A stretch of DNA of 48,043 nt from an uncultured Ruminococcus sp. (lineage in GTDB: Bacteria > Bacillota > Clostridia > Oscillospirales > Acutalibacteraceae): assembly GCA_902785355.1 (NCBI GenBank), contig CACZYF010000027.1:1-48043 (forward strand), read 5' to 3'. A program made the translations under genes and the position numbers. Positions within the stretch are counted from its first letter, which is position 1; every line of letters starts with the position of its first letter. Shown one piece after another: positions 1 to 48,043 of the stretch. The notes under the pieces are model-generated. The model saw only the letters and a program-made list of their open reading frames with translations. It was not told the DNA's origin and did not search any database.

Positions 1-45
1 ATGTAGGAATTCACTGTATCACCTACCCCTAAATTCTGAAGAACA

Positions 46-118
46 CTTACAAGGCAAGCGGTTGGTATGTCACGCTTGAAAGTAGGCTTACAAGCGTGAC
101 AGAGCAACCGCTTGTAAG
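46..118. repeat. Long imperfect stem-loop
   Basis: Left arm 46-78 and right arm 91-118 are near-perfect reverse complements; the left arm has three extra bases and a short mismatch. The loop is the 12 bases 79-90. No run of T follows, so it is not a standard intrinsic terminator. It may be a transposon end, a recombination site or the tail of a gene outside the window. Confidence 0.55.
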
Positions 119-754
119 GGCCCCAATAAACCAAACCCTATTTAACATAAGGCATTATACACATTACTGTGATATAAATATACTAAGTGTTCTCTTTGTT
201 ATAATACCATATTATTACAAACAGTTCAACAAAAATCGACAAAAATGATTGTGATTCTTTTATATGGGACAACACCAAGTATAAAAGGCTTGATTTAGGA
301 ATTATCATGGAACAAAATGCGTATTTATATGGCTTTCTAGTATGATTATCTTGCGTATTTTTGGAAATGCGCTGTAAACGGAAAAATCCTATTGTTTATA
401 GTAACAGCGTTGCAGTCAAAATATAATTGTGACGCTGTTGTTATACGGCAAGCCCATAAAGATATGTAACTCTCTCAATTTGAGAAGTGTTTTGCCATTT
501 AGCACGGTCATATTCTGCTTGTCGTACAGGGCACATTACGTTTGATATGGAAGAATCTGACGAGGAAGGAAGATGCTGGTCATGCTTTGTCAAAAAATGT
601 TGGGGTTTCGGTTGCTTCATCAATCAGCTTTCCGGCAAGCGAAGCATTCATCAAGCGCAATACCGATGATTCCGCCCGATTATAAGACAGCGGATTGATG
701 CTGCCATACCATACAATTTGGTTGTCTAAAACAGTGTATTATACGAAACAAGAA
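119..754. other. AT-rich stretch with no convincing gene
   Basis: The stretch is visibly richer in A and T than the operons further right. Two overlapping 60-codon reading frames on opposite strands (441-623 minus, 487-669 plus) occupy part of it. Neither has a ribosome binding site or a recognisable family, and they are mutually exclusive. It is probably decayed or non-coding DNA. Confidence 0.5.
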
Positions 755-1321
755 TCAAAGTGACGATATTATCTTGCCGTTTAGTTTTGCATACATATAA
801 ACGTCTTTGAAATCGTTGCGGGCTTCAGTGCTGAAATAAATGTTTTGCACCATAGTCAATCCGTCGGAAATGATGCAATCACGGAACGGAATCAGCGTTG
901 TATCCAGCAGGATCGGCGGCATCCTATTCGCAAACATGACGCTCCATGGATCTGTCAAGCCTTTGACTAAATAGACATTCCCGACTTTTGATTCAATAAA
1001 AATCGAACCTTTTGCGAGATGACGTTCCAGAATAAACTGACCGGAGACAGGATGTCTCCAGCGTTCTAAAAGAGTGCGCTCTGCAGCGCTTAATCTATCT
1101 TCGTTTGCTTTAATAAATTCATCGATGGTATCTGTGTTCTGCCATAATACGTCTGCGACCTCTTTCAAATCTTCAATATAAGGATGACCTGAACGAAGAT
1201 CTTCATCAAGATACTCATTGATTCCATACTTTTGATTCGTGAATTGTAACAACGGAATGAACAAATGGAAAAAGGTTCTTCTATCCTCTGCTGATAAAGT
1301 GGCTTTGCTTACATTACTCAT
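755..1321 (-). CDS. Hypothetical protein, 188 aa
   Basis: I do not recognise the family. The protein is soluble, has no signal peptide or membrane segment, and is rich in acidic and aromatic residues. The C-terminal half looks like a compact beta-rich domain containing the segment LLDTTLIPFRDCI. The start is supported by AGGAGAAGAAT directly before the ATG. It begins 9 bases after the stop of the frameshifted gene 1331-1868 in the same direction, so the two probably formed one transcript. Both lie in an AT-rich region next to a toxin-antitoxin pair, which suggests accessory DNA. Coding status is likely; function is unknown. Confidence 0.7.
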   Translation of the reverse strand: MSNVSKATLSAEDRRTFFHLFIPLLQFTNQKYGINEYLDEDLRSGHPYIEDLKEVADVLWQNTDTIDEFIKANEDRLSAAERTLLERWRHPVSGQFILERHLAKGSIFIESKVGNVYLVKGLTDPWSVMFANRMPPILLDTTLIPFRDCIISDGLTMVQNIYFSTEARNDFKDVYMYAKLNGKIISSL

Positions 1322-1330
1322 ATTCTTCTC

Positions 1331-1868
1331 CTACTTAGCGGTTCTTTTGCGGTTCCATTCGATGACGGTACCGATATTGTCGATGATAAAATGCTGAGCG
1401 CTGTGGGTGTAGAACACGCCCTCGTACGGCGTGCCGTACTGATTGGTGCGCTCCTCGGTGATGATGCCGATGTTCATGCCCTGTGCGGTAGGACGCTTCC
1501 TTGTTTTGTCGTTGACGATATAATCCGACAACATACCGATCTCGGTCTTTTATATACTGCGGATTCACCAGATCATTTAGTCGTTTTGTCAGCTCAGAAA
1601 CTGAGATAGGTCGCTCCGAAAAAGCAAATTGCTTTAGCTGTTCCGGCGTAACGGTATATTCCGCTCTGTCCGGCATTTCCACCTTGAACTTCCCTTTGTT
1701 GTCTACGATCTGTTTCAGTATCCCTGACACATAGAACAGACATCTGGAGATTCTAACGTTATTAACTACATCTGTTTCATTTACTTCCGTATCTGTCAGC
1801 GGATTCACGCCGTTAGCGAGCTTTTCCAGATACATCTGCGCTCTGGCGATGGTTTCGATTTCGGTCAT
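1331..1868 (-). pseudogene. Frameshifted hypothetical gene
   Basis: The first part reads MTEIETIARAQMYLEKLANG, preceded by AAGGAG seven bases before the ATG at 1868. It runs in one frame to about 1550. The remainder, containing MLSDYIVNDKTRKRP and ending at the TAG at 1331, lies in another frame. Removing one base from the four-T run at 1548-1551 (AAAA on the coding strand) joins them as IKTEIGMLSDYIVN, which reads naturally through the junction. The reconstructed protein is about 178 residues, soluble, of unknown function, with a helical N-terminal half. The extra base could be a real mutation, phase variation or a homopolymer sequencing error. Confidence 0.7.
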
Positions 1869-1940
1869 ATGTATGCTCCTTCGCATAAATTTGGTTAATG
1901 CTTCTGAGGTTATTGATTAAATACATTTGAGGTAATAATC

Positions 1941-1976
1941 AAAAAACAGCCGCACCCTGATAAATGGCGCAACTGT
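1941..1976 (-). terminator. Intrinsic terminator of the MNT/HEPN pair
   Basis: On the minus strand an 11-12 base stem (ACAGTTGCGCC pairing with GGTGCGGCTGT, with G-U pairs) is followed by a run of six T. It starts just after the HEPN stop codon. Confidence 0.75.
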
Positions 1977-1977
1977 C

Positions 1978-2385
1978 CTATGCTTGATTATACTGTTTTT
2001 CTAAATACTTCTCAACCTCGGAAACAAAATGTTCAGCCTTTTGAGATTGAATCTTGACATCTTCTTTTGAGATGATATAAAAATCATCATAATCACTGTC
2101 TTCTCTGATAACCTCCAGATCATCGATAATCTTTGACATTTCGGTACTGAAAATCCCTGTTTTAATATAGCTTTGCCTGAAACGCGCAATGATACCGGAA
2201 TGCTTTTTGGAGTCAAAGCCATCCAAGGCAAGAACAGCTCTCATCGCAGAGAAAACAGCATAATAAAGTCTGTTGGCTACAGCTTTGTAATCTCCGGCAT
2301 CTAAAAGTATTCCGGCTGTATTCATTCTTTCGTGAGCAATCTCCAGCCGCCTTTTTGATAACTCTATTCTGTATTCATGCTCCAA
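1978..2385 (-). CDS. HEPN-domain protein, likely toxin of a MNT/HEPN pair
   Basis: The product is about 135 residues and matches the HEPN family of PF05168 type: a four-helix domain with DAGDYKAVANRLYYAVF in the second helix and IREDSDYDDFY near the end. HEPN proteins of such pairs are often RNases or translation inhibitors held in check by the nucleotidyltransferase. The RX4-6H RNase motif of HepT-type toxins is not visible, so catalysis is uncertain. A longer frame reaches 2454, but AAGGAGG at about 2394-2400 stands eight bases before a TTG codon at 2385, giving MEHEYRIELSKRR. That start overlaps the upstream nucleotidyltransferase by 11 bases, typical of coupled translation. An intrinsic terminator follows at once. 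Confidence 0.8.
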   Translation of the reverse strand: MEHEYRIELSKRRLEIAHERMNTAGILLDAGDYKAVANRLYYAVFSAMRAVLALDGFDSKKHSGIIARFRQSYIKTGIFSTEMSKIIDDLEVIREDSDYDDFYIISKEDVKIQSQKAEHFVSEVEKYLEKQYNQA

Positions 2386-2719
2386 TGCGGATACCCTCCT
2401 TATCGACATTTTGATAAAACGGTAATACACCCATATACTTGTTGAAGGTATCAACGTCCTTGATCAGGGGAACAATCACGAGATTGTATTCCAAACCTAA
2501 TTCGGATGATTTTGAGGTGATAGAAGATCTGTACTTCCACAGTTCCTCGGGAGCGATTCCTTTGACCAAGATCATTATATCTACATCGGATTCCGGAGTA
2601 TAGTCTCCCCGAGCGTAGGAGCCGTAAAGGATTACGGAATCCAACTGCTCGCCAAATGTTTCTTTTGCGGTATCGGCTATTTCGGTCAGGATGATCTGTA
2701 ATTCACTTTTGGTACACAT
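2375..2719 (-). CDS. MNT-type nucleotidyltransferase, likely antitoxin
   Basis: This 114-residue protein is a minimal nucleotidyltransferase of the DNA polymerase beta superfamily. The active-site signature GSYARGDYTPESDVDIMIL is complete: GS plus the two metal-binding aspartates of DVD. In characterised MNT/HEPN systems the enzyme adds AMP to a tyrosine of the HEPN toxin and so neutralises it. It is encoded directly upstream of, and overlaps, the HEPN gene. AGGAG precedes the ATG, and a good promoter lies 30 bases upstream. The pair sits in AT-rich DNA beside a broken gene, consistent with a mobile defence or addiction module. Confidence 0.88.
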   Translation of the reverse strand: MCTKSELQIILTEIADTAKETFGEQLDSVILYGSYARGDYTPESDVDIMILVKGIAPEELWKYRSSITSKSSELGLEYNLVIVPLIKDVDTFNKYMGVLPFYQNVDKEGIRIGA

Positions 2720-2748
2720 AGGAACTCTCCTTTCAATAGGATAATTTG

Positions 2749-2777
2749 ATTATATCATATTACAATCTTTTTGTCTA
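2749..2777 (-). promoter_or_regulatory. Promoter of the MNT/HEPN operon
   Basis: On the minus strand TAGACA is followed by a 17-base spacer and a perfect TATAAT, about 30 bases before the MNT start codon. Confidence 0.7.
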
Positions 2778-3160
2778 TTATTCTTTTGCAAATCCGAGAG
2801 TATAAGTCCATCTATAGCTATTATTTCCTAAGTATATATACTTATGGTGTTGTCAATATCATTCAAGAAATTACCTGCAATAAAGCTCATGGGTATCAAT
2901 CATAGTAGCAATCATTTGACCTGACTACCTACGAGGATGATTCTCCTATTATTCAGAGTCAATCGATCAAAAGAACGGTACTTTACCGAATTATTATTCT
3001 AATATAGAAATTTATCAAAAAGAGATTCGTATATTATGCTGATTTAGAGAATATTCAAATGATACAAGAAGCAATTCCGCTGAATAAGGATCGTCTTTCA
3101 TTTGCTTCGAAAAGAATTGTATAACTAAAAACGCAGGGGATACCATTGCGCCGGAGAGGT
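2778..3160. other. AT-rich intergenic region without a supported gene
   Basis: There is a small palindrome (AAGTATATATACTT, 2830-2843). A 38-codon open stretch on the plus strand (about 3010-3124, ending SKRIV and a stop) has no start or ribosome binding site and may be a remnant. The right edge coincides with the change from AT-rich to GC-rich coding DNA. Confidence 0.45.
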
Positions 3161-3754
3161 TTATTTCTCATATCCGATTGCGCTGTCGGTTTCGCCGCTT
3201 TCTGTCAGACGCTTGATGATTCGTGCGGGATTCCCGGCAATTACTACATTATCCGGGAAAGATTTGGTGACCACGGAAGCGGCGGCAACGACGGTGTTAT
3301 CGCCGATCGTAACGCCGGGGAGTATCGTTACCCCTCCGCCGATCCAGACATTATCGCCGATATTGACCGGCTTTGGGATACCGATCTTCTTCCTTCGTTC
3401 TTCCGGATCAAGAGGATGACCGATCGCGTAGATACATGTTTTCGGTCCGATCATACAATGCTCGCCGATCCTGATCGGGGCGGCGTCAAGAAACACGCAG
3501 TCAAAGTTCATGAAGAAATCATCGCCCGCAAAGATGTTATATCCGTAGTCGCAGTGAAACGGCGGCTTTACGGCGATGTTTTCCGTGCAGCTTCCCAGCA
3601 GTTCTTTCAGCAGCGCTTTTCTGACGGATTCATCCTCGGGTGAATGATTAAAGCGGGAGCAGAGGAGCCGCGCGTTTTTCTTATCCTCCATGAGTTGGGG
3701 ATCGTTTGTAAAAAACGGTTCGGCGTCTGTCATTTTTTCTCGTTCGGTTTTCAT
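3161..3754 (-). CDS. Maltose/galactoside O-acetyltransferase family (LbH, MAT/GAT)
   Basis: This 197-residue protein transfers an acetyl group from acetyl-CoA to a sugar or similar hydroxyl acceptor. An N-terminal Mac-type helical segment (about 5-60) is followed by left-handed beta-helix hexapeptide repeats, for example IGEHCMIGPKTCIYAIGH with the catalytic-type histidine, then GDNVWIGGGVTILPGVTIGDNTVVAA and VVIAGNPARII. Length and order match the family. It is the last gene of a same-strand series that starts with a lipoprotein at 5941, 72 bases after the PqqD-like gene. It may act on a cluster product or be an unrelated detoxifying acetyltransferase. Confidence 0.88.
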   Translation of the reverse strand: MKTEREKMTDAEPFFTNDPQLMEDKKNARLLCSRFNHSPEDESVRKALLKELLGSCTENIAVKPPFHCDYGYNIFAGDDFFMNFDCVFLDAAPIRIGEHCMIGPKTCIYAIGHPLDPEERRKKIGIPKPVNIGDNVWIGGGVTILPGVTIGDNTVVAAASVVTKSFPDNVVIAGNPARIIKRLTESGETDSAIGYEK

Positions 3755-3825
3755 TGCGCATTTATCCTTTTTATTATCATCATAATCCCGGCATTTGCCG
3801 TTTCCTTACGGCTCAGACTCCGGGC

Positions 3826-4086
3826 TCATTCCTCGATCGCGCCGATGCTCCTGAGCTTCTCGAGCACGGAGCGAACATCCTGCGCCATCTCGCTGCGATC
3901 GCCGACAAACTCGGCGGCAAGCGCGTCAACAATCTTCTCCTCGGTCGTATCCGTCTTCAGACAGTTCAGGATCGCGCCTACCGTTGCGTTTCCTTCTTCC
4001 AACCCGTGAAAGGGCGCCGCTGCGGTAGGCACCAGCAGGGTGTCCCCGTTGATGGAATAGATCACAAATGCGTCGTTGAGTTTCAT
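3826..4086 (-). CDS. PqqD-like peptide chaperone (RRE domain)
   Basis: The 86-residue product has the PqqD fold signature: LNDAFVIYSINGDTLLVPT, then LEEGNATVGAILNCL, then a C-terminal helix pair ending VRSVLEKLRSIGAIEE. PqqD-family domains bind leader peptides and present them to modifying enzymes in RiPP pathways. The start is taken at the ATG at 4086 because AAGGAG lies six bases upstream; an ATG 15 bases earlier lacks a site. No radical SAM enzyme or cyclase is visible nearby, so the partner enzyme is missing or encoded elsewhere. A 58-residue peptide gene is two genes upstream on the same strand. Confidence 0.8.
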   Translation of the reverse strand: MKLNDAFVIYSINGDTLLVPTAAAPFHGLEEGNATVGAILNCLKTDTTEEKIVDALAAEFVGDRSEMAQDVRSVLEKLRSIGAIEE

Positions 4087-4181
4087 CTTGAGCTCCTTCA
4101 TGTCCGGCCTTTAGGTTTCTTTACATAATCATGGTTTCTATGCTCGCTTGCAGCTGAACGAATCATCATCCGGTGCTGAGG

Positions 4182-4811
4182 TCACGCTGTCGGAGTCGGC
4201 TCCGGCGGGAGCAAAAAGTAAGCGGATAAACCGATAAAACCGAGGAAGAACAGCGGTCGGCTGACGGCGGATCTAAGGTAACTCGTTTCTGTTCCGATGC
4301 CGTATATGAATAAGAGAAGCGCCTCCAGAATCATGCTGAGCAGAAACAGGATCAGCGCGATCATGGGAAGCTGTACGGCGGCTTTCGGATAAACGGCAAG
4401 CTTCGGCAGAATGAAAGCGTAGTAGATAAGCAGAAGGGCTATTGCGACCTGCGTAAGCAGGTAGGCGCAGGCGTACAGTACGGTATGAAACTGTGAGAAA
4501 TCCAGATAGGCGGATACCTTCGTAATCATCCTCAGCTTCAGCAGAAATACGATCACCAACCCGGCGACGAAGGCGATTCTCCTCACGATCAGGATATGGA
4601 TCGTCTCAGGCTTCAGGTTACAGGTCCAGGCGAACAGGGCGAATACGGCGAACACAATCGCTACCGCCGCGCTGATCACCCTCGCTGTTGAGGATAAATG
4701 CCGTGCGTCCCTGATCAGGATAAATACGCTGTAAGCGGCGTAGGCGGCGAACATGACGCCGGTGAGTGCGGCAACGGTCAGCCTTGCCGTCGGTTTATAC
4801 GGTTGTTTCAT
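4182..4811 (-). CDS. Six-helix membrane protein of unknown function
   Basis: The 209-residue product has about six hydrophobic segments (roughly 10-34, 45-63, 77-93, 108-133, 143-167 and 180-196). Positive residues such as VRR and RDAR suggest a cytoplasmic N terminus. I do not recognise the family. GGAGGAA ends close to two adjacent ATG codons; the second, at 4811, has the better spacing. It lies between a small peptide gene and a PqqD-like gene, so a role in peptide export, immunity or membrane-bound maturation is possible but is only inferred from position. A hairpin with a following T run precedes it and may lower its expression relative to the peptide. Confidence 0.7.
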   Translation of the reverse strand: MKQPYKPTARLTVAALTGVMFAAYAAYSVFILIRDARHLSSTARVISAAVAIVFAVFALFAWTCNLKPETIHILIVRRIAFVAGLVIVFLLKLRMITKVSAYLDFSQFHTVLYACAYLLTQVAIALLLIYYAFILPKLAVYPKAAVQLPMIALILFLLSMILEALLLFIYGIGTETSYLRSAVSRPLFFLGFIGLSAYFLLPPEPTPTA

Positions 4812-4833
4812 CATTTCCTCCAAAAAACGGACA

Positions 4834-4860
4834 GCGGCGTTTGCAATAAACAAACACCGC
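4834..4860 (-). terminator. Hairpin between the small peptide gene and the membrane protein gene
   Basis: On the minus strand a ten-base stem (GCGGTGTTTG with CAAACGCCGC, one G-U pair) and seven-base loop are followed, five bases later, by six T. It looks like a partial terminator or processing site. Such hairpins are common after precursor-peptide genes. Confidence 0.6.
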
Positions 4861-4916
4861 CGAAGCAGAGGCGGTATATTTCACCCGCCCGAATTAATTA
4901 TCATCTACTTAAAGTA

Positions 4917-5093
4917 TCAGTCGTCAAACCATGCACCGGGCGCCTTGTTAAAGCTAAAGCTTTTAAACGTGCCGTAGCGGTTCTCATGCTCATACATAAG
5001 GGGCGTGATCGGTTCGATCGTTTCCGGCGTCATGATAACATCTTCTTTATCAAATTCTGTAATTCTCAGGTTTTCGCGTTTGTACTCTTTCAT
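4917..5093 (-). CDS. Small peptide, 58 aa, possible RiPP precursor
   Basis: A short open frame begins MKEYKRENLRITEFDKEDVI and ends NKAPGAWFDD. AGGAG stands eight bases before the ATG. The leader-like first half is charged and resembles the general pattern of short Clostridia and Bacteroidetes peptides starting with a K-Y motif and an F-x-x-E-D-V motif. The second half is aromatic (Y, F, F, F, W) and could be a core region. It is followed by a hairpin and lies two genes upstream of an orphan PqqD-like chaperone. No double-glycine site or signal peptide is seen. The precursor role is inferred; it could equally be a small structural protein. Confidence 0.6.
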   Translation of the reverse strand: MKEYKRENLRITEFDKEDVIMTPETIEPITPLMYEHENRYGTFKSFSFNKAPGAWFDD

Positions 5094-5124
5094 TCAATAC
5101 ACTCCTAAGAATGTGCGCTAGATA

Positions 5125-5496
5125 TCAGGGCTGTATGATCTCGCGTCCCCATCCGTCCTCATCCGTAGGCGGCAGGGTGGGCTGCGTCGTAGGCAGTACG
5201 CCGATCGGATACGGCGTTTCAATCGACGCAAGACGGCGCTGGATATAGGTAGCGTCCATGATCTCGATCTCGCCGTTGCTGTCTATATCGGCAGCCGTTG
5301 CGTTAATTGACGTATCGTCGCTTTTTGAGATATCCGCGAGCTTCCATTGTAGGATCGTCGCGTCCATGATCGTAACCTGACCGTCGTTGTCAACGTCCCC
5401 GAGCAGCGTTCCGGACGCGAATGCGATCGCGCCGGTGAAAGCGAGTGATACGGCACAGAATAATACCGATATGGTCTTGCTCAGTTTATAGATCAT
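5125..5496 (-). CDS. Small secreted dockerin type I protein
   Basis: The 123-residue product has a signal peptide (about 1-28, ending AFAS) and a complete dockerin type I module with the two calcium-binding repeats DVDNDGQVTIMDATILQWKL and DIDSNGEIEIMDATYIQRRL. A short Pro/Thr tail follows. Dockerins bind cohesin modules on scaffoldins or the cell surface. No catalytic domain is attached, so this is an almost pure dockerin and may dock a partner or act as a competitor or regulator. The gene overlaps the end of the upstream lipoprotein gene by 11 bases. Dockerins of this kind are a hallmark of ruminococcal and clostridial cellulosome and amylosome systems. Confidence 0.9.
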   Translation of the reverse strand: MIYKLSKTISVLFCAVSLAFTGAIAFASGTLLGDVDNDGQVTIMDATILQWKLADISKSDDTSINATAADIDSNGEIEIMDATYIQRRLASIETPYPIGVLPTTQPTLPPTDEDGWGREIIQP

Positions 5497-5941
5497 TGAA
5501 GTTCACCTCGGCGTTATCTCTGTTTTCCGGGTCCGGAGATACGGGGGTATCGGGTTGAGCGTTATTCGGCTCGGCCTTTTGCGGATCGTTGTTATGCGGC
5601 TTTGAGCTGTCGGAATCAGACTTTGACTTAGCCTGAGAGTCGGAGTTATCCTCGCTGTTGCGTGCGGTTGAGCTGTGACCGCCGTTTTGAGCGTCACTCT
5701 GCTTATCGCCGCCGGAGCCGATCGTTTCAGCGCCGCTCTGTCCGGCGCTTTTGCCCAGGCTGTCCTCAGCAGAAGTCTCGGCCGCTTCGGTCGACCCCGC
5801 TTCCTGAGAAGCGGACTGCCCGGAGCCGCTTTGCGAGGGGGTCGCGCCGCTGTTCTTGCTGCCGGCGCAAGCCGTAAGGCTGAGTATAAGAGCGATCAGC
5901 AGAATCACCGCTGAGAAATGAATCTTTGACAATTTATTCAC
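5486..5941 (-). CDS. Low-complexity lipoprotein
   Basis: The product has a hydrophobic signal (about 8-24) and the lipobox LTAC, so it should be lipid-anchored on the outer face of the membrane. The remainder is disordered and rich in Ser, Gly, Asn, Asp and Gln, with no folded domain. The listed start is the GTG at 5941. AAAGGTG lies six bases before an in-frame TTG at 5932, which may be the real start. It overlaps the dockerin gene, and the two may be translated together; the lipoprotein could serve as a flexible tether. Two promoters lie directly upstream. Confidence 0.75.
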   Translation of the reverse strand: MNKLSKIHFSAVILLIALILSLTACAGSKNSGATPSQSGSGQSASQEAGSTEAAETSAEDSLGKSAGQSGAETIGSGGDKQSDAQNGGHSSTARNSEDNSDSQAKSKSDSDSSKPHNNDPQKAEPNNAQPDTPVSPDPENRDNAEVNFNDL

Positions 5942-5961
5942 CTTTATACGTCATTTAGTCT

Positions 5962-6042
5962 ATTTTACATCTGTGACAGGAAAAAGTCAATATGCAATCG
6001 ATCTTTCTTACATATTATAAAGGCTTTGCCAAAGCAGCTCAA
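5962..6042 (-). promoter_or_regulatory. Two tandem promoters for the lipoprotein/dockerin/peptide series
   Basis: On the minus strand, TTGAGC (6037-6042), a 17-base spacer and TATAAT (6014-6019) form one promoter. TTGACT (5985-5990), 17 bases and TAAAAT (5962-5967) form a second one closer to the gene. Confidence 0.65.
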
Positions 6043-6100
6043 CAGACCGCCCGCCGAGCCGATACGAATACCCGCTGAGTCGCAGGCGATCCGACCCCGC

Positions 6101-6403
6101 TCAGGCGGGGATGATCTCGAATTTCTTATCAAAGCCGGTCAGGCGGAAAACATCCATCACAGCGGGCATGACCCCGTATACGGAGAGACTCCCGCCCTTT
6201 GCGGAAACGGAACGGAACAGTCCGACGATCTCGCGCAGTCCCGCCGAGGAGATGTACTCGGTACGGCTCAGGTCGAGCCTTACGTTCTGCGGAAGGTCGA
6301 GATGATTCAGCTCGCCGTGAAGCTCGGGCGCGGTCATTGTGTCCAGCCATCCCTCCACGGCGATAATCAGGGTGTCGCCGTCAAGCGTTTTAGTGATCGT
6401 CAT
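6101..6403 (-). CDS. STAS-domain anti-sigma-factor antagonist (downstream copy)
   Basis: The 100-residue STAS protein resembles SpoIIAA and RsbV. It carries YISSAGLREIVG at about residues 50-61, where the serine after the beta strand is the usual phosphorylation site. Such proteins switch partners: phosphorylated by an RsbW-like kinase and dephosphorylated by a PP2C phosphatase. It ends the operon, with its ATG one base after the stop of the PP2C/kinase gene. A GC-rich hairpin (6095-6110) overlaps its stop codon without a T run. The target anti-sigma factor may be one of the RsbW-like domains encoded just upstream. Confidence 0.88.
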   Translation of the reverse strand: MTITKTLDGDTLIIAVEGWLDTMTAPELHGELNHLDLPQNVRLDLSRTEYISSAGLREIVGLFRSVSAKGGSLSVYGVMPAVMDVFRLTGFDKKFEIIPA

Positions 6404-6404
6404 G

Positions 6405-8384
6405 TTATTTCACCTCGTCAAAGTACAGATACAAATGATTCTTGCCGTCGCGGTACTCATAGCGGTATCGGTCGGCTATGGAAAATGTCAGGAACCTTCC
6501 CAGTCCGCCGATGCGGTTCTCGTGATCGTATTCATCGATATCGAGCATCTCCTCGGTGGGGTCGAACGGCTTGCCGCTGTCGGAAAAGACCATTTCAACC
6601 CCATTGGGATCGACACTGAGCCTGAGCTCGACCTCGCCGGTTCCGTCGTATGCGTAGGAACAGATATTCACGAATATCTCCTCCGCCGCGAGGAAGAGCT
6701 TCTTCTTGAAGTCCTCGCCGATCGGCAGGGAGAAGATTGCCTCCTTGACCCTCGGGAGCTGAGCGATCTCTGAGGGCAGGGTGATGACGGCGGGGGAGGG
6801 GAGCCTCTTGATCCGGAGCGCCAGCATGGTGATGTCGTCGTTCTGCTCGGCTCCCTCGGTGAATCGGTTCAGGTCGTCGAGTACGACGTCGATAGGATCG
6901 CTGTCGTCACGCTCATAACAGCGAGCGAGCTGACGCTCCAGCCGCTCGTTTTTGTAGAAGCTTCCGTCGGTGTTCTTCGCTTCGTTCACGCCGTCGGTGT
7001 ACATAAAGAGTACCTCGCCGCCGCTGAGCTTCACGGTCGCGTTCTCATAGACCTCGCCCGGAAAGAGCCCCGCCGTTACGCCGTGAGCGCCGGTCAGCGC
7101 GGTAAGCTTATCCGAAAGAATATAGGGATAATTGTGACCTGCGTTCGAGTAGGTCAGCTCACCTGTCGCGGGGTCCCAGACCGCGACGAAGGTCGTGATG
7201 AACAGCCCGCCGGGGTTGTACTCTGCCAGCGTATTGTTGAACTCCGTCAGTATCTCTGCCGGAGAGCAGCCTCTTAGGGCGTTCTGGTGCAGCAGTGTGA
7301 TCGCGCGCGACATGAACAGCGCCGCCGTGATACCTTTGCCGGCTACGTCGCCGATCGCTGCGAACACCCTGCCGTCATCGAGGATACGGTAGTCGTACAG
7401 ATCGCCCCCGACGTCCCTGGCAGGCAGCATATAAGCGCGCAGCGCAGCTATTCTGCTGTCATAATTCTCCGGCTGGAGCAGACCCTTCTGGATGTTGCGG
7501 GCAATATTCATCTCCGCTTCACGGGTGTGCTTCTCCCGGTTGAGCGCGTCGATATCGTCTATGTAGCGGTTGATCTCAACGGTCATGGTGTTGAAGGAGC
7601 GCGACATCTGAGCGAGCTCGTCGCTCCCTTTGACCGGCAGCTGACCAAGCCCCTTGTCGCGGTCGGAGACAAAGCTGTTCATGCGCTCGCTGATCCGGCG
7701 CAGCGGCTTTGTGATCATAAAGTACAGAATCGTACCGAAAAGGACGATCATCAGCACGGTGATTATGATCGTCAGCAGGGCGATCTGCCAAAAGCGATTC
7801 CCGAAGCTGCGGTTGATACCGTTAAGCGAGATCTCCGCGCCGATGATGATGGGAGAGTCGTAGCTGTGGTAGCTGTAGTCAGAGGAGCTGTAGTAGCTCA
7901 TAACGGGCATATAGCAGACCAGCGTATCGTCCAGATGGTTGGTATAATGGTAAAACACGCCTTCGGTGTTTCCGTTATATGCCTCGAGTTCCTCCTCAGT
8001 GACCTGACCTTCTACGCGGTAGCCGATGTAGCGGGTCCTCTTCGCTTCCTCAGAGGCGTCCTCGCCGAAGCCGATCACCAGGTAGGTCTCGCTGTTCTGT
8101 ACGGGATCCACCCTTACCGCGTAGATGTAGGTAACATCGAACATCACGCAGTACTGGTCGAAGCTGCCCTCGCCCTGAATCTTCACGGCGGTGTCGTATA
8201 GGTCGACCGCTTCACAGTATTTGGCGGTTGCCGCGGCGGCGTTCTGGATATTCTGCTTGCACCGTTCGAGGTTACTCTCATAGGTGATGTTGTAAGTCAG
8301 GATCAGCACGAACGCCTCGAGCGCCAGTATGATCGGCAGCATGAGCAGTCCGATCTTGATAAAGATAGATTTCTGATTCTTCAT
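6405..8384 (-). CDS. Membrane PP2C phosphatase with HAMP and RsbW-like ATPase domains
   Basis: The 659-residue sensor has a transmembrane helix (about 10-31), an extracellular sensory region (32-198), a second helix (199-222), a HAMP linker (223-275) and a short coiled coil. A SpoIIE/RsbU-type PP2C domain follows with metal-site motifs DVGGDLYD (324-331), GDVAGKG (345-351), YTDGVNEA and QNDDITML. A C-terminal GHKL ATPase domain (about 530-659) has an N box EEIFVNICSYAY, a G1 box DSGKPFDP and a G2-like GGLG. It should dephosphorylate a STAS protein in response to an external signal, and may carry the opposing kinase in the same chain. It is separated by 4 bases from the exporter gene and 1 base from the STAS gene. 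Confidence 0.9.
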   Translation of the reverse strand: MKNQKSIFIKIGLLMLPIILALEAFVLILTYNITYESNLERCKQNIQNAAAATAKYCEAVDLYDTAVKIQGEGSFDQYCVMFDVTYIYAVRVDPVQNSETYLVIGFGEDASEEAKRTRYIGYRVEGQVTEEELEAYNGNTEGVFYHYTNHLDDTLVCYMPVMSYYSSSDYSYHSYDSPIIIGAEISLNGINRSFGNRFWQIALLTIIITVLMIVLFGTILYFMITKPLRRISERMNSFVSDRDKGLGQLPVKGSDELAQMSRSFNTMTVEINRYIDDIDALNREKHTREAEMNIARNIQKGLLQPENYDSRIAALRAYMLPARDVGGDLYDYRILDDGRVFAAIGDVAGKGITAALFMSRAITLLHQNALRGCSPAEILTEFNNTLAEYNPGGLFITTFVAVWDPATGELTYSNAGHNYPYILSDKLTALTGAHGVTAGLFPGEVYENATVKLSGGEVLFMYTDGVNEAKNTDGSFYKNERLERQLARCYERDDSDPIDVVLDDLNRFTEGAEQNDDITMLALRIKRLPSPAVITLPSEIAQLPRVKEAIFSLPIGEDFKKKLFLAAEEIFVNICSYAYDGTGEVELRLSVDPNGVEMVFSDSGKPFDPTEEMLDIDEYDHENRIGGLGRFLTFSIADRYRYEYRDGKNHLYLYFDEVK

Positions 8385-8388
8385 ACCG

Positions 8389-10122
8389 TTACCTGTTGAC
8401 GGTCACGACAGTGACGTTGAAGCCGAGAACACGGTTGTATTCAACGGACGAGGTCAGCGAGCGCACCAGCTTGAGTCCGGTCACCTCGCGTCCCGTATCA
8501 TCCACATATTCGGTCGGGTTGAAGATTTTGCCGTTGTCCCTGAGTCGGAGCACGACGGCGTTGTCGGATACCTTAACATAGATATCCACGCTGTCGGACT
8601 GGGACTTAGAGGCGTACTTGGCGGTGTTGACGCACAGCTCCTCCACCGATACGCCGATGTTATGAGCGAGGTTCTTCTCCACGCCCTGCTCTTCACAGAA
8701 GGCGACGGTCTTGTGCGCGGCGTCGGTTGCTTCTGTGATATTGTTATGGATGGAGAAGTCGAGCACGGGGCCCTCTTCGCCGTCGATCAGGAGGTAGTTA
8801 TCCTTTTTTCTGACAATTTTGCAGATCACCAGGATGATGGCTGTGATCAGCACCGTGAGCGCCTTGGAGAAGGGGAACGACGACCACATCCAGTAGATGT
8901 CGATCTTGGAGAGGAAGTACATCAGCGGTACAACGGTGGCAAAACCGTCCAGAACGACCAGGATATTCGCCAGCCACCGCTGCTTGGTCGCCTGGAAGAA
9001 GGAGCGCATGACATAGATCACGGCGAGGATCGGGATGTTGATCGACATGACGCGGAAGGTCACCGCAAAGATCGAGGTGATCGAGGGGTCGGTCAGTCCG
9101 TACAGCGCCGCCAGCGGGAGGGGGAAGAGCATCGAGACGATCATGATGATCATCGACAGCCCCACAGTCACCCACATGCCGTAGCGCAGGGCGAGCTTCT
9201 GACCGCGGATGTCGCGCTCGCCGTACAGCGCGCCGAGGATCGGCAGCAGCGTCATGGTCGCGCCTTCAACGAAGATGAAGCACAGGCTGTTCAGCGAGAA
9301 GGATACCGAGGCGATCTTGGTGCCCATCGTACCCGTAGCGGAAAGGATGATCGCATTGGTGCAGAACAGTCTGAGAAAGTTGCATACGTAGATCAGCGCC
9401 GAGGGCAGACCTGTGCTGAGTATCTTGCCCATCAGCCTGAGGTTCTTCCACGCCCGCTGCGTGAAGTGTACAGAGCGCTGGGGGCTTCTGAAGTAGCCGA
9501 TGACCAGTAGGGAGCCCAGCGCATAGCCGACGACGGTCGCCCAGCCCGCTCCGGCAATACCCCACTTGAATATTGCCATAAAGATATAGTCGCAGATCAG
9601 GTTGATCACGTTCGATACGATCGGCAGGGCGGTCGCCAGCTTCTTCAGGCCGTCGGTACGGGCGAAGGCGGCGGTCTGGTTGTTCAGGGCGGTCAGCGGC
9701 GTGAGCACCCACAGGGGAATCAGATACGCCGCGACCAGGCTCTCGAGCTCGGGCTTGTGCTGCCCGAGCAGCGAGGCGGTCGGAGCGGTCAGCATAACGC
9801 CGATCACGGTGATCACGACGCTCGAGATTATACCTGCCCAGAAAGAGATCGTAAAGACGTTATCTGCCTTTTCATTGTCGCGCTTGCCCTTGTACATGAT
9901 CGCGAGGGTGTTGCCGCCGAAGGTGAACATCGCGATCGGGATGCTTTTCAAAAAGCTGATGGAGTAGGTCAGGTTGATCGCCGACAGCTCCAGCGTGCCG
10001 AGGATCTGACCGACCATGATGCCGTCGAGGATACTCGACAGGTACATCGACGCCGTCATCGCGAGCGTTGACACCAGCAGATTGCGGTAGGTTTTATTAA
10101 TCAGTGTTCCGGTTCGTTTCAT
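8389..10122 (-). CDS. MATE-family exporter fused to an RsbW-like ATPase domain
   Basis: Residues 1-440 are a complete MATE-like multidrug exporter with about twelve helices in two halves (repeat starts near 15 and 240). Residues 453-577 form a cytoplasmic GHKL ATPase/anti-sigma kinase domain: N box SVEELCVNTAKYA (491-503), G1 box RDNGKIFNP (528-536) and a weak G2 (TGLKLV). This domain resembles RsbW and SpoIIAB, not a histidine kinase. The gene starts 10 bases after the NRPS stop. The exporter half likely moves the NRPS product; the fused domain may phosphorylate or bind the STAS proteins of the operon and so link export to regulation. The fusion is unusual for MATE proteins. Confidence 0.88.
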   Translation of the reverse strand: MKRTGTLINKTYRNLLVSTLAMTASMYLSSILDGIMVGQILGTLELSAINLTYSISFLKSIPIAMFTFGGNTLAIMYKGKRDNEKADNVFTISFWAGIISSVVITVIGVMLTAPTASLLGQHKPELESLVAAYLIPLWVLTPLTALNNQTAAFARTDGLKKLATALPIVSNVINLICDYIFMAIFKWGIAGAGWATVVGYALGSLLVIGYFRSPQRSVHFTQRAWKNLRLMGKILSTGLPSALIYVCNFLRLFCTNAIILSATGTMGTKIASVSFSLNSLCFIFVEGATMTLLPILGALYGERDIRGQKLALRYGMWVTVGLSMIIMIVSMLFPLPLAALYGLTDPSITSIFAVTFRVMSINIPILAVIYVMRSFFQATKQRWLANILVVLDGFATVVPLMYFLSKIDIYWMWSSFPFSKALTVLITAIILVICKIVRKKDNYLLIDGEEGPVLDFSIHNNITEATDAAHKTVAFCEEQGVEKNLAHNIGVSVEELCVNTAKYASKSQSDSVDIYVKVSDNAVVLRLRDNGKIFNPTEYVDDTGREVTGLKLVRSLTSSVEYNRVLGFNVTVVTVNR

Positions 10123-10132
10123 CGCTTGCCTC

Positions 10133-13100
10133 TTATCTGGTCAGGTTATCGCTGTCAAAGAAACGGAAGCCCTTGAGAACGTTGATGAAATCGTTGACAT
10201 ACCGCTCGTTGCTCGCATTCCAGAAGAAGCCCATACGCGCCAATATCTGGGTCGTGTAGTGGGATTCAAACGGCAGCGCGACGACCTTCTTACCGTGAGC
10301 GGTGTTCATGTAGGCTGTCATGGAGGACAGGATCGCCGCTTTGTCGGGATCCTTTTGCGCCTCTGTCAGCGCGTGTGCGAACTCTTCATATTCCACAAAG
10401 CGGATCGGAATACCCGCCGCGTTCATCTGACGGATGATATCGCCAAGCGGCAGGGTGTGGTTGTTGACCGCGTTGAACACGGTGCAAGCCTTCGGCGTCT
10501 TGGCGAGTAGGAGGAAGGCGGCGCAGGAGGTGTCGATCGGTCCCATGCAGACCTGGTTCTCGATCATCTGGAACGGGAAGCAGCCGAGCAGCTCATAGGA
10601 GCGCAGTCTGCCCATGAAGTTGTTGGTCAGGAAGTTGATCTGGAACTCGCCGTCCGATTCACGCGCGGCGAGCGTGCCGACGCGGATGACCTTGCCGTCA
10701 AGTCCCTGCTCTGCGACAGCCTCGAGCACCATGCGTTCGCCCATGAGCTTTGAGGAGGTGTACTTGTTATCGAGCGTCTGACCGTAGTAGAAGCTCTGCT
10801 CGTCCAGCGAGCGGCGGCTGAGTTTTTCAATATCGTCGGTAGTACCTGCGACGGAAACGGTCGAGAAGTGTACGAGCCTTGCGCCGCGCTTCTCGCACAG
10901 GCGGATGCAGTTGACCGCGCCGCCGACGTTGATATCCTCGATATCGGTGCCGTTGCTGAAGTGCTTTACGTTCGCCGCACAGTTGAATACCGTGTCGATC
11001 GGCTCGTTCTCGAGCGGCTCAAAATACTTGTAGTCGGTGACGTCGCCCTCTACCACGCGGACGCGGCTCTTGAATACGTCCTCAAAGCGCGTTCCGAAGT
11101 AGTAGAACAGCATATTGTGCATGCGCTCATAGGCGGAGCTGAACTTGCCCTTTCGCAGCATACAGTAGACGAGTCCGTCCTCGCGGTCGAGGTACTCGGC
11201 GACCAGGTGAGCGCCCATGAAGCCGGTCGCGCCGGTGATCAGCACGTTGCCCAGCTCCCTGAGCTCTCCCTCGCGGAAGGAGTCGGCGTTATTCTCGCTG
11301 AGGAGCTCGTTGATCTTGGTGTAGTCGTAGTCGTCAAAGTTGAAGGTTCCGCTCTGCGCAGCGACCTCGCCGTCCCGGAACAGCTCGGCGAGCGCACGCG
11401 GCGTTGTGTACTTGAAAACGTCGCCGTAGGTGATCGGGAAGCCGTTTTCCGATGCATCCAGTACCACGGCGGTTACCACCAGCGAGGTGCCGCCGATCTC
11501 AAAGAAGTCGTCTGTCGCGCCGACGCGGTCGAGGTTCAGCGCCTTCTTGAAGGATTCGCAGAAGAACGCCTCCGTCTTGTTGGCGGGAGCGACAAACTCG
11601 CCCAGCGATACCGGTATGGGCTCGGGGAGCTGACGGATGTCGGTCTTTCCGTTCGCGGTCATCGGCATCTGCGCCATCTGTAAATAAGCGGTGGGCACCA
11701 TGTAATGGGTCAGGTGCTTTTTCAGCTCGTCGCGCAGCGCGTCGATGTCGATCTGCTCCCGGGCTGTGAAATAAGCGCACAGGTTGTCCTGACCGCCCAG
11801 CTTGCGAATGACAACGGCGACCTTTTTGATACCGGGCTGAGCCGCGATCAGTCCCTCGATCTCACCCAGCTCGATTCGCAGACCGCGCAGCTTGACCTGG
11901 TTATCCAGTCTGCCGAGGATGATGACGTTGAAGTCCTTGTCGTACTTGGCGTAGTCGCCCGAGCGGTACATCCGCTGACCGCGGTAGGTGACAAATACCT
12001 GTGCGGTCTTTTCGGGCAGATTGCGGTAGCCCTCGGCGACGCCCGCGCCGCCGATATACAGCTCGCCGATCACGCCGTAGGGCGCGATATCGCCGAACTT
12101 ATCCACGATGTACTCGGTGTAGTTGGTGAGGGGTCTGCCGATATTGACCGCCTTCGCGTCGTTGAGCACGGCGGCGTTGGAGGAGACGGTGATCTCGGTC
12201 GGACCGTAGGTGTTGACGATCAGCGCGTCGGGGGCGCACTCCTTGAGGCTGTCGCGCAGCGAGAGCGGATACGCCTCGCCTCCCGACATGATGAGTCTGC
12301 AGTTCTTCAGCCCGTCTTTGAACGGAGCGTACTCCATGTATTGGAGCAGGCGGGAGGGCGTCGCGTTGACGCAGTCGACCCTGTGATCCGCCATCAGCTT
12401 AGCCAGCGCGCGGGGATCATTCATCTCATCCTCGGCGGCAAAGACCAGCGTCTTGCCGTTGCACAGCGCCGCGGCATGCTCCTTGAAGGACATGTCGAAG
12501 GAGACCGTGGTCACTGAGAGATAGCATGTTGTGCGTTCGCAGATGTTATGCATGATGGTGTTGTGCGGATACGGGGTGAGGTAGTTGCAGATGCCCTTAT
12601 GGCGCAGCATTACGCCCTTTGGCTTGCCGGTGGAGCCGGAGGTGTAGATCATGTAGCTGAGTTCCTCGCCGGTCATTTCGAGGTCGGGGTTCCCCGCAGG
12701 CTCTCCCGCGAGTATCTGCATGACGTCGATCGCCTTTTCGGCGGGGTAATCGGCGAGCTTGTCGGCAGTGGTGATGATGTAGCTCGCCTCGGAGTCGGTA
12801 ATGATGTGGTTGATGCGGTCGGCGGGATACTGTGGATCACAGGGGATGAACGCCGCGCCCGCCTTGTTCACGCCGAACATACAGGAGAAGAAGCAGGATT
12901 GCCTGGGCAGCAGCAGGGCGACGCTGTCGCCTGTCCTTACGCCGCGGGCGATCAGGTTACGGGCAACGATATTCGCCGAGTCGTTGAGCTCCCGATAGGT
13001 CATGGTCGCGTCCTGAGCGATCAGCGCGGTCTTATCCGCGTTCTCTTCCGCGCTCTTTTCAAAGAGCCGATGCAGCAGAACGGTCGGAATCTCTGCGCTC

Positions 13101-16069
13101 TCTACGCTGCTGTGACGCTCCATATCGGACATCTGACGTTCGGGGAGCTCCATCGCTTCGCGGACGGTCTTTACGCCGCCTGCGAGCAGGTCGAGGGTAT
13201 GACGGAACTGCTCGATGAAGTTCTCGATGACAGCGTCCTCGAACAGCTCGGACGAATACTGCACCATAAAGTGCAGGCCTTTCGCACCCTTGCGGATGAC
13301 GAAGCCGATATCGCGGCTCATCTTCTGCAGCGGCGCGTACATCTCGACGGACAAGCCGTCTTTATCGTAAGCGGGCGGGTTCCACATGAAGTTGACGCTG
13401 ACGTCAAACATCGGATTGCGGCTCTCGTCGCGCTGTTTTACAAATTCTCTGACCACGTCCTCAAAGGGTAGGAACGCGCCGTAGGTCACGCTGCGTACCG
13501 CTTCGCTGACGGAGGCGATGTAATCGGTGATCTCGGCGTTTCTCCGCGGCTTGACGCGGACGGGCGCCGTGTTGACGAACATGCCGATCACATCGTCCGC
13601 GCCGTTCGGACGGGTGTTGGTGGGAATGCCGAGAACGACGTCCTCGGCGGTCGTATATTTGCCCAGCGCCATCGCGATCGCCGAGAAGATCAGCTCGAAC
13701 TCGGTCACGGTGTAGCGGCGGGCGGTGCTGTCGAGCACGCCGAGCATCTCGGTATCATAGTCGAAGTCGATCTGCCTGTCGGACAGCGGATGCACCTTCG
13801 GACGCTTGCTCTTGAGCGGCATCTCGTTGGCGGGTACGCCGTCCTTGAACAGCTCGCGGTAAAACGTAAGACCGCTCTCGTATTTTTCGTTGAGGCTGTC
13901 GGAATAGAGATCGCTCAGGTCAATCTCGGAGGGGCTGATCTTTTCGCCGTTCAGCCCGGCGATCAGCTCCTTGACAAAGGTGCCTGCCGAACCGCCGTCG
14001 AAGGCGATGTGGTGGATCGCGAGGTGCAGAATGACGCTGCCGTCGCTGACGGTATAGAGCGTGGGGATAACGGGGATATCGCCGTTCAGGTCGAAGGGCA
14101 CGGCGTAGCTGTCGACCTTTGCGATGACCTCGTCGCGGGATTCGGCTGATTCAACGCGGATATCGGGGAGCTTTTCGGTCAGGATACGCACGGGAAGACC
14201 GTTTTCCTCGCCGTAGAAGGAGTGGAACGCCTCGTGTGCGGCGAACACCGTATTCAGCGCTTCCTTCACCTTGTCGAGGGACGCTCCCTTGATGATCGCG
14301 GCGATATTGAGGTTGTAGACAACGGAGTCGGGGTTCATCTTCTGTTCAAGATACATCCCGCGCTCGAACGGGGTCAGCGGATAGACCCTGACCTTCTTCG
14401 TGTTCTTCCTGACATGTTTTTCGGACGCCTTACGGATCAGGAGCCGCTCGATCATACGCGGGGTCTTGCCGGCGAAGATATCGGCGGTGGTTAGCTTGTA
14501 CAGCTCACATTCCGCGGCGACCATAGCGCACTTGATCGAGTCGCCGCCCAGCGCGAAGAAGTCGTCGTCGATACCGACGTTCTCTACCGCCAGCACCTTT
14601 TCATATGCGCGGCACAGCGCCTTCTGCATATCCGTTTCGGGAGCGGTGTAGTCGTTCTTGAACGCGCCCGCTTCGGGAGCCTCCAGCGCGTTTCGGTCGA
14701 GCTTGCCGTTCGCGTTGACGGGCAGCTTGTCCAGCTTGACGAAGAACGCGGGGATCATGTAGGACGGGAGCTTTTCGGCGATCGATTCCTTGATCTCGTC
14801 CGCGTCGACGGGTTTGTTCTCGACATAGTAGGCGACCAGGTAAACCTGTCCGAACTGATTTTTGAAGTCCTTGATCGCGGCGTCGTGAACGCCGTCGGTG
14901 TTCTTGATGATCGTCTCGATCTCACCGGGCTCAACGCGCTGGCCGTTGATCTTGACCATCCAGTCCTTGCGGTTGAGATAGATGATGTTTCCGTCGCTGT
15001 TCCGGCGGACGATATCGCCTGTTTTCAGCAGCTTCGGATAACCGTCCTCGGCGGCAAAGGGGTTGTCGACAAAGGTTTTCCCGGTCTGCTCCGGCAGGTT
15101 GAGATATCCTGTCGCGAAGTGGCCCGACAGGCATAGCTCGCCCTCGTCGGAGAGGTTGCCCTGCTCATCCAGGATATACGCCTTTTCGTCACCGATCGGC
15201 TTACCGATGGGGGTATTATCATATTTTTTATCGACCTTGAAGCCCATTACGGCGGAGGCTGATTCTGTCTGTCCGTACATGACGTAAAGGTCGAATTTGT
15301 CGGAATAGGTATCGGATACGCGCTCGCTGCCGGTAAAGACGCACTTGAGCGAATCGCCCTTGGGCTTGAATACCTTGAGCATCTTCGGGCTGATGAAGGT
15401 GCGGTTGATGCCGTTTTCCTCAATATAGTCGGCGAGCAGGATCGGGTCGCGCATCGCCTCATACGGCATCAGGTACGCAACCAGCCGGGAAGCAAGCGGC
15501 GCAAAGACGCCCTGTACCGAGGCGACGAAGGTGAACGGAGCGCCGAGCGCGGCTCGAAACCCCGGTCTGACGTTCGCGAAGCGGATATAACGGATGACGG
15601 ATTCGCCGATGCTTTGATGTGAGTGCAGAACGCCCTTGGGCCTGCCGGTGGAGCCGGAGGTGTAGATCAGCAGCGAGGGGTCGTCGTCCTCGGGCTCGAT
15701 CTGACCCTCGAAGGGAGTCTCGCTGTTGATCCTTCTGAGGAATTTCTCGTTGATGATCGCTTTGGCGTGACAGTCGGAGCGGATATACTCCAGTCGCTCG
15801 GCGGGATAGGTCGGCGACAGGGGAGCGAAGGCGGCGCCCACCAGCCACACGGCGTACATCGCGGCGATATACTCCTTGTTGCGGGGCAGTTCAATGGTGA
15901 CGAAGTCACGCCTGCCTACGCCCAGCCGATTCAGCTTGCCTGCAATCAGACGGGCGCATGCGTCGAACTCGGCATATGTAAAGGTATTGTTCTCACCCTG
16001 ATCCACGATGATCGTGCAATCGGGATGGTTCTTGATGTTTTCGCTGATTAAACGGATCAGTTCGCTCAT
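10133..16069 (-). CDS. Dimodular NRPS, A-T-C-A-T-R, reductive release
   Basis: The 1978-residue enzyme has these domains. A1 is at about 1-465, with IYTSGSTGRPKG (135-146), KTGD (349-352) and NANGKLDR (452-459). T1 has its phosphopantetheine serine at 511 (LGGDSIK). C is at 560-985 with an intact HHIAFDG (686-692). A2 is at about 1000-1485. T2 has Ser1529 (IGGTSL). The reductase R is at 1605-1978 with GATGFMG (1613-1619) and YTSSK (1770-1774). Module 1 activates one acid, C joins it to the amino acid of A2, and R should release the product as an aldehyde by NAD(P)H reduction. The A4 motif of A1 reads PFTFVASVQ, with Val where amino-acid-activating domains have Asp235, so its substrate may lack an alpha-amino group. 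A2 keeps the Asp (SFDMSFKEH). The layout resembles gut Clostridia NRPSs that make peptide aldehydes and pyrazinones. Confidence 0.95.
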   Translation of the reverse strand: MSELIRLISENIKNHPDCTIIVDQGENNTFTYAEFDACARLIAGKLNRLGVGRRDFVTIELPRNKEYIAAMYAVWLVGAAFAPLSPTYPAERLEYIRSDCHAKAIINEKFLRRINSETPFEGQIEPEDDDPSLLIYTSGSTGRPKGVLHSHQSIGESVIRYIRFANVRPGFRAALGAPFTFVASVQGVFAPLASRLVAYLMPYEAMRDPILLADYIEENGINRTFISPKMLKVFKPKGDSLKCVFTGSERVSDTYSDKFDLYVMYGQTESASAVMGFKVDKKYDNTPIGKPIGDEKAYILDEQGNLSDEGELCLSGHFATGYLNLPEQTGKTFVDNPFAAEDGYPKLLKTGDIVRRNSDGNIIYLNRKDWMVKINGQRVEPGEIETIIKNTDGVHDAAIKDFKNQFGQVYLVAYYVENKPVDADEIKESIAEKLPSYMIPAFFVKLDKLPVNANGKLDRNALEAPEAGAFKNDYTAPETDMQKALCRAYEKVLAVENVGIDDDFFALGGDSIKCAMVAAECELYKLTTADIFAGKTPRMIERLLIRKASEKHVRKNTKKVRVYPLTPFERGMYLEQKMNPDSVVYNLNIAAIIKGASLDKVKEALNTVFAAHEAFHSFYGEENGLPVRILTEKLPDIRVESAESRDEVIAKVDSYAVPFDLNGDIPVIPTLYTVSDGSVILHLAIHHIAFDGGSAGTFVKELIAGLNGEKISPSEIDLSDLYSDSLNEKYESGLTFYRELFKDGVPANEMPLKSKRPKVHPLSDRQIDFDYDTEMLGVLDSTARRYTVTEFELIFSAIAMALGKYTTAEDVVLGIPTNTRPNGADDVIGMFVNTAPVRVKPRRNAEITDYIASVSEAVRSVTYGAFLPFEDVVREFVKQRDESRNPMFDVSVNFMWNPPAYDKDGLSVEMYAPLQKMSRDIGFVIRKGAKGLHFMVQYSSELFEDAVIENFIEQFRHTLDLLAGGVKTVREAMELPERQMSDMERHSSVESAEIPTVLLHRLFEKSAEENADKTALIAQDATMTYRELNDSANIVARNLIARGVRTGDSVALLLPRQSCFFSCMFGVNKAGAAFIPCDPQYPADRINHIITDSEASYIITTADKLADYPAEKAIDVMQILAGEPAGNPDLEMTGEELSYMIYTSGSTGKPKGVMLRHKGICNYLTPYPHNTIMHNICERTTCYLSVTTVSFDMSFKEHAAALCNGKTLVFAAEDEMNDPRALAKLMADHRVDCVNATPSRLLQYMEYAPFKDGLKNCRLIMSGGEAYPLSLRDSLKECAPDALIVNTYGPTEITVSSNAAVLNDAKAVNIGRPLTNYTEYIVDKFGDIAPYGVIGELYIGGAGVAEGYRNLPEKTAQVFVTYRGQRMYRSGDYAKYDKDFNVIILGRLDNQVKLRGLRIELGEIEGLIAAQPGIKKVAVVIRKLGGQDNLCAYFTAREQIDIDALRDELKKHLTHYMVPTAYLQMAQMPMTANGKTDIRQLPEPIPVSLGEFVAPANKTEAFFCESFKKALNLDRVGATDDFFEIGGTSLVVTAVVLDASENGFPITYGDVFKYTTPRALAELFRDGEVAAQSGTFNFDDYDYTKINELLSENNADSFREGELRELGNVLITGATGFMGAHLVAEYLDREDGLVYCMLRKGKFSSAYERMHNMLFYYFGTRFEDVFKSRVRVVEGDVTDYKYFEPLENEPIDTVFNCAANVKHFSNGTDIEDINVGGAVNCIRLCEKRGARLVHFSTVSVAGTTDDIEKLSRRSLDEQSFYYGQTLDNKYTSSKLMGERMVLEAVAEQGLDGKVIRVGTLAARESDGEFQINFLTNNFMGRLRSYELLGCFPFQMIENQVCMGPIDTSCAAFLLLAKTPKACTVFNAVNNHTLPLGDIIRQMNAAGIPIRFVEYEEFAHALTEAQKDPDKAAILSSMTAYMNTAHGKKVVALPFESHYTTQILARMGFFWNASNERYVNDFINVLKGFRFFDSDNLTR

Positions 16070-16094
16070 AGTGACCTCCTGAATATATGATGTA

Positions 16095-16388
16095 TTACTC
16101 GATGGTCAGATACTTTGTGAAGCCTGTCAGACGGAATATTTCGAGCACATTCGGTTCGAGATTGCGCAGAACAAGTTTTCCCTTGCCGACGGTATGGTTC
16201 GCGCCGACAACAACCCTCAGACCGCCGGACGAAATATAGTCTACCTTAGCCATGTCGAGGATCATCTTCTCACAGTTCGGCGCAGCTTCGTTTACCGCTT
16301 GCTCCAGCTCGTTGGCGGTCAGCGCGTCGATGCTGCCCTCGATAGCGATCGTGCAGATTTTCTCTTCAAACGTAGTGTTCAGTTTCAT
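16095..16388 (-). CDS. STAS-domain anti-sigma-factor antagonist (upstream copy)
   Basis: The 97-residue STAS protein carries DYISSGGLRVVVG at about residues 50-62, with the serine pair at the usual phosphorylation site. It shares the C-terminal motif EIFRLTGF with the downstream copy (VFRLTGFDK) but is otherwise divergent, so the two probably have different partners. It is the first gene of the NRPS operon. A GGAGG site precedes the ATG, a strong promoter lies about 70-95 bases upstream, and the NRPS starts 25 bases downstream. Its place as first gene suggests it sets the regulatory state together with the phosphatase and RsbW-like domains encoded later. Confidence 0.9.
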   Translation of the reverse strand: MKLNTTFEEKICTIAIEGSIDALTANELEQAVNEAAPNCEKMILDMAKVDYISSGGLRVVVGANHTVGKGKLVLRNLEPNVLEIFRLTGFTKYLTIE

Positions 16389-16454
16389 AAAGTGCCTCCT
16401 AATATTTGTTCTCCGTTATCACGTGAAAAATCATTGTAACGCATATACATCTGT

Positions 16455-16483
16455 ATTATATCTTTTATTCACATTGTTTACAA
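16455..16483 (-). promoter_or_regulatory. Promoter of the STAS/NRPS/MATE/PP2C operon
   Basis: On the minus strand TTGTAA, a 17-base spacer and a perfect TATAAT lie 67-95 bases before the STAS start codon, in an AT-rich gap after the TIR/RyR operon. No alternative-sigma-type element was recognised. Confidence 0.8.
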
Positions 16484-16562
16484 CATTTTTTATAAAGATA
16501 ATGAGCTTTTTACAGCTTTTCCGCCGCATCGTCAAGAGCCGTCGGATATGACGGCGCACGTA

Positions 16563-18299
16563 TTACGGATCTTCATCCTTCAGCTTCTCGGACGCGCTGA
16601 GCTGATCGTAGGGGATCAGATCGTTGTGGAGCTTTGCCAGATCGTTACGAGAGGACGGATCCCCGGAACCGCTGTAGGTATATCCCAGAGACCTCATGTA
16701 TGCGTTCCAGCGCTTATGCTCGGTAATGCCGCTCCGGTTCGCTGCCTGATCGCTCAGATTGCTGCGCGCCTTGAGATGGATCGCCCGCGCGGTCGATGAC
16801 TGATAGTTGTATTCATACCGCCAAAAGTCAGCTTCATCGCCCCATTGTTTATGCAGACGCAGAGCTTCCTGTTCCAGCTCGGAGCTGATGATCTCTTTCT
16901 CGGAGAAGGTGGAGGGGATATCTCCGATCGAATGGATATCATACTTCTGGTGTTTGAAGTTCTCGATATTTTCCAGCATCCGTTTCTTGTCGCTGCTGCG
17001 GATGATGGTATATAGATCCGGCCGGACGCCCGAGCGCTCGAAGAGCGTTCTCAGCATCGCGGAGATCTCGATATTATCGCTGTCGTTTCCCAGCGAGACG
17101 AAGGCAAAGGTCGGATGGGGCAGCGAGCGGAGCATGCTGCAGAATTCTCCCGAGCGAACCTCGACGCCGCTGTGGAGTCTGATCTCGTATGCGGCTTCTC
17201 CGGCGGTTTCGACGCCGTTATACCGCGGATCAAGCAGGTCGCCGCACTCCGCCTCGAGCTCCCGCGCGGGAGCGCTGCTTTTGTCAAAAGCGTCGATGAC
17301 AAGGCGGTAGCCGTCCATCTGACAGAACCAGGCAAGCGATTTAAGCATTTCTTTCCCGTAATGCCCCAGACCGACGATCACGGCTGAGATGGTCTTTACG
17401 CCGCCTTCCTCGTCCGCTGCGCCGTAAAAGAGCCGATCGCCGTTATTATACAGGAAGCGGTTGATCAGACAATGTGAAATGTCGATGCGTCTGAGCTTGA
17501 CCTTACCGGGGTCTGCGCCCGACAGGATCATGTGGCTCTCCGTCAGGGTCGAGAAGAGGTAGATTCGCGTGTGCTCGCGCATACGATACTCGGCGAGCAG
17601 CTCCAGCGCGTCGTTTGTGTTCAGCTGTTCGTCGCTGCTGATGGTGAAGAACCATACGGAGCGCTTCCTGCTGTGATATCGGAACGTCATCGTGGTGATA
17701 TCCTTCGTCAGACACAGCGCGCCGAGCTTCTCCGCTTCATCGGTCAGATTTCCGTTGTGTCCCTTGACCGGGGCGTTGACGCCGCAGAAGATCATCCGCC
17801 ACGCGGGATGGTTGAGGGAAAGATCCTTCGCGAGCGCCAGCGAATGGTCGTTCAGCTGTGAAAAAACACACAGATTCCGTGAACGGCACCATACAAGCCT
17901 TACGCCGGTTCGGAATTTTGAGAAGAAGGACAGGATATATCCGATCGTAAGGAAGGGGCAGACAAAGCACAGCGCCATCAGCGTGACGGAATACGCGGGA
18001 AACAGCCCGCTGCCGATGCTGGCGGTTGACGGCATAAAGTTGATATCCGTCAGAACAAAGCTTCTCAGCGTTCGGTTCAACGACATCAGCACCGCCTTTG
18101 TAACGCCGACGGCGTCGGTGCCGAAGTTATCGAGCTGTATCGGCAGAAGCAGGGTGAACAGACTCATCGCGTAGCCGATGATCAGCGTTTTTACCGCTGA
18201 AGAGAAGGTGTCTTTTTTTCGGTTATACTGACGGATGAACAGCGCCAGCGCCAGGCATATCTCGACGATGGCGATTGTATAGCAAACATTCCAAATCAT
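16563..18299 (-). CDS. Membrane protein with TrkA-N-like Rossmann domains and C-terminal RyR domain
   Basis: The 578-residue protein has three hydrophobic helices (about 3-22, 33-55 and 102-127). A first nucleotide-binding-like region (about 140-290, starting LCVFSQLNDHSLALAKDL) precedes a clear TrkA-N-type Rossmann motif, VIVGLGHYGKEM (307-318). The C terminus has the RyR repeat signature: EHKRWNAYMRSLGYTY (527-542) and LIPYDQLSASEK (561-572). Bacterial RyR domains have been proposed, from comparative genomics, to act in nucleotide-centred conflict systems. Membrane helices, nucleotide-binding folds and RyR suggest a ligand-gated effector. It is last in an operon with two TIR proteins, 16 bases after the 155-residue gene; GGGGAG precedes its ATG. 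Confidence 0.8.
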   Translation of the reverse strand: MIWNVCYTIAIVEICLALALFIRQYNRKKDTFSSAVKTLIIGYAMSLFTLLLPIQLDNFGTDAVGVTKAVLMSLNRTLRSFVLTDINFMPSTASIGSGLFPAYSVTLMALCFVCPFLTIGYILSFFSKFRTGVRLVWCRSRNLCVFSQLNDHSLALAKDLSLNHPAWRMIFCGVNAPVKGHNGNLTDEAEKLGALCLTKDITTMTFRYHSRKRSVWFFTISSDEQLNTNDALELLAEYRMREHTRIYLFSTLTESHMILSGADPGKVKLRRIDISHCLINRFLYNNGDRLFYGAADEEGGVKTISAVIVGLGHYGKEMLKSLAWFCQMDGYRLVIDAFDKSSAPARELEAECGDLLDPRYNGVETAGEAAYEIRLHSGVEVRSGEFCSMLRSLPHPTFAFVSLGNDSDNIEISAMLRTLFERSGVRPDLYTIIRSSDKKRMLENIENFKHQKYDIHSIGDIPSTFSEKEIISSELEQEALRLHKQWGDEADFWRYEYNYQSSTARAIHLKARSNLSDQAANRSGITEHKRWNAYMRSLGYTYSGSGDPSSRNDLAKLHNDLIPYDQLSASEKLKDEDP

Positions 18300-18315
18300 A
18301 GTTGATCTCCCCGTA

Positions 18316-18783
18316 TTACAGCGGTGTGACGAAAGACACGGGGAATCGGGCTTCTTTCATGAACCCGTACAACTCCCGTGAAACCGCGGTCAGTTTTTTG
18401 AGAACGTACAGCTCGGCGATCTCATAGCCTTCCTTGCAGTACACGGCGGAGATATCCGTCCACCCGTGGATGAGGTACAGCGTATGGCGGCTGTCATACT
18501 GTCTGTCTGAGCTGTCGAAAGTAGGAACGGACAGTATGAGCGCAAGAGAGGTATGAAAGAGCGCGTCGCGCGATCGGATGAGCTGTACGCCGCGCTTTCT
18601 CAGCGAGGGAATATCGTACTCATATTCTCCGAACCTCATCAGCGCCCTTGTTCCGAAGTACTTACGGGTTTTGATCTCTATCAAAGAGTCCCGCCGCGGA
18701 TCGGCGATCGCTTTGACGGATTTGAAAGAAAAATCGTAAGTGTATTCTCGTTTCAGGGTGGTTAACAGTTGTGCCAATTCCAT
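18316..18783 (-). CDS. Unrecognised 155-aa protein in the TIR/RyR operon
   Basis: I do not recognise the family. The protein is soluble, has no signal or membrane segment, and mixes basic and aromatic residues. Visible segments include SLIEIKTRKYFGTRALMRFG and TLYLIHGWTDISAVYCK, consistent with an alpha/beta domain. Its start is supported by CGGAGACATCT before the ATG. It lies 29 bases after a TIR gene and 16 bases before the TrkA-N/RyR gene, so it is very likely co-expressed. It could be an adaptor, sensor or nucleotide-processing partner, but nothing in the sequence decides this. Confidence 0.7.
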   Translation of the reverse strand: MELAQLLTTLKREYTYDFSFKSVKAIADPRRDSLIEIKTRKYFGTRALMRFGEYEYDIPSLRKRGVQLIRSRDALFHTSLALILSVPTFDSSDRQYDSRHTLYLIHGWTDISAVYCKEGYEIAELYVLKKLTAVSRELYGFMKEARFPVSFVTPL

Positions 18784-18812
18784 AGATGTCTCCGATCTGA
18801 ATGTTAATTCGG

Positions 18813-20489
18813 CTATTCGGCGCTGAACGTAAAGCCGTTCTCTTTCGCAAAGCGCTGTGCATAAGAATCCTCGGCGCCCATGACAAACAGCTCTATGCCG
18901 CTGTCAAAGGCGGCGGAGTCGATTTTGGTCACCGTCGGAGGGATCCGGATCCCGTTTAGTCCGCTGCAATATCGAAAGGCGTTTTTGTCGATGCTCTCGA
19001 TACCGTCTGGGATGTAGAGTAACGACAGAGAGGGACAGGACTGGAACATAGCTTCGGAGATCTTGCGAAGCTTTCCGGACAGGTTGATCGTTGTCAGATC
19101 ACTGCAGTTTGAGAACGCGGAGCTTCCGATGGCTTTTACGTTGTTGCCCATGGTGACGGACCGCAGCGCGGAGCACAGGTAAAACGCCTTATCGCCGATC
19201 TCGACGAGACCGTCGGGCAGCGTGATCGCTCCGAGCTTAAAGCAGCCTGAGAACGCCGAAGCGTCGATGTGTGTAACAGTATCGGGAATGCTTACCGATA
19301 CAAGGTTTAAACAGGAGGAAAAGGCTTCGGGACCGATCTCGGTGACGCCCTGCGGTATCTCAAAGCGGCGGGATGACCGCTTGGGCGGATAGAACAAAAG
19401 CTTTGTCCTCTTTTTATTGTACAAGCATCCGTCAAGAGATGCATATCGCTCGTTTTTCTCATCCACCTCGATCGTTTTCATTCCGCTGTATGTGAAAGAC
19501 ACGGTGCTCACGCCGGCGTCTCCCAGCTCCGTTACGGAGGCGGGGATACGGATGGATTGCAGAGAGGTGCAGTACTCGAAAGCTCCCAGACCGATCGAGG
19601 TCACCTGATCGGGTATCTCGATGTTTTTTAGAGCGGCGCAATTATCGAACGCCATGGCGCCGATCGTTTTCAGCGACCGCGGCAGCGTGACTTCGGTGAG
19701 GCGCTTTGCGCCGGACATAGCGTTATTCGGTATGGCGGTAACGCCTTCCTTCACGGTCAGGGTACGGATCTCTCCGATATATCTGCTCCAGGGGACAACG
19801 GAACGGATAGCGTCGTCTGAGGCGGCGCCGTCTCCGTAGATCGTCAGCTCCCCTGCTTCGGGATCATAGTTCCATTGACATTCGCCGATGACTCCCTTTG
19901 TGACAGCCGCGTTCTCCCGGGCGGTGTTCACGATGTTGTTGATGATGAAGCTCATGCCGATCAGCAGACCGATCGCCGCTATGACCGCTGCGGCGGACAG
20001 GATTACGCTGCTGCGTCGGTACTGCTTGAGGCGAGCCTTCATATATGCTTCGTCCGGCGTTCCGCTCTGCTTTTCAATGTGCCGGTTGACGGATTGAACC
20101 AATTCCTCAAGTGCGTCGAAAAGCCGATGATAAGCGTTGATTCGCTGATAACGCGAGAGCATCGTGTCGAAGGCGTCCTCCAGTTTTACGTTTTTGAACG
20201 CAAAGGGCACGATATCCTTCCTTAATCGGATGGCGGATTTCAGCTCCAGAGTGACCCAGTCGGACGCCTGAGCGTCGGCGGACAGTACCACGACGACCAC
20301 ACGGCAGCCTTCGATCGCTCGCGGGATCTCGGTGGTGTAATCCGAACCGGAGGGAATGCTTTCCGGCGCCATCCATGTGCTCAGTCCGCCTGCGTTGAGA
20401 ATGTCGCGGATCAGGTAGGCTTCTTTCTTCTGCTTACTGCTGTAGCTGATGAATACATCGTTGGCGTATGGGGTGCGGTCATAGTTCAT
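18813..20489 (-). CDS. TIR-transmembrane-LRR (BspA-type) protein 1
   Basis: The 558-residue protein has an N-terminal TIR domain (about 9-138): DVFISYSS, then GLSTWMAPESIPSGSDY, and SDWVTLELKSAI, where Glu82 fits the catalytic glutamate of NAD-cleaving TIRs. One membrane helix (about 161-187) follows. The outside part starts with the BspA-like motif WNYDPEAGELTIYGDGA and continues with LRR_5 repeats (about 235-540, consensus LxxIxIPxxVTxIGxxAFxxC). The TIR would be cytoplasmic and the repeats extracellular, the reverse of the soluble TIRs of most phage-defence systems. It follows TIR protein 2 by 11 bases, and GAGGTG precedes its ATG. Confidence 0.9.
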   Translation of the reverse strand: MNYDRTPYANDVFISYSSKQKKEAYLIRDILNAGGLSTWMAPESIPSGSDYTTEIPRAIEGCRVVVVVLSADAQASDWVTLELKSAIRLRKDIVPFAFKNVKLEDAFDTMLSRYQRINAYHRLFDALEELVQSVNRHIEKQSGTPDEAYMKARLKQYRRSSVILSAAAVIAAIGLLIGMSFIINNIVNTARENAAVTKGVIGECQWNYDPEAGELTIYGDGAASDDAIRSVVPWSRYIGEIRTLTVKEGVTAIPNNAMSGAKRLTEVTLPRSLKTIGAMAFDNCAALKNIEIPDQVTSIGLGAFEYCTSLQSIRIPASVTELGDAGVSTVSFTYSGMKTIEVDEKNERYASLDGCLYNKKRTKLLFYPPKRSSRRFEIPQGVTEIGPEAFSSCLNLVSVSIPDTVTHIDASAFSGCFKLGAITLPDGLVEIGDKAFYLCSALRSVTMGNNVKAIGSSAFSNCSDLTTINLSGKLRKISEAMFQSCPSLSLLYIPDGIESIDKNAFRYCSGLNGIRIPPTVTKIDSAAFDSGIELFVMGAEDSYAQRFAKENGFTFSAE

Positions 20490-20500
20490 TACTGTTCACC

Positions 20501-21949
20501 TCAATTCGTTGCCTGAAAGATCAGGCTGTTATCGTTGGCATATTTCTCGGCAGCGGAGTTTTTGCTGCCCTTTACGGTCAGGGGATAGGTGCTGATCTCA
20601 TCGTTCACATCGGCGTATGACAGGGCGTACATGCCGATCTCGGTAACGGAATCAGGCACGGTGATCTCTTTAAGACTTGTACACTGGTAGAAGCCGGCGG
20701 TATCGATACCGCGCAGACCGTCGGTCAGTGTAACGGACTCCAGCTGCTCGCAGCATAAAAAGGCGTTTACACCGATATATGTGACGGATTCCGGTATTTC
20801 GACTTTTTTCAGCCCGGAAAACGAGAAGCAGCCCATCGGGATCTCTTCGATTTTATCGGAGAAGGTTACGCCTTCGAGCTTTGAACTGTTATGGAACGCA
20901 AACTTCTCGATGGTGTGTACGGATTCGGGGAAGGAATAGGATCCCGATTTGCCGGAGGGGAACTGGATGATGCGGGTTTTCTCGGCGTCCGTGAGTACGC
21001 CGTCGTCCGCGCGGAAGTAGGCGTTGTCTTTATCGACGATGAAGGCTTCAAGATCGTTACATTCGGAGCAGGGCGCAGAGGCTATGAAGTTAACATAGGC
21101 GGGGATCGTAAGCGTGGTGATCGGGCATTGTGAGATCATGCCGCCGCTTATGCTGAAAACATATTCGGGGATCGTAAGCTCGACCAGGAGAGGGCATTGA
21201 CAGAAGGTCTGAGTTGTAATGCTCTCCAGCGAGTCGGGCAGACTGACCTTTGTCAGCGCGTTCATCTGATAGAACGAGCATGTTCCCAGCCTTGTGACGC
21301 CCTCTTCGACAACAACGCGCTCGATCGCGTCGGCGTATTTTTGCCACGGCGCTTCTCCCTCGGAGTAGTCGGCGCACTCGGCTTTACCGTAGATGTTGAG
21401 CGTTTTGCTTCCGTCGTAATAGCGCCAGCTGCAGCCTCCGGTATCGCCGGAGTCAGTCGGCTTCGGGTTGAGAATGGATACCAGTATCAATGCCGACAGC
21501 CCGATCAAAACAACGATTCCGGCAACAACGCCGGTGATAAGCAGTTTTTTCTTCCACTCCTTACGCTCCTTTTCCTTGACGGATTTTACCATCGTGATCA
21601 GGCGGGCGAGCGATTCGTCGTTCTCGGCGTCAACGTTGATGCTGTTTTCCGTCAGGAAGCTGAACGACTCGCCGATCCTCTGCTTGGCGACGGTATAGCT
21701 GATGATCTCCTTTTTCTGTTTGACAGCGGTCTCGACCTGCATGATAATGCCGCTGTCATCCTCGGCGGCGCCGTTCGATACGATGAGCACCAGCGCCTTG
21801 CAGTCGTCGATCAGATCCTTTAAGCTGAGATTTGCCGTCAGAGCCGATACGTCGGTGCAGGTTATGCCTTCGGCGGCAAAGCCGGTACGTATCGCGTCCG
21901 CAAAAGCCTTGTCGGCGGGGCTGTAGCTCAAAAAAACGTCGTATTTCAT
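20501..21949 (-). CDS. TIR-transmembrane-LRR (BspA-type) protein 2, divergent TIR
   Basis: The 482-residue protein has the same plan as its neighbour: TIR-like domain (about 1-120, MKYDVFLSYSPADKAF), basic juxtamembrane stretch, one membrane helix (about 135-160), BspA-type start (WRYYDGSKTLNIYGKA) and LRR_5 repeats to the end. The TIR lacks the W-x-A-P and G-x-D-Y elements of protein 1. A glutamate remains in QVETAV (Glu73), but catalysis is doubtful. An inactive partner that pairs with the active TIR is plausible. It is the first gene of the operon; GGGGG lies ten bases before the ATG, and a strong promoter is about 100-130 bases upstream. Confidence 0.88.
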   Translation of the reverse strand: MKYDVFLSYSPADKAFADAIRTGFAAEGITCTDVSALTANLSLKDLIDDCKALVLIVSNGAAEDDSGIIMQVETAVKQKKEIISYTVAKQRIGESFSFLTENSINVDAENDESLARLITMVKSVKEKERKEWKKKLLITGVVAGIVVLIGLSALILVSILNPKPTDSGDTGGCSWRYYDGSKTLNIYGKAECADYSEGEAPWQKYADAIERVVVEEGVTRLGTCSFYQMNALTKVSLPDSLESITTQTFCQCPLLVELTIPEYVFSISGGMISQCPITTLTIPAYVNFIASAPCSECNDLEAFIVDKDNAYFRADDGVLTDAEKTRIIQFPSGKSGSYSFPESVHTIEKFAFHNSSKLEGVTFSDKIEEIPMGCFSFSGLKKVEIPESVTYIGVNAFLCCEQLESVTLTDGLRGIDTAGFYQCTSLKEITVPDSVTEIGMYALSYADVNDEISTYPLTVKGSKNSAAEKYANDNSLIFQATN

Positions 21950-22049
21950 AGATAAGATACCCCCTAAACGATTGAAATAATAAGTGAAATAATAAGTTCT
22001 TCGCAGCGAAAAGGTGTTATTGTAAAGAAAAACGACATACTCTTAGCCA

Positions 22050-22078
22050 ATTATAACATAATTATGCATATATGTCGA
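22050..22078 (-). promoter_or_regulatory. Promoter of the TIR/RyR operon
   Basis: On the minus strand TCGACA, a 17-base spacer and a perfect TATAAT. Transcription would start near 22042 and leave an untranslated leader of about 90 bases. Confidence 0.75.
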
Positions 22079-22279
22079 TGGTTTTTTGAAAAAACTTATA
22101 ACTGAATTATGAGATTCCGGTCGTCAAAAATGTGATTAAAAAAAGATAATCTGCCCGCCTCTTCGTACCGGGACTGTTCGCGAGCATGTTAAGCGGGGGG
22201 AGGGGATAAGGAGAGGCAAGCCCTCCCGCCGACTGCGCGGCACATTTCGACCGACCCCTCTGATCCCGCATAAACGCTG

Positions 22280-22353
22280 GATTTCTACTATGAGTAGAGT
22301 CCTTCTACCGTGTGGCGAGAGAGTAGTAGAAAACTCTATTTTATTTGTAGAAG
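22280..22353. repeat. Nested TTCTAC/GTAGAA inverted repeats, one resembling a Cas12a-type direct repeat
   Basis: Within the 488-base divergent gap, TTTCTACTA (22282-22290) pairs with TAGTAGAAA (22324-22332), and CTTCTAC (22302-22308) pairs with GTAGAAG (22347-22353). These are overlapping alternative stems. The first 20 bases (22280-22299) also fold alone as TCTAC-TATGA-GTAGA, close to the direct-repeat hairpin of type V-A (Cas12a) arrays. There is no second repeat and no cas gene. The element ends just before the promoter of the acyltransferase gene. Confidence 0.4.
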
Positions 22354-22358
22354 AAATA

Positions 22359-22387
22359 TTGACACCAGTAGCTTTTTATTATACACT
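22359..22387 (+). promoter_or_regulatory. Promoter of the acyltransferase gene
   Basis: A perfect TTGACA, a 17-base spacer and TACACT. A TATAAT a few bases further (22396-22401) is an alternative -10 with a poor -35. Confidence 0.65.
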
Positions 22388-22437
22388 GAACTGTGTATAA
22401 TATTTTTCGGCAAGAAACGACACGGGAGGTGACGGAC

Positions 22438-23211
22438 ATGGATAAACGCAGGGTGATCTATTATCACGATGAGCTCAACGATGAGTTCTCCACCGCGGTG
22501 ATCGAGCCGCGCACGATCGACGGCAGTTATATCTATGACCGTCATGGTCCGATCCGCGCCTTCACGCGCTTTTTCTGGTATCGGATCGTCGCGACGCCGC
22601 TGGCGTTCCTCTATGTCAAGCTCAGCCTGCACCAGCGCTCCGTCGGTAAGGAGAAGCTCAAGCCGTTTTTAAAGACCGGCGTCTATCTCTACGGCAACCA
22701 CACACAGGATATCGGCGATCCGCTGACCCCGAACGTCTTTTGCTTTCCGAAGCGGGTCTCCTTCATCGTCCATCCCAACAACGTGTCGATGCCCGTGCTC
22801 GGACGGATCAACCCTTCGCTCGGCGCGATCCCCCTGCCCGATACCCGCGAGGCGTATCGCAACTTTCAGGACTGCGTTAGCGGACGTATCGACAAGGGAC
22901 ACGCGGTCGTCATCTATCCCGAAGCGCATATCTGGCCGTATTACACGAAGATCAGACCCTTTCCCGACGCATCCTTCGGCTATCCGTGTAAGAACGGCAC
23001 CCCGGTGTTCTGTTTTGTCAACACCTATCAGGAGCGCAAGGGCAGAAAGAAGCCGCGCATGACGACCTATATCGACGGCCCCTTCTACCCCGATATGGAG
23101 CTGAGCCTCAAGCAGCGGCGCAGAAAGCTCCGCGACGAGGTCTACGCGCAGATGTGCCGGCGTGCCGAGAACTCTGATGTTGAGATCATAAAGTATATCA
23201 AGGCAACATGA
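22438..23211 (+). CDS. PlsC-like 1-acylglycerol-3-phosphate acyltransferase family protein
   Basis: The 257-residue protein matches the PlsC/LPLAT family: a hydrophobic N-terminal segment (about 42-60), block I YGNHTQDIGDP, then a block with INPSLGAIPLPD, and VVIYPEAHIWPY as the acid/substrate block. It should transfer an acyl chain to a lysolipid or a related hydroxyl. Block I has five residues between the histidine and the second aspartate instead of the usual four; HTQD could supply the acid instead, so the active site is slightly unusual. GGGAGGT precedes the ATG. It heads a plus-strand group with two GT8 proteins, one itself fused to a PlsC domain. Confidence 0.85.
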   Translation: MDKRRVIYYHDELNDEFSTAVIEPRTIDGSYIYDRHGPIRAFTRFFWYRIVATPLAFLYVKLSLHQRSVGKEKLKPFLKTGVYLYGNHTQDIGDPLTPNVFCFPKRVSFIVHPNNVSMPVLGRINPSLGAIPLPDTREAYRNFQDCVSGRIDKGHAVVIYPEAHIWPYYTKIRPFPDASFGYPCKNGTPVFCFVNTYQERKGRKKPRMTTYIDGPFYPDMELSLKQRRRKLRDEVYAQMCRRAENSDVEIIKYIKAT

Positions 23212-23223
23212 CGCCGCGTCCCG

Positions 23224-23276
23224 TTCCGCGCAACATGATGTTGCATCCCTTTCCGCGCAACATGATGTTGCATCCC
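23224..23276 (+). repeat. Two tandem 27-base repeats with a palindromic core
   Basis: Copies at 23224-23249 and 23251-23276 are identical over 26 bases and carry the palindrome GCAACATGATGTTGC. A partial match (GGCAACATGA) overlaps the stop of the acyltransferase gene. Each copy can form a small hairpin; no T run follows. Confidence 0.75.
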
Positions 23277-23404
23277 GTTCCGCCTCTTAAAGAGTTTATT
23301 TTTTACTGACAGTCATCTGAGGCGGGGCAGAACGGCTTCTTTGCTTTCGTTCTAAAAGATAATCTTTTCATAGATTTCGAATAAACTCCCTTTCTGGAGG
23401 AAAT

Positions 23405-24268
23405 ATGGTAAACGTACTTTTCTGCGGAAACGACGGGGTGTTCGACGGTTTTTTGACCTGTATGCTCTCGATGATGAAGCGTACTTCTTCCGACGAGCCC
23501 TTCGCTTTCCACATCTTCACGATGGAGCTGACCCGCCTGAGTCCCAGGTACACGGGTATCCCGCCCGAGCGCGTCGCTCTGCTGGATAAAACGATCAAAA
23601 AATATAACCCCGGGAACACCCTCACCGTCACCGATGTGACCGATCTGTACGCCCGGGAGCTCGCCTACTGTCCCAACGAGGGCGCCTACTGCTCCCCCTA
23701 CACGCTGATCAGGCTTCTGACCGATCTGGTGGACGGTATCCCCGACAAGCTGCTGTATCTCGACGCGGATATCATGTTCAACCGCGACGTACACCTGCTG
23801 TATGACACCGACCTGACGGGCTATGAGCTCGCCGCGGCGCGCGATCACTACGGCAAGTATCTCTTGTATCCCAACTACATGAACGCGGGCGTCATCCTAT
23901 TCAACATGAAGGAATGTCGCCGCACGGGTTTATTTGAGAAGGCGCGTAAGGAGATCAGGCGAAAGAAATTTCTCTTTGCCGATCAGACGGCGATCATCCA
24001 CGCGACCACGAGGAAGAAACTCCTGCCCCAGCGCTTCAACGACCAGAAGTTTCTGCATAAGCATACTGTGGTGCGGCACTTCTCGAAGCGGCTGTTCTAC
24101 CTGCCCTATCCCCATACCGAGAACATCAAGCAGTGGCAGGTCGACAAGGTACATAACACCTTCCGATACCATCAGTTCGACGATATTCTCGAGGAGTATC
24201 AGGCTGTGATGGCACAGGAAAATAAGGCATATAAAAATTTAGATGGAGAGTTAAGACATGGCGAATAA
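23405..24268 (+). CDS. Glycosyltransferase family 8 protein
   Basis: The 287-residue enzyme has the GT-A fold of family GT8. The DxD metal-binding motif is in KLLYLDADIMF. Downstream are the NAGVILFNM and ADQTAII blocks of the family. It should transfer a sugar, commonly glucose or galactose from a UDP-sugar, to a lipid or glycan. There is no signal peptide, so it acts in the cytosol or at the inner membrane face. GGAGG stands five bases before the ATG. Its end overlaps the start of the GT8-PlsC fusion by 11 bases, which implies coupled translation and a shared pathway, likely glycolipid or teichoic-type polymer synthesis. Confidence 0.92.
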   Translation: MVNVLFCGNDGVFDGFLTCMLSMMKRTSSDEPFAFHIFTMELTRLSPRYTGIPPERVALLDKTIKKYNPGNTLTVTDVTDLYARELAYCPNEGAYCSPYTLIRLLTDLVDGIPDKLLYLDADIMFNRDVHLLYDTDLTGYELAAARDHYGKYLLYPNYMNAGVILFNMKECRRTGLFEKARKEIRRKKFLFADQTAIIHATTRKKLLPQRFNDQKFLHKHTVVRHFSKRLFYLPYPHTENIKQWQVDKVHNTFRYHQFDDILEEYQAVMAQENKAYKNLDGELRHGE

Positions 24269-26042
24269 AGAAATAATTCCGATTTTTTACGCGTGTGACG
24301 AGGGCTTTGTCAAGTACAGCGTTGTTTCACTTCATTCGATGATCGTGAATGCCGACCCCTCCTTTCACTACGCGATCCATATCCTTCATTCCGGTATCTC
24401 CGAAGAAACGCAGAAGAAGGCGACTGCGCTGTCAAAGGACGGCTTTGATGTGAAGTTTGTCGACGTCAGCGAGCGCCTGCATGCGATCAACGACATTCTG
24501 CCGATCCGCGACTATTATTCCAACACCACCTATTTCAGACTGTTCATCTCGGATATGTTCCCGCAGTATGATAAGGTCATTTATATCGACGGCGACACCA
24601 TCGTGCAGGGCGATATCAGCGAGCTTTACCATCACGAGCTCGGCGACAACTGGGTCGGCGCCTGTCACGAGCAGGCGATGGTTCAGACCGACCATTACGG
24701 CACCTACGCCGAGCAGGTCGTCGGTGTATCGCGCCATAACTTCTTCAACGCGGGTCTGCTGCTGATCAACGCGAAGATCTTCCGTGAGAAGCAGATTTTG
24801 AAGCGCTTTGCGAACGCGCTCGCCGAGTATCGTTTCGTCGTTACGCAGGATGAGGACTACCTCAACCTGATCTGTAAGGATCATATCCTGTGGCTCGATC
24901 AGCGCTGGAACACCGAGGCTTACTGCACGTTCCCTTACCCGATCGAGGAAGCGAAGATCATCCACTACATCATGGTCAGCAAGCCGTGGCACTATGCTGA
25001 CTGCACCGGCGGCGATATCTTCTGGCGCTACGCCAAGGAGACCGCCGAATATGACGAGATCCGCGCTGTACTGGAGAACTACAGCGAGGAAGAAAAAATA
25101 AGAGACGCGGAGGCGATGGATAACTTGTTGGCACTGGCAAAGTTCGAAACCGAAAAGGAAGATAATTATCAGAAGAAGCTCGACAGCGAGGTCCGTGCAA
25201 AGGACCGCGTCGCGATCCTCGAGAAGATCAAGCAGTATGAGCGTGAAGGCCGCTTCGACGAGGACGTCGAGGACGATCCGCCCTCCCGCACCCTCATGCC
25301 CGACGAGATCGAGTACGGCACCCGCGGCATCCGCAAGAAGATGAAGAGCAAGGTCGCCTTCGCCGCGGCGCGCCGGTATGTCAATTCGCTGATCGCCGAC
25401 AAGAAGCTGATCATCAAGGATATCAAGGGGATCGAGAACTTCCGCAACCTCAACAGCGGCGCGATCATCACCTGCAACCACTTCAACGCCTTTGACAGCT
25501 TTGCGATGCAGCTCGCTTACGACGCTGCTCAGCAGCCGAAGCGCACCTTCTACCGCGTGATCCGCGAGGGGAATTACACCTCGTTCCCCGGCTTCTTCGG
25601 CTATCTGATGCGCAACTGCAATACCCTGCCGCTGTCCTCCAACCTCGGCACGATGAAGAAGTTCATGCAGGGCGTGGATCGTCTGCTGAAGGAGGGTCAC
25701 TTCATCCTGATCTACCCCGAGCAGTCGATGTGGTGGAACTACCGCAAGCCCAAGCCGCTGAAGAACGGCGCCTACAGCTTTGCCGCGCGCAACAACGTCC
25801 CCGTGCTGCCGTGCTTCATCACGATGCAGGATTCCGATATCATGGGTGAGGACGGCTTTTATGTCCAGGAGTACACCATCCATATCGGCGAGCCGATCTA
25901 TCCCGATCCCGAGCGCTCCTATCGTGAGAACGTCAAATACCTGCGCGACAGCAACTATCAGCTCTGGAAGGAGATCTACGAGCGCGAGTACCACATGCCG
26001 CTCGTTTACGATACCGCCGAGATCAAGCAGAGCGAAGAATGA
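24258..26042 (+). CDS. Bifunctional GT8 glycosyltransferase-PlsC acyltransferase
   Basis: The 594-residue protein joins two enzymes. The GT8 domain spans about 1-275 with DxD in IYIDGDTIVQGD (111-113), FFNAGLLLIN and TQDEDYLN. A charged, helical linker covers about 275-375. The PlsC-type acyltransferase spans about 380-594 with the complete NHFNAFD block (407-413, HX4D) and LIYPEQSMW (484-492). The protein could glycosylate and acylate the same lipid intermediate. No membrane helix is obvious. The upstream gene has a stand-alone GT8 and the one before it a stand-alone PlsC-like protein, so the three genes provide two of each activity. A strong terminator follows. Confidence 0.92.
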   Translation: MANKEIIPIFYACDEGFVKYSVVSLHSMIVNADPSFHYAIHILHSGISEETQKKATALSKDGFDVKFVDVSERLHAINDILPIRDYYSNTTYFRLFISDMFPQYDKVIYIDGDTIVQGDISELYHHELGDNWVGACHEQAMVQTDHYGTYAEQVVGVSRHNFFNAGLLLINAKIFREKQILKRFANALAEYRFVVTQDEDYLNLICKDHILWLDQRWNTEAYCTFPYPIEEAKIIHYIMVSKPWHYADCTGGDIFWRYAKETAEYDEIRAVLENYSEEEKIRDAEAMDNLLALAKFETEKEDNYQKKLDSEVRAKDRVAILEKIKQYEREGRFDEDVEDDPPSRTLMPDEIEYGTRGIRKKMKSKVAFAAARRYVNSLIADKKLIIKDIKGIENFRNLNSGAIITCNHFNAFDSFAMQLAYDAAQQPKRTFYRVIREGNYTSFPGFFGYLMRNCNTLPLSSNLGTMKKFMQGVDRLLKEGHFILIYPEQSMWWNYRKPKPLKNGAYSFAARNNVPVLPCFITMQDSDIMGEDGFYVQEYTIHIGEPIYPDPERSYRENVKYLRDSNYQLWKEIYEREYHMPLVYDTAEIKQSEE

Positions 26043-26091
26043 TTCTTACAGCGGCTGAATGCCGACATACAGATAAGATAAACGGTACAGA

Positions 26092-26117
26092 AAAGCCGGC
26101 TCACACGAGCCGGCTTT
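26092..26117. terminator. Intrinsic terminator, probably bidirectional
   Basis: Ten-base perfect stem AAAGCCGGCT/AGCCGGCTTT with a six-base loop, ending in TTTCTT on the plus strand and CTTTTC on the minus strand. It lies between the convergent GT8-PlsC and P-type ATPase genes. Confidence 0.85.
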
Positions 26118-26120
26118 CTT

Positions 26121-26256
26121 ATACTAATCCTTGATAAAAAGATTTAATCAGATATTAGTGATATATTTCGGATAGCGCGACGGGAGACGCAGACAGGCTG
26201 GCGCCTGTCAAGGAATAGCGCAATAGATGATAAAGGTTTTTATTAAGGATTAGTAT
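26121..26256. mobile_element. MITE-like repeat, copy A
   Basis: A 136-base element ends in about 20-base inverted repeats: ATACTAATCCTTGATAAAAA at 26121-26140 and its near-perfect complement at 26237-26256. Inside is a hairpin GACAGGC-TGGC-GCCTGTC. The reverse complement of its right half matches 47099-47205. It has no coding capacity and sits directly after a terminator. Confidence 0.75.
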
Positions 26257-26272
26257 TAATATGGTATTCGAT

Positions 26273-29200
26273 TTAACTGTCGCGTTTTTTGTCGAGACCG
26301 AGGTTGATCTGCTTGTGTACGATCCATGTACCGATGAGGTAGATCGCGGCGAGGATCAGCAGCGCGCCGCTGTCGATCTTGAGCAGGGTGCCGGATTCGC
26401 TGGCAATATTCGCGGAAGCCGCCAGCGGCGACATCGTAACTGCCGCCAGCGTGATGCCCGCGATCAGTCCGTAGCGGATCATCTTCTTGGTCGGATTCTT
26501 CCACAGCTCATAGCCGAAGATGCCGATCGCGGCGTAGATCGCGGCATAGATCAAGGTCGTGATGATGACCGTGGTGCGGCTTGCATTGACGTCAACCGAA
26601 ATGATCGAGCCGGTGTCGGTGACGAGCTCCACCACCGCGAGAACGGCTCTCAGGACGAGCACGACGCCCGACGCAAGCACCAGACGTCTGCCGATACGGA
26701 AGGAACGGTTGAGCTTGACGTTTTTGAACTCCTTGCGGGCGTAATTCTCGAGCGCGAAGTGCAGCAGAATAAAGGTGGGGATCGCGACGTACAGGAAAAT
26801 GCGCAGAACGATGAAGTTATCCAGGTCGCCTGCCAATGCTTTGACGGAGGGAGAGTTCATCGGGCGGAAGAACTCCTGTGCCAGCTGGGAGTCAAAGAAC
26901 GTCTGACCCGCCGCCTTATCGAAGGTGACCATATCGCCGCCGATCGGCCTGCCGGTGATGTAGGCGGAGGGGAGCATCAGACCAAGCGTCGTGACGACCG
27001 CGAGCACGGCGGCGAGCGCCAGCCTGCGGTATTTGTTGAAGGGGATACACATCGAGAATACGACGATGATACCCGATACGAACATCATGACCGTCATCAT
27101 GGAGCGGACGTTCTCGTCGGCGATGATCGGCTCCATGTGGAACGCCTTGGGTACCGCGTTGAGGATGATCGGCAGAAGGATCGCGAACGCCGCCAGACCG
27201 CCCGCGGCGATCGACTGCGTCAGGATGTTCTTCATAAACGAGCCTCTGACGGGTGTGCGGCGGGGCTCCAGCGAGAGCAGGAAGCCGCCTGTACCGATGA
27301 CTGCCGCCTCGAGCATGTACATGTTCTCAACCGAGAACCACATCTGACCCTTTGCGAGCGGGATCAGACCGAAGGCTAAGAGGAATACCGCGATGGACTT
27401 CATCAGGTACAGCACGGCGGTTTTCTGGATGTTGCCGATGACGCGTCTGCCCTCGCCGACGACCTCCTTGAGATGGCTGAAGTCGTTATCCAGCAGAATG
27501 ACGTCGGAGCAGGACTTCGCCGCCTCGGTCGCCTTGGCGAAGGTGATGGAGCTGTCGGAGCGGCGCAGGGCGAGGATATCGTTGACGCCGTCGCCGGTCA
27601 TGGCGACCTTGTGGCCGACCGCCTGCAGCGCCATGACGAGCGCTTCCTTCTGCTCGGGAGATACACGGGCAAAGACGGTGTATTCTTCCGCGAGCGCGGG
27701 GATCTCTTCGAGAGAAACGCCCGCGAGGGAGATGTATTTCTCTGCATTTACGATGCCGCACTTTTGAGCGATCTTGCTGACGGTCAGCGGGTTGTCGCCC
27801 GAGATGACCTTGACGGTGACGCCGTTCTCACGGAAGAACTTCAGCGTGTCGCCCGCCGTCTCACGGATATGATCCTCGATGGCGATGAAGGCGATCAGCG
27901 TGCCGTCCAGCGTGACGGCGATGACGCGGTTGCCGTTGTTCGCCTGCTCGGTAACGTAGCTCAGCCGCTCGTCGGATTCGGGCAGAAGGTATTCGGGGGC
28001 GCCCATCAAGAGGCGCTTGCCGTCGTTCGTCACCAGTCCCGAATACTTGTTGGCGGAGGAAAAGGGGATTTCCTCTTTGAAGGACGCCTTTTCATCCGCG
28101 CCGAAATGCTGATAGATCGCCTCGGCGGTGGCGTTGCGGTCGCCCGCGGCGCCCATCAGCAGGCGCATGTAACGCTCGACCTCGTCCGTAGGGGCGAAGG
28201 CGTTGACGTCGTGGACGGACATCGTGCCGTCGGTCAGCGTGCCGGTCTTATCCAGACAGATAACGTCGACGCGGGAGAGGTTCTCGAGCGAATACAGCTC
28301 CTGAACCAGCGTTTGCTTCTTTGTCAGTCCCGCGATGGAGACCATCAGCGCGACGGAGGTGGTCAGTACCAGACCCGAGGGGATCATACCGATACCGAAC
28401 ATGCCGTCGGTCAGTACGATCAGCGACCATGATACCGAGTCGTTCAGCGACAGGCTCAGTCCGTCCCATACGGAGGTGTCGGAGCCGTAGCTGCCGATCT
28501 TGATCGCCAGCGTGGTGGTGCAGACGACCGCCACGATGCACAGGCATACGGTCAGCACCTTGATGATCTTCATGATGGAGGTCATCAGCTCGGATTTATG
28601 GCTCGCGCCGCTCTTGACCTTACGGGTCAGCTCGGCGGCATAGGTATCGTTGCCGATCTTCTCGGCGCGGCAGCGCGCGGAGCCTACGATGATCGCGGAG
28701 CCCGAGAGGATCGTGTCGCCCGCGACCTTCTTGACGTGGTCGGCTTCACCCGTGAGCATGCTCTCGTCGACCTCGACCTCGCCCGTCAGCACGGTCAGGT
28801 CGGCTGTCGCCTGATCGCCCGCCGAGAGTGCGACGATGTCGTCGAGGACGATAGCGTCCGCCTCGATCGCCTGTACCTCGCCGTCGCGCACGACCTTACT
28901 TTTGGCGCTGGTGACGATGCTCAGCTTCTCGATGGTTTTCAGGCTCTGGATCTCCTGGAAGGTGCCCATGCCGACGTTCATGATCGCCGGGATCAGAAAG
29001 ACGAACTTGGAAAAGCCGAAGTAGGTGTTCACGATGTCGCTTCTGCCGACTGAGTTGAGGTAGATGATCAGGATGATGTAGATCAGCGCGATCGTGAACA
29101 GCACGGTGTTGAAGAAGGTAAAGGTATTGTGCGCGAGGATCTTCAACGGAGTTTTCTTGTTGGGGTCCGTCGAGGTGTTGACATAGCCTTTTTTGACGCG

Positions 29201-29287
29201 CTCTTCGACAGCCTGTGCCGACAGTCCGCTCTCGGGCGATGCCTGTACGCGCTCGATCGGAGCCTTTTCGGTTAATTTTTTTGCCAT
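26273..29287 (-). CDS. Cation-transporting P-type ATPase
   Basis: The 1004-residue membrane pump has the full set of P-type motifs: actuator loop LTGEADH (178-184, in place of TGES), phosphorylation site DKTGTLTDG with Asp346, and the hinge MTGDGVNDILALRRSD. The metal-site helix contains IPSGL (302-306). Two helices precede the actuator domain and about six follow the hinge. The family resembles the P2-like group that includes the calcium-linked CtpE of mycobacteria; the ion cannot be read with certainty, and Ca2+ or another divalent cation is most likely. It is a single gene with its own strong promoter, divergent from the flavodoxin-like gene. Confidence 0.93.
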   Translation of the reverse strand: MAKKLTEKAPIERVQASPESGLSAQAVEERVKKGYVNTSTDPNKKTPLKILAHNTFTFFNTVLFTIALIYIILIIYLNSVGRSDIVNTYFGFSKFVFLIPAIMNVGMGTFQEIQSLKTIEKLSIVTSAKSKVVRDGEVQAIEADAIVLDDIVALSAGDQATADLTVLTGEVEVDESMLTGEADHVKKVAGDTILSGSAIIVGSARCRAEKIGNDTYAAELTRKVKSGASHKSELMTSIMKIIKVLTVCLCIVAVVCTTTLAIKIGSYGSDTSVWDGLSLSLNDSVSWSLIVLTDGMFGIGMIPSGLVLTTSVALMVSIAGLTKKQTLVQELYSLENLSRVDVICLDKTGTLTDGTMSVHDVNAFAPTDEVERYMRLLMGAAGDRNATAEAIYQHFGADEKASFKEEIPFSSANKYSGLVTNDGKRLLMGAPEYLLPESDERLSYVTEQANNGNRVIAVTLDGTLIAFIAIEDHIRETAGDTLKFFRENGVTVKVISGDNPLTVSKIAQKCGIVNAEKYISLAGVSLEEIPALAEEYTVFARVSPEQKEALVMALQAVGHKVAMTGDGVNDILALRRSDSSITFAKATEAAKSCSDVILLDNDFSHLKEVVGEGRRVIGNIQKTAVLYLMKSIAVFLLAFGLIPLAKGQMWFSVENMYMLEAAVIGTGGFLLSLEPRRTPVRGSFMKNILTQSIAAGGLAAFAILLPIILNAVPKAFHMEPIIADENVRSMMTVMMFVSGIIVVFSMCIPFNKYRRLALAAVLAVVTTLGLMLPSAYITGRPIGGDMVTFDKAAGQTFFDSQLAQEFFRPMNSPSVKALAGDLDNFIVLRIFLYVAIPTFILLHFALENYARKEFKNVKLNRSFRIGRRLVLASGVVLVLRAVLAVVELVTDTGSIISVDVNASRTTVIITTLIYAAIYAAIGIFGYELWKNPTKKMIRYGLIAGITLAAVTMSPLAASANIASESGTLLKIDSGALLILAAIYLIGTWIVHKQINLGLDKKRDS

Positions 29288-29320
29288 GTTTTTCTCTCCT
29301 GTAAAGAAAAATTATGTTTT

Positions 29321-29349
29321 ATTATAACATCTTACTGAAAAAAATACAA
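29321..29349 (-). promoter_or_regulatory. Promoter of the P-type ATPase gene
   Basis: On the minus strand TTGTAT, a 17-base spacer and a perfect TATAAT, about 35 bases before the start codon. Confidence 0.75.
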
Positions 29350-29400
29350 TAGAAATGCATGAATATTGATGAAATATGCGGAAAGATAATGACCGCTTCA

Positions 29401-29429
29401 TTGACAGAACGCCCGCCGCATACTATAAT
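29401..29429 (+). promoter_or_regulatory. Consensus promoter of the flavodoxin-like gene
   Basis: Perfect TTGACA, 17-base spacer and perfect TATAAT, 30 bases before the GTG start. This is the best sigma-A-type promoter in the window. Confidence 0.88.
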
Positions 29430-29458
29430 ATATCAAAAAGAGATGAAGGAGAGGTACT

Positions 29459-30076
29459 GTGAAGGTTTTGATGATCAACGGCTCCCCGCGCGTGAACGGC
29501 AATACGTCGATCGCGCTCAAGGAGATGGAGAAGGTATTTGAGGAGAACGGTATCGAGGTCGTGACTATGCAGATCGGCAACAAGGCGATCCGCGGCTGTA
29601 TCGCGTGCAACTCGTGCGGTAAAAACGGCAGATGCGTCTTTGACGATGAGGTGAATCTCGCGGCGAAGGAGTTCGCGGACGCGGACGGACTGGTGATCGC
29701 GTCGCCTGTCTATTACGCGAGCGCCAACGGCACGCTGGTGTCCTTCCTCGACAGGCTGTTTTACTCTGCGCCCGTCGATAAGCGGATGAAGGTCGGCGCT
29801 TCGGTAGCCGTCGCACGCAGGGGCGGCCTTTCGGCGACCTTTGACGAGCTGAACAAGTACTTCACCATCAACAATATGCCTGTCGCCTCCAGCCAGTACT
29901 GGAACAGCGTCCACGGCAGAGAGAAGGGTGAAGCCGAACAGGACGGAGAGGGTCTGCAGACCATGCGCGTGCTCGCCCGAAACATGACCTTCCTGATGAA
30001 GAGCATCGCGCTCGGAAAGGAGCAGTTCGGACTGCCCGAGCAGGAGGATCGCGTGTTCACGCATTTTATCCGCTGA
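29459..30076 (+). CDS. Flavodoxin-fold NAD(P)H-dependent FMN reductase family protein
   Basis: The 205-residue protein begins MKVLMINGSPRVNGNTSIAL, the FMN phosphate-binding loop of the FMN-reductase/iron-sulfur flavoprotein family. A cysteine motif (RGCIACNSCGKNGRC, about 48-62) follows, as in related flavoproteins with CxxC centres. SPVYYASANG is the second flavin loop. It likely reduces quinones, flavin or other small substrates. The start is the GTG at 29459; GGAGAGG lies just upstream. It is transcribed alone from a consensus promoter and ends at an intrinsic terminator. Confidence 0.9.
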   Translation: MKVLMINGSPRVNGNTSIALKEMEKVFEENGIEVVTMQIGNKAIRGCIACNSCGKNGRCVFDDEVNLAAKEFADADGLVIASPVYYASANGTLVSFLDRLFYSAPVDKRMKVGASVAVARRGGLSATFDELNKYFTINNMPVASSQYWNSVHGREKGEAEQDGEGLQTMRVLARNMTFLMKSIALGKEQFGLPEQEDRVFTHFIR

Positions 30077-30092
30077 TATTTGACTATGAACG

Positions 30093-30127
30093 AAGGGGCT
30101 ATCGCGCTGATTGCGACAGCCCCTTTT
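30093..30127. terminator. Intrinsic terminator after the flavodoxin-like gene
   Basis: Stem AAGGGGCT/AGCCCCTT (30093-30100, 30118-30125) ends in four T. The convergent membrane-protein gene ends nearby and may use the other strand. Confidence 0.75.
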
Positions 30128-30147
30128 GTATGCGAAACTTTCTGTTC

Positions 30148-30671
30148 CTATTGGTTTACGGTAAATATCAGCATGAAGATCCCTCCGAGGATCAACAGCA
30201 GCGGCGACATATTCCGAAGCGATATACCCCTCTCTCTGAAAAGACGGACTCCCGCGAAGAATCCGTCCTGACCGAGAATCCCGACATTCTCCAGATGGAC
30301 GGCTAAACAGAAGAAAAAATGAGCACCCAGCATACAGAAAATGCCGATCGGGATCATCCCGTTGGGCGCAGCGGGCGCATTGGGAAAAGCCGTGAAGGGT
30401 ACGATCGGGTTAAGATAAACGAGGATAAACACGACGACCAGAATAAGCGGTAAAATAAAATTGCCGACTGAGATCTCCGTTTCGTCCGTGTGTCGATAAT
30501 AGATCAGGTTGATAATAACGCCGAACAGCAGCAGTACTGCAAAAAATACCCACCTGAGGGTATAATATCCGCTGTCGGCAGACAGATTTCCAAAGCCCTT
30601 TGCCGTAAGCAGCAGCACGAGACCGAACGCAAAGGTCAGTGTATCAATGATATAGAGCTTTTTGTTCATGA
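30148..30671 (-). CDS. Small multi-pass membrane protein, unknown function
   Basis: The 174-residue product has about five hydrophobic segments, for example LYIIDTLTFAFGLVLLL, WVFFAVLLLFGVIINLIYY and ILPLILVVVFILVYL. The family was not recognised. A longer frame reaches 30753, but AGGAG stands seven bases before the ATG at 30671 (MNKKLYIID), which also removes overlap with the upstream phosphatase. It follows the phosphatase gene by 15 bases and is probably co-transcribed. Confidence 0.7.
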
Positions 30672-30686
30672 ATATGACTCCTGTTC

Positions 30687-31151
30687 TCAGCGCTCGTTCT
30701 GCGCGGTGATCTCTTTCAGCAGGGCAGAGCAGCCTTCGCTGACGTCCTGCCATGTCTGCTCAAAGTCGCCTGTGTACCACGGGTCGGCGACATCGCGCGG
30801 ACGGTCGGTGCAGTCCAGCAGGCGGCGCACCTTATTATCGGGATCGCTCCCGATGATGCGCATGATGTTGCGGCGGTTGTTCGAGTCCATGATCACGATA
30901 CAGTCGTAGCGGTCGTAGTCTGCGGCGGTCATCTGCACCGCCGTCTTGCCCGAGCAGGAGATCCCGTGCTCCATGAGCTTGCGGCGTGCCGGAGGATAGA
31001 CCGGGTTGCCCAGCTCCTCGCGGCTGGTGGCGGCTGACCTGATCTCGAAATCATTCTCGAGTCCCTTATCCCGGACGAGCTTCTTCATCACGAATTCCGC
31101 CATCGGACTGCGGCAGATGTTGCCGTGGCAGACGAATAGGATTTTGGTCAT
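30687..31151 (-). CDS. Low-molecular-weight protein-tyrosine phosphatase
   Basis: The 154-residue enzyme starts MTKILFVCHGNICRSPMAEF, containing the CX5R active-site loop (CHGNICR) of the family. The general acid loop is VADPWYTGDFEQTW. Length and layout are standard. It removes phosphate from tyrosine in proteins or small substrates in the cytosol, often acting on kinases of capsule or stress pathways. AAAGGAG precedes the start. A heptamer-repeat element begins 16 bases upstream, so its promoter may lie in or beyond that element. Confidence 0.95.
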   Translation of the reverse strand: MTKILFVCHGNICRSPMAEFVMKKLVRDKGLENDFEIRSAATSREELGNPVYPPARRKLMEHGISCSGKTAVQMTAADYDRYDCIVIMDSNNRRNIMRIIGSDPDNKVRRLLDCTDRPRDVADPWYTGDFEQTWQDVSEGCSALLKEITAQNER

Positions 31152-31166
31152 GGTTTAACTCCTTTT

Positions 31167-31326
31167 AATGAGGAATTAGGAGTTAGGAATTAGGAATGAA
31201 TGGTGGGCTTGCGCCCACACCCGTTTTATATATATGGAACTAAAACGTCTCCGTTCTATCAAACAGGAATCAAAAACACGAAGTGTTTCCCAAAATTCCT
31301 AATTCCTCATTCCTAATTCCTAATTT
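31167..31326. mobile_element. Heptamer-repeat cassette 1 (no gene)
   Basis: Tandem copies of a seven-base unit (GGAATTA/GGAATGA type) at 31167-31203 face inverted copies at 31292-31326. Between them are two hairpins: GTGGGCTTGCGCCCAC at the left end and AAACAC-GAA-GTGTTT at the right. No reading frame is present. The right repeats supply the TAG stop of the dehydrogenase gene. The ends match those of cassette 3 in reverse orientation. Confidence 0.7.
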
Positions 31327-32264
31327 GAGACAACGTTCCTCGGCTTGCCGTTTAAAAAGCCGCGGATGTTATCGCACACGATCCCCATCAGGCGTACTCT
31401 GGTCTCCATCGGCGCCCACGCGATATGCGGGGTGATGATGCAGTTATCGATATCGCAGAGCACGCAGTCCTTCGCCATCGGCTCGGTCTCGAGCACGTCG
31501 ATGCCCGCGTAGCTCAGCTTGCCGCTTTTGAGCGCTTCTGCCACCGCTCCTTCATCCATCACGCCGCCCCGCGCGGTGTTGATGAAGATCGCGCCGTCCT
31601 TCATCTTCGCGATCGCCTCACGGTCGATCATGCGGTAGGAGCTGTCGTTGAGGGGACAGTGTACGGTGACGATGTCGCTCTCTCTGAGCAGGGTGTCGAG
31701 GTCGACGAAGCTTTGATCGGTCTCGTCGTGACGGCGCACCTTGAGCGTTTTCATGTTGAAGGCGAGGGCGACTCTCTCCACCGCCTTGCCGATGGAGCCG
31801 TAGCCGATGATGCCCAGCGTCTTGCCGCTGATCTCATTGAGAGGGAACACGAAGGGGGAGAAGGTCTTGCTGTTCTTCCAGCCGCCGTCGTGGACAAAGC
31901 GGTTGTAGCTGCCCGCGCGGTTCATGCACTCGAGGATCAGCGCGAAGGTGTGCTGACATACCGCGTCGGTGCTGTAGCTGCCCGCGTTGCATACGGTGAT
32001 TCCGTGCGCGCTGCAGTATTCGGTGTCGATATTGTTGTAGCCCGTCGCGAACAGCCCGATATATTTCAGATGATCGGCATAGCGCAGGGTCTCCGCGTTG
32101 AGCGGGGTCTTGTTGCAGATGATCATATCCGCGTCGCGGACGGTCTCTGCGATATCCTCAAAGGCGGTCAGCTCGTGTACGACCACCTCGCCGAATTCCT
32201 TCAGCGGTTCTAATGACAGGTCGCCCTGTGTGACGGTCTTCGCGTCGGTCAAGATGATTTTCAT
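31320..32264 (-). CDS. D-2-hydroxyacid dehydrogenase
   Basis: The 314-residue enzyme has the family layout: split catalytic domain and an NAD-binding domain with GIIGYGSIGKAV. The catalytic residues are seen in INTARGGVMDE (Arg), DVLETEP (Glu) and ITPHIAW (His). It reduces 2-keto acids or glyoxylate-type substrates with NAD(P)H; hydroxypyruvate or glycerate is plausible. A longer frame reaches 32351, but GAGGTG lies before the ATG at 32264. The stop codon is made by the adjacent heptamer repeat, so the last residues may have been changed by its insertion. It diverges from glpK. Confidence 0.92.
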   Translation of the reverse strand: MKIILTDAKTVTQGDLSLEPLKEFGEVVVHELTAFEDIAETVRDADMIICNKTPLNAETLRYADHLKYIGLFATGYNNIDTEYCSAHGITVCNAGSYSTDAVCQHTFALILECMNRAGSYNRFVHDGGWKNSKTFSPFVFPLNEISGKTLGIIGYGSIGKAVERVALAFNMKTLKVRRHDETDQSFVDLDTLLRESDIVTVHCPLNDSSYRMIDREAIAKMKDGAIFINTARGGVMDEGAVAEALKSGKLSYAGIDVLETEPMAKDCVLCDIDNCIITPHIAWAPMETRVRLMGIVCDNIRGFLNGKPRNVVSN

Positions 32265-32327
32265 AATAACACCTCGGGTCGGTAAACTGTAGGGGACATT
32301 CGGGAAACAAAGCGTTTTCTCCTCATT

Positions 32328-32356
32328 ATTATACACGATTCTTGACGACAAAGCAA
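32328..32356 (-). promoter_or_regulatory. Promoter of the hydroxyacid dehydrogenase gene
   Basis: On the minus strand TTGCTT, a 17-base spacer and a perfect TATAAT. Confidence 0.65.
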
Positions 32357-32429
32357 CATCAAGTCAATTTGTACATAATTAGCGACCAATTCTTGTATCT
32401 TCTGAGGATAGAAAAAGAGGCATAAAAAC

Positions 32430-32438
32430 TGGTATAAT
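32430..32438 (+). promoter_or_regulatory. Extended -10 promoter of glpK
   Basis: TGGTATAAT is an extended -10 element 36 bases before the glpK start. No good -35 is visible at 17 bases, so an activator may be needed. Confidence 0.6.
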
Positions 32439-32464
32439 AATAGAGTATCAATTCTGTATTGTAG

Positions 32465-33964
<1,500 letters not shown>

Positions 33965-33974
33965 GTGAGAAGGA

Positions 33975-34420
33975 AATGAGGAATTAGGAGTTAGGAATGA
34001 GGAATGAGTGGACGGTAACGTAGTATTTATAAAGAGTAAGAGATTTGCAGTCCGAATTGTAAATCTATATCAATATCTGCATGATCAAAAACACGAATTT
34101 GTCATGTCAAAACAACTGTTGAGATGCGGAACCGGCATTGGCGCAAATATTGCCGAAGCGGTATGTGCGATCAGTGAAAAAGACTTTTTGGCTAAGTTTT
34201 ATATTGCATTTAAAGAGTGTTCCGAAACGCAGTATTGGCTTGACTTACTGTATGAAACTTCTTATTTGAATGAGCAAGAGTATCGCTCTATCTCGGATGA
34301 TTGTTCAGAGCTGAGAAAGCTGCTTTCATCCATTACTAAGACAATCAAAGATAAAGGAAACAGGAAGAAGAATGAGGTAAAAGGGAATTCCTAATTCCTC
34401 ATTCCTCATTCCTGATTTAG
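33975..34420 (+). mobile_element. Heptamer-repeat cassette 2, carrying a four-helix-bundle gene
   Basis: Heptamer units (GGAATTA/GGAATGA type) at 33975-34009 face inverted copies at 34383-34420. The space between is filled by one gene. The cassette splits the glycerol operon between glpK and the dehydrogenase gene, which indicates insertion after the operon formed. Its base composition is lower in G and C than both neighbours. Confidence 0.75.
34008..34394 (+). CDS. Four-helix-bundle protein (S23/IVP family)
   Basis: The 128-residue, fully helical protein resembles the four-helix-bundle family first seen as proteins encoded in 23S rRNA intervening sequences. The typical segment is LLRCGTGIGANIAEAVCAIS followed by SEKDFLAKFYIAFKECSETQYWL. 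Relatives include the Avd accessory protein of diversity-generating retroelements. Its biochemical role is unknown; nucleic-acid binding is plausible. The flanking heptamers provide the ribosome binding site (GAGG five bases before the GTG start) and the TAA stop codon, so the gene and repeats form one unit. Confidence 0.85.
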   Translation: MDGNVVFIKSKRFAVRIVNLYQYLHDQKHEFVMSKQLLRCGTGIGANIAEAVCAISEKDFLAKFYIAFKECSETQYWLDLLYETSYLNEQEYRSISDDCSELRKLLSSITKTIKDKGNRKKNEVKGNS

Positions 34421-34435
34421 CGAGGAACGAGCAAA

Positions 34436-35872
34436 ATGTATGATGTTATTATTATCGGGGCGGGCGTTATCGGCTGTTCCGTTGCAAGAGAATTGAGTAA
34501 ATATAACGCTAAGATCTTGGTGATCGAGAAGAACGAGGACGTCTGTTCGGGCACGAGCAAGGCGAACAGCGCGATCGTCCATTCGGGCTATGACGCGCCG
34601 AACGGGTCTTTGAAGGCGAAGTTCAACGTGCGGGGCAACCGTATGATGGAGGCTGTCTGCCGCGAGCTCGACGTGCCCTTCAAGCGGATCGGCTCGCTGA
34701 CCGTCTGTACGGAGGCGGAGCTCCTGCCCGAGCTCGACAAGCTCCGCGAACGCGGTGAGAAGAACGGCGTCGAGGGTCTTAAGGTCCTCAGCAGGGACGA
34801 GGTTCTCGCGATCGAGCCGCATATCGGCGACGAGGTCGTCGGAGCGCTCTTAGCGCCCACGGCGGGTATCGTCTGTCCCTTCAAGCTGACTGTCGCGATG
34901 GCGGAGAACGCCGCTGTCAACGGCGCCGAGTTCCTCTTCGATACAGAGGTGAAGAAGATCTATTGTGATGACGGCGTGTGGCATGTCGTCACCGGGGATC
35001 ATGATTATACCGCCAAGGCTGTCGTCAATGCCGCGGGCGTGTATTCGGATGTGTTCAATAATATGGTATCGGAGCGCAAGCTTCATATCACGCCCCGCCG
35101 CGGCGATTATATCCTGCTCGACCGTGCCGCGGGCGGTTATGTTCGTCATACCATCTTCCAGCTCCCGACCAAGCTCGGCAAGGGCGTTCTGGTCACCCCG
35201 ACCGTCCACGGCAACACCATCGTCGGACCTACCGCCGTGGATGTGGACGACAAGGAGAGCACCGCGACCACCGCAGAGGGCATCGACAGCGTGATCGCAA
35301 AGTCCGCTTTGAGCGTGAAGGGTCTGCCCGTTCGTCAGGTCATCACCTCCTTCGCGGGTTTGCGCGCGCATGAGGACGGTCACGAATTCGTCCTCGGCGA
35401 GCCTGACGACGCGCCCGGCTTCTTCAACTGCGCGGGCGTCGAGAGCCCCGGACTCTCCGCCGCTCCGGCGATCGGCGTCTATATCGCCGGTCAGATAAGA
35501 GAAAAACTGTCATTAACGGATAAAGCGGATTTCGTCGCAGAGCGTAAGGATATCCTGAACCCCGCGACGCTGAGCATTGAGGAGCGCAACGAGCTGATTA
35601 AGCGCGAGCCTGCCTACGGCACGATCGTGTGCCGCTGTGAGTCGGTCACCGAGGGCGAGATCCTCGACGCGATCCGCCGACCCGTCGGCGCACGCTCCCT
35701 CGACGGCGTCAAGCGCCGTACCCGCGCGGGTATGGGTCGCTGTCAGGCGGGCTTCTGCAGCCCCAAGGTCATGGAGATCCTGCGCCGTGAGCTCGGCGTA
35801 GACCTCACCGAGGTCACCAAGAGCGGCGGCTCCTCCTATATCGTCAACGCAAGGACAAAGGACGGTGAATGA
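34436..35872 (+). CDS. Glycerol-3-phosphate dehydrogenase, GlpA-like, with BFD-type Fe-S domain
   Basis: The 478-residue FAD enzyme oxidises glycerol 3-phosphate to dihydroxyacetone phosphate. The FAD motif is VIIIGAGVIGCSVARELS, followed by SGTSKANSAIVHSGYDA of the DAO family. The C-terminal 95 residues contain the BFD-like [2Fe-2S] domain with cysteines in VCRCESVTEGEI and GRCQAGFCSP. Electrons probably pass to the flavoprotein encoded next, which it overlaps or abuts. This fits the anaerobic GlpA/GlpB arrangement with no GlpC seen. The upstream cassette lies 16 bases from its start. Confidence 0.92.
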   Translation: MYDVIIIGAGVIGCSVARELSKYNAKILVIEKNEDVCSGTSKANSAIVHSGYDAPNGSLKAKFNVRGNRMMEAVCRELDVPFKRIGSLTVCTEAELLPELDKLRERGEKNGVEGLKVLSRDEVLAIEPHIGDEVVGALLAPTAGIVCPFKLTVAMAENAAVNGAEFLFDTEVKKIYCDDGVWHVVTGDHDYTAKAVVNAAGVYSDVFNNMVSERKLHITPRRGDYILLDRAAGGYVRHTIFQLPTKLGKGVLVTPTVHGNTIVGPTAVDVDDKESTATTAEGIDSVIAKSALSVKGLPVRQVITSFAGLRAHEDGHEFVLGEPDDAPGFFNCAGVESPGLSAAPAIGVYIAGQIREKLSLTDKADFVAERKDILNPATLSIEERNELIKREPAYGTIVCRCESVTEGEILDAIRRPVGARSLDGVKRRTRAGMGRCQAGFCSPKVMEILRRELGVDLTEVTKSGGSSYIVNARTKDGE

Positions 35873-35873
35873 G

Positions 35874-37142
35874 ATGAAGAACCAGTATGATATCGTGATC
35901 ATCGGCGGCGGTCCCGCGGGACTGGCTGCCGCAGTATCGGCTTACGACAGCGGCGTGCGAGATGTGCTGATCCTCGAGCGCGACGAACAGCTCGGCGGCA
36001 TCCTCAACCAGTGTATCCACAACGGCTTCGGTCTGCACACCTTCAAGGAGGAACTGACCGGTCCCGAGTACGCCGACCGCTTTATTCAACAGGTCAAAGA
36101 ACGCGACATTCCCTGCCTTCTGAACACGATGGTGATGGATATTTCCCCCGATCGCGTCGTAACGGCGATGAACCGCTGTGACGGCATGTTTCAGATACAG
36201 GCGAAGGCGGTCATCCTCGCGATGGGCTGCCGTGAGCGGCCGCGCGGCGCGTTGAATATCCCCGGCTACCGTCCCGCGGGTATCTTCTCGGCGGGTACGG
36301 CACAGCGACTGGTCAACATCGAGGGCTACATGCCCGGTAAGGAGGTCGTGATCCTCGGCTCGGGCGATATCGGTCTGATCATGGCGCGCCGTATGACCTT
36401 AGAGGGCGCGAAGGTCAAGCTCGTTGCGGAGCTGATGCCCTACTCGGGCGGACTCAAGCGCAACATCGTCCAGTGCCTTGACGATTACGGTATCCCGCTG
36501 AGGCTGTCCCATACCGTGGTGGATATCGAGGGCAAGGAGCATATCACCGCCGTCACGATCGCTCAGGTCGGCGCGGATCGCAAGCCGATCAAGGGTACCG
36601 AGGAGCGCTACACCTGCGATACCCTCCTGCTGTCCTGCGGACTGATCCCCGAGAACGAGCTGAGCACCGCAGCGGGCGTACAGCTCAGCCCCGTCACGAA
36701 CGGCCCTGTCGTCAACGAGAGCCTCGAGACCAACATCCCCGGCGTGTTCGCCTGCGGTAACGTTTTGCATGTGCATGACCTCGTCGATTATGTGTCCGAG
36801 GAAGCGGCGAAGGCGGGCGCTGTCGCCGCGAAGTACGCGAAGGGCGAGATCGCTCAGGCGGACGGTAAAGAGATCGCCCTGCGTGCCGAGAGCGGCGTGC
36901 GCTATACCGTACCCGTCACGATCCATCCCGACCGTATGGACGATAAAACGGTCGTCCGTTTCCGCGTCGGCGACGTGTACAAGGATTCGTTCGTCAGCGT
37001 TTATTTCGACGGTGAGCGCGTTCAGCATAAGAAGAAGCGCATCATCGCTCCCGGCGAGATGGAGCAGATCATCCTGACAAAGCAAAGTCTTGATGATCAT
37101 CCTGATTTGCAGACGATCACGATCAAGATAGAAGCCGAGTAG
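35874..37142 (+). CDS. FAD/NAD-dependent oxidoreductase, GlpB-like role
   Basis: The 422-residue protein has an N-terminal FAD-binding motif DIVIIGGGPAGLAAAVSAYDSG and a second Rossmann motif VVILGSGDIGLIMARRM for NAD(P)H. GVFACGNVLHVHDLVDYV is the usual C-terminal FAD contact. A cysteine pair is not evident at the redox position; GCRERPRGA takes that place. It likely transfers electrons between the GlpA-like partner and NAD or another acceptor. The ATG at 35874 is chosen because AAGGA has correct spacing to it, whereas the in-frame GTG at 35865 does not. Confidence 0.9.
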   Translation: MKNQYDIVIIGGGPAGLAAAVSAYDSGVRDVLILERDEQLGGILNQCIHNGFGLHTFKEELTGPEYADRFIQQVKERDIPCLLNTMVMDISPDRVVTAMNRCDGMFQIQAKAVILAMGCRERPRGALNIPGYRPAGIFSAGTAQRLVNIEGYMPGKEVVILGSGDIGLIMARRMTLEGAKVKLVAELMPYSGGLKRNIVQCLDDYGIPLRLSHTVVDIEGKEHITAVTIAQVGADRKPIKGTEERYTCDTLLLSCGLIPENELSTAAGVQLSPVTNGPVVNESLETNIPGVFACGNVLHVHDLVDYVSEEAAKAGAVAAKYAKGEIAQADGKEIALRAESGVRYTVPVTIHPDRMDDKTVVRFRVGDVYKDSFVSVYFDGERVQHKKKRIIAPGEMEQIILTKQSLDDHPDLQTITIKIEAE

Positions 37143-37180
37143 GCGCTCTGAAAAAGAGGTCTATATAGAAAGGAACCGTT

Positions 37181-37549
37181 ATGGAAACAAGAGAGTTAAC
37201 CTGTATCAACTGTCCGATGGGCTGTCTGCTGACGGTCGAGATGGACGGCGATACGATCACCGATATCAGCGGCTATACCTGCCCGCGCGGCAAGACCTAC
37301 GCCGAGAAGGAGGTCAAGAACCCCACCCGCATCGTCACCTCGACCGTGAAGGTGACCGAGGGCGAGAAGGAGCGCGTCTCCTGCAAGACCGAGCACGATA
37401 TCCCGAAGGATCGCATTTTTGATGTGATGGAGGCGATCAACGCCGCCTGCGTAGAAGCGCCCGTCGTCATCGGCGAGGTGCTGATCAGGGACGTTGCCGG
37501 TACCGGTGTTGATGTTGTCGCTACGGCTCACGTCGGGAGAAAGCACTGA
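37181..37549 (+). CDS. DUF1667 protein linked to the glycerol operon
   Basis: The 122-residue protein has a cysteine-rich start, LTCINCPMGCLLTVEMDGD, followed by a conserved YTCPRGKTYAEKE. These four cysteines could bind a metal or Fe-S centre. The family, DUF1667, is regularly encoded with GlpA- and GlpB-like flavoproteins. A role as an electron-transfer or assembly subunit is inferred from that association. It ends the operon; an intrinsic terminator follows about 90 bases downstream. Confidence 0.92.
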   Translation: METRELTCINCPMGCLLTVEMDGDTITDISGYTCPRGKTYAEKEVKNPTRIVTSTVKVTEGEKERVSCKTEHDIPKDRIFDVMEAINAACVEAPVVIGEVLIRDVAGTGVDVVATAHVGRKH

Positions 37550-37640
37550 TCGTTTCGCTCGGACTGTTTAATGCGTTAAACCGCTGAAAAGTGTTCAAGA
37601 AATATTGAACGAAAAATCCTAAATTTGTTCAAAACAGAGT

Positions 37641-37680
37641 AAATGCCGATCGTCCGTTGACTTTCGGCATTTTGTTTACT
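37641..37680 (+). terminator. Intrinsic terminator of the glycerol operon
   Basis: Stem AAATGCCGA/TCGGCATTT (37641-37649, 37664-37672) followed by a T-rich tail. Confidence 0.75.
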
Positions 37681-37728
37681 ATATTGTTCTTTGATGAATT
37701 CGATTAGTATAATAAATGAGGGAAGTTT

Positions 37729-38787
37729 ATGTCAAAGTTCAAGGCGTTTTTGAAACGCAAGAATATTGAAATCAGCTGGAAACGCTACGGTATCGAGGCG
37801 CTCGGCGCGATGGCGCAGGGCTTGTTCTGCTCCCTGCTGATCGGTACGATCATCGGCACGATCGGCAACCTGACCGGCTTCGAGCTGTTCAGTCAGATCG
37901 GCGGCTATACCAAGGACGTCTCGGGCGTTGCGATGGCGGTCGCGATCGGCTACGCGCTGAAGGCTGACCCGATGGTGCTGTTCTCGCTGGCGACGGTCGG
38001 CTATGCCGCCAACAGCCTCGGCGGCGCGGGCGGCCCTCTGGCGGTGCTGGTCATCGCGATCATCGCCGCTGAGTTCGGTAAGGCGGTATCGAAGGAGACC
38101 AAGATCGACATCCTCGTGACCCCTGCCGTGACGATCCTGGTCGGCGTCGGACTGTCGGCGCTGATCGCAAAGCCGATCGGCGGCGCGGCGAACGCCTTCG
38201 GCGAGCTGATCAAGTACGCGACCGATCTGCAGCCCTTCCTGATGGGTATCGCGGTGTCGGTGCTGGTCGGTATCGCGCTGACGCTCCCGATCTCCTCCGC
38301 GGCGATCTGCGCGGCGCTGGGCTTGACGGGGCTTGCGGGCGGCGCGGCTGTCGCGGGCTGCTGTGCCCAGATGGTCGGCTTTGCTGTAATTTCGTTTAAA
38401 GAAAATAAATGGGGCGGTCTCGTCAGCCAGGGACTCGGCACCTCTATGCTCCAGATGCCGAATATCATGAAGAATCCACGCGTCTGGATCGCGCCGACGC
38501 TTGCCTCCGCGATCACCGGACCGATCGCCACCTGTGTGTTCCGTTTACAGATGAACGGCGCGGCGGTGAACTCCGGTATGGGTACCTGCGGAATGTGCGG
38601 ACCCATCGGCGTGCTGACCGGCTGGTTCACGCCCCCCGAGGGCGTAGCGGCGATCACACCCACCGCGATGGACTGGATCGGACTGGTGCTGGTCTGCATC
38701 GTTCTGCCTGCCGTGCTGTCGCTGCTGATCAACCTGCCGCTGAGAAAACTCGGCTGGGTCAAGGACGGAGACCTCAAACTCGCATAA
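37729..38787 (+). CDS. PTS EIIC-type membrane protein, PfoR-like (PTS_EIIC_2)
   Basis: The 352-residue protein has about nine or ten membrane segments and repeated glycine-rich stretches such as SLGGAGGPLAVLVIAIIAAE and GLTGLAGGAAVAGCCAQMVG. It matches the PTS_EIIC_2 family, which includes PfoR of Clostridium perfringens. The family looks like the membrane part of a sugar phosphotransferase system, but transport has not been shown for most members. No EIIA or EIIB gene lies nearby. It is a single gene after the glycerol terminator; cassette 3 begins directly after its stop codon. Confidence 0.85.
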   Translation: MSKFKAFLKRKNIEISWKRYGIEALGAMAQGLFCSLLIGTIIGTIGNLTGFELFSQIGGYTKDVSGVAMAVAIGYALKADPMVLFSLATVGYAANSLGGAGGPLAVLVIAIIAAEFGKAVSKETKIDILVTPAVTILVGVGLSALIAKPIGGAANAFGELIKYATDLQPFLMGIAVSVLVGIALTLPISSAAICAALGLTGLAGGAAVAGCCAQMVGFAVISFKENKWGGLVSQGLGTSMLQMPNIMKNPRVWIAPTLASAITGPIATCVFRLQMNGAAVNSGMGTCGMCGPIGVLTGWFTPPEGVAAITPTAMDWIGLVLVCIVLPAVLSLLINLPLRKLGWVKDGDLKLA

Positions 38788-38978
38788 GAATGAGGAATGA
38801 GGAATGAGGAATGAGGAATTGCGGGAAACGCTGCGCGTTTTGGATTGGTATAACGGCTTCTGACCATGCGCTTTCGGCTCTGTAGAAAGGGTTGCGGGCT
38901 TTGTTTTCTGATCAAACGTATTATCAATTGGGTGCGGGCAAAGCCCGCCATTCATTCCTAACTCCTAACTCCTCACTT
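38788..38978. mobile_element. Heptamer-repeat cassette 3 (no gene)
   Basis: Five tandem GGAATGA-type units at 38788-38820 face inverted units at 38950-38978. The reverse complement shares both ends with cassette 1: the ATGG-GGGCTT-CCC-CACCC hairpin region next to one repeat set and the GCGTTTCCCG-like hairpin next to the other. The middle differs. The cassette abuts the EIIC stop codon on one side and the pnuC leader on the other. Confidence 0.7.
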
Positions 38979-38992
38979 TCATTAATATACTG

Positions 38993-39057
38993 CCACCGGG
39001 TAGGAATGCCAAGCATTCATGGCGCATCGTTAGGTCTTTGAAGATGCGCTGTGGGTG
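38993..39057 (+). promoter_or_regulatory. Structured leader of pnuC, possible riboswitch of unassigned class
   Basis: CCAC (38993-38996) can pair with GTGG (39051-39054), enclosing two perfect hairpins: GAATGC/GCATTC (39004-39018) and GCGCATC/GATGCGC (39022-39049). This gives a three-way junction about 45 bases before the pnuC start. A TAATAT/TATACT -10 lies just upstream. I do not recognise the class. Confidence 0.5.
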
Positions 39058-39102
39058 CTTTTGTTTATGTGGGGTTACATTGTTGCGATAACGGAGATGC
39101 TT

Positions 39103-39849
39103 ATGAAACGGTTTTATGCGAAATTGAATTACTTTTCCAATGCGGAGAAGGCCTTATGGACGGCGTCGGTGTGCCTGATCGTCTGCGCTTATATTGCCTT
39201 CGGGGGAGAGGGCGTGCTGACCCTGATCGCTTCACTGATCGGCGTGACCTCGCTGATCTTCGCCGCGAAGGGCAATCCCCTCGGGCCGCTTCTGATGGTC
39301 GCGTTCAGCGTGATCTACGGCTGTATCTCCTACGTCTGCGCCTATTACGGCGAGCTGATCACCTACGTCGGGATGACCCTGCCGATGTCCGTGTGGTCGC
39401 TGATCGTATGGCTCAGACATCCCTACGACGGCAAGCGCTCTCAGGTAACGGTCAACGCAAAGCTCAGCGGGCGTGAGTGGGCGCTGCTGGCGCTGCTGAC
39501 CGCGGCGGTGACCGCATTGTTTTGGTTCATCCTCGGCGCGCTCGGTACGGCGAATCTCCTCCCGAGTACCGTATCGGTTGCTACGAGCTTTGCCGCCGTT
39601 TACCTCACCGCCCGACGTTCGCCCTACTATGCGATCGCCTACGCCTGTAACGATATCGTGCTGATCGTGCTGTGGGTGATGATGTCGTTAAAAGACCGCG
39701 GCTGTATCAGCGTAGCGGTTTGCTTCGCAGCCTTTCTCGTCAACGATCTGTACGGCTTCTTCAACTGGAAGCGGATGGAGAAGCGCCAGTCAGAGGGCGA
39801 TTTTGTCGCTTTTGTTGAAAAATCGGGTAAAAAAGGACAGAATCTGTAA
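39103..39849 (+). CDS. pnuC: PnuC-type nicotinamide riboside transporter
   Basis: The 248-residue protein has about seven membrane helices and the PnuC family end AVCFAAFLVNDLYGFFNWKRM. PnuC proteins import nicotinamide riboside by facilitated diffusion, with trapping by phosphorylation. Other family members carry thiamine or riboflavin, so the substrate is probable but not certain. The start is the ATG at 39103, preceded by GGAG with a six-base spacer; longer in-frame starts lack a site. The structured leader upstream suggests control by a ligand or by attenuation. Confidence 0.85.
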   Translation: MKRFYAKLNYFSNAEKALWTASVCLIVCAYIAFGGEGVLTLIASLIGVTSLIFAAKGNPLGPLLMVAFSVIYGCISYVCAYYGELITYVGMTLPMSVWSLIVWLRHPYDGKRSQVTVNAKLSGREWALLALLTAAVTALFWFILGALGTANLLPSTVSVATSFAAVYLTARRSPYYAIAYACNDIVLIVLWVMMSLKDRGCISVAVCFAAFLVNDLYGFFNWKRMEKRQSEGDFVAFVEKSGKKGQNL

Positions 39850-39860
39850 CGGTTTTGAAA

Positions 39861-39889
39861 TTGCAATTCAAGCCCCGCTGTAGTATAAT
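39861..39889 (+). promoter_or_regulatory. Promoter of the cobalamin operon
   Basis: TTGCAA, a 17-base spacer and a perfect TATAAT. Transcription would start near 39896, just before the riboswitch. Confidence 0.8.
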
Positions 39890-39904
39890 AAACACAATCG
39901 AATA

Positions 39905-40094
39905 ACGGATACGGTTCGAAACGCTGTACGCTGAGTAAAGCAGCCAAGCTGATGTAGATTAATAGGGAATCCGGTTCAAGCCCGGAGCAGCCGCCACTAC
40001 CGTAGATGAGCAGAGGTCGGGAGAGTACCATTGGAGCAGTCCGAGAAGGTTCCCGTCCGTGCGAAAGCTTCCTCATGAGCCGGGAGACCTGCCG
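39905..40094 (+). promoter_or_regulatory. Cobalamin riboswitch aptamer
   Basis: The conserved core of the B12 riboswitch is present: AGGGAATCCGGTTCAAGCCCGGAGC with GCCGCCACT (about 39962-39999), and the B12 box GAGCCGGGAGACCTGCC (40077-40093). Spacing and order match the class. It controls the downstream capture and ECF transport genes. Confidence 0.95.
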
Positions 40095-40120
40095 TATCTG
40101 TCAAAAGCCCCTTTGGCGAG

Positions 40121-40198
40121 AAGAGCGCTGATCGAAGCATAGCGCCCTCGCACTATGCCTGTATGTTCTGCGCTCTTTCTGTATGAAAGAGCTTTTTT
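40121..40198 (+). terminator. Expression platform: antiterminator and intrinsic terminator
   Basis: GCTCTTT (40172-40178) pairs with AAAGAGC (40186-40192) and is followed by six T: a terminator. AAGAGCGC (40121-40128) is a perfect complement of GCGCTCTT (40170-40177) and would form a competing antiterminator. The layout predicts transcription stop when cobalamin is bound. Confidence 0.85.
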
Positions 40199-40235
40199 AT
40201 TTGGAAAATGAAAAATCAAGAAATGAGGGTAAAAA

Positions 40236-41261
40236 ATGAAGAAACTGATTGCATTACTGCTGGTCGTCCTGACGGTTCTGTCCGTCAGCGTATTGTTCGC
40301 CGCTGCGGGTGAAAACGACGTAAAGGTCACCGTGACCATCGCCGATAACGAGGGTAAGCTCGCGCTGGCGGCGAAGGAGGTCACCGTCACCGATATCGAC
40401 AAAGATGAGAAGCTGACCATCAACGACGCGCTCTATGCCGCGCACGAGCAGTACTATACCGGCGGCGCCGCGGCAGGCTATGCCACCGCCACCACCCAGT
40501 ACGGCCTGTCCCTGACGAAGCTCTGGGGTATTGCCGACGGCTATAACTACGGCTATATGGTCAACGACGCCTCCGCATGGAGCATGACCGACCCCGTGAA
40601 GGAGGGCGACTATGTCGCGGCTTACTGCTTCACCGATAACAAGACCTTTGCCGACAAGTACAGCTATTTCACCGAGCGTAAGATCACCGCTCCCGCGAGC
40701 GGCGAGGTCACGCTGACCTTGAAGAAGAACGATTTTGATAAGGACTGGAACCCCGTCACCTTAGCGGTAGCGGGCGCTCAGATCACCGTGGACGGTAAGC
40801 TCAGCGGCGTATTTACCGATGTAAACGGACAGGCGACCGTGACCCTGTCCGGAGAGGGCGAGCATCAGATCAGCGCTGTCGCGACGAATCAGGTCATCGT
40901 ACCTCCCGTCTGCATCGCGAAAATCGCCTCCGCGACCGAGGCGGCTTCCGAGACTTCTACCGAGGCGGAGCAGGGTACCGAAGCTGTCGACCCGACTCAG
41001 GCTGAGGGCGTTACCGAGGCTCCCGCTGAGGACGGCACCGAGGCTTCGACTGAGGCTGTGACCGAGGTCGCGACCGAGTCCGCGACTCAGCCCGCCACCA
41101 AGGATCAGGCGACTAAGGATCAGACCAATTCGGGCAAGAACACTACCTCGCCCAAGACCGGCGACAGCACCAACGTCATGCTGTGGGCGATGATCACCCT
41201 GATCTCGCTGTTCGGTGCCTGTGCAGTCGTATTCTACTGCAAAAAGCATAACAAAGCATAA
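40236..41261 (+). CDS. Cell-wall-anchored DUF4430 protein, likely cobalamin capture
   Basis: The 341-residue surface protein has a signal peptide (1-24) and a DUF4430-type domain (about 28-150) with the segment LWGIADGYNYGYMVNDASAW. A beta-sandwich-like domain (160-230), a Thr/Glu-rich wall-spanning stretch (231-300) and a sorting signal of LPXTG type (SPKTG at 305-309, a hydrophobic helix, then KKHNKA) follow. DUF4430 is related to the beta domain of animal cobalamin carriers. It is the first gene after the cobalamin riboswitch and overlaps the next gene by one base. A role in binding B12 or a corrinoid at the wall and passing it inward is inferred. Confidence 0.85.
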   Translation: MKKLIALLLVVLTVLSVSVLFAAAGENDVKVTVTIADNEGKLALAAKEVTVTDIDKDEKLTINDALYAAHEQYYTGGAAAGYATATTQYGLSLTKLWGIADGYNYGYMVNDASAWSMTDPVKEGDYVAAYCFTDNKTFADKYSYFTERKITAPASGEVTLTLKKNDFDKDWNPVTLAVAGAQITVDGKLSGVFTDVNGQATVTLSGEGEHQISAVATNQVIVPPVCIAKIASATEAASETSTEAEQGTEAVDPTQAEGVTEAPAEDGTEASTEAVTEVATESATQPATKDQATKDQTNSGKNTTSPKTGDSTNVMLWAMITLISLFGACAVVFYCKKHNKA

Positions 41262-43123
41262 TGAAGAATAGACTTTTCGCATTCCTGCTGTGTCTGCCGA
41301 TCCTCTTTTCGTGCGGGCAAAGTGCGTATGCCGAAAGTGCCTACTATACCGTCGCGCAGGTACAGGACCTCTGCGACGGTATTGTCGCATATAAGGAGCG
41401 ACAGACGGGAGCGGGCAGTATGCAGGAGCTGATCGACGGGGAGCTGACCGCGAACGCGGGCACCACCGCCGAGTTCTACGCGATCGCGATCTCTCAGGCG
41501 GGAAGCTACCGCTGGGGGAATTACGAGCGTGCGCTGAAAAGCTATCTGAACAGCCATGATATCCCCTCCGCCGCGAGCCGGCTGAAATATGCCCTCGCGC
41601 TCGGCGCGGTCGGAAGCGACGACGGCTATATCGCCGATACCGCTGACGAAGCGATCGGCGGGCTGGGCGTGATGAGTCTGGTGTTCGGACTCCATCTGCT
41701 GAACAACGGTTATTCGAGCTCGATGTACAGCCTCGACGGGCTGATCGACGAGCTTTTATCGTGGCAGAAGGACGACGGCGGCTGGGCGGTGATGGGCAGC
41801 TTCGGCGACGTAGACGTGACCGCGATGACGCTGCAGGCGCTCGCGCCGCATGTCTACAGCCGCGGCGACGTGCGTTCCGCTATCGATGCGGGACTTACGC
41901 TTCTGTCGAAACGCCAGCTGCCAAGCGGCGGCTTCAAGACGATGGGCGCCGAAAACAGCGAGAGCGCAGCGCAGGTATTGATCGCGCTGTCGGCGCTCGG
42001 TATCGACGCGCAGACCGATCCCCGCTTCATCAAGAACGGCAGTACCCCGCTGTCGGTGCTCCTCGATTACCGCTGCTCCGACGGCAGCTTCGCGCATACG
42101 AATACGTCGAACGAGAACGCGACGATGGAGGCGTACTGCGCGCTGATTGCCTACCTACGTATGAGCAGGGGACAGGGCTCGCTGTATCAGCTCGACCGCG
42201 TCGGGTATCTCGACCCCGAGCCGCAGAACTCTCCCTCGGGCGGCGGGAACAGCAACCCGGGATCGGCGCGTCAGCAGGGAAACGGCTCAAATGTCGGCTC
42301 AGATCAAAGCGGAGATAATCCGCACAGCGCGGGTGGTTCATCCTCCTTAGGCGGTACAGCCGAAAATCAAAATACAAGTAATAACAGCCGTCCTACGACG
42401 GCGACCGACGCGCACGGCGAGCCTGTGACGACCGTATCGGGACAGGACGGCACGTCGGCGCAAAGCCCGTCCTACGGCGGCTTCCAGCCCTCGGCGACGG
42501 GGGATCAGCGCACGATCGCGACCGCCGATGAAGGCGGCAGAAAGGGCGGCTACAAGCCCTATGCCATCCTCGGCGTGCTGATCGCGGCGGGCGGCGCGTG
42601 TCTTGTGCTCTATCTCTTGAAAAAGCGCGGGAAGAAGCACTATATCGCTGTTGCCGCGATCACCGCGGCGGGCGTGCTCTTCATCCTGCTGACCAACTTC
42701 GAGAGCCCCGATACCTACAGCCGTACTCCTCAACAGGACGGCGATCTGACCGTGACCTTGAGTATCCGATGCGATACGATCACCGACCGTGAGAAGGTAA
42801 ACCGCTATATCCCCGACGACGGAATCTTCCTCGATAACGCCGAGATCACCCTTTCCGACGGCGCGACAGCGTATGACGCCCTGCTCATTGCCGTGAAGGA
42901 GCACGCGATCCCGATGGATAACCGCGGGGCTCAGGACGCGGCGTATATCGCGGGGCTCGGCTATCTGTACGAGTTTGATTACGGCGAGCTGTCGGGCTGG
43001 ATGTACCGCGTCAACGGCACATTCCCCGACGTGGGATGCCAGAGCTATCATCTGTCCGACGGCGATAAGATCGAGTGGCTCTACACCACCGATATCGGCA
43101 AGGATCTGAAAGAAACTGACTGA
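41261..43123 (+). CDS. Membrane protein with alpha/alpha-toroid plus DUF4430 domains, intrinsic-factor-like
   Basis: The 620-residue protein starts with a signal peptide (about 1-24). Residues 30-310 form a helical toroid of the terpenoid-cyclase/prenyltransferase type, with repeats LLSWQKDDGGWAVMGSFGD, LSKRQLPSGGFKTMG and SAAQVLIALSALG. A low-complexity linker (311-430) leads to two membrane helices (434-452, 461-478) joined by KKRGKKH, then a C-terminal DUF4430 domain (495-614) ending SGWMYRVNGTFPDVG and SDGDKIEWLYT. Both domains therefore face outside. The same two folds in the same order make up animal intrinsic factor and transcobalamin. Under riboswitch control and 20 bases before ecfT, it is probably a membrane B12-binding protein that feeds the transporter. 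Confidence 0.85.
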   Translation: MKNRLFAFLLCLPILFSCGQSAYAESAYYTVAQVQDLCDGIVAYKERQTGAGSMQELIDGELTANAGTTAEFYAIAISQAGSYRWGNYERALKSYLNSHDIPSAASRLKYALALGAVGSDDGYIADTADEAIGGLGVMSLVFGLHLLNNGYSSSMYSLDGLIDELLSWQKDDGGWAVMGSFGDVDVTAMTLQALAPHVYSRGDVRSAIDAGLTLLSKRQLPSGGFKTMGAENSESAAQVLIALSALGIDAQTDPRFIKNGSTPLSVLLDYRCSDGSFAHTNTSNENATMEAYCALIAYLRMSRGQGSLYQLDRVGYLDPEPQNSPSGGGNSNPGSARQQGNGSNVGSDQSGDNPHSAGGSSSLGGTAENQNTSNNSRPTTATDAHGEPVTTVSGQDGTSAQSPSYGGFQPSATGDQRTIATADEGGRKGGYKPYAILGVLIAAGGACLVLYLLKKRGKKHYIAVAAITAAGVLFILLTNFESPDTYSRTPQQDGDLTVTLSIRCDTITDREKVNRYIPDDGIFLDNAEITLSDGATAYDALLIAVKEHAIPMDNRGAQDAAYIAGLGYLYEFDYGELSGWMYRVNGTFPDVGCQSYHLSDGDKIEWLYTTDIGKDLKETD

Positions 43124-43143
43124 TAAAAAGAAGGGGGGACAGG

Positions 43144-44013
43144 ATGAAAGGCTTTGAACGGCTCAACCCGCTGTCTGCGGCGTTGTATTATCTCTGTGTG
43201 CTAGGACTGAGCATGTTTTCTATGAATCCGCTGATGCTTGTGATCTCGCTTTTCTGCGCTGTCCTGACCTGTATCGCCGACGGCACGGTGAAGGCGCGCG
43301 GGCATCTGTTCGCGCTGATCCTGTTCATCGTCGCCGCTGTGCTGAACCCGCTGATCGTCCACAAGGGCGCGACCGTCCTGTTCTATCTCAACGACCGTCC
43401 CTTCACGATGGAGGCGGCGGTCTACGGCGTGACGGCGGCGGTGATGCTGACGGCGGCGCTGTACTGGCTGCGTTCGCTGTCGCGGGTATTTACCGCCGAT
43501 AAGGTGATGTACCTCTTCGGACGGATATCGCCGAAGCTCGCGCTGCTGATCTCGATGACCCTCAGGTATGTGGGACTGTTCAAGTACCGCTTTCGGCGTA
43601 TCCGCGACGCACAGCGGGCGCTGGGACTTTATGACGACGGCAACCTGATCGACGCGGTGCGCGGCAACGCGCGGGTGCTGTCGATCCTGATCACGTGGAC
43701 GCTCGAGAACGGTATTGTCACCGCCGAGAGCATGGAGGGTCGCGGCTACGGTTCCGGTCGGCGAACCTCCTACGCGCCCTACCGCCTGCACGGTACGGAC
43801 GCTGTGTTTATGCTGTTGACGGCTCTGCTGACGGCAATCGCCGTCGCAGGTACGGCTCATACGAGCGCAGTTTTTTATCCGGAACTGAACTTTGATTTAC
43901 TGAATCCGTGGGGGATCGCGGGTACGGCGGCGTTCAGCCTGCTGAGTCTGCTGCCCCTGATACTAAACGCAAAGGAGGCGATCAGATGGCGTATCTTGAG
44001 CTCGAAGGTCTGA
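43144..44013 (+). CDS. ecfT: ECF transporter transmembrane component EcfT
   Basis: The 289-residue protein has about five or six membrane helices and the EcfT coupling region: RDAQRALGLYDDG and the second Ala-Arg-Gly-type motif in SMEGRGYGSGRR. EcfT links the two ATPases to the substrate-binding S component. It is the fourth element of a riboswitch-led operon; GGGGGG precedes its start. The gene overlaps the ATPase gene by 28 bases. The presence of its own T and A components near an S component indicates a dedicated (group I) ECF system. Confidence 0.92.
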   Translation: MKGFERLNPLSAALYYLCVLGLSMFSMNPLMLVISLFCAVLTCIADGTVKARGHLFALILFIVAAVLNPLIVHKGATVLFYLNDRPFTMEAAVYGVTAAVMLTAALYWLRSLSRVFTADKVMYLFGRISPKLALLISMTLRYVGLFKYRFRRIRDAQRALGLYDDGNLIDAVRGNARVLSILITWTLENGIVTAESMEGRGYGSGRRTSYAPYRLHGTDAVFMLLTALLTAIAVAGTAHTSAVFYPELNFDLLNPWGIAGTAAFSLLSLLPLILNAKEAIRWRILSSKV

Positions 44014-45599
44014 GCTTTACCTATCCCGAAGCGGCACAACCCGCGCTGACGGATATATCCTTACAGATAGAGCGCGGCGAGCTGGTTGCCCTCTTAGGCG
44101 CGACAGGCTCGGGAAAAAGTACACTTCTGCGCCTGCTCAAGCCCGAGCTGCGCCAAAACGGAACAATACAGGGTGAAGTCATGCTCGACGGTCGTTCGGT
44201 CGATTCTCTTTCATCCCGTGAGAGCGCGGGGATCGGCTATGTCGCCCAGAATCCCGACGAACAGCTCGTGACGGATAAGGTGTGGCATGAGCTCGCCTTT
44301 ACCCTCGAGAACCTCGGCTCGCCGCGTGAGCAGATCGCCCGCAGGATCGCCGAGACCTCCGCTTTCTTTGATATCGATTCGCTGTATTCCCGCGATACCG
44401 CGACTCTTTCGGGCGGTCAGAAGCAGCTGATCAATCTCGCGGCAGTGATGACCGCAGACCCCGAGCTGCTGCTGCTCGATGAGCCGACCGCTCAGCTTGA
44501 CCCGATCGCCGCGACACGCTTCATCGAGACCGTCTGTCGCCTCAACCGTGAGCTGGGGCTTACGGTGATCGTCAGCGAGCACCGTACCGAGGAGCTGTTT
44601 TCCCTCTGCGACCGGGTAATCGTTCTCGAGCATGGAGCGGTGATCTACAACGTCAAGCCGCACGAGATCGCGGAGCGGATATCGTCCGACAGCCCTTATC
44701 TGAGCTTTCTCCCCGCGGCGACGCGGCTGTTCCGCTTGACCGGGAGCAGGGGAGAGGTGCCTCTGAGCATCCGCGAGGGTCAGCGGTATGTATCCGCGTT
44801 AAAGCCGATGAACAGAGCGGCTTGTGACGAGTCGAAGCCCGCGCAGGGTGAACCCGCTCTGGAGTTGAAGAACGTGTATTTTCGCTATGAGCGGAACGGG
44901 GCGGATATCCTCTTTGACCTCAGTCTGAGCGTGAACAGCGGCGAGATCTTCGCCCTGCTCGGCTCGAACGGCGCGGGTAAAAGCACCGCCGCCGCCGTTG
45001 CCGCGGGACTGCGCAAGCCGCTCAGCGGGAGTGTGAAGCTGTTCGGCAAGCGGCTGAAGGATTACCGCGACGGTTCCCTGTATCGGGGAAATCTCAGCCT
45101 GCTCCCGCAGGACGTCGAGAGCCTTTTCCTGTGTGAAACCGTGCATGAGGAGCTCAAGGGCTGTGAGGAAGTGTTGAAGAATTTTCCTTACGATCTGAGC
45201 CGTCTGTACGACCGTCATCCCTACGATCTCTCGGGCGGCGAACGTCAGCTGGTCGCGCTGTGCAAGGCACTCTCGACCCGTCCGCGCGTTTTGCTGATGG
45301 ACGAGCCGTCCAAGGGACTCGACGGCGGGATGAAGCGTATGCTGATCGAATTGATCAAGGCTTTTAAGGCGAAGGGCATGACCGTGGTGCTGATCAGCCA
45401 CGACGTCGAGTTCGCCGCGATGTGCGCCGACCGCTGCGCCCTGTTCGCGCAGGGCGGGATCGCCGCTGTCGATACCGCCGAACGCTTCTTCTCCGACAAC
45501 CGCTTCTATACCACCGCCGCTTCACGGATGACGCGGCTGATCGCCGACGGCGCCTATACCGTGGAGCGTGCAGCGCAGATGCTGGGAGGCAACGTATGA
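43986..45599 (+). CDS. ECF transporter ATPase, two fused EcfA domains
   Basis: The 537-residue protein carries two complete ABC ATPase units. The first has Walker A GATGSGKST, Q loop, signature LSGGQKQL and Walker B LLLLDEPTAQ. The second has GSNGAGKST, signature LSGGERQL and Walker B VLLMDEPSKG. The two correspond to EcfA1 and EcfA2, here in one chain. It powers uptake through EcfT. The start at 43986 is preceded by GGAGG; the longer frame from 43908 is part of the upstream gene region. It overlaps the S-component gene by four bases. Confidence 0.95.
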   Translation: MAYLELEGLSFTYPEAAQPALTDISLQIERGELVALLGATGSGKSTLLRLLKPELRQNGTIQGEVMLDGRSVDSLSSRESAGIGYVAQNPDEQLVTDKVWHELAFTLENLGSPREQIARRIAETSAFFDIDSLYSRDTATLSGGQKQLINLAAVMTADPELLLLDEPTAQLDPIAATRFIETVCRLNRELGLTVIVSEHRTEELFSLCDRVIVLEHGAVIYNVKPHEIAERISSDSPYLSFLPAATRLFRLTGSRGEVPLSIREGQRYVSALKPMNRAACDESKPAQGEPALELKNVYFRYERNGADILFDLSLSVNSGEIFALLGSNGAGKSTAAAVAAGLRKPLSGSVKLFGKRLKDYRDGSLYRGNLSLLPQDVESLFLCETVHEELKGCEEVLKNFPYDLSRLYDRHPYDLSGGERQLVALCKALSTRPRVLLMDEPSKGLDGGMKRMLIELIKAFKAKGMTVVLISHDVEFAAMCADRCALFAQGGIAAVDTAERFFSDNRFYTTAASRMTRLIADGAYTVERAAQMLGGNV

Positions 45600-46282
45600 T
45601 GGTGATACAAAGTCCCCGACTGCGGTCGTTCCTGAGATACGCGATCCCCTTCGCGCTGATCCCGGCGCTGGTCGCGGTGAGCGCCCTGCTGTTTGAGGGT
45701 CAGCGGTACCTGATCATTTCGCTCGGGATCGCGGTGCTCGCGCTCGTGCTGTTCACGGCGGGCGTGGAGCGGCGCAACATCGGCTCGCGGCGCATGGTGA
45801 TCACGGCGATCATGACCGCGCTGGCGGTGTTCGGGCGGTTTATCCCTCTCTTTAAGCCGATCACGGCGATCTGCGTACTGACGGCGATCTACCTCGGCGC
45901 CGAGGCGGGCTTCCTCTGCGGCTCACTGAGCGTGCTGATCTCGAATATCTATTTCGGACAGGGTCCGTGGACGCCGTTCCAGATGCTCGGCTTCGGGCTG
46001 ATCGGGCTGATCGCGGGTTACCTGAGCCGACCGCTTATGCGCTCCAAGCTTTTGCTGAGTTTATACGGCGCTCTTGCCGGAGCGGGTTATTCCTTCATCA
46101 TGGATATCTGGACGGTGTTGTGGTACGCGGGCAGGTTCGACCCTGCGCTGTACGGCACGTCGATCGTCTCGGCGCTGCCTTTTACCCTGCTTTATACGGT
46201 CTCGAACGTGATTTTTCTGCTCCTGCTCAGAAGACCCGTCGGCAATAAGCTCAGGCGTATTAAGCTCAAGTACGGCGTATGA
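45596..46282 (+). CDS. ECF transporter substrate-binding (S) component, predicted for cobalamin
   Basis: The 228-residue protein has about six or seven membrane helices, with the ECF S-component pattern in SRRMVITAIMTALAVFGRF, TAIYLGAEAGFLCGSLS and ISNIYFGQGPWTPFQMLGFG. The start ATG overlaps the ATPase stop (GTATGATGG) and GGGAGG is six bases upstream. The family resembles S components predicted to carry cobalamin or its precursors (CbrT/CblT type). The riboswitch and the intrinsic-factor-like proteins in the same operon strongly support a corrinoid substrate. Confidence 0.88.
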   Translation: MMVIQSPRLRSFLRYAIPFALIPALVAVSALLFEGQRYLIISLGIAVLALVLFTAGVERRNIGSRRMVITAIMTALAVFGRFIPLFKPITAICVLTAIYLGAEAGFLCGSLSVLISNIYFGQGPWTPFQMLGFGLIGLIAGYLSRPLMRSKLLLSLYGALAGAGYSFIMDIWTVLWYAGRFDPALYGTSIVSALPFTLLYTVSNVIFLLLLRRPVGNKLRRIKLKYGV

Positions 46283-46335
46283 TTGTTGTGAAATGTCGCC
46301 TGACAAGCGACCATTTACCTCTGTGAAAGATCTAT

Positions 46336-46372
46336 AATGCGGTTGTAAGGTAAGGAACCTAACAACCGCATT
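46336..46372. promoter_or_regulatory. Long hairpin before the VWA gene
   Basis: AATGCGGTTGT (46336-46346) pairs perfectly with ACAACCGCATT (46362-46372), with inner AGGT/ACCT pairing. A TATAAT overlaps its left foot (46333-46338). No T run follows, so it may be a leader structure or end of the cobalamin operon. Confidence 0.5.
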
Positions 46373-46393
46373 GTTAAAATCAGGAGGTACGTT

Positions 46394-47092
46394 ATGTTAA
46401 TCAAGAAGCTTAACCCGAAATTCATCAAAACCAAAAAGACAGAAAAAACCGAAGAGAAGAACAACGCCACTGAGCTCGTATTCATCCTTGACCGCTCCGG
46501 CTCGATGGGCGGACTCGAGAAGGACACCATCGGCGGCTTCAACTCGATGCTCGAGAAGCAGAAGAAGGAGAGCGGCAAGTGCTTTGTCACCACCGTCCTC
46601 TTTGATCACGAGATCGTTACGCTTCATGATCGTCTGAGGATCGCCGATATCAAACCGTTGACCGACAGTGACTATACCGTGCGCGGGTGTACCGCCCTGA
46701 TCGACGCCATCGGCACGACCGTCAGCCACATTGAGAGCGTTCACCGTTACGCCCGCCCCGAGGACGTCCCCGCACGCACGCTGTTCGTCATCACGACGGA
46801 CGGTATGGAGAATGCCAGCCGTGAATATACCGTCGATAAGGTGCGAAAGATGATCGAGGAAAAGAAGAAGGACGGATGGGAATTTCTCTTTATCGGCGCG
46901 AATATCGACGCCGTCGGAACCGCGAGGGGCTTCGGCATCAGCGCTGACCGCGCCGTGAATTATCACGCAGACAGCAGGGGGACGGGCGTTGTGTTCAACT
47001 GCGTGAGCAAGGCGGTCTCAGCCGCACGAGCCTGCGCCCCGATGCAGGCGGACTGGTCACGCGAGATCGAGGAGGACTACGAGAGCAGATAA
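46394..47092 (+). CDS. VWA-domain protein
   Basis: The 232-residue protein is essentially one von Willebrand factor A domain after a basic start. The metal-binding MIDAS is complete: DRSGSMGG (about 33-40), a threonine in RGCTALIDAIG and the aspartate in VITTDGMEN. It has no signal peptide, so it is cytosolic. Bacterial VWA proteins often act in metal insertion, stress responses or tellurite-type clusters, usually with an AAA ATPase; none is visible here. CAGGAGG precedes the ATG. The link to the cobalamin genes upstream is only positional, with a 112-base gap holding a hairpin. Confidence 0.9.
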   Translation: MLIKKLNPKFIKTKKTEKTEEKNNATELVFILDRSGSMGGLEKDTIGGFNSMLEKQKKESGKCFVTTVLFDHEIVTLHDRLRIADIKPLTDSDYTVRGCTALIDAIGTTVSHIESVHRYARPEDVPARTLFVITTDGMENASREYTVDKVRKMIEEKKKDGWEFLFIGANIDAVGTARGFGISADRAVNYHADSRGTGVVFNCVSKAVSAARACAPMQADWSREIEEDYESR

Positions 47093-47098
47093 ACCCTC

Positions 47099-47205
47099 AT
47101 ACTAATCCTTAATAAAAACCTTTATCATCTATTGCACTATATTTCGTATAGCTTTGTTGGGCTCCTTGACAGGCGCCAGCCTGTCTGCGTCTCCCGTCGC
47201 GCTAT
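47099..47205. mobile_element. MITE-like repeat, copy B (partial)
   Basis: The sequence matches the reverse complement of copy A (26121-26256): the ATACTAATCCTTAATAAAAACC end, the stretch through CATCTATTGC, and the CCTTGACAGGCGCCAGCCTGTC hairpin onward to GCGCTAT. It has an extra or changed block in the middle, and the second terminal repeat is missing or decayed. Confidence 0.75.
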
Positions 47206-47244
47206 AGTATAAATATGAATAATCCGTTAATTTTTACAAAAAAC

Positions 47245-47276
47245 CACCCGATAACGTCTGTTGTCGGGTGATTTTT
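47245..47276 (+). terminator. Intrinsic terminator
   Basis: CACCCGA/TCGGGTG stem (47245-47251, 47264-47270) followed by five T; the opposite strand also ends in a T run, so it may work both ways. Confidence 0.8.
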
Positions 47277-47359
47277 CATAAAATTGGCTTGCATGAACGC
47301 ATAAAATCTGCTAAACTATATGGGTAAAATACCGCTTACAGAGGAAGGAGAGAGAAAGG

Positions 47360-47911
47360 GTGAAACGGTTATTGTGCGTTATGATCGTCCTGACAGCGCT
47401 TCTGCTGTCAGCCTGCCGACCCTCGCACGCTCTCTTCACCACCCGCGCCGCTTCTTCCGATCAATATACCGCCGCAGAAAAACAGATCGACCGCAAAACG
47501 CGCCTTTACGATGACGCAAGACTCCTGACGGATAATCAGCGCACAACGGTCTCGACTATGCTCGACTATATGTCGAACAAGCGCGGGATCGATATCACCG
47601 CTGCGATCATTGATACGACCGGCGGCGCGGATTTGTTGAACTACGCGCGCTTTCTCTATGATCGCCGCGGCTACGGCTACGGCGGTACTGAGGACGGGCT
47701 TCTCCTTCTGCTCGCGCATAAGGATCGGCAGGTCGCGGTCACCACGGCGGGACGATGCGTGAATATCTACAGCGACGCTGTCGTGACCTCGATGCTCAGG
47801 GAGATCACGCCGCTGCTTACGGATGAGGATTTTGCCGGAGCGGTCTGTACCTACGCCAAGCTGACGGATGAACTTTATAACAACAAAGCCTCTGCCAATA
47901 TGATTAATTGA
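47360..47911 (+). CDS. TPM-domain lipoprotein
   Basis: The 183-residue product has a lipoprotein signal (lipobox LSAC at about residues 16-19) and a TPM domain (about 47-170): RLYDDARLLTDNQR, GIDITAAIIDTTGG and GTEDGLLLLLAHKDRQVAVTTAGR. TPM domains are compact, often membrane-linked folds found in photosystem repair and in bacterial proteins of unclear function; phosphatase activity has been reported for some. It would be anchored outside the cytoplasmic membrane. The start is the GTG at 47360, with GGAGAGAGAAAGG before it. It is a single gene between two terminators. Confidence 0.88.
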   Translation: MKRLLCVMIVLTALLLSACRPSHALFTTRAASSDQYTAAEKQIDRKTRLYDDARLLTDNQRTTVSTMLDYMSNKRGIDITAAIIDTTGGADLLNYARFLYDRRGYGYGGTEDGLLLLLAHKDRQVAVTTAGRCVNIYSDAVVTSMLREITPLLTDEDFAGAVCTYAKLTDELYNNKASANMIN

Positions 47912-47981
47912 CTATCGTCGGATATACGAAGCCCCCGGGAGCTCCCCAATATCATTAAGATAAGAAAACAAGAAAAGAAAG

Positions 47982-48019
47982 AATTGCAGTCGAGATAAAA
48001 GTCTCGGCTGCAATTTTGT
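47982..48019 (+). terminator. Intrinsic terminator after the TPM gene
   Basis: Fourteen-base stem (47982-47995 with 48002-48015, one G-U type mismatch) with a six-base loop and a TTTT tail. Confidence 0.8.
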
Positions 48020-48043
48020 AAAGAGAGCATGGCGAAAAGACCA

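Follow-up and report, generated by a model that had tools for sequence, protein, structure and literature searches.

The closest described systems are the toroid and transcobalamin-like SLBB proteins encoded beside CbiO/CbiQ, which the relevant passages of Burroughs et al. 2007 (PMC1796856) predict to be B12 scavengers and propose as the source of animal transcobalamin. No experimental test of this prediction was found in the open-licence PMC literature. On the import side, sections of PMC5997447 describe CbrT, the S component of ECF-CbrT of Lactobacillus delbrueckii (6FNP), as binding and importing cobalamin and cobinamide, the work with CbrT using an E. coli strain devoid of btuF, btuC, and metE, and an annotation quoted from PMC9963975 calls a Lacticaseibacillus DUF4430 protein near rtpR an "Additional lipoprotein component of putative cobalamin ECF transporter". 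In the gut, auxotrophy for B12 is common, and of the B12 auxotrophs counted in the relevant part of PMC6593275, more than 80% are missing the whole upstream pathway and the greater part of the downstream one; a Gram-positive surface capture step is not established in the literature found.

The locus described here lies in a window of 48,043 nucleotides (the whole stretch of DNA analyzed, from contig CACZYF010000027.1 of an uncultured Ruminococcus sp.), where five genes follow a riboswitch in the order g1, g2, EcfT, double EcfA, and S component. This combination of a riboswitch, a toroid-DUF4430 protein, and ECF genes is confirmed. The features, in window coordinates, are as follows.

39861..39889, + strand: promoter-like site TTGCAA-17-TATAAT, directly 5' of the riboswitch (consensus scan, 10/12 matches)
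39895-40110, + strand: cobalamin riboswitch aptamer (RF00174; 88.1 bits, gathering score 31.5, E = 1.6e-20)
40120..40178, + strand: predicted antiterminator helix (arms 40120-40128 and 40170-40178)
40172..40199, + strand: intrinsic terminator with T run (stem of 8 pairs; −12.0 kcal/mol, z = −4.26)
40236..41261, + strand: g1, secreted surface protein (DUF4430-like domain, beta-sandwich, Thr-rich linker, SPKTG-type anchor)
41261..43123, + strand: g2, 620 amino acids (signal peptide, alpha/alpha toroid, linker, two membrane helices, DUF4430)
41345..42199, + strand: toroid domain of g2 (profile A9, E = 2.0e-117, g2 itself being one row of A9)
42563..42700, + strand: residues 435-480 of g2, a membrane hairpin whose turn reads KKRGKKH (hydropathy)
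42860..43087, + strand: DUF4430 of g2, transcobalamin-like beta-grasp (PF14478, E = 4.6e-17 in the genome search)
43144..44013, + strand: EcfT, CbiQ family (PF02361, E = 5.3e-8)
43986..45599, + strand: EcfA-EcfA' double ATPase with two ABC_tran stretches, start ATG 43986 with AAAGGAGG
45596..46282, + strand: S component, CbrT family (phmmer to 6fnp_A, E = 1.6e-9)

The RF00174 element scores above the gathering level of its covariance model and is the only match at E ≤ 0.001 in the 2.23-Mb genome, which bears out the preliminary description's claim of a clear cobalamin riboswitch before the 41261-43123 gene. Behind the aptamer, the antiterminator region (40112-40182) folds with −27.2 kcal/mol (z = −2.98), and the terminator, which ends 36 nt upstream from g1, has bases in common with the antiterminator. 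The promoter-like site is weak by itself, with 5 such sites in 8 kb versus 3.0 (standard deviation, 1.8) in shuffles. Regulation of the operon by B12 is supported. When B12 is scarce, the empty aptamer would let the antiterminator form and the operon be transcribed, and when B12 is plentiful, the terminator would form and turn the operon off; the terminator and antiterminator anatomy is seen, and the ligand response is what this anatomy suggests.

The full ECF transporter (T, double A, and S) that had been claimed next to this gene is also present. The EcfA-EcfA' protein matches ECF_ATPase_1 at E = 1.9e-92 (309.5 bits, slightly below the cutoff of 315), and the profile of the S-component family finds 6FNP at E = 3.7e-19, about 16 orders of magnitude ahead of the runner-up, 4hzu (E = 0.0042). 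An S component homologous to CbrT, together with EcfT and two EcfA domains, is the composition of ECF-CbrT, and the assignment as a B12-type ECF importer is supported, with a substrate that is predicted from homology to CbrT. A longer ORF starting the S component at GTG 45422 was rejected in favor of ATG 45596. A cobalt-only transporter is disfavored by the CbrT match of the S family.

The product of g1, which was absent from the discussion in the preliminary description, is also DUF4430-like (hhalign probability, 92.8; E = 3.9e-7). The AlphaFold2 model of residues 21-236 has a pLDDT of 94.7 and a pTM of 0.90, and the protein contains an LPXTG_anchor match (18 bits, cutoff 15.9, E = 0.0033) and a hydrophobic segment at residues 314-332. 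The g1 profile gave no meaningful match in the PDB.

In g2, the DUF4430 domain (residues 534-609) matches PF14478 at E = 6.2e-16 in the protein search. The toroid alone stays under the Pfam cutoff (PF00432, E = 1.4e-4, 21.9 versus 26.5 bits) and is clear at the family level, where a 27-row profile reaches squalene-hopene cyclases at 1e-13 and has weak matches to prenyltransferases and to thioester-domain proteins. Between the two domains lie hydrophobic segments at residues 435-453 and 462-480, and two such segments are found in 59/59 aligned rows, g2 included, by our hydropathy threshold. The architecture proposed earlier (a toroid, two membrane helices, and a C-terminal DUF4430) is thus upheld, and the proposed placement of both domains outside the cell, predicted from the sequence, is supported.

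The further claim that g2 has the same two folds as the animal carriers stands for the C-terminal domain; for the toroid, no special tie to them was seen. With a broad DUF4430 profile (A10), transcobalamin-2 takes ranks 1 to 4 among 177,635 PDB sequences, the best E value being only 0.011 and the four rows being versions of one protein; no intrinsic factor or haptocorrin chain was found in the PDB at E ≤ 10 with this profile. A narrow profile (A3) found no transcobalamin in the PDB at E ≤ 1, its sole match being 5bxg (E = 0.39). Together with the PF14478 match, the leading rank of transcobalamin-2 supports homology between the g2 C-terminal domain and the transcobalamin beta domain, and DUF4430 is named in the C-terminus of TCN in a passage of PMC4350170. 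The nearest solved relatives of the toroid are squalene cyclases, not transcobalamin: the toroid profile found no transcobalamin chain in the PDB at E ≤ 10, and a fused profile (A1) found squalene cyclases only. Likewise, PF01122, the family of the N-terminal toroid in eukaryotic cobalamin-binding proteins, is absent from the 24 families matched by the 59 aligned rows at E ≤ 0.01. Transcobalamin, intrinsic factor, and haptocorrin resemble g2 in their toroid and in the homologous beta-grasp domain that comes after it. They differ from it in that they are soluble secreted proteins with one flexible linker; the domains of g2 are separated by a long linker with two membrane helices, and its toroid shows no particular sequence relationship to PF01122 or transcobalamin chains.

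Related loci were collected with patterns drawn from g2 itself, so their likeness to this operon is expected by descent. Among the best 80 of 493 relatives, the toroid and DUF4430 are fused in 80/80 (the query was fused), a same-strand EcfT is present in 78/80, a g1-type or DUF4430 ORF lies ahead of g2 in 76/80, and in 66/80 either a B12-type aptamer or an exactly matching B12 box precedes the operon. Rfam found gathering-level B12-class aptamers in 40 of the 74 loci scanned (28 RF00174, 11 RF01689, and 1 RF01482); our own covariance model (R1), which was trained on 11 loci it was later run on and gives rough E values, added 20 loci, the 11 training hits lying outside these 20, and 6 loci outside the Rfam scan have an exact B12 box. 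Neither Rfam nor R1 found an aptamer in 10 of the 76 loci, within the same best 80 of 493, that have more than about 120 nt upstream. At one locus (L083), g1-g2 and the ECF genes have separate RF00174 elements.

Independently of g2, DUF4430 was surveyed in 147 genomes against RF00174 and RF01689, with matches taken at E ≤ 0.001, some of them below curated cutoffs; above these cutoffs, 102 genomes have DUF4430, 83 have RF00174, and 5 have RF01689. It had been considered that homologues might lie mostly away from cobalamin riboswitches. The opposite is seen: of the 74 genomes having both, 64 have DUF4430 behind a B12 riboswitch, at most 10 kb away and on its strand. This arrangement accounts for 76 of 149 DUF4430 hits, versus 1 hit in other arrangements within 10 kb, and its chance per hit is about 0.3% by our estimate based on genome size. 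A further 45 of the 149 hits are in genomes without a B12 riboswitch match, and 28 more are unlinked in riboswitch-bearing genomes; DUF4430 as a whole may therefore bind other things. When toroid hits are divided at E = 1e-25, a threshold chosen after seeing a gap from 4.7e-30 to 9.4e-21, DUF4430 lies within 3 kb of 46/53 strong hits and 4/24 weak hits, and a B12 riboswitch lies upstream of 36/53 and 1/24, respectively, leaving 17/53 strong toroids without one. Relatives differ in their domain order and in how toroid and DUF4430 are tied, the two being separate ORFs in several congeners; a fixed clamp therefore need not apply. Dockerin-bearing relatives were also found among the congeners.

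The preliminary interpretation is upheld in part, and the evidence for B12 goes beyond what that description could offer. Our main reading, to which we give a probability of about 0.78, is that the locus is a B12-repressed operon for corrinoid scavenging and import, in which g1 and g2 capture the ligand and feed a CbrT-like ECF importer. An unlikely but serious alternative keeps the corrinoid import and drops the two-sided clamp: each DUF4430 domain would bind a corrinoid alone, and the toroid would serve otherwise, binding a glycan, a protein, or a corrinoid-protein complex. It fits the 41 of 149 DUF4430 hits that lie behind a B12 riboswitch without a toroid within 3 kb, the separate toroid and DUF4430 ORFs of congeners, and a passage of PMC5599065 in which the human transcobalamin beta domain binds cobalamin by itself. 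Against it count the adjacency of DUF4430 to most strong toroids (46/53), the riboswitches preceding 36/53 of them, and the fusion in the best 80 of 493 loci, the query again being fused. Passages of PMC5599065 also describe a cobalamin-dependent assembly of human transcobalamin domains expressed separately.

Improbable in turn is a cargo other than complete cobalamin, such as a corrinoid precursor, a lower ligand, or cobalt. EcfT belongs to the CbiQ family, and cobinamide, too, is carried by CbrT according to a section of PMC5997447, but CbrT is the nearest match of the S family, and the host genome (98.98% complete) has no match to CbiD or CobS, the two synthesis genes searched for, with which to complete a precursor. 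A squalene-hopene-cyclase-related enzyme with a solely regulatory B12 link is what the top matches of the toroid profile and the conserved DxD-x-TA motif would suggest, and it is very improbable: the toroid is predicted to be extracellular, where prenyl substrates are not expected, and the fourth residue of DXDD, the squalene-hopene cyclase motif, is Asp in 0/27 and 0/59 rows. A role as a terpene cyclase was rejected because this Asp is lost.

Under the capture-and-import reading, g1 would be anchored in either the wall or the membrane, and the membrane hairpin would anchor g2, with the exposed toroid and transcobalamin-like beta-grasp domains catching cobalamin or other corrinoids. The halves of g2, which flank a short hairpin, could close on one corrinoid as transcobalamin does. 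The ligand would then pass to the CbrT-like S component and be imported by EcfT/EcfAA', as homology suggests for the substrate, and the cell would use the B12 for MetH, which its genome encodes. This genome also contains one Peripla_BP_2 protein, so another importer is possible.

A wider reading, possible though doubtful as a whole, joins a membrane-hinged B12 clamp, an anchor-swapping capture module, and kinship to the ancestor of intrinsic factor. The halves would be fixed on either side of the two-helix hairpin, and closing would pull the corrinoid to the CbrT-type S component. Within the bacterial order of the host, one capture module would be swapped among sortase-type, membrane-hairpin, S-layer-domain, and, in congeners, dockerin anchors, and with the dockerin form B12 would be captured at surface complexes that bear cohesins. 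The ancestor of intrinsic factor would have its living relatives in these Gram-positive proteins.

BtuG and BtuH are Bacteroides surface B12 proteins, from Gram-negative cells with a TonB-dependent BtuB; in function they resemble the present system in capturing corrinoids at the surface and feeding an importer, and their folds differ. ECF-CbrT (6FNP, PMC5997447) has the same S family and, as here, a T and two A domains; the difference is that the ECF genes here form a single operon with g1 and g2. The idea of capture and import is not new, since the same folds, neighbors, and paralogous protein were published in 2007 (PMC1796856). The passages concerned describe low-GC Gram-positives that are short of B12 synthesis and encode secreted or anchored toroid/beta-grasp fusions in operons with CbiO/CbiQ and a second, paralogous SLBB protein outside the cell, and the present locus has the fusion, CbiO- and CbiQ-like genes, the DUF4430-like g1 as the second protein, and a host without CbiD and CobS matches. 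What is added here is the riboswitch link, the CbrT link, the conserved membrane hairpin, and the dockerin-bearing relatives. A widespread operon with riboswitch and CbrT links makes the 2007 prediction directly testable and bears on a possible Gram-positive bacterial origin of the animal B12 carriers. Compared with the 2007 account (PMC1796856), whose main text does not contain the word "riboswitch" and whose passages on these proteins do not include an interdomain membrane hairpin or dockerin-bearing forms, the system described here has a riboswitch and such a hairpin, and its relatives include forms with a dockerin.

Multiple kinds of evidence give good support to the reading of the operon as a B12 system, and what the preliminary description observed here, a toroid-DUF4430 protein and a full ECF transporter behind a cobalamin riboswitch, stands. 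The window makes up a single contig of a 2.23-Mb genome (completeness, 98.98%), and its riboswitch is the only RF00174 match genome-wide at an E value of ≤0.001. This element and a full ECF transporter lie on either side of the putative capture genes, as had been described for g2, and the genes from g1 (surface DUF4430-like protein) and g2 (toroid, two membrane helices, and DUF4430) through ecfT, the double ecfA, and the S component gene are tightly spaced or overlap:

39861–39889, promoter-like site upstream of the riboswitch
39895–40110, cobalamin riboswitch (RF00174, 88.1 bits)
Between riboswitch and g1, predicted antiterminator helix and overlapping terminator (terminator stem ending at 40192)
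From 40236, g1
From 41261, g2
From 43144, ecfT
From 43986, double ecfA
45596–46282, S component

A gene for a PnuC-type nicotinamide riboside transporter (39055–39849) stops directly upstream of the riboswitch promoter. A search of the host genome for B12-binding domains gave one match; the 622 amino acids examined of this protein carry S-methyl_trans, Pterin_bind, and B12-binding domains and mark it as a methionine synthase of the MetH type. Neither CbiD nor CobS was found in this 98.98% complete genome. The host may have a second importer, since one Peripla_BP_2 protein is encoded. As a single query, the S component matched the CbrT structure 6FNP_A with an E value of 1.6e-9 (runner-up, 0.077); its family profile (24 rows) gave 6FNP_A at 3.7e-19, followed by 4hzu (0.0042) and the riboflavin uptake protein 3p5n (0.081), which places it in the CbrT family. 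Import of cobalamin and cobinamide has been proven for CbrT (PMC5997447).

A scan of a genome collection yielded 493 relatives, of which the best 80 were retained. Among these best 80 of 493, all 80 loci had the toroid-DUF4430 fusion, 78 had a same-strand EcfT, and 76 had a g1-type or DUF4430 ORF upstream of g2. At the Rfam gathering level, a B12-class aptamer was found upstream of the operon in 40 of the 74 loci scanned (RF00174, 28; RF01689, 11; RF01482, 1), so that one operon type occurs under three Rfam B12 riboswitch families across related genomes. R1, our own clade-specific aptamer model trained on the 11 RF01689 matches, matched 37 loci at an E value of <1e-3, 20 of them missed by Rfam; every match shares the strand of g1 and is no more than about 0.7 kb from where the g1 open frame starts. 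With an exact B12 box upstream of g1 in 6 loci outside the Rfam scan, 66 of the best 80 loci carry a B12 aptamer or an exact B12 box. Four of the remaining 14 have at most about 120 nt of upstream sequence; in the other 10, no aptamer was found with Rfam or R1, one of them (L089) having an R1 match at an E value of only 0.08. The ECF genes precede g1-g2 in five loci (L055, L074, L097, L100, and L101). In locus L083, g1-g2 and the ECF genes are each preceded by an RF00174 element of their own (the two elements lie at 5763–5906 and 8627–8759); both parts are therefore separately tied to B12 there.

The linkage was also surveyed in 147 genomes of the order at an E value of ≤0.001. DUF4430 was found in 105 genomes (149 matches; 102 genomes over the curated cutoff), RF00174 in 90 (83), and RF01689 in 16 (5), the riboswitch search having used stricter filters under which weak matches were lost; merged, the two families amount to 150 distinct elements in 103 genomes. 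DUF4430 lay ≤10 kb behind a same-strand riboswitch in 64 of the 74 genomes having both, the opposite of homologues occurring mostly away from cobalamin riboswitches. By matches, 76 of 149 were so placed (71 within 5 kb) and 1 lay within 10 kb in another arrangement, against a chance expectation that we estimate from genome size at ∼0.3% of matches. As counterevidence, no riboswitch match was present in the genomes of 45 of the 149 matches, and another 28 were unlinked in genomes that did have one. Strong toroid matches (n = 53) had DUF4430 within 3 kb in 46 cases and a riboswitch upstream in 36, compared with 4 and 1, respectively, of the 24 weak toroid matches used as a control.

The g2 protein has 620 amino acids and, behind a signal peptide, the following parts:

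Residues about 29–312, alpha/alpha toroid
Between toroid and hydrophobic segments, Gly/Ser-rich linker
Residues 435–453 and 462–480, hydrophobic segments with a KKRGKKH turn in between
Residues 534–609, DUF4430 domain

A relative 96% identical to it is from an uncultured Clostridia metagenome bin, and further relatives are from Ruminococcus bins, many of them ruminant derived, and R. flavefaciens. Two such hydrophobic segments are present in 59/59 aligned rows (window included). The positive-inside rule, used to orient them, would place the KKRGKKH turn inside and both the toroid and DUF4430 outside the cell, in agreement with the topology proposed before. The toroid and DUF4430 domain may together form a two-sided clamp.

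The toroid alone scores under the Pfam cutoff; at an E value of ≤0.01, PF13243 was matched by 45, PF00432 by 40, and DUF4430 by all of the 59 rows. The best PDB matches of the toroid profile were squalene-hopene cyclases (1e-13); prenyltransferases and thioester-domain proteins scored less well, and transcobalamin chains were absent at E values of ≤10. From these profile matches the fold class is clear, with no sign of a special tie to the transcobalamin toroid. Asp at the fourth position of the cyclase DXDD motif occurs in 0/27 and 0/59 rows. The proposed transcobalamin likeness is supported for the DUF4430 domain. A narrow DUF4430 profile did not match transcobalamin at E values of ≤1; a broad one (37 rows, relatives drawn from across the order) placed transcobalamin-2 at ranks 1 to 4 among 177,635 distinct PDB sequences, with modest E values (0.011, 0.18, 0.19, and 0.19), all four being versions of one protein, and aligned to its C-terminal beta domain. 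Intrinsic factor and haptocorrin were absent from this search at E values of ≤10. DUF4430 is the named C-terminal domain of TCN proteins (PMC4350170).

No Pfam match over the cutoff was obtained for g1, and PF14478 was matched by 2/52 rows of its family; profile-profile alignment related the family to DUF4430 (probability, 92.8; E value, 3.9e-7). The AlphaFold2 model of residues 21–236 (pLDDT, 94.7; pTM, 0.90) opens with a strand-strand-helix-strands unit, followed by additional strands that may be read as a beta-sandwich. The C terminus is sortase-anchor-like. Within the DUF4430-like domain, a conserved DxDxD stretch (residues about 53–64), in which D53, D55, and D57 do not vary across 7 rows, resembles a calcium-binding loop.

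The modules appear to be exchanged among relatives. Toroid and DUF4430 are separate adjoining genes in several congeners, and in three (L124–L126, at the same places as L014, L015, and L019) the first protein is a DUF4430-toroid-dockerin fusion (Dockerin_1, E values of 2e-11 to 2e-10) preceded by an R1-type (AdoCbl-II-like) aptamer (1e-6 to 5e-4). A DUF4430 gene and EcfT-AA-S follow in L124 and L126; the contig of L125 ends after the first gene. Cohesin-like domains over the cutoff were found in 9/9 genus genomes searched, including that of the window (best E values, 2e-11 to 1.3e-6). The dockerin-toroid protein behind an R1-type aptamer suggests B12 capture docked onto cohesin-bearing complexes in such congeners. 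Huge surface proteins (1,640 to 2,195 amino acids) with toroid and/or DUF4430 units occur at L115, L116, and L117, and those at L115 and L116, elsewhere in the order, also have fused S-layer domains.

In the titles and beginnings of abstracts surveyed, from open-licence PMC papers, no experimental work on a bacterial member was found. An L. rhamnosus DUF4430 protein is annotated as "Additional lipoprotein component of putative cobalamin ECF transporter" (PMC9963975). The idea had already been published in 2007, so its novelty is modest. In that year, Burroughs, Balaji, Iyer, and Aravind (PMC1796856) described bacterial fusions of an alpha/alpha toroid with a transcobalamin-like beta-grasp domain, finding the homology by iterated searches and fold comparison, and reported CbiO/CbiQ neighbors, a second paralogous protein, and hosts without key B12 synthesis enzymes; the role they assigned was B12 scavenging, and they proposed low-GC Gram-positives as the source of a transfer to animals. 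The main text of that paper nowhere uses the term "riboswitch." To the 2007 idea, the present analysis adds the membrane hairpin, the riboswitch link, the CbrT link, and the dockerin forms.
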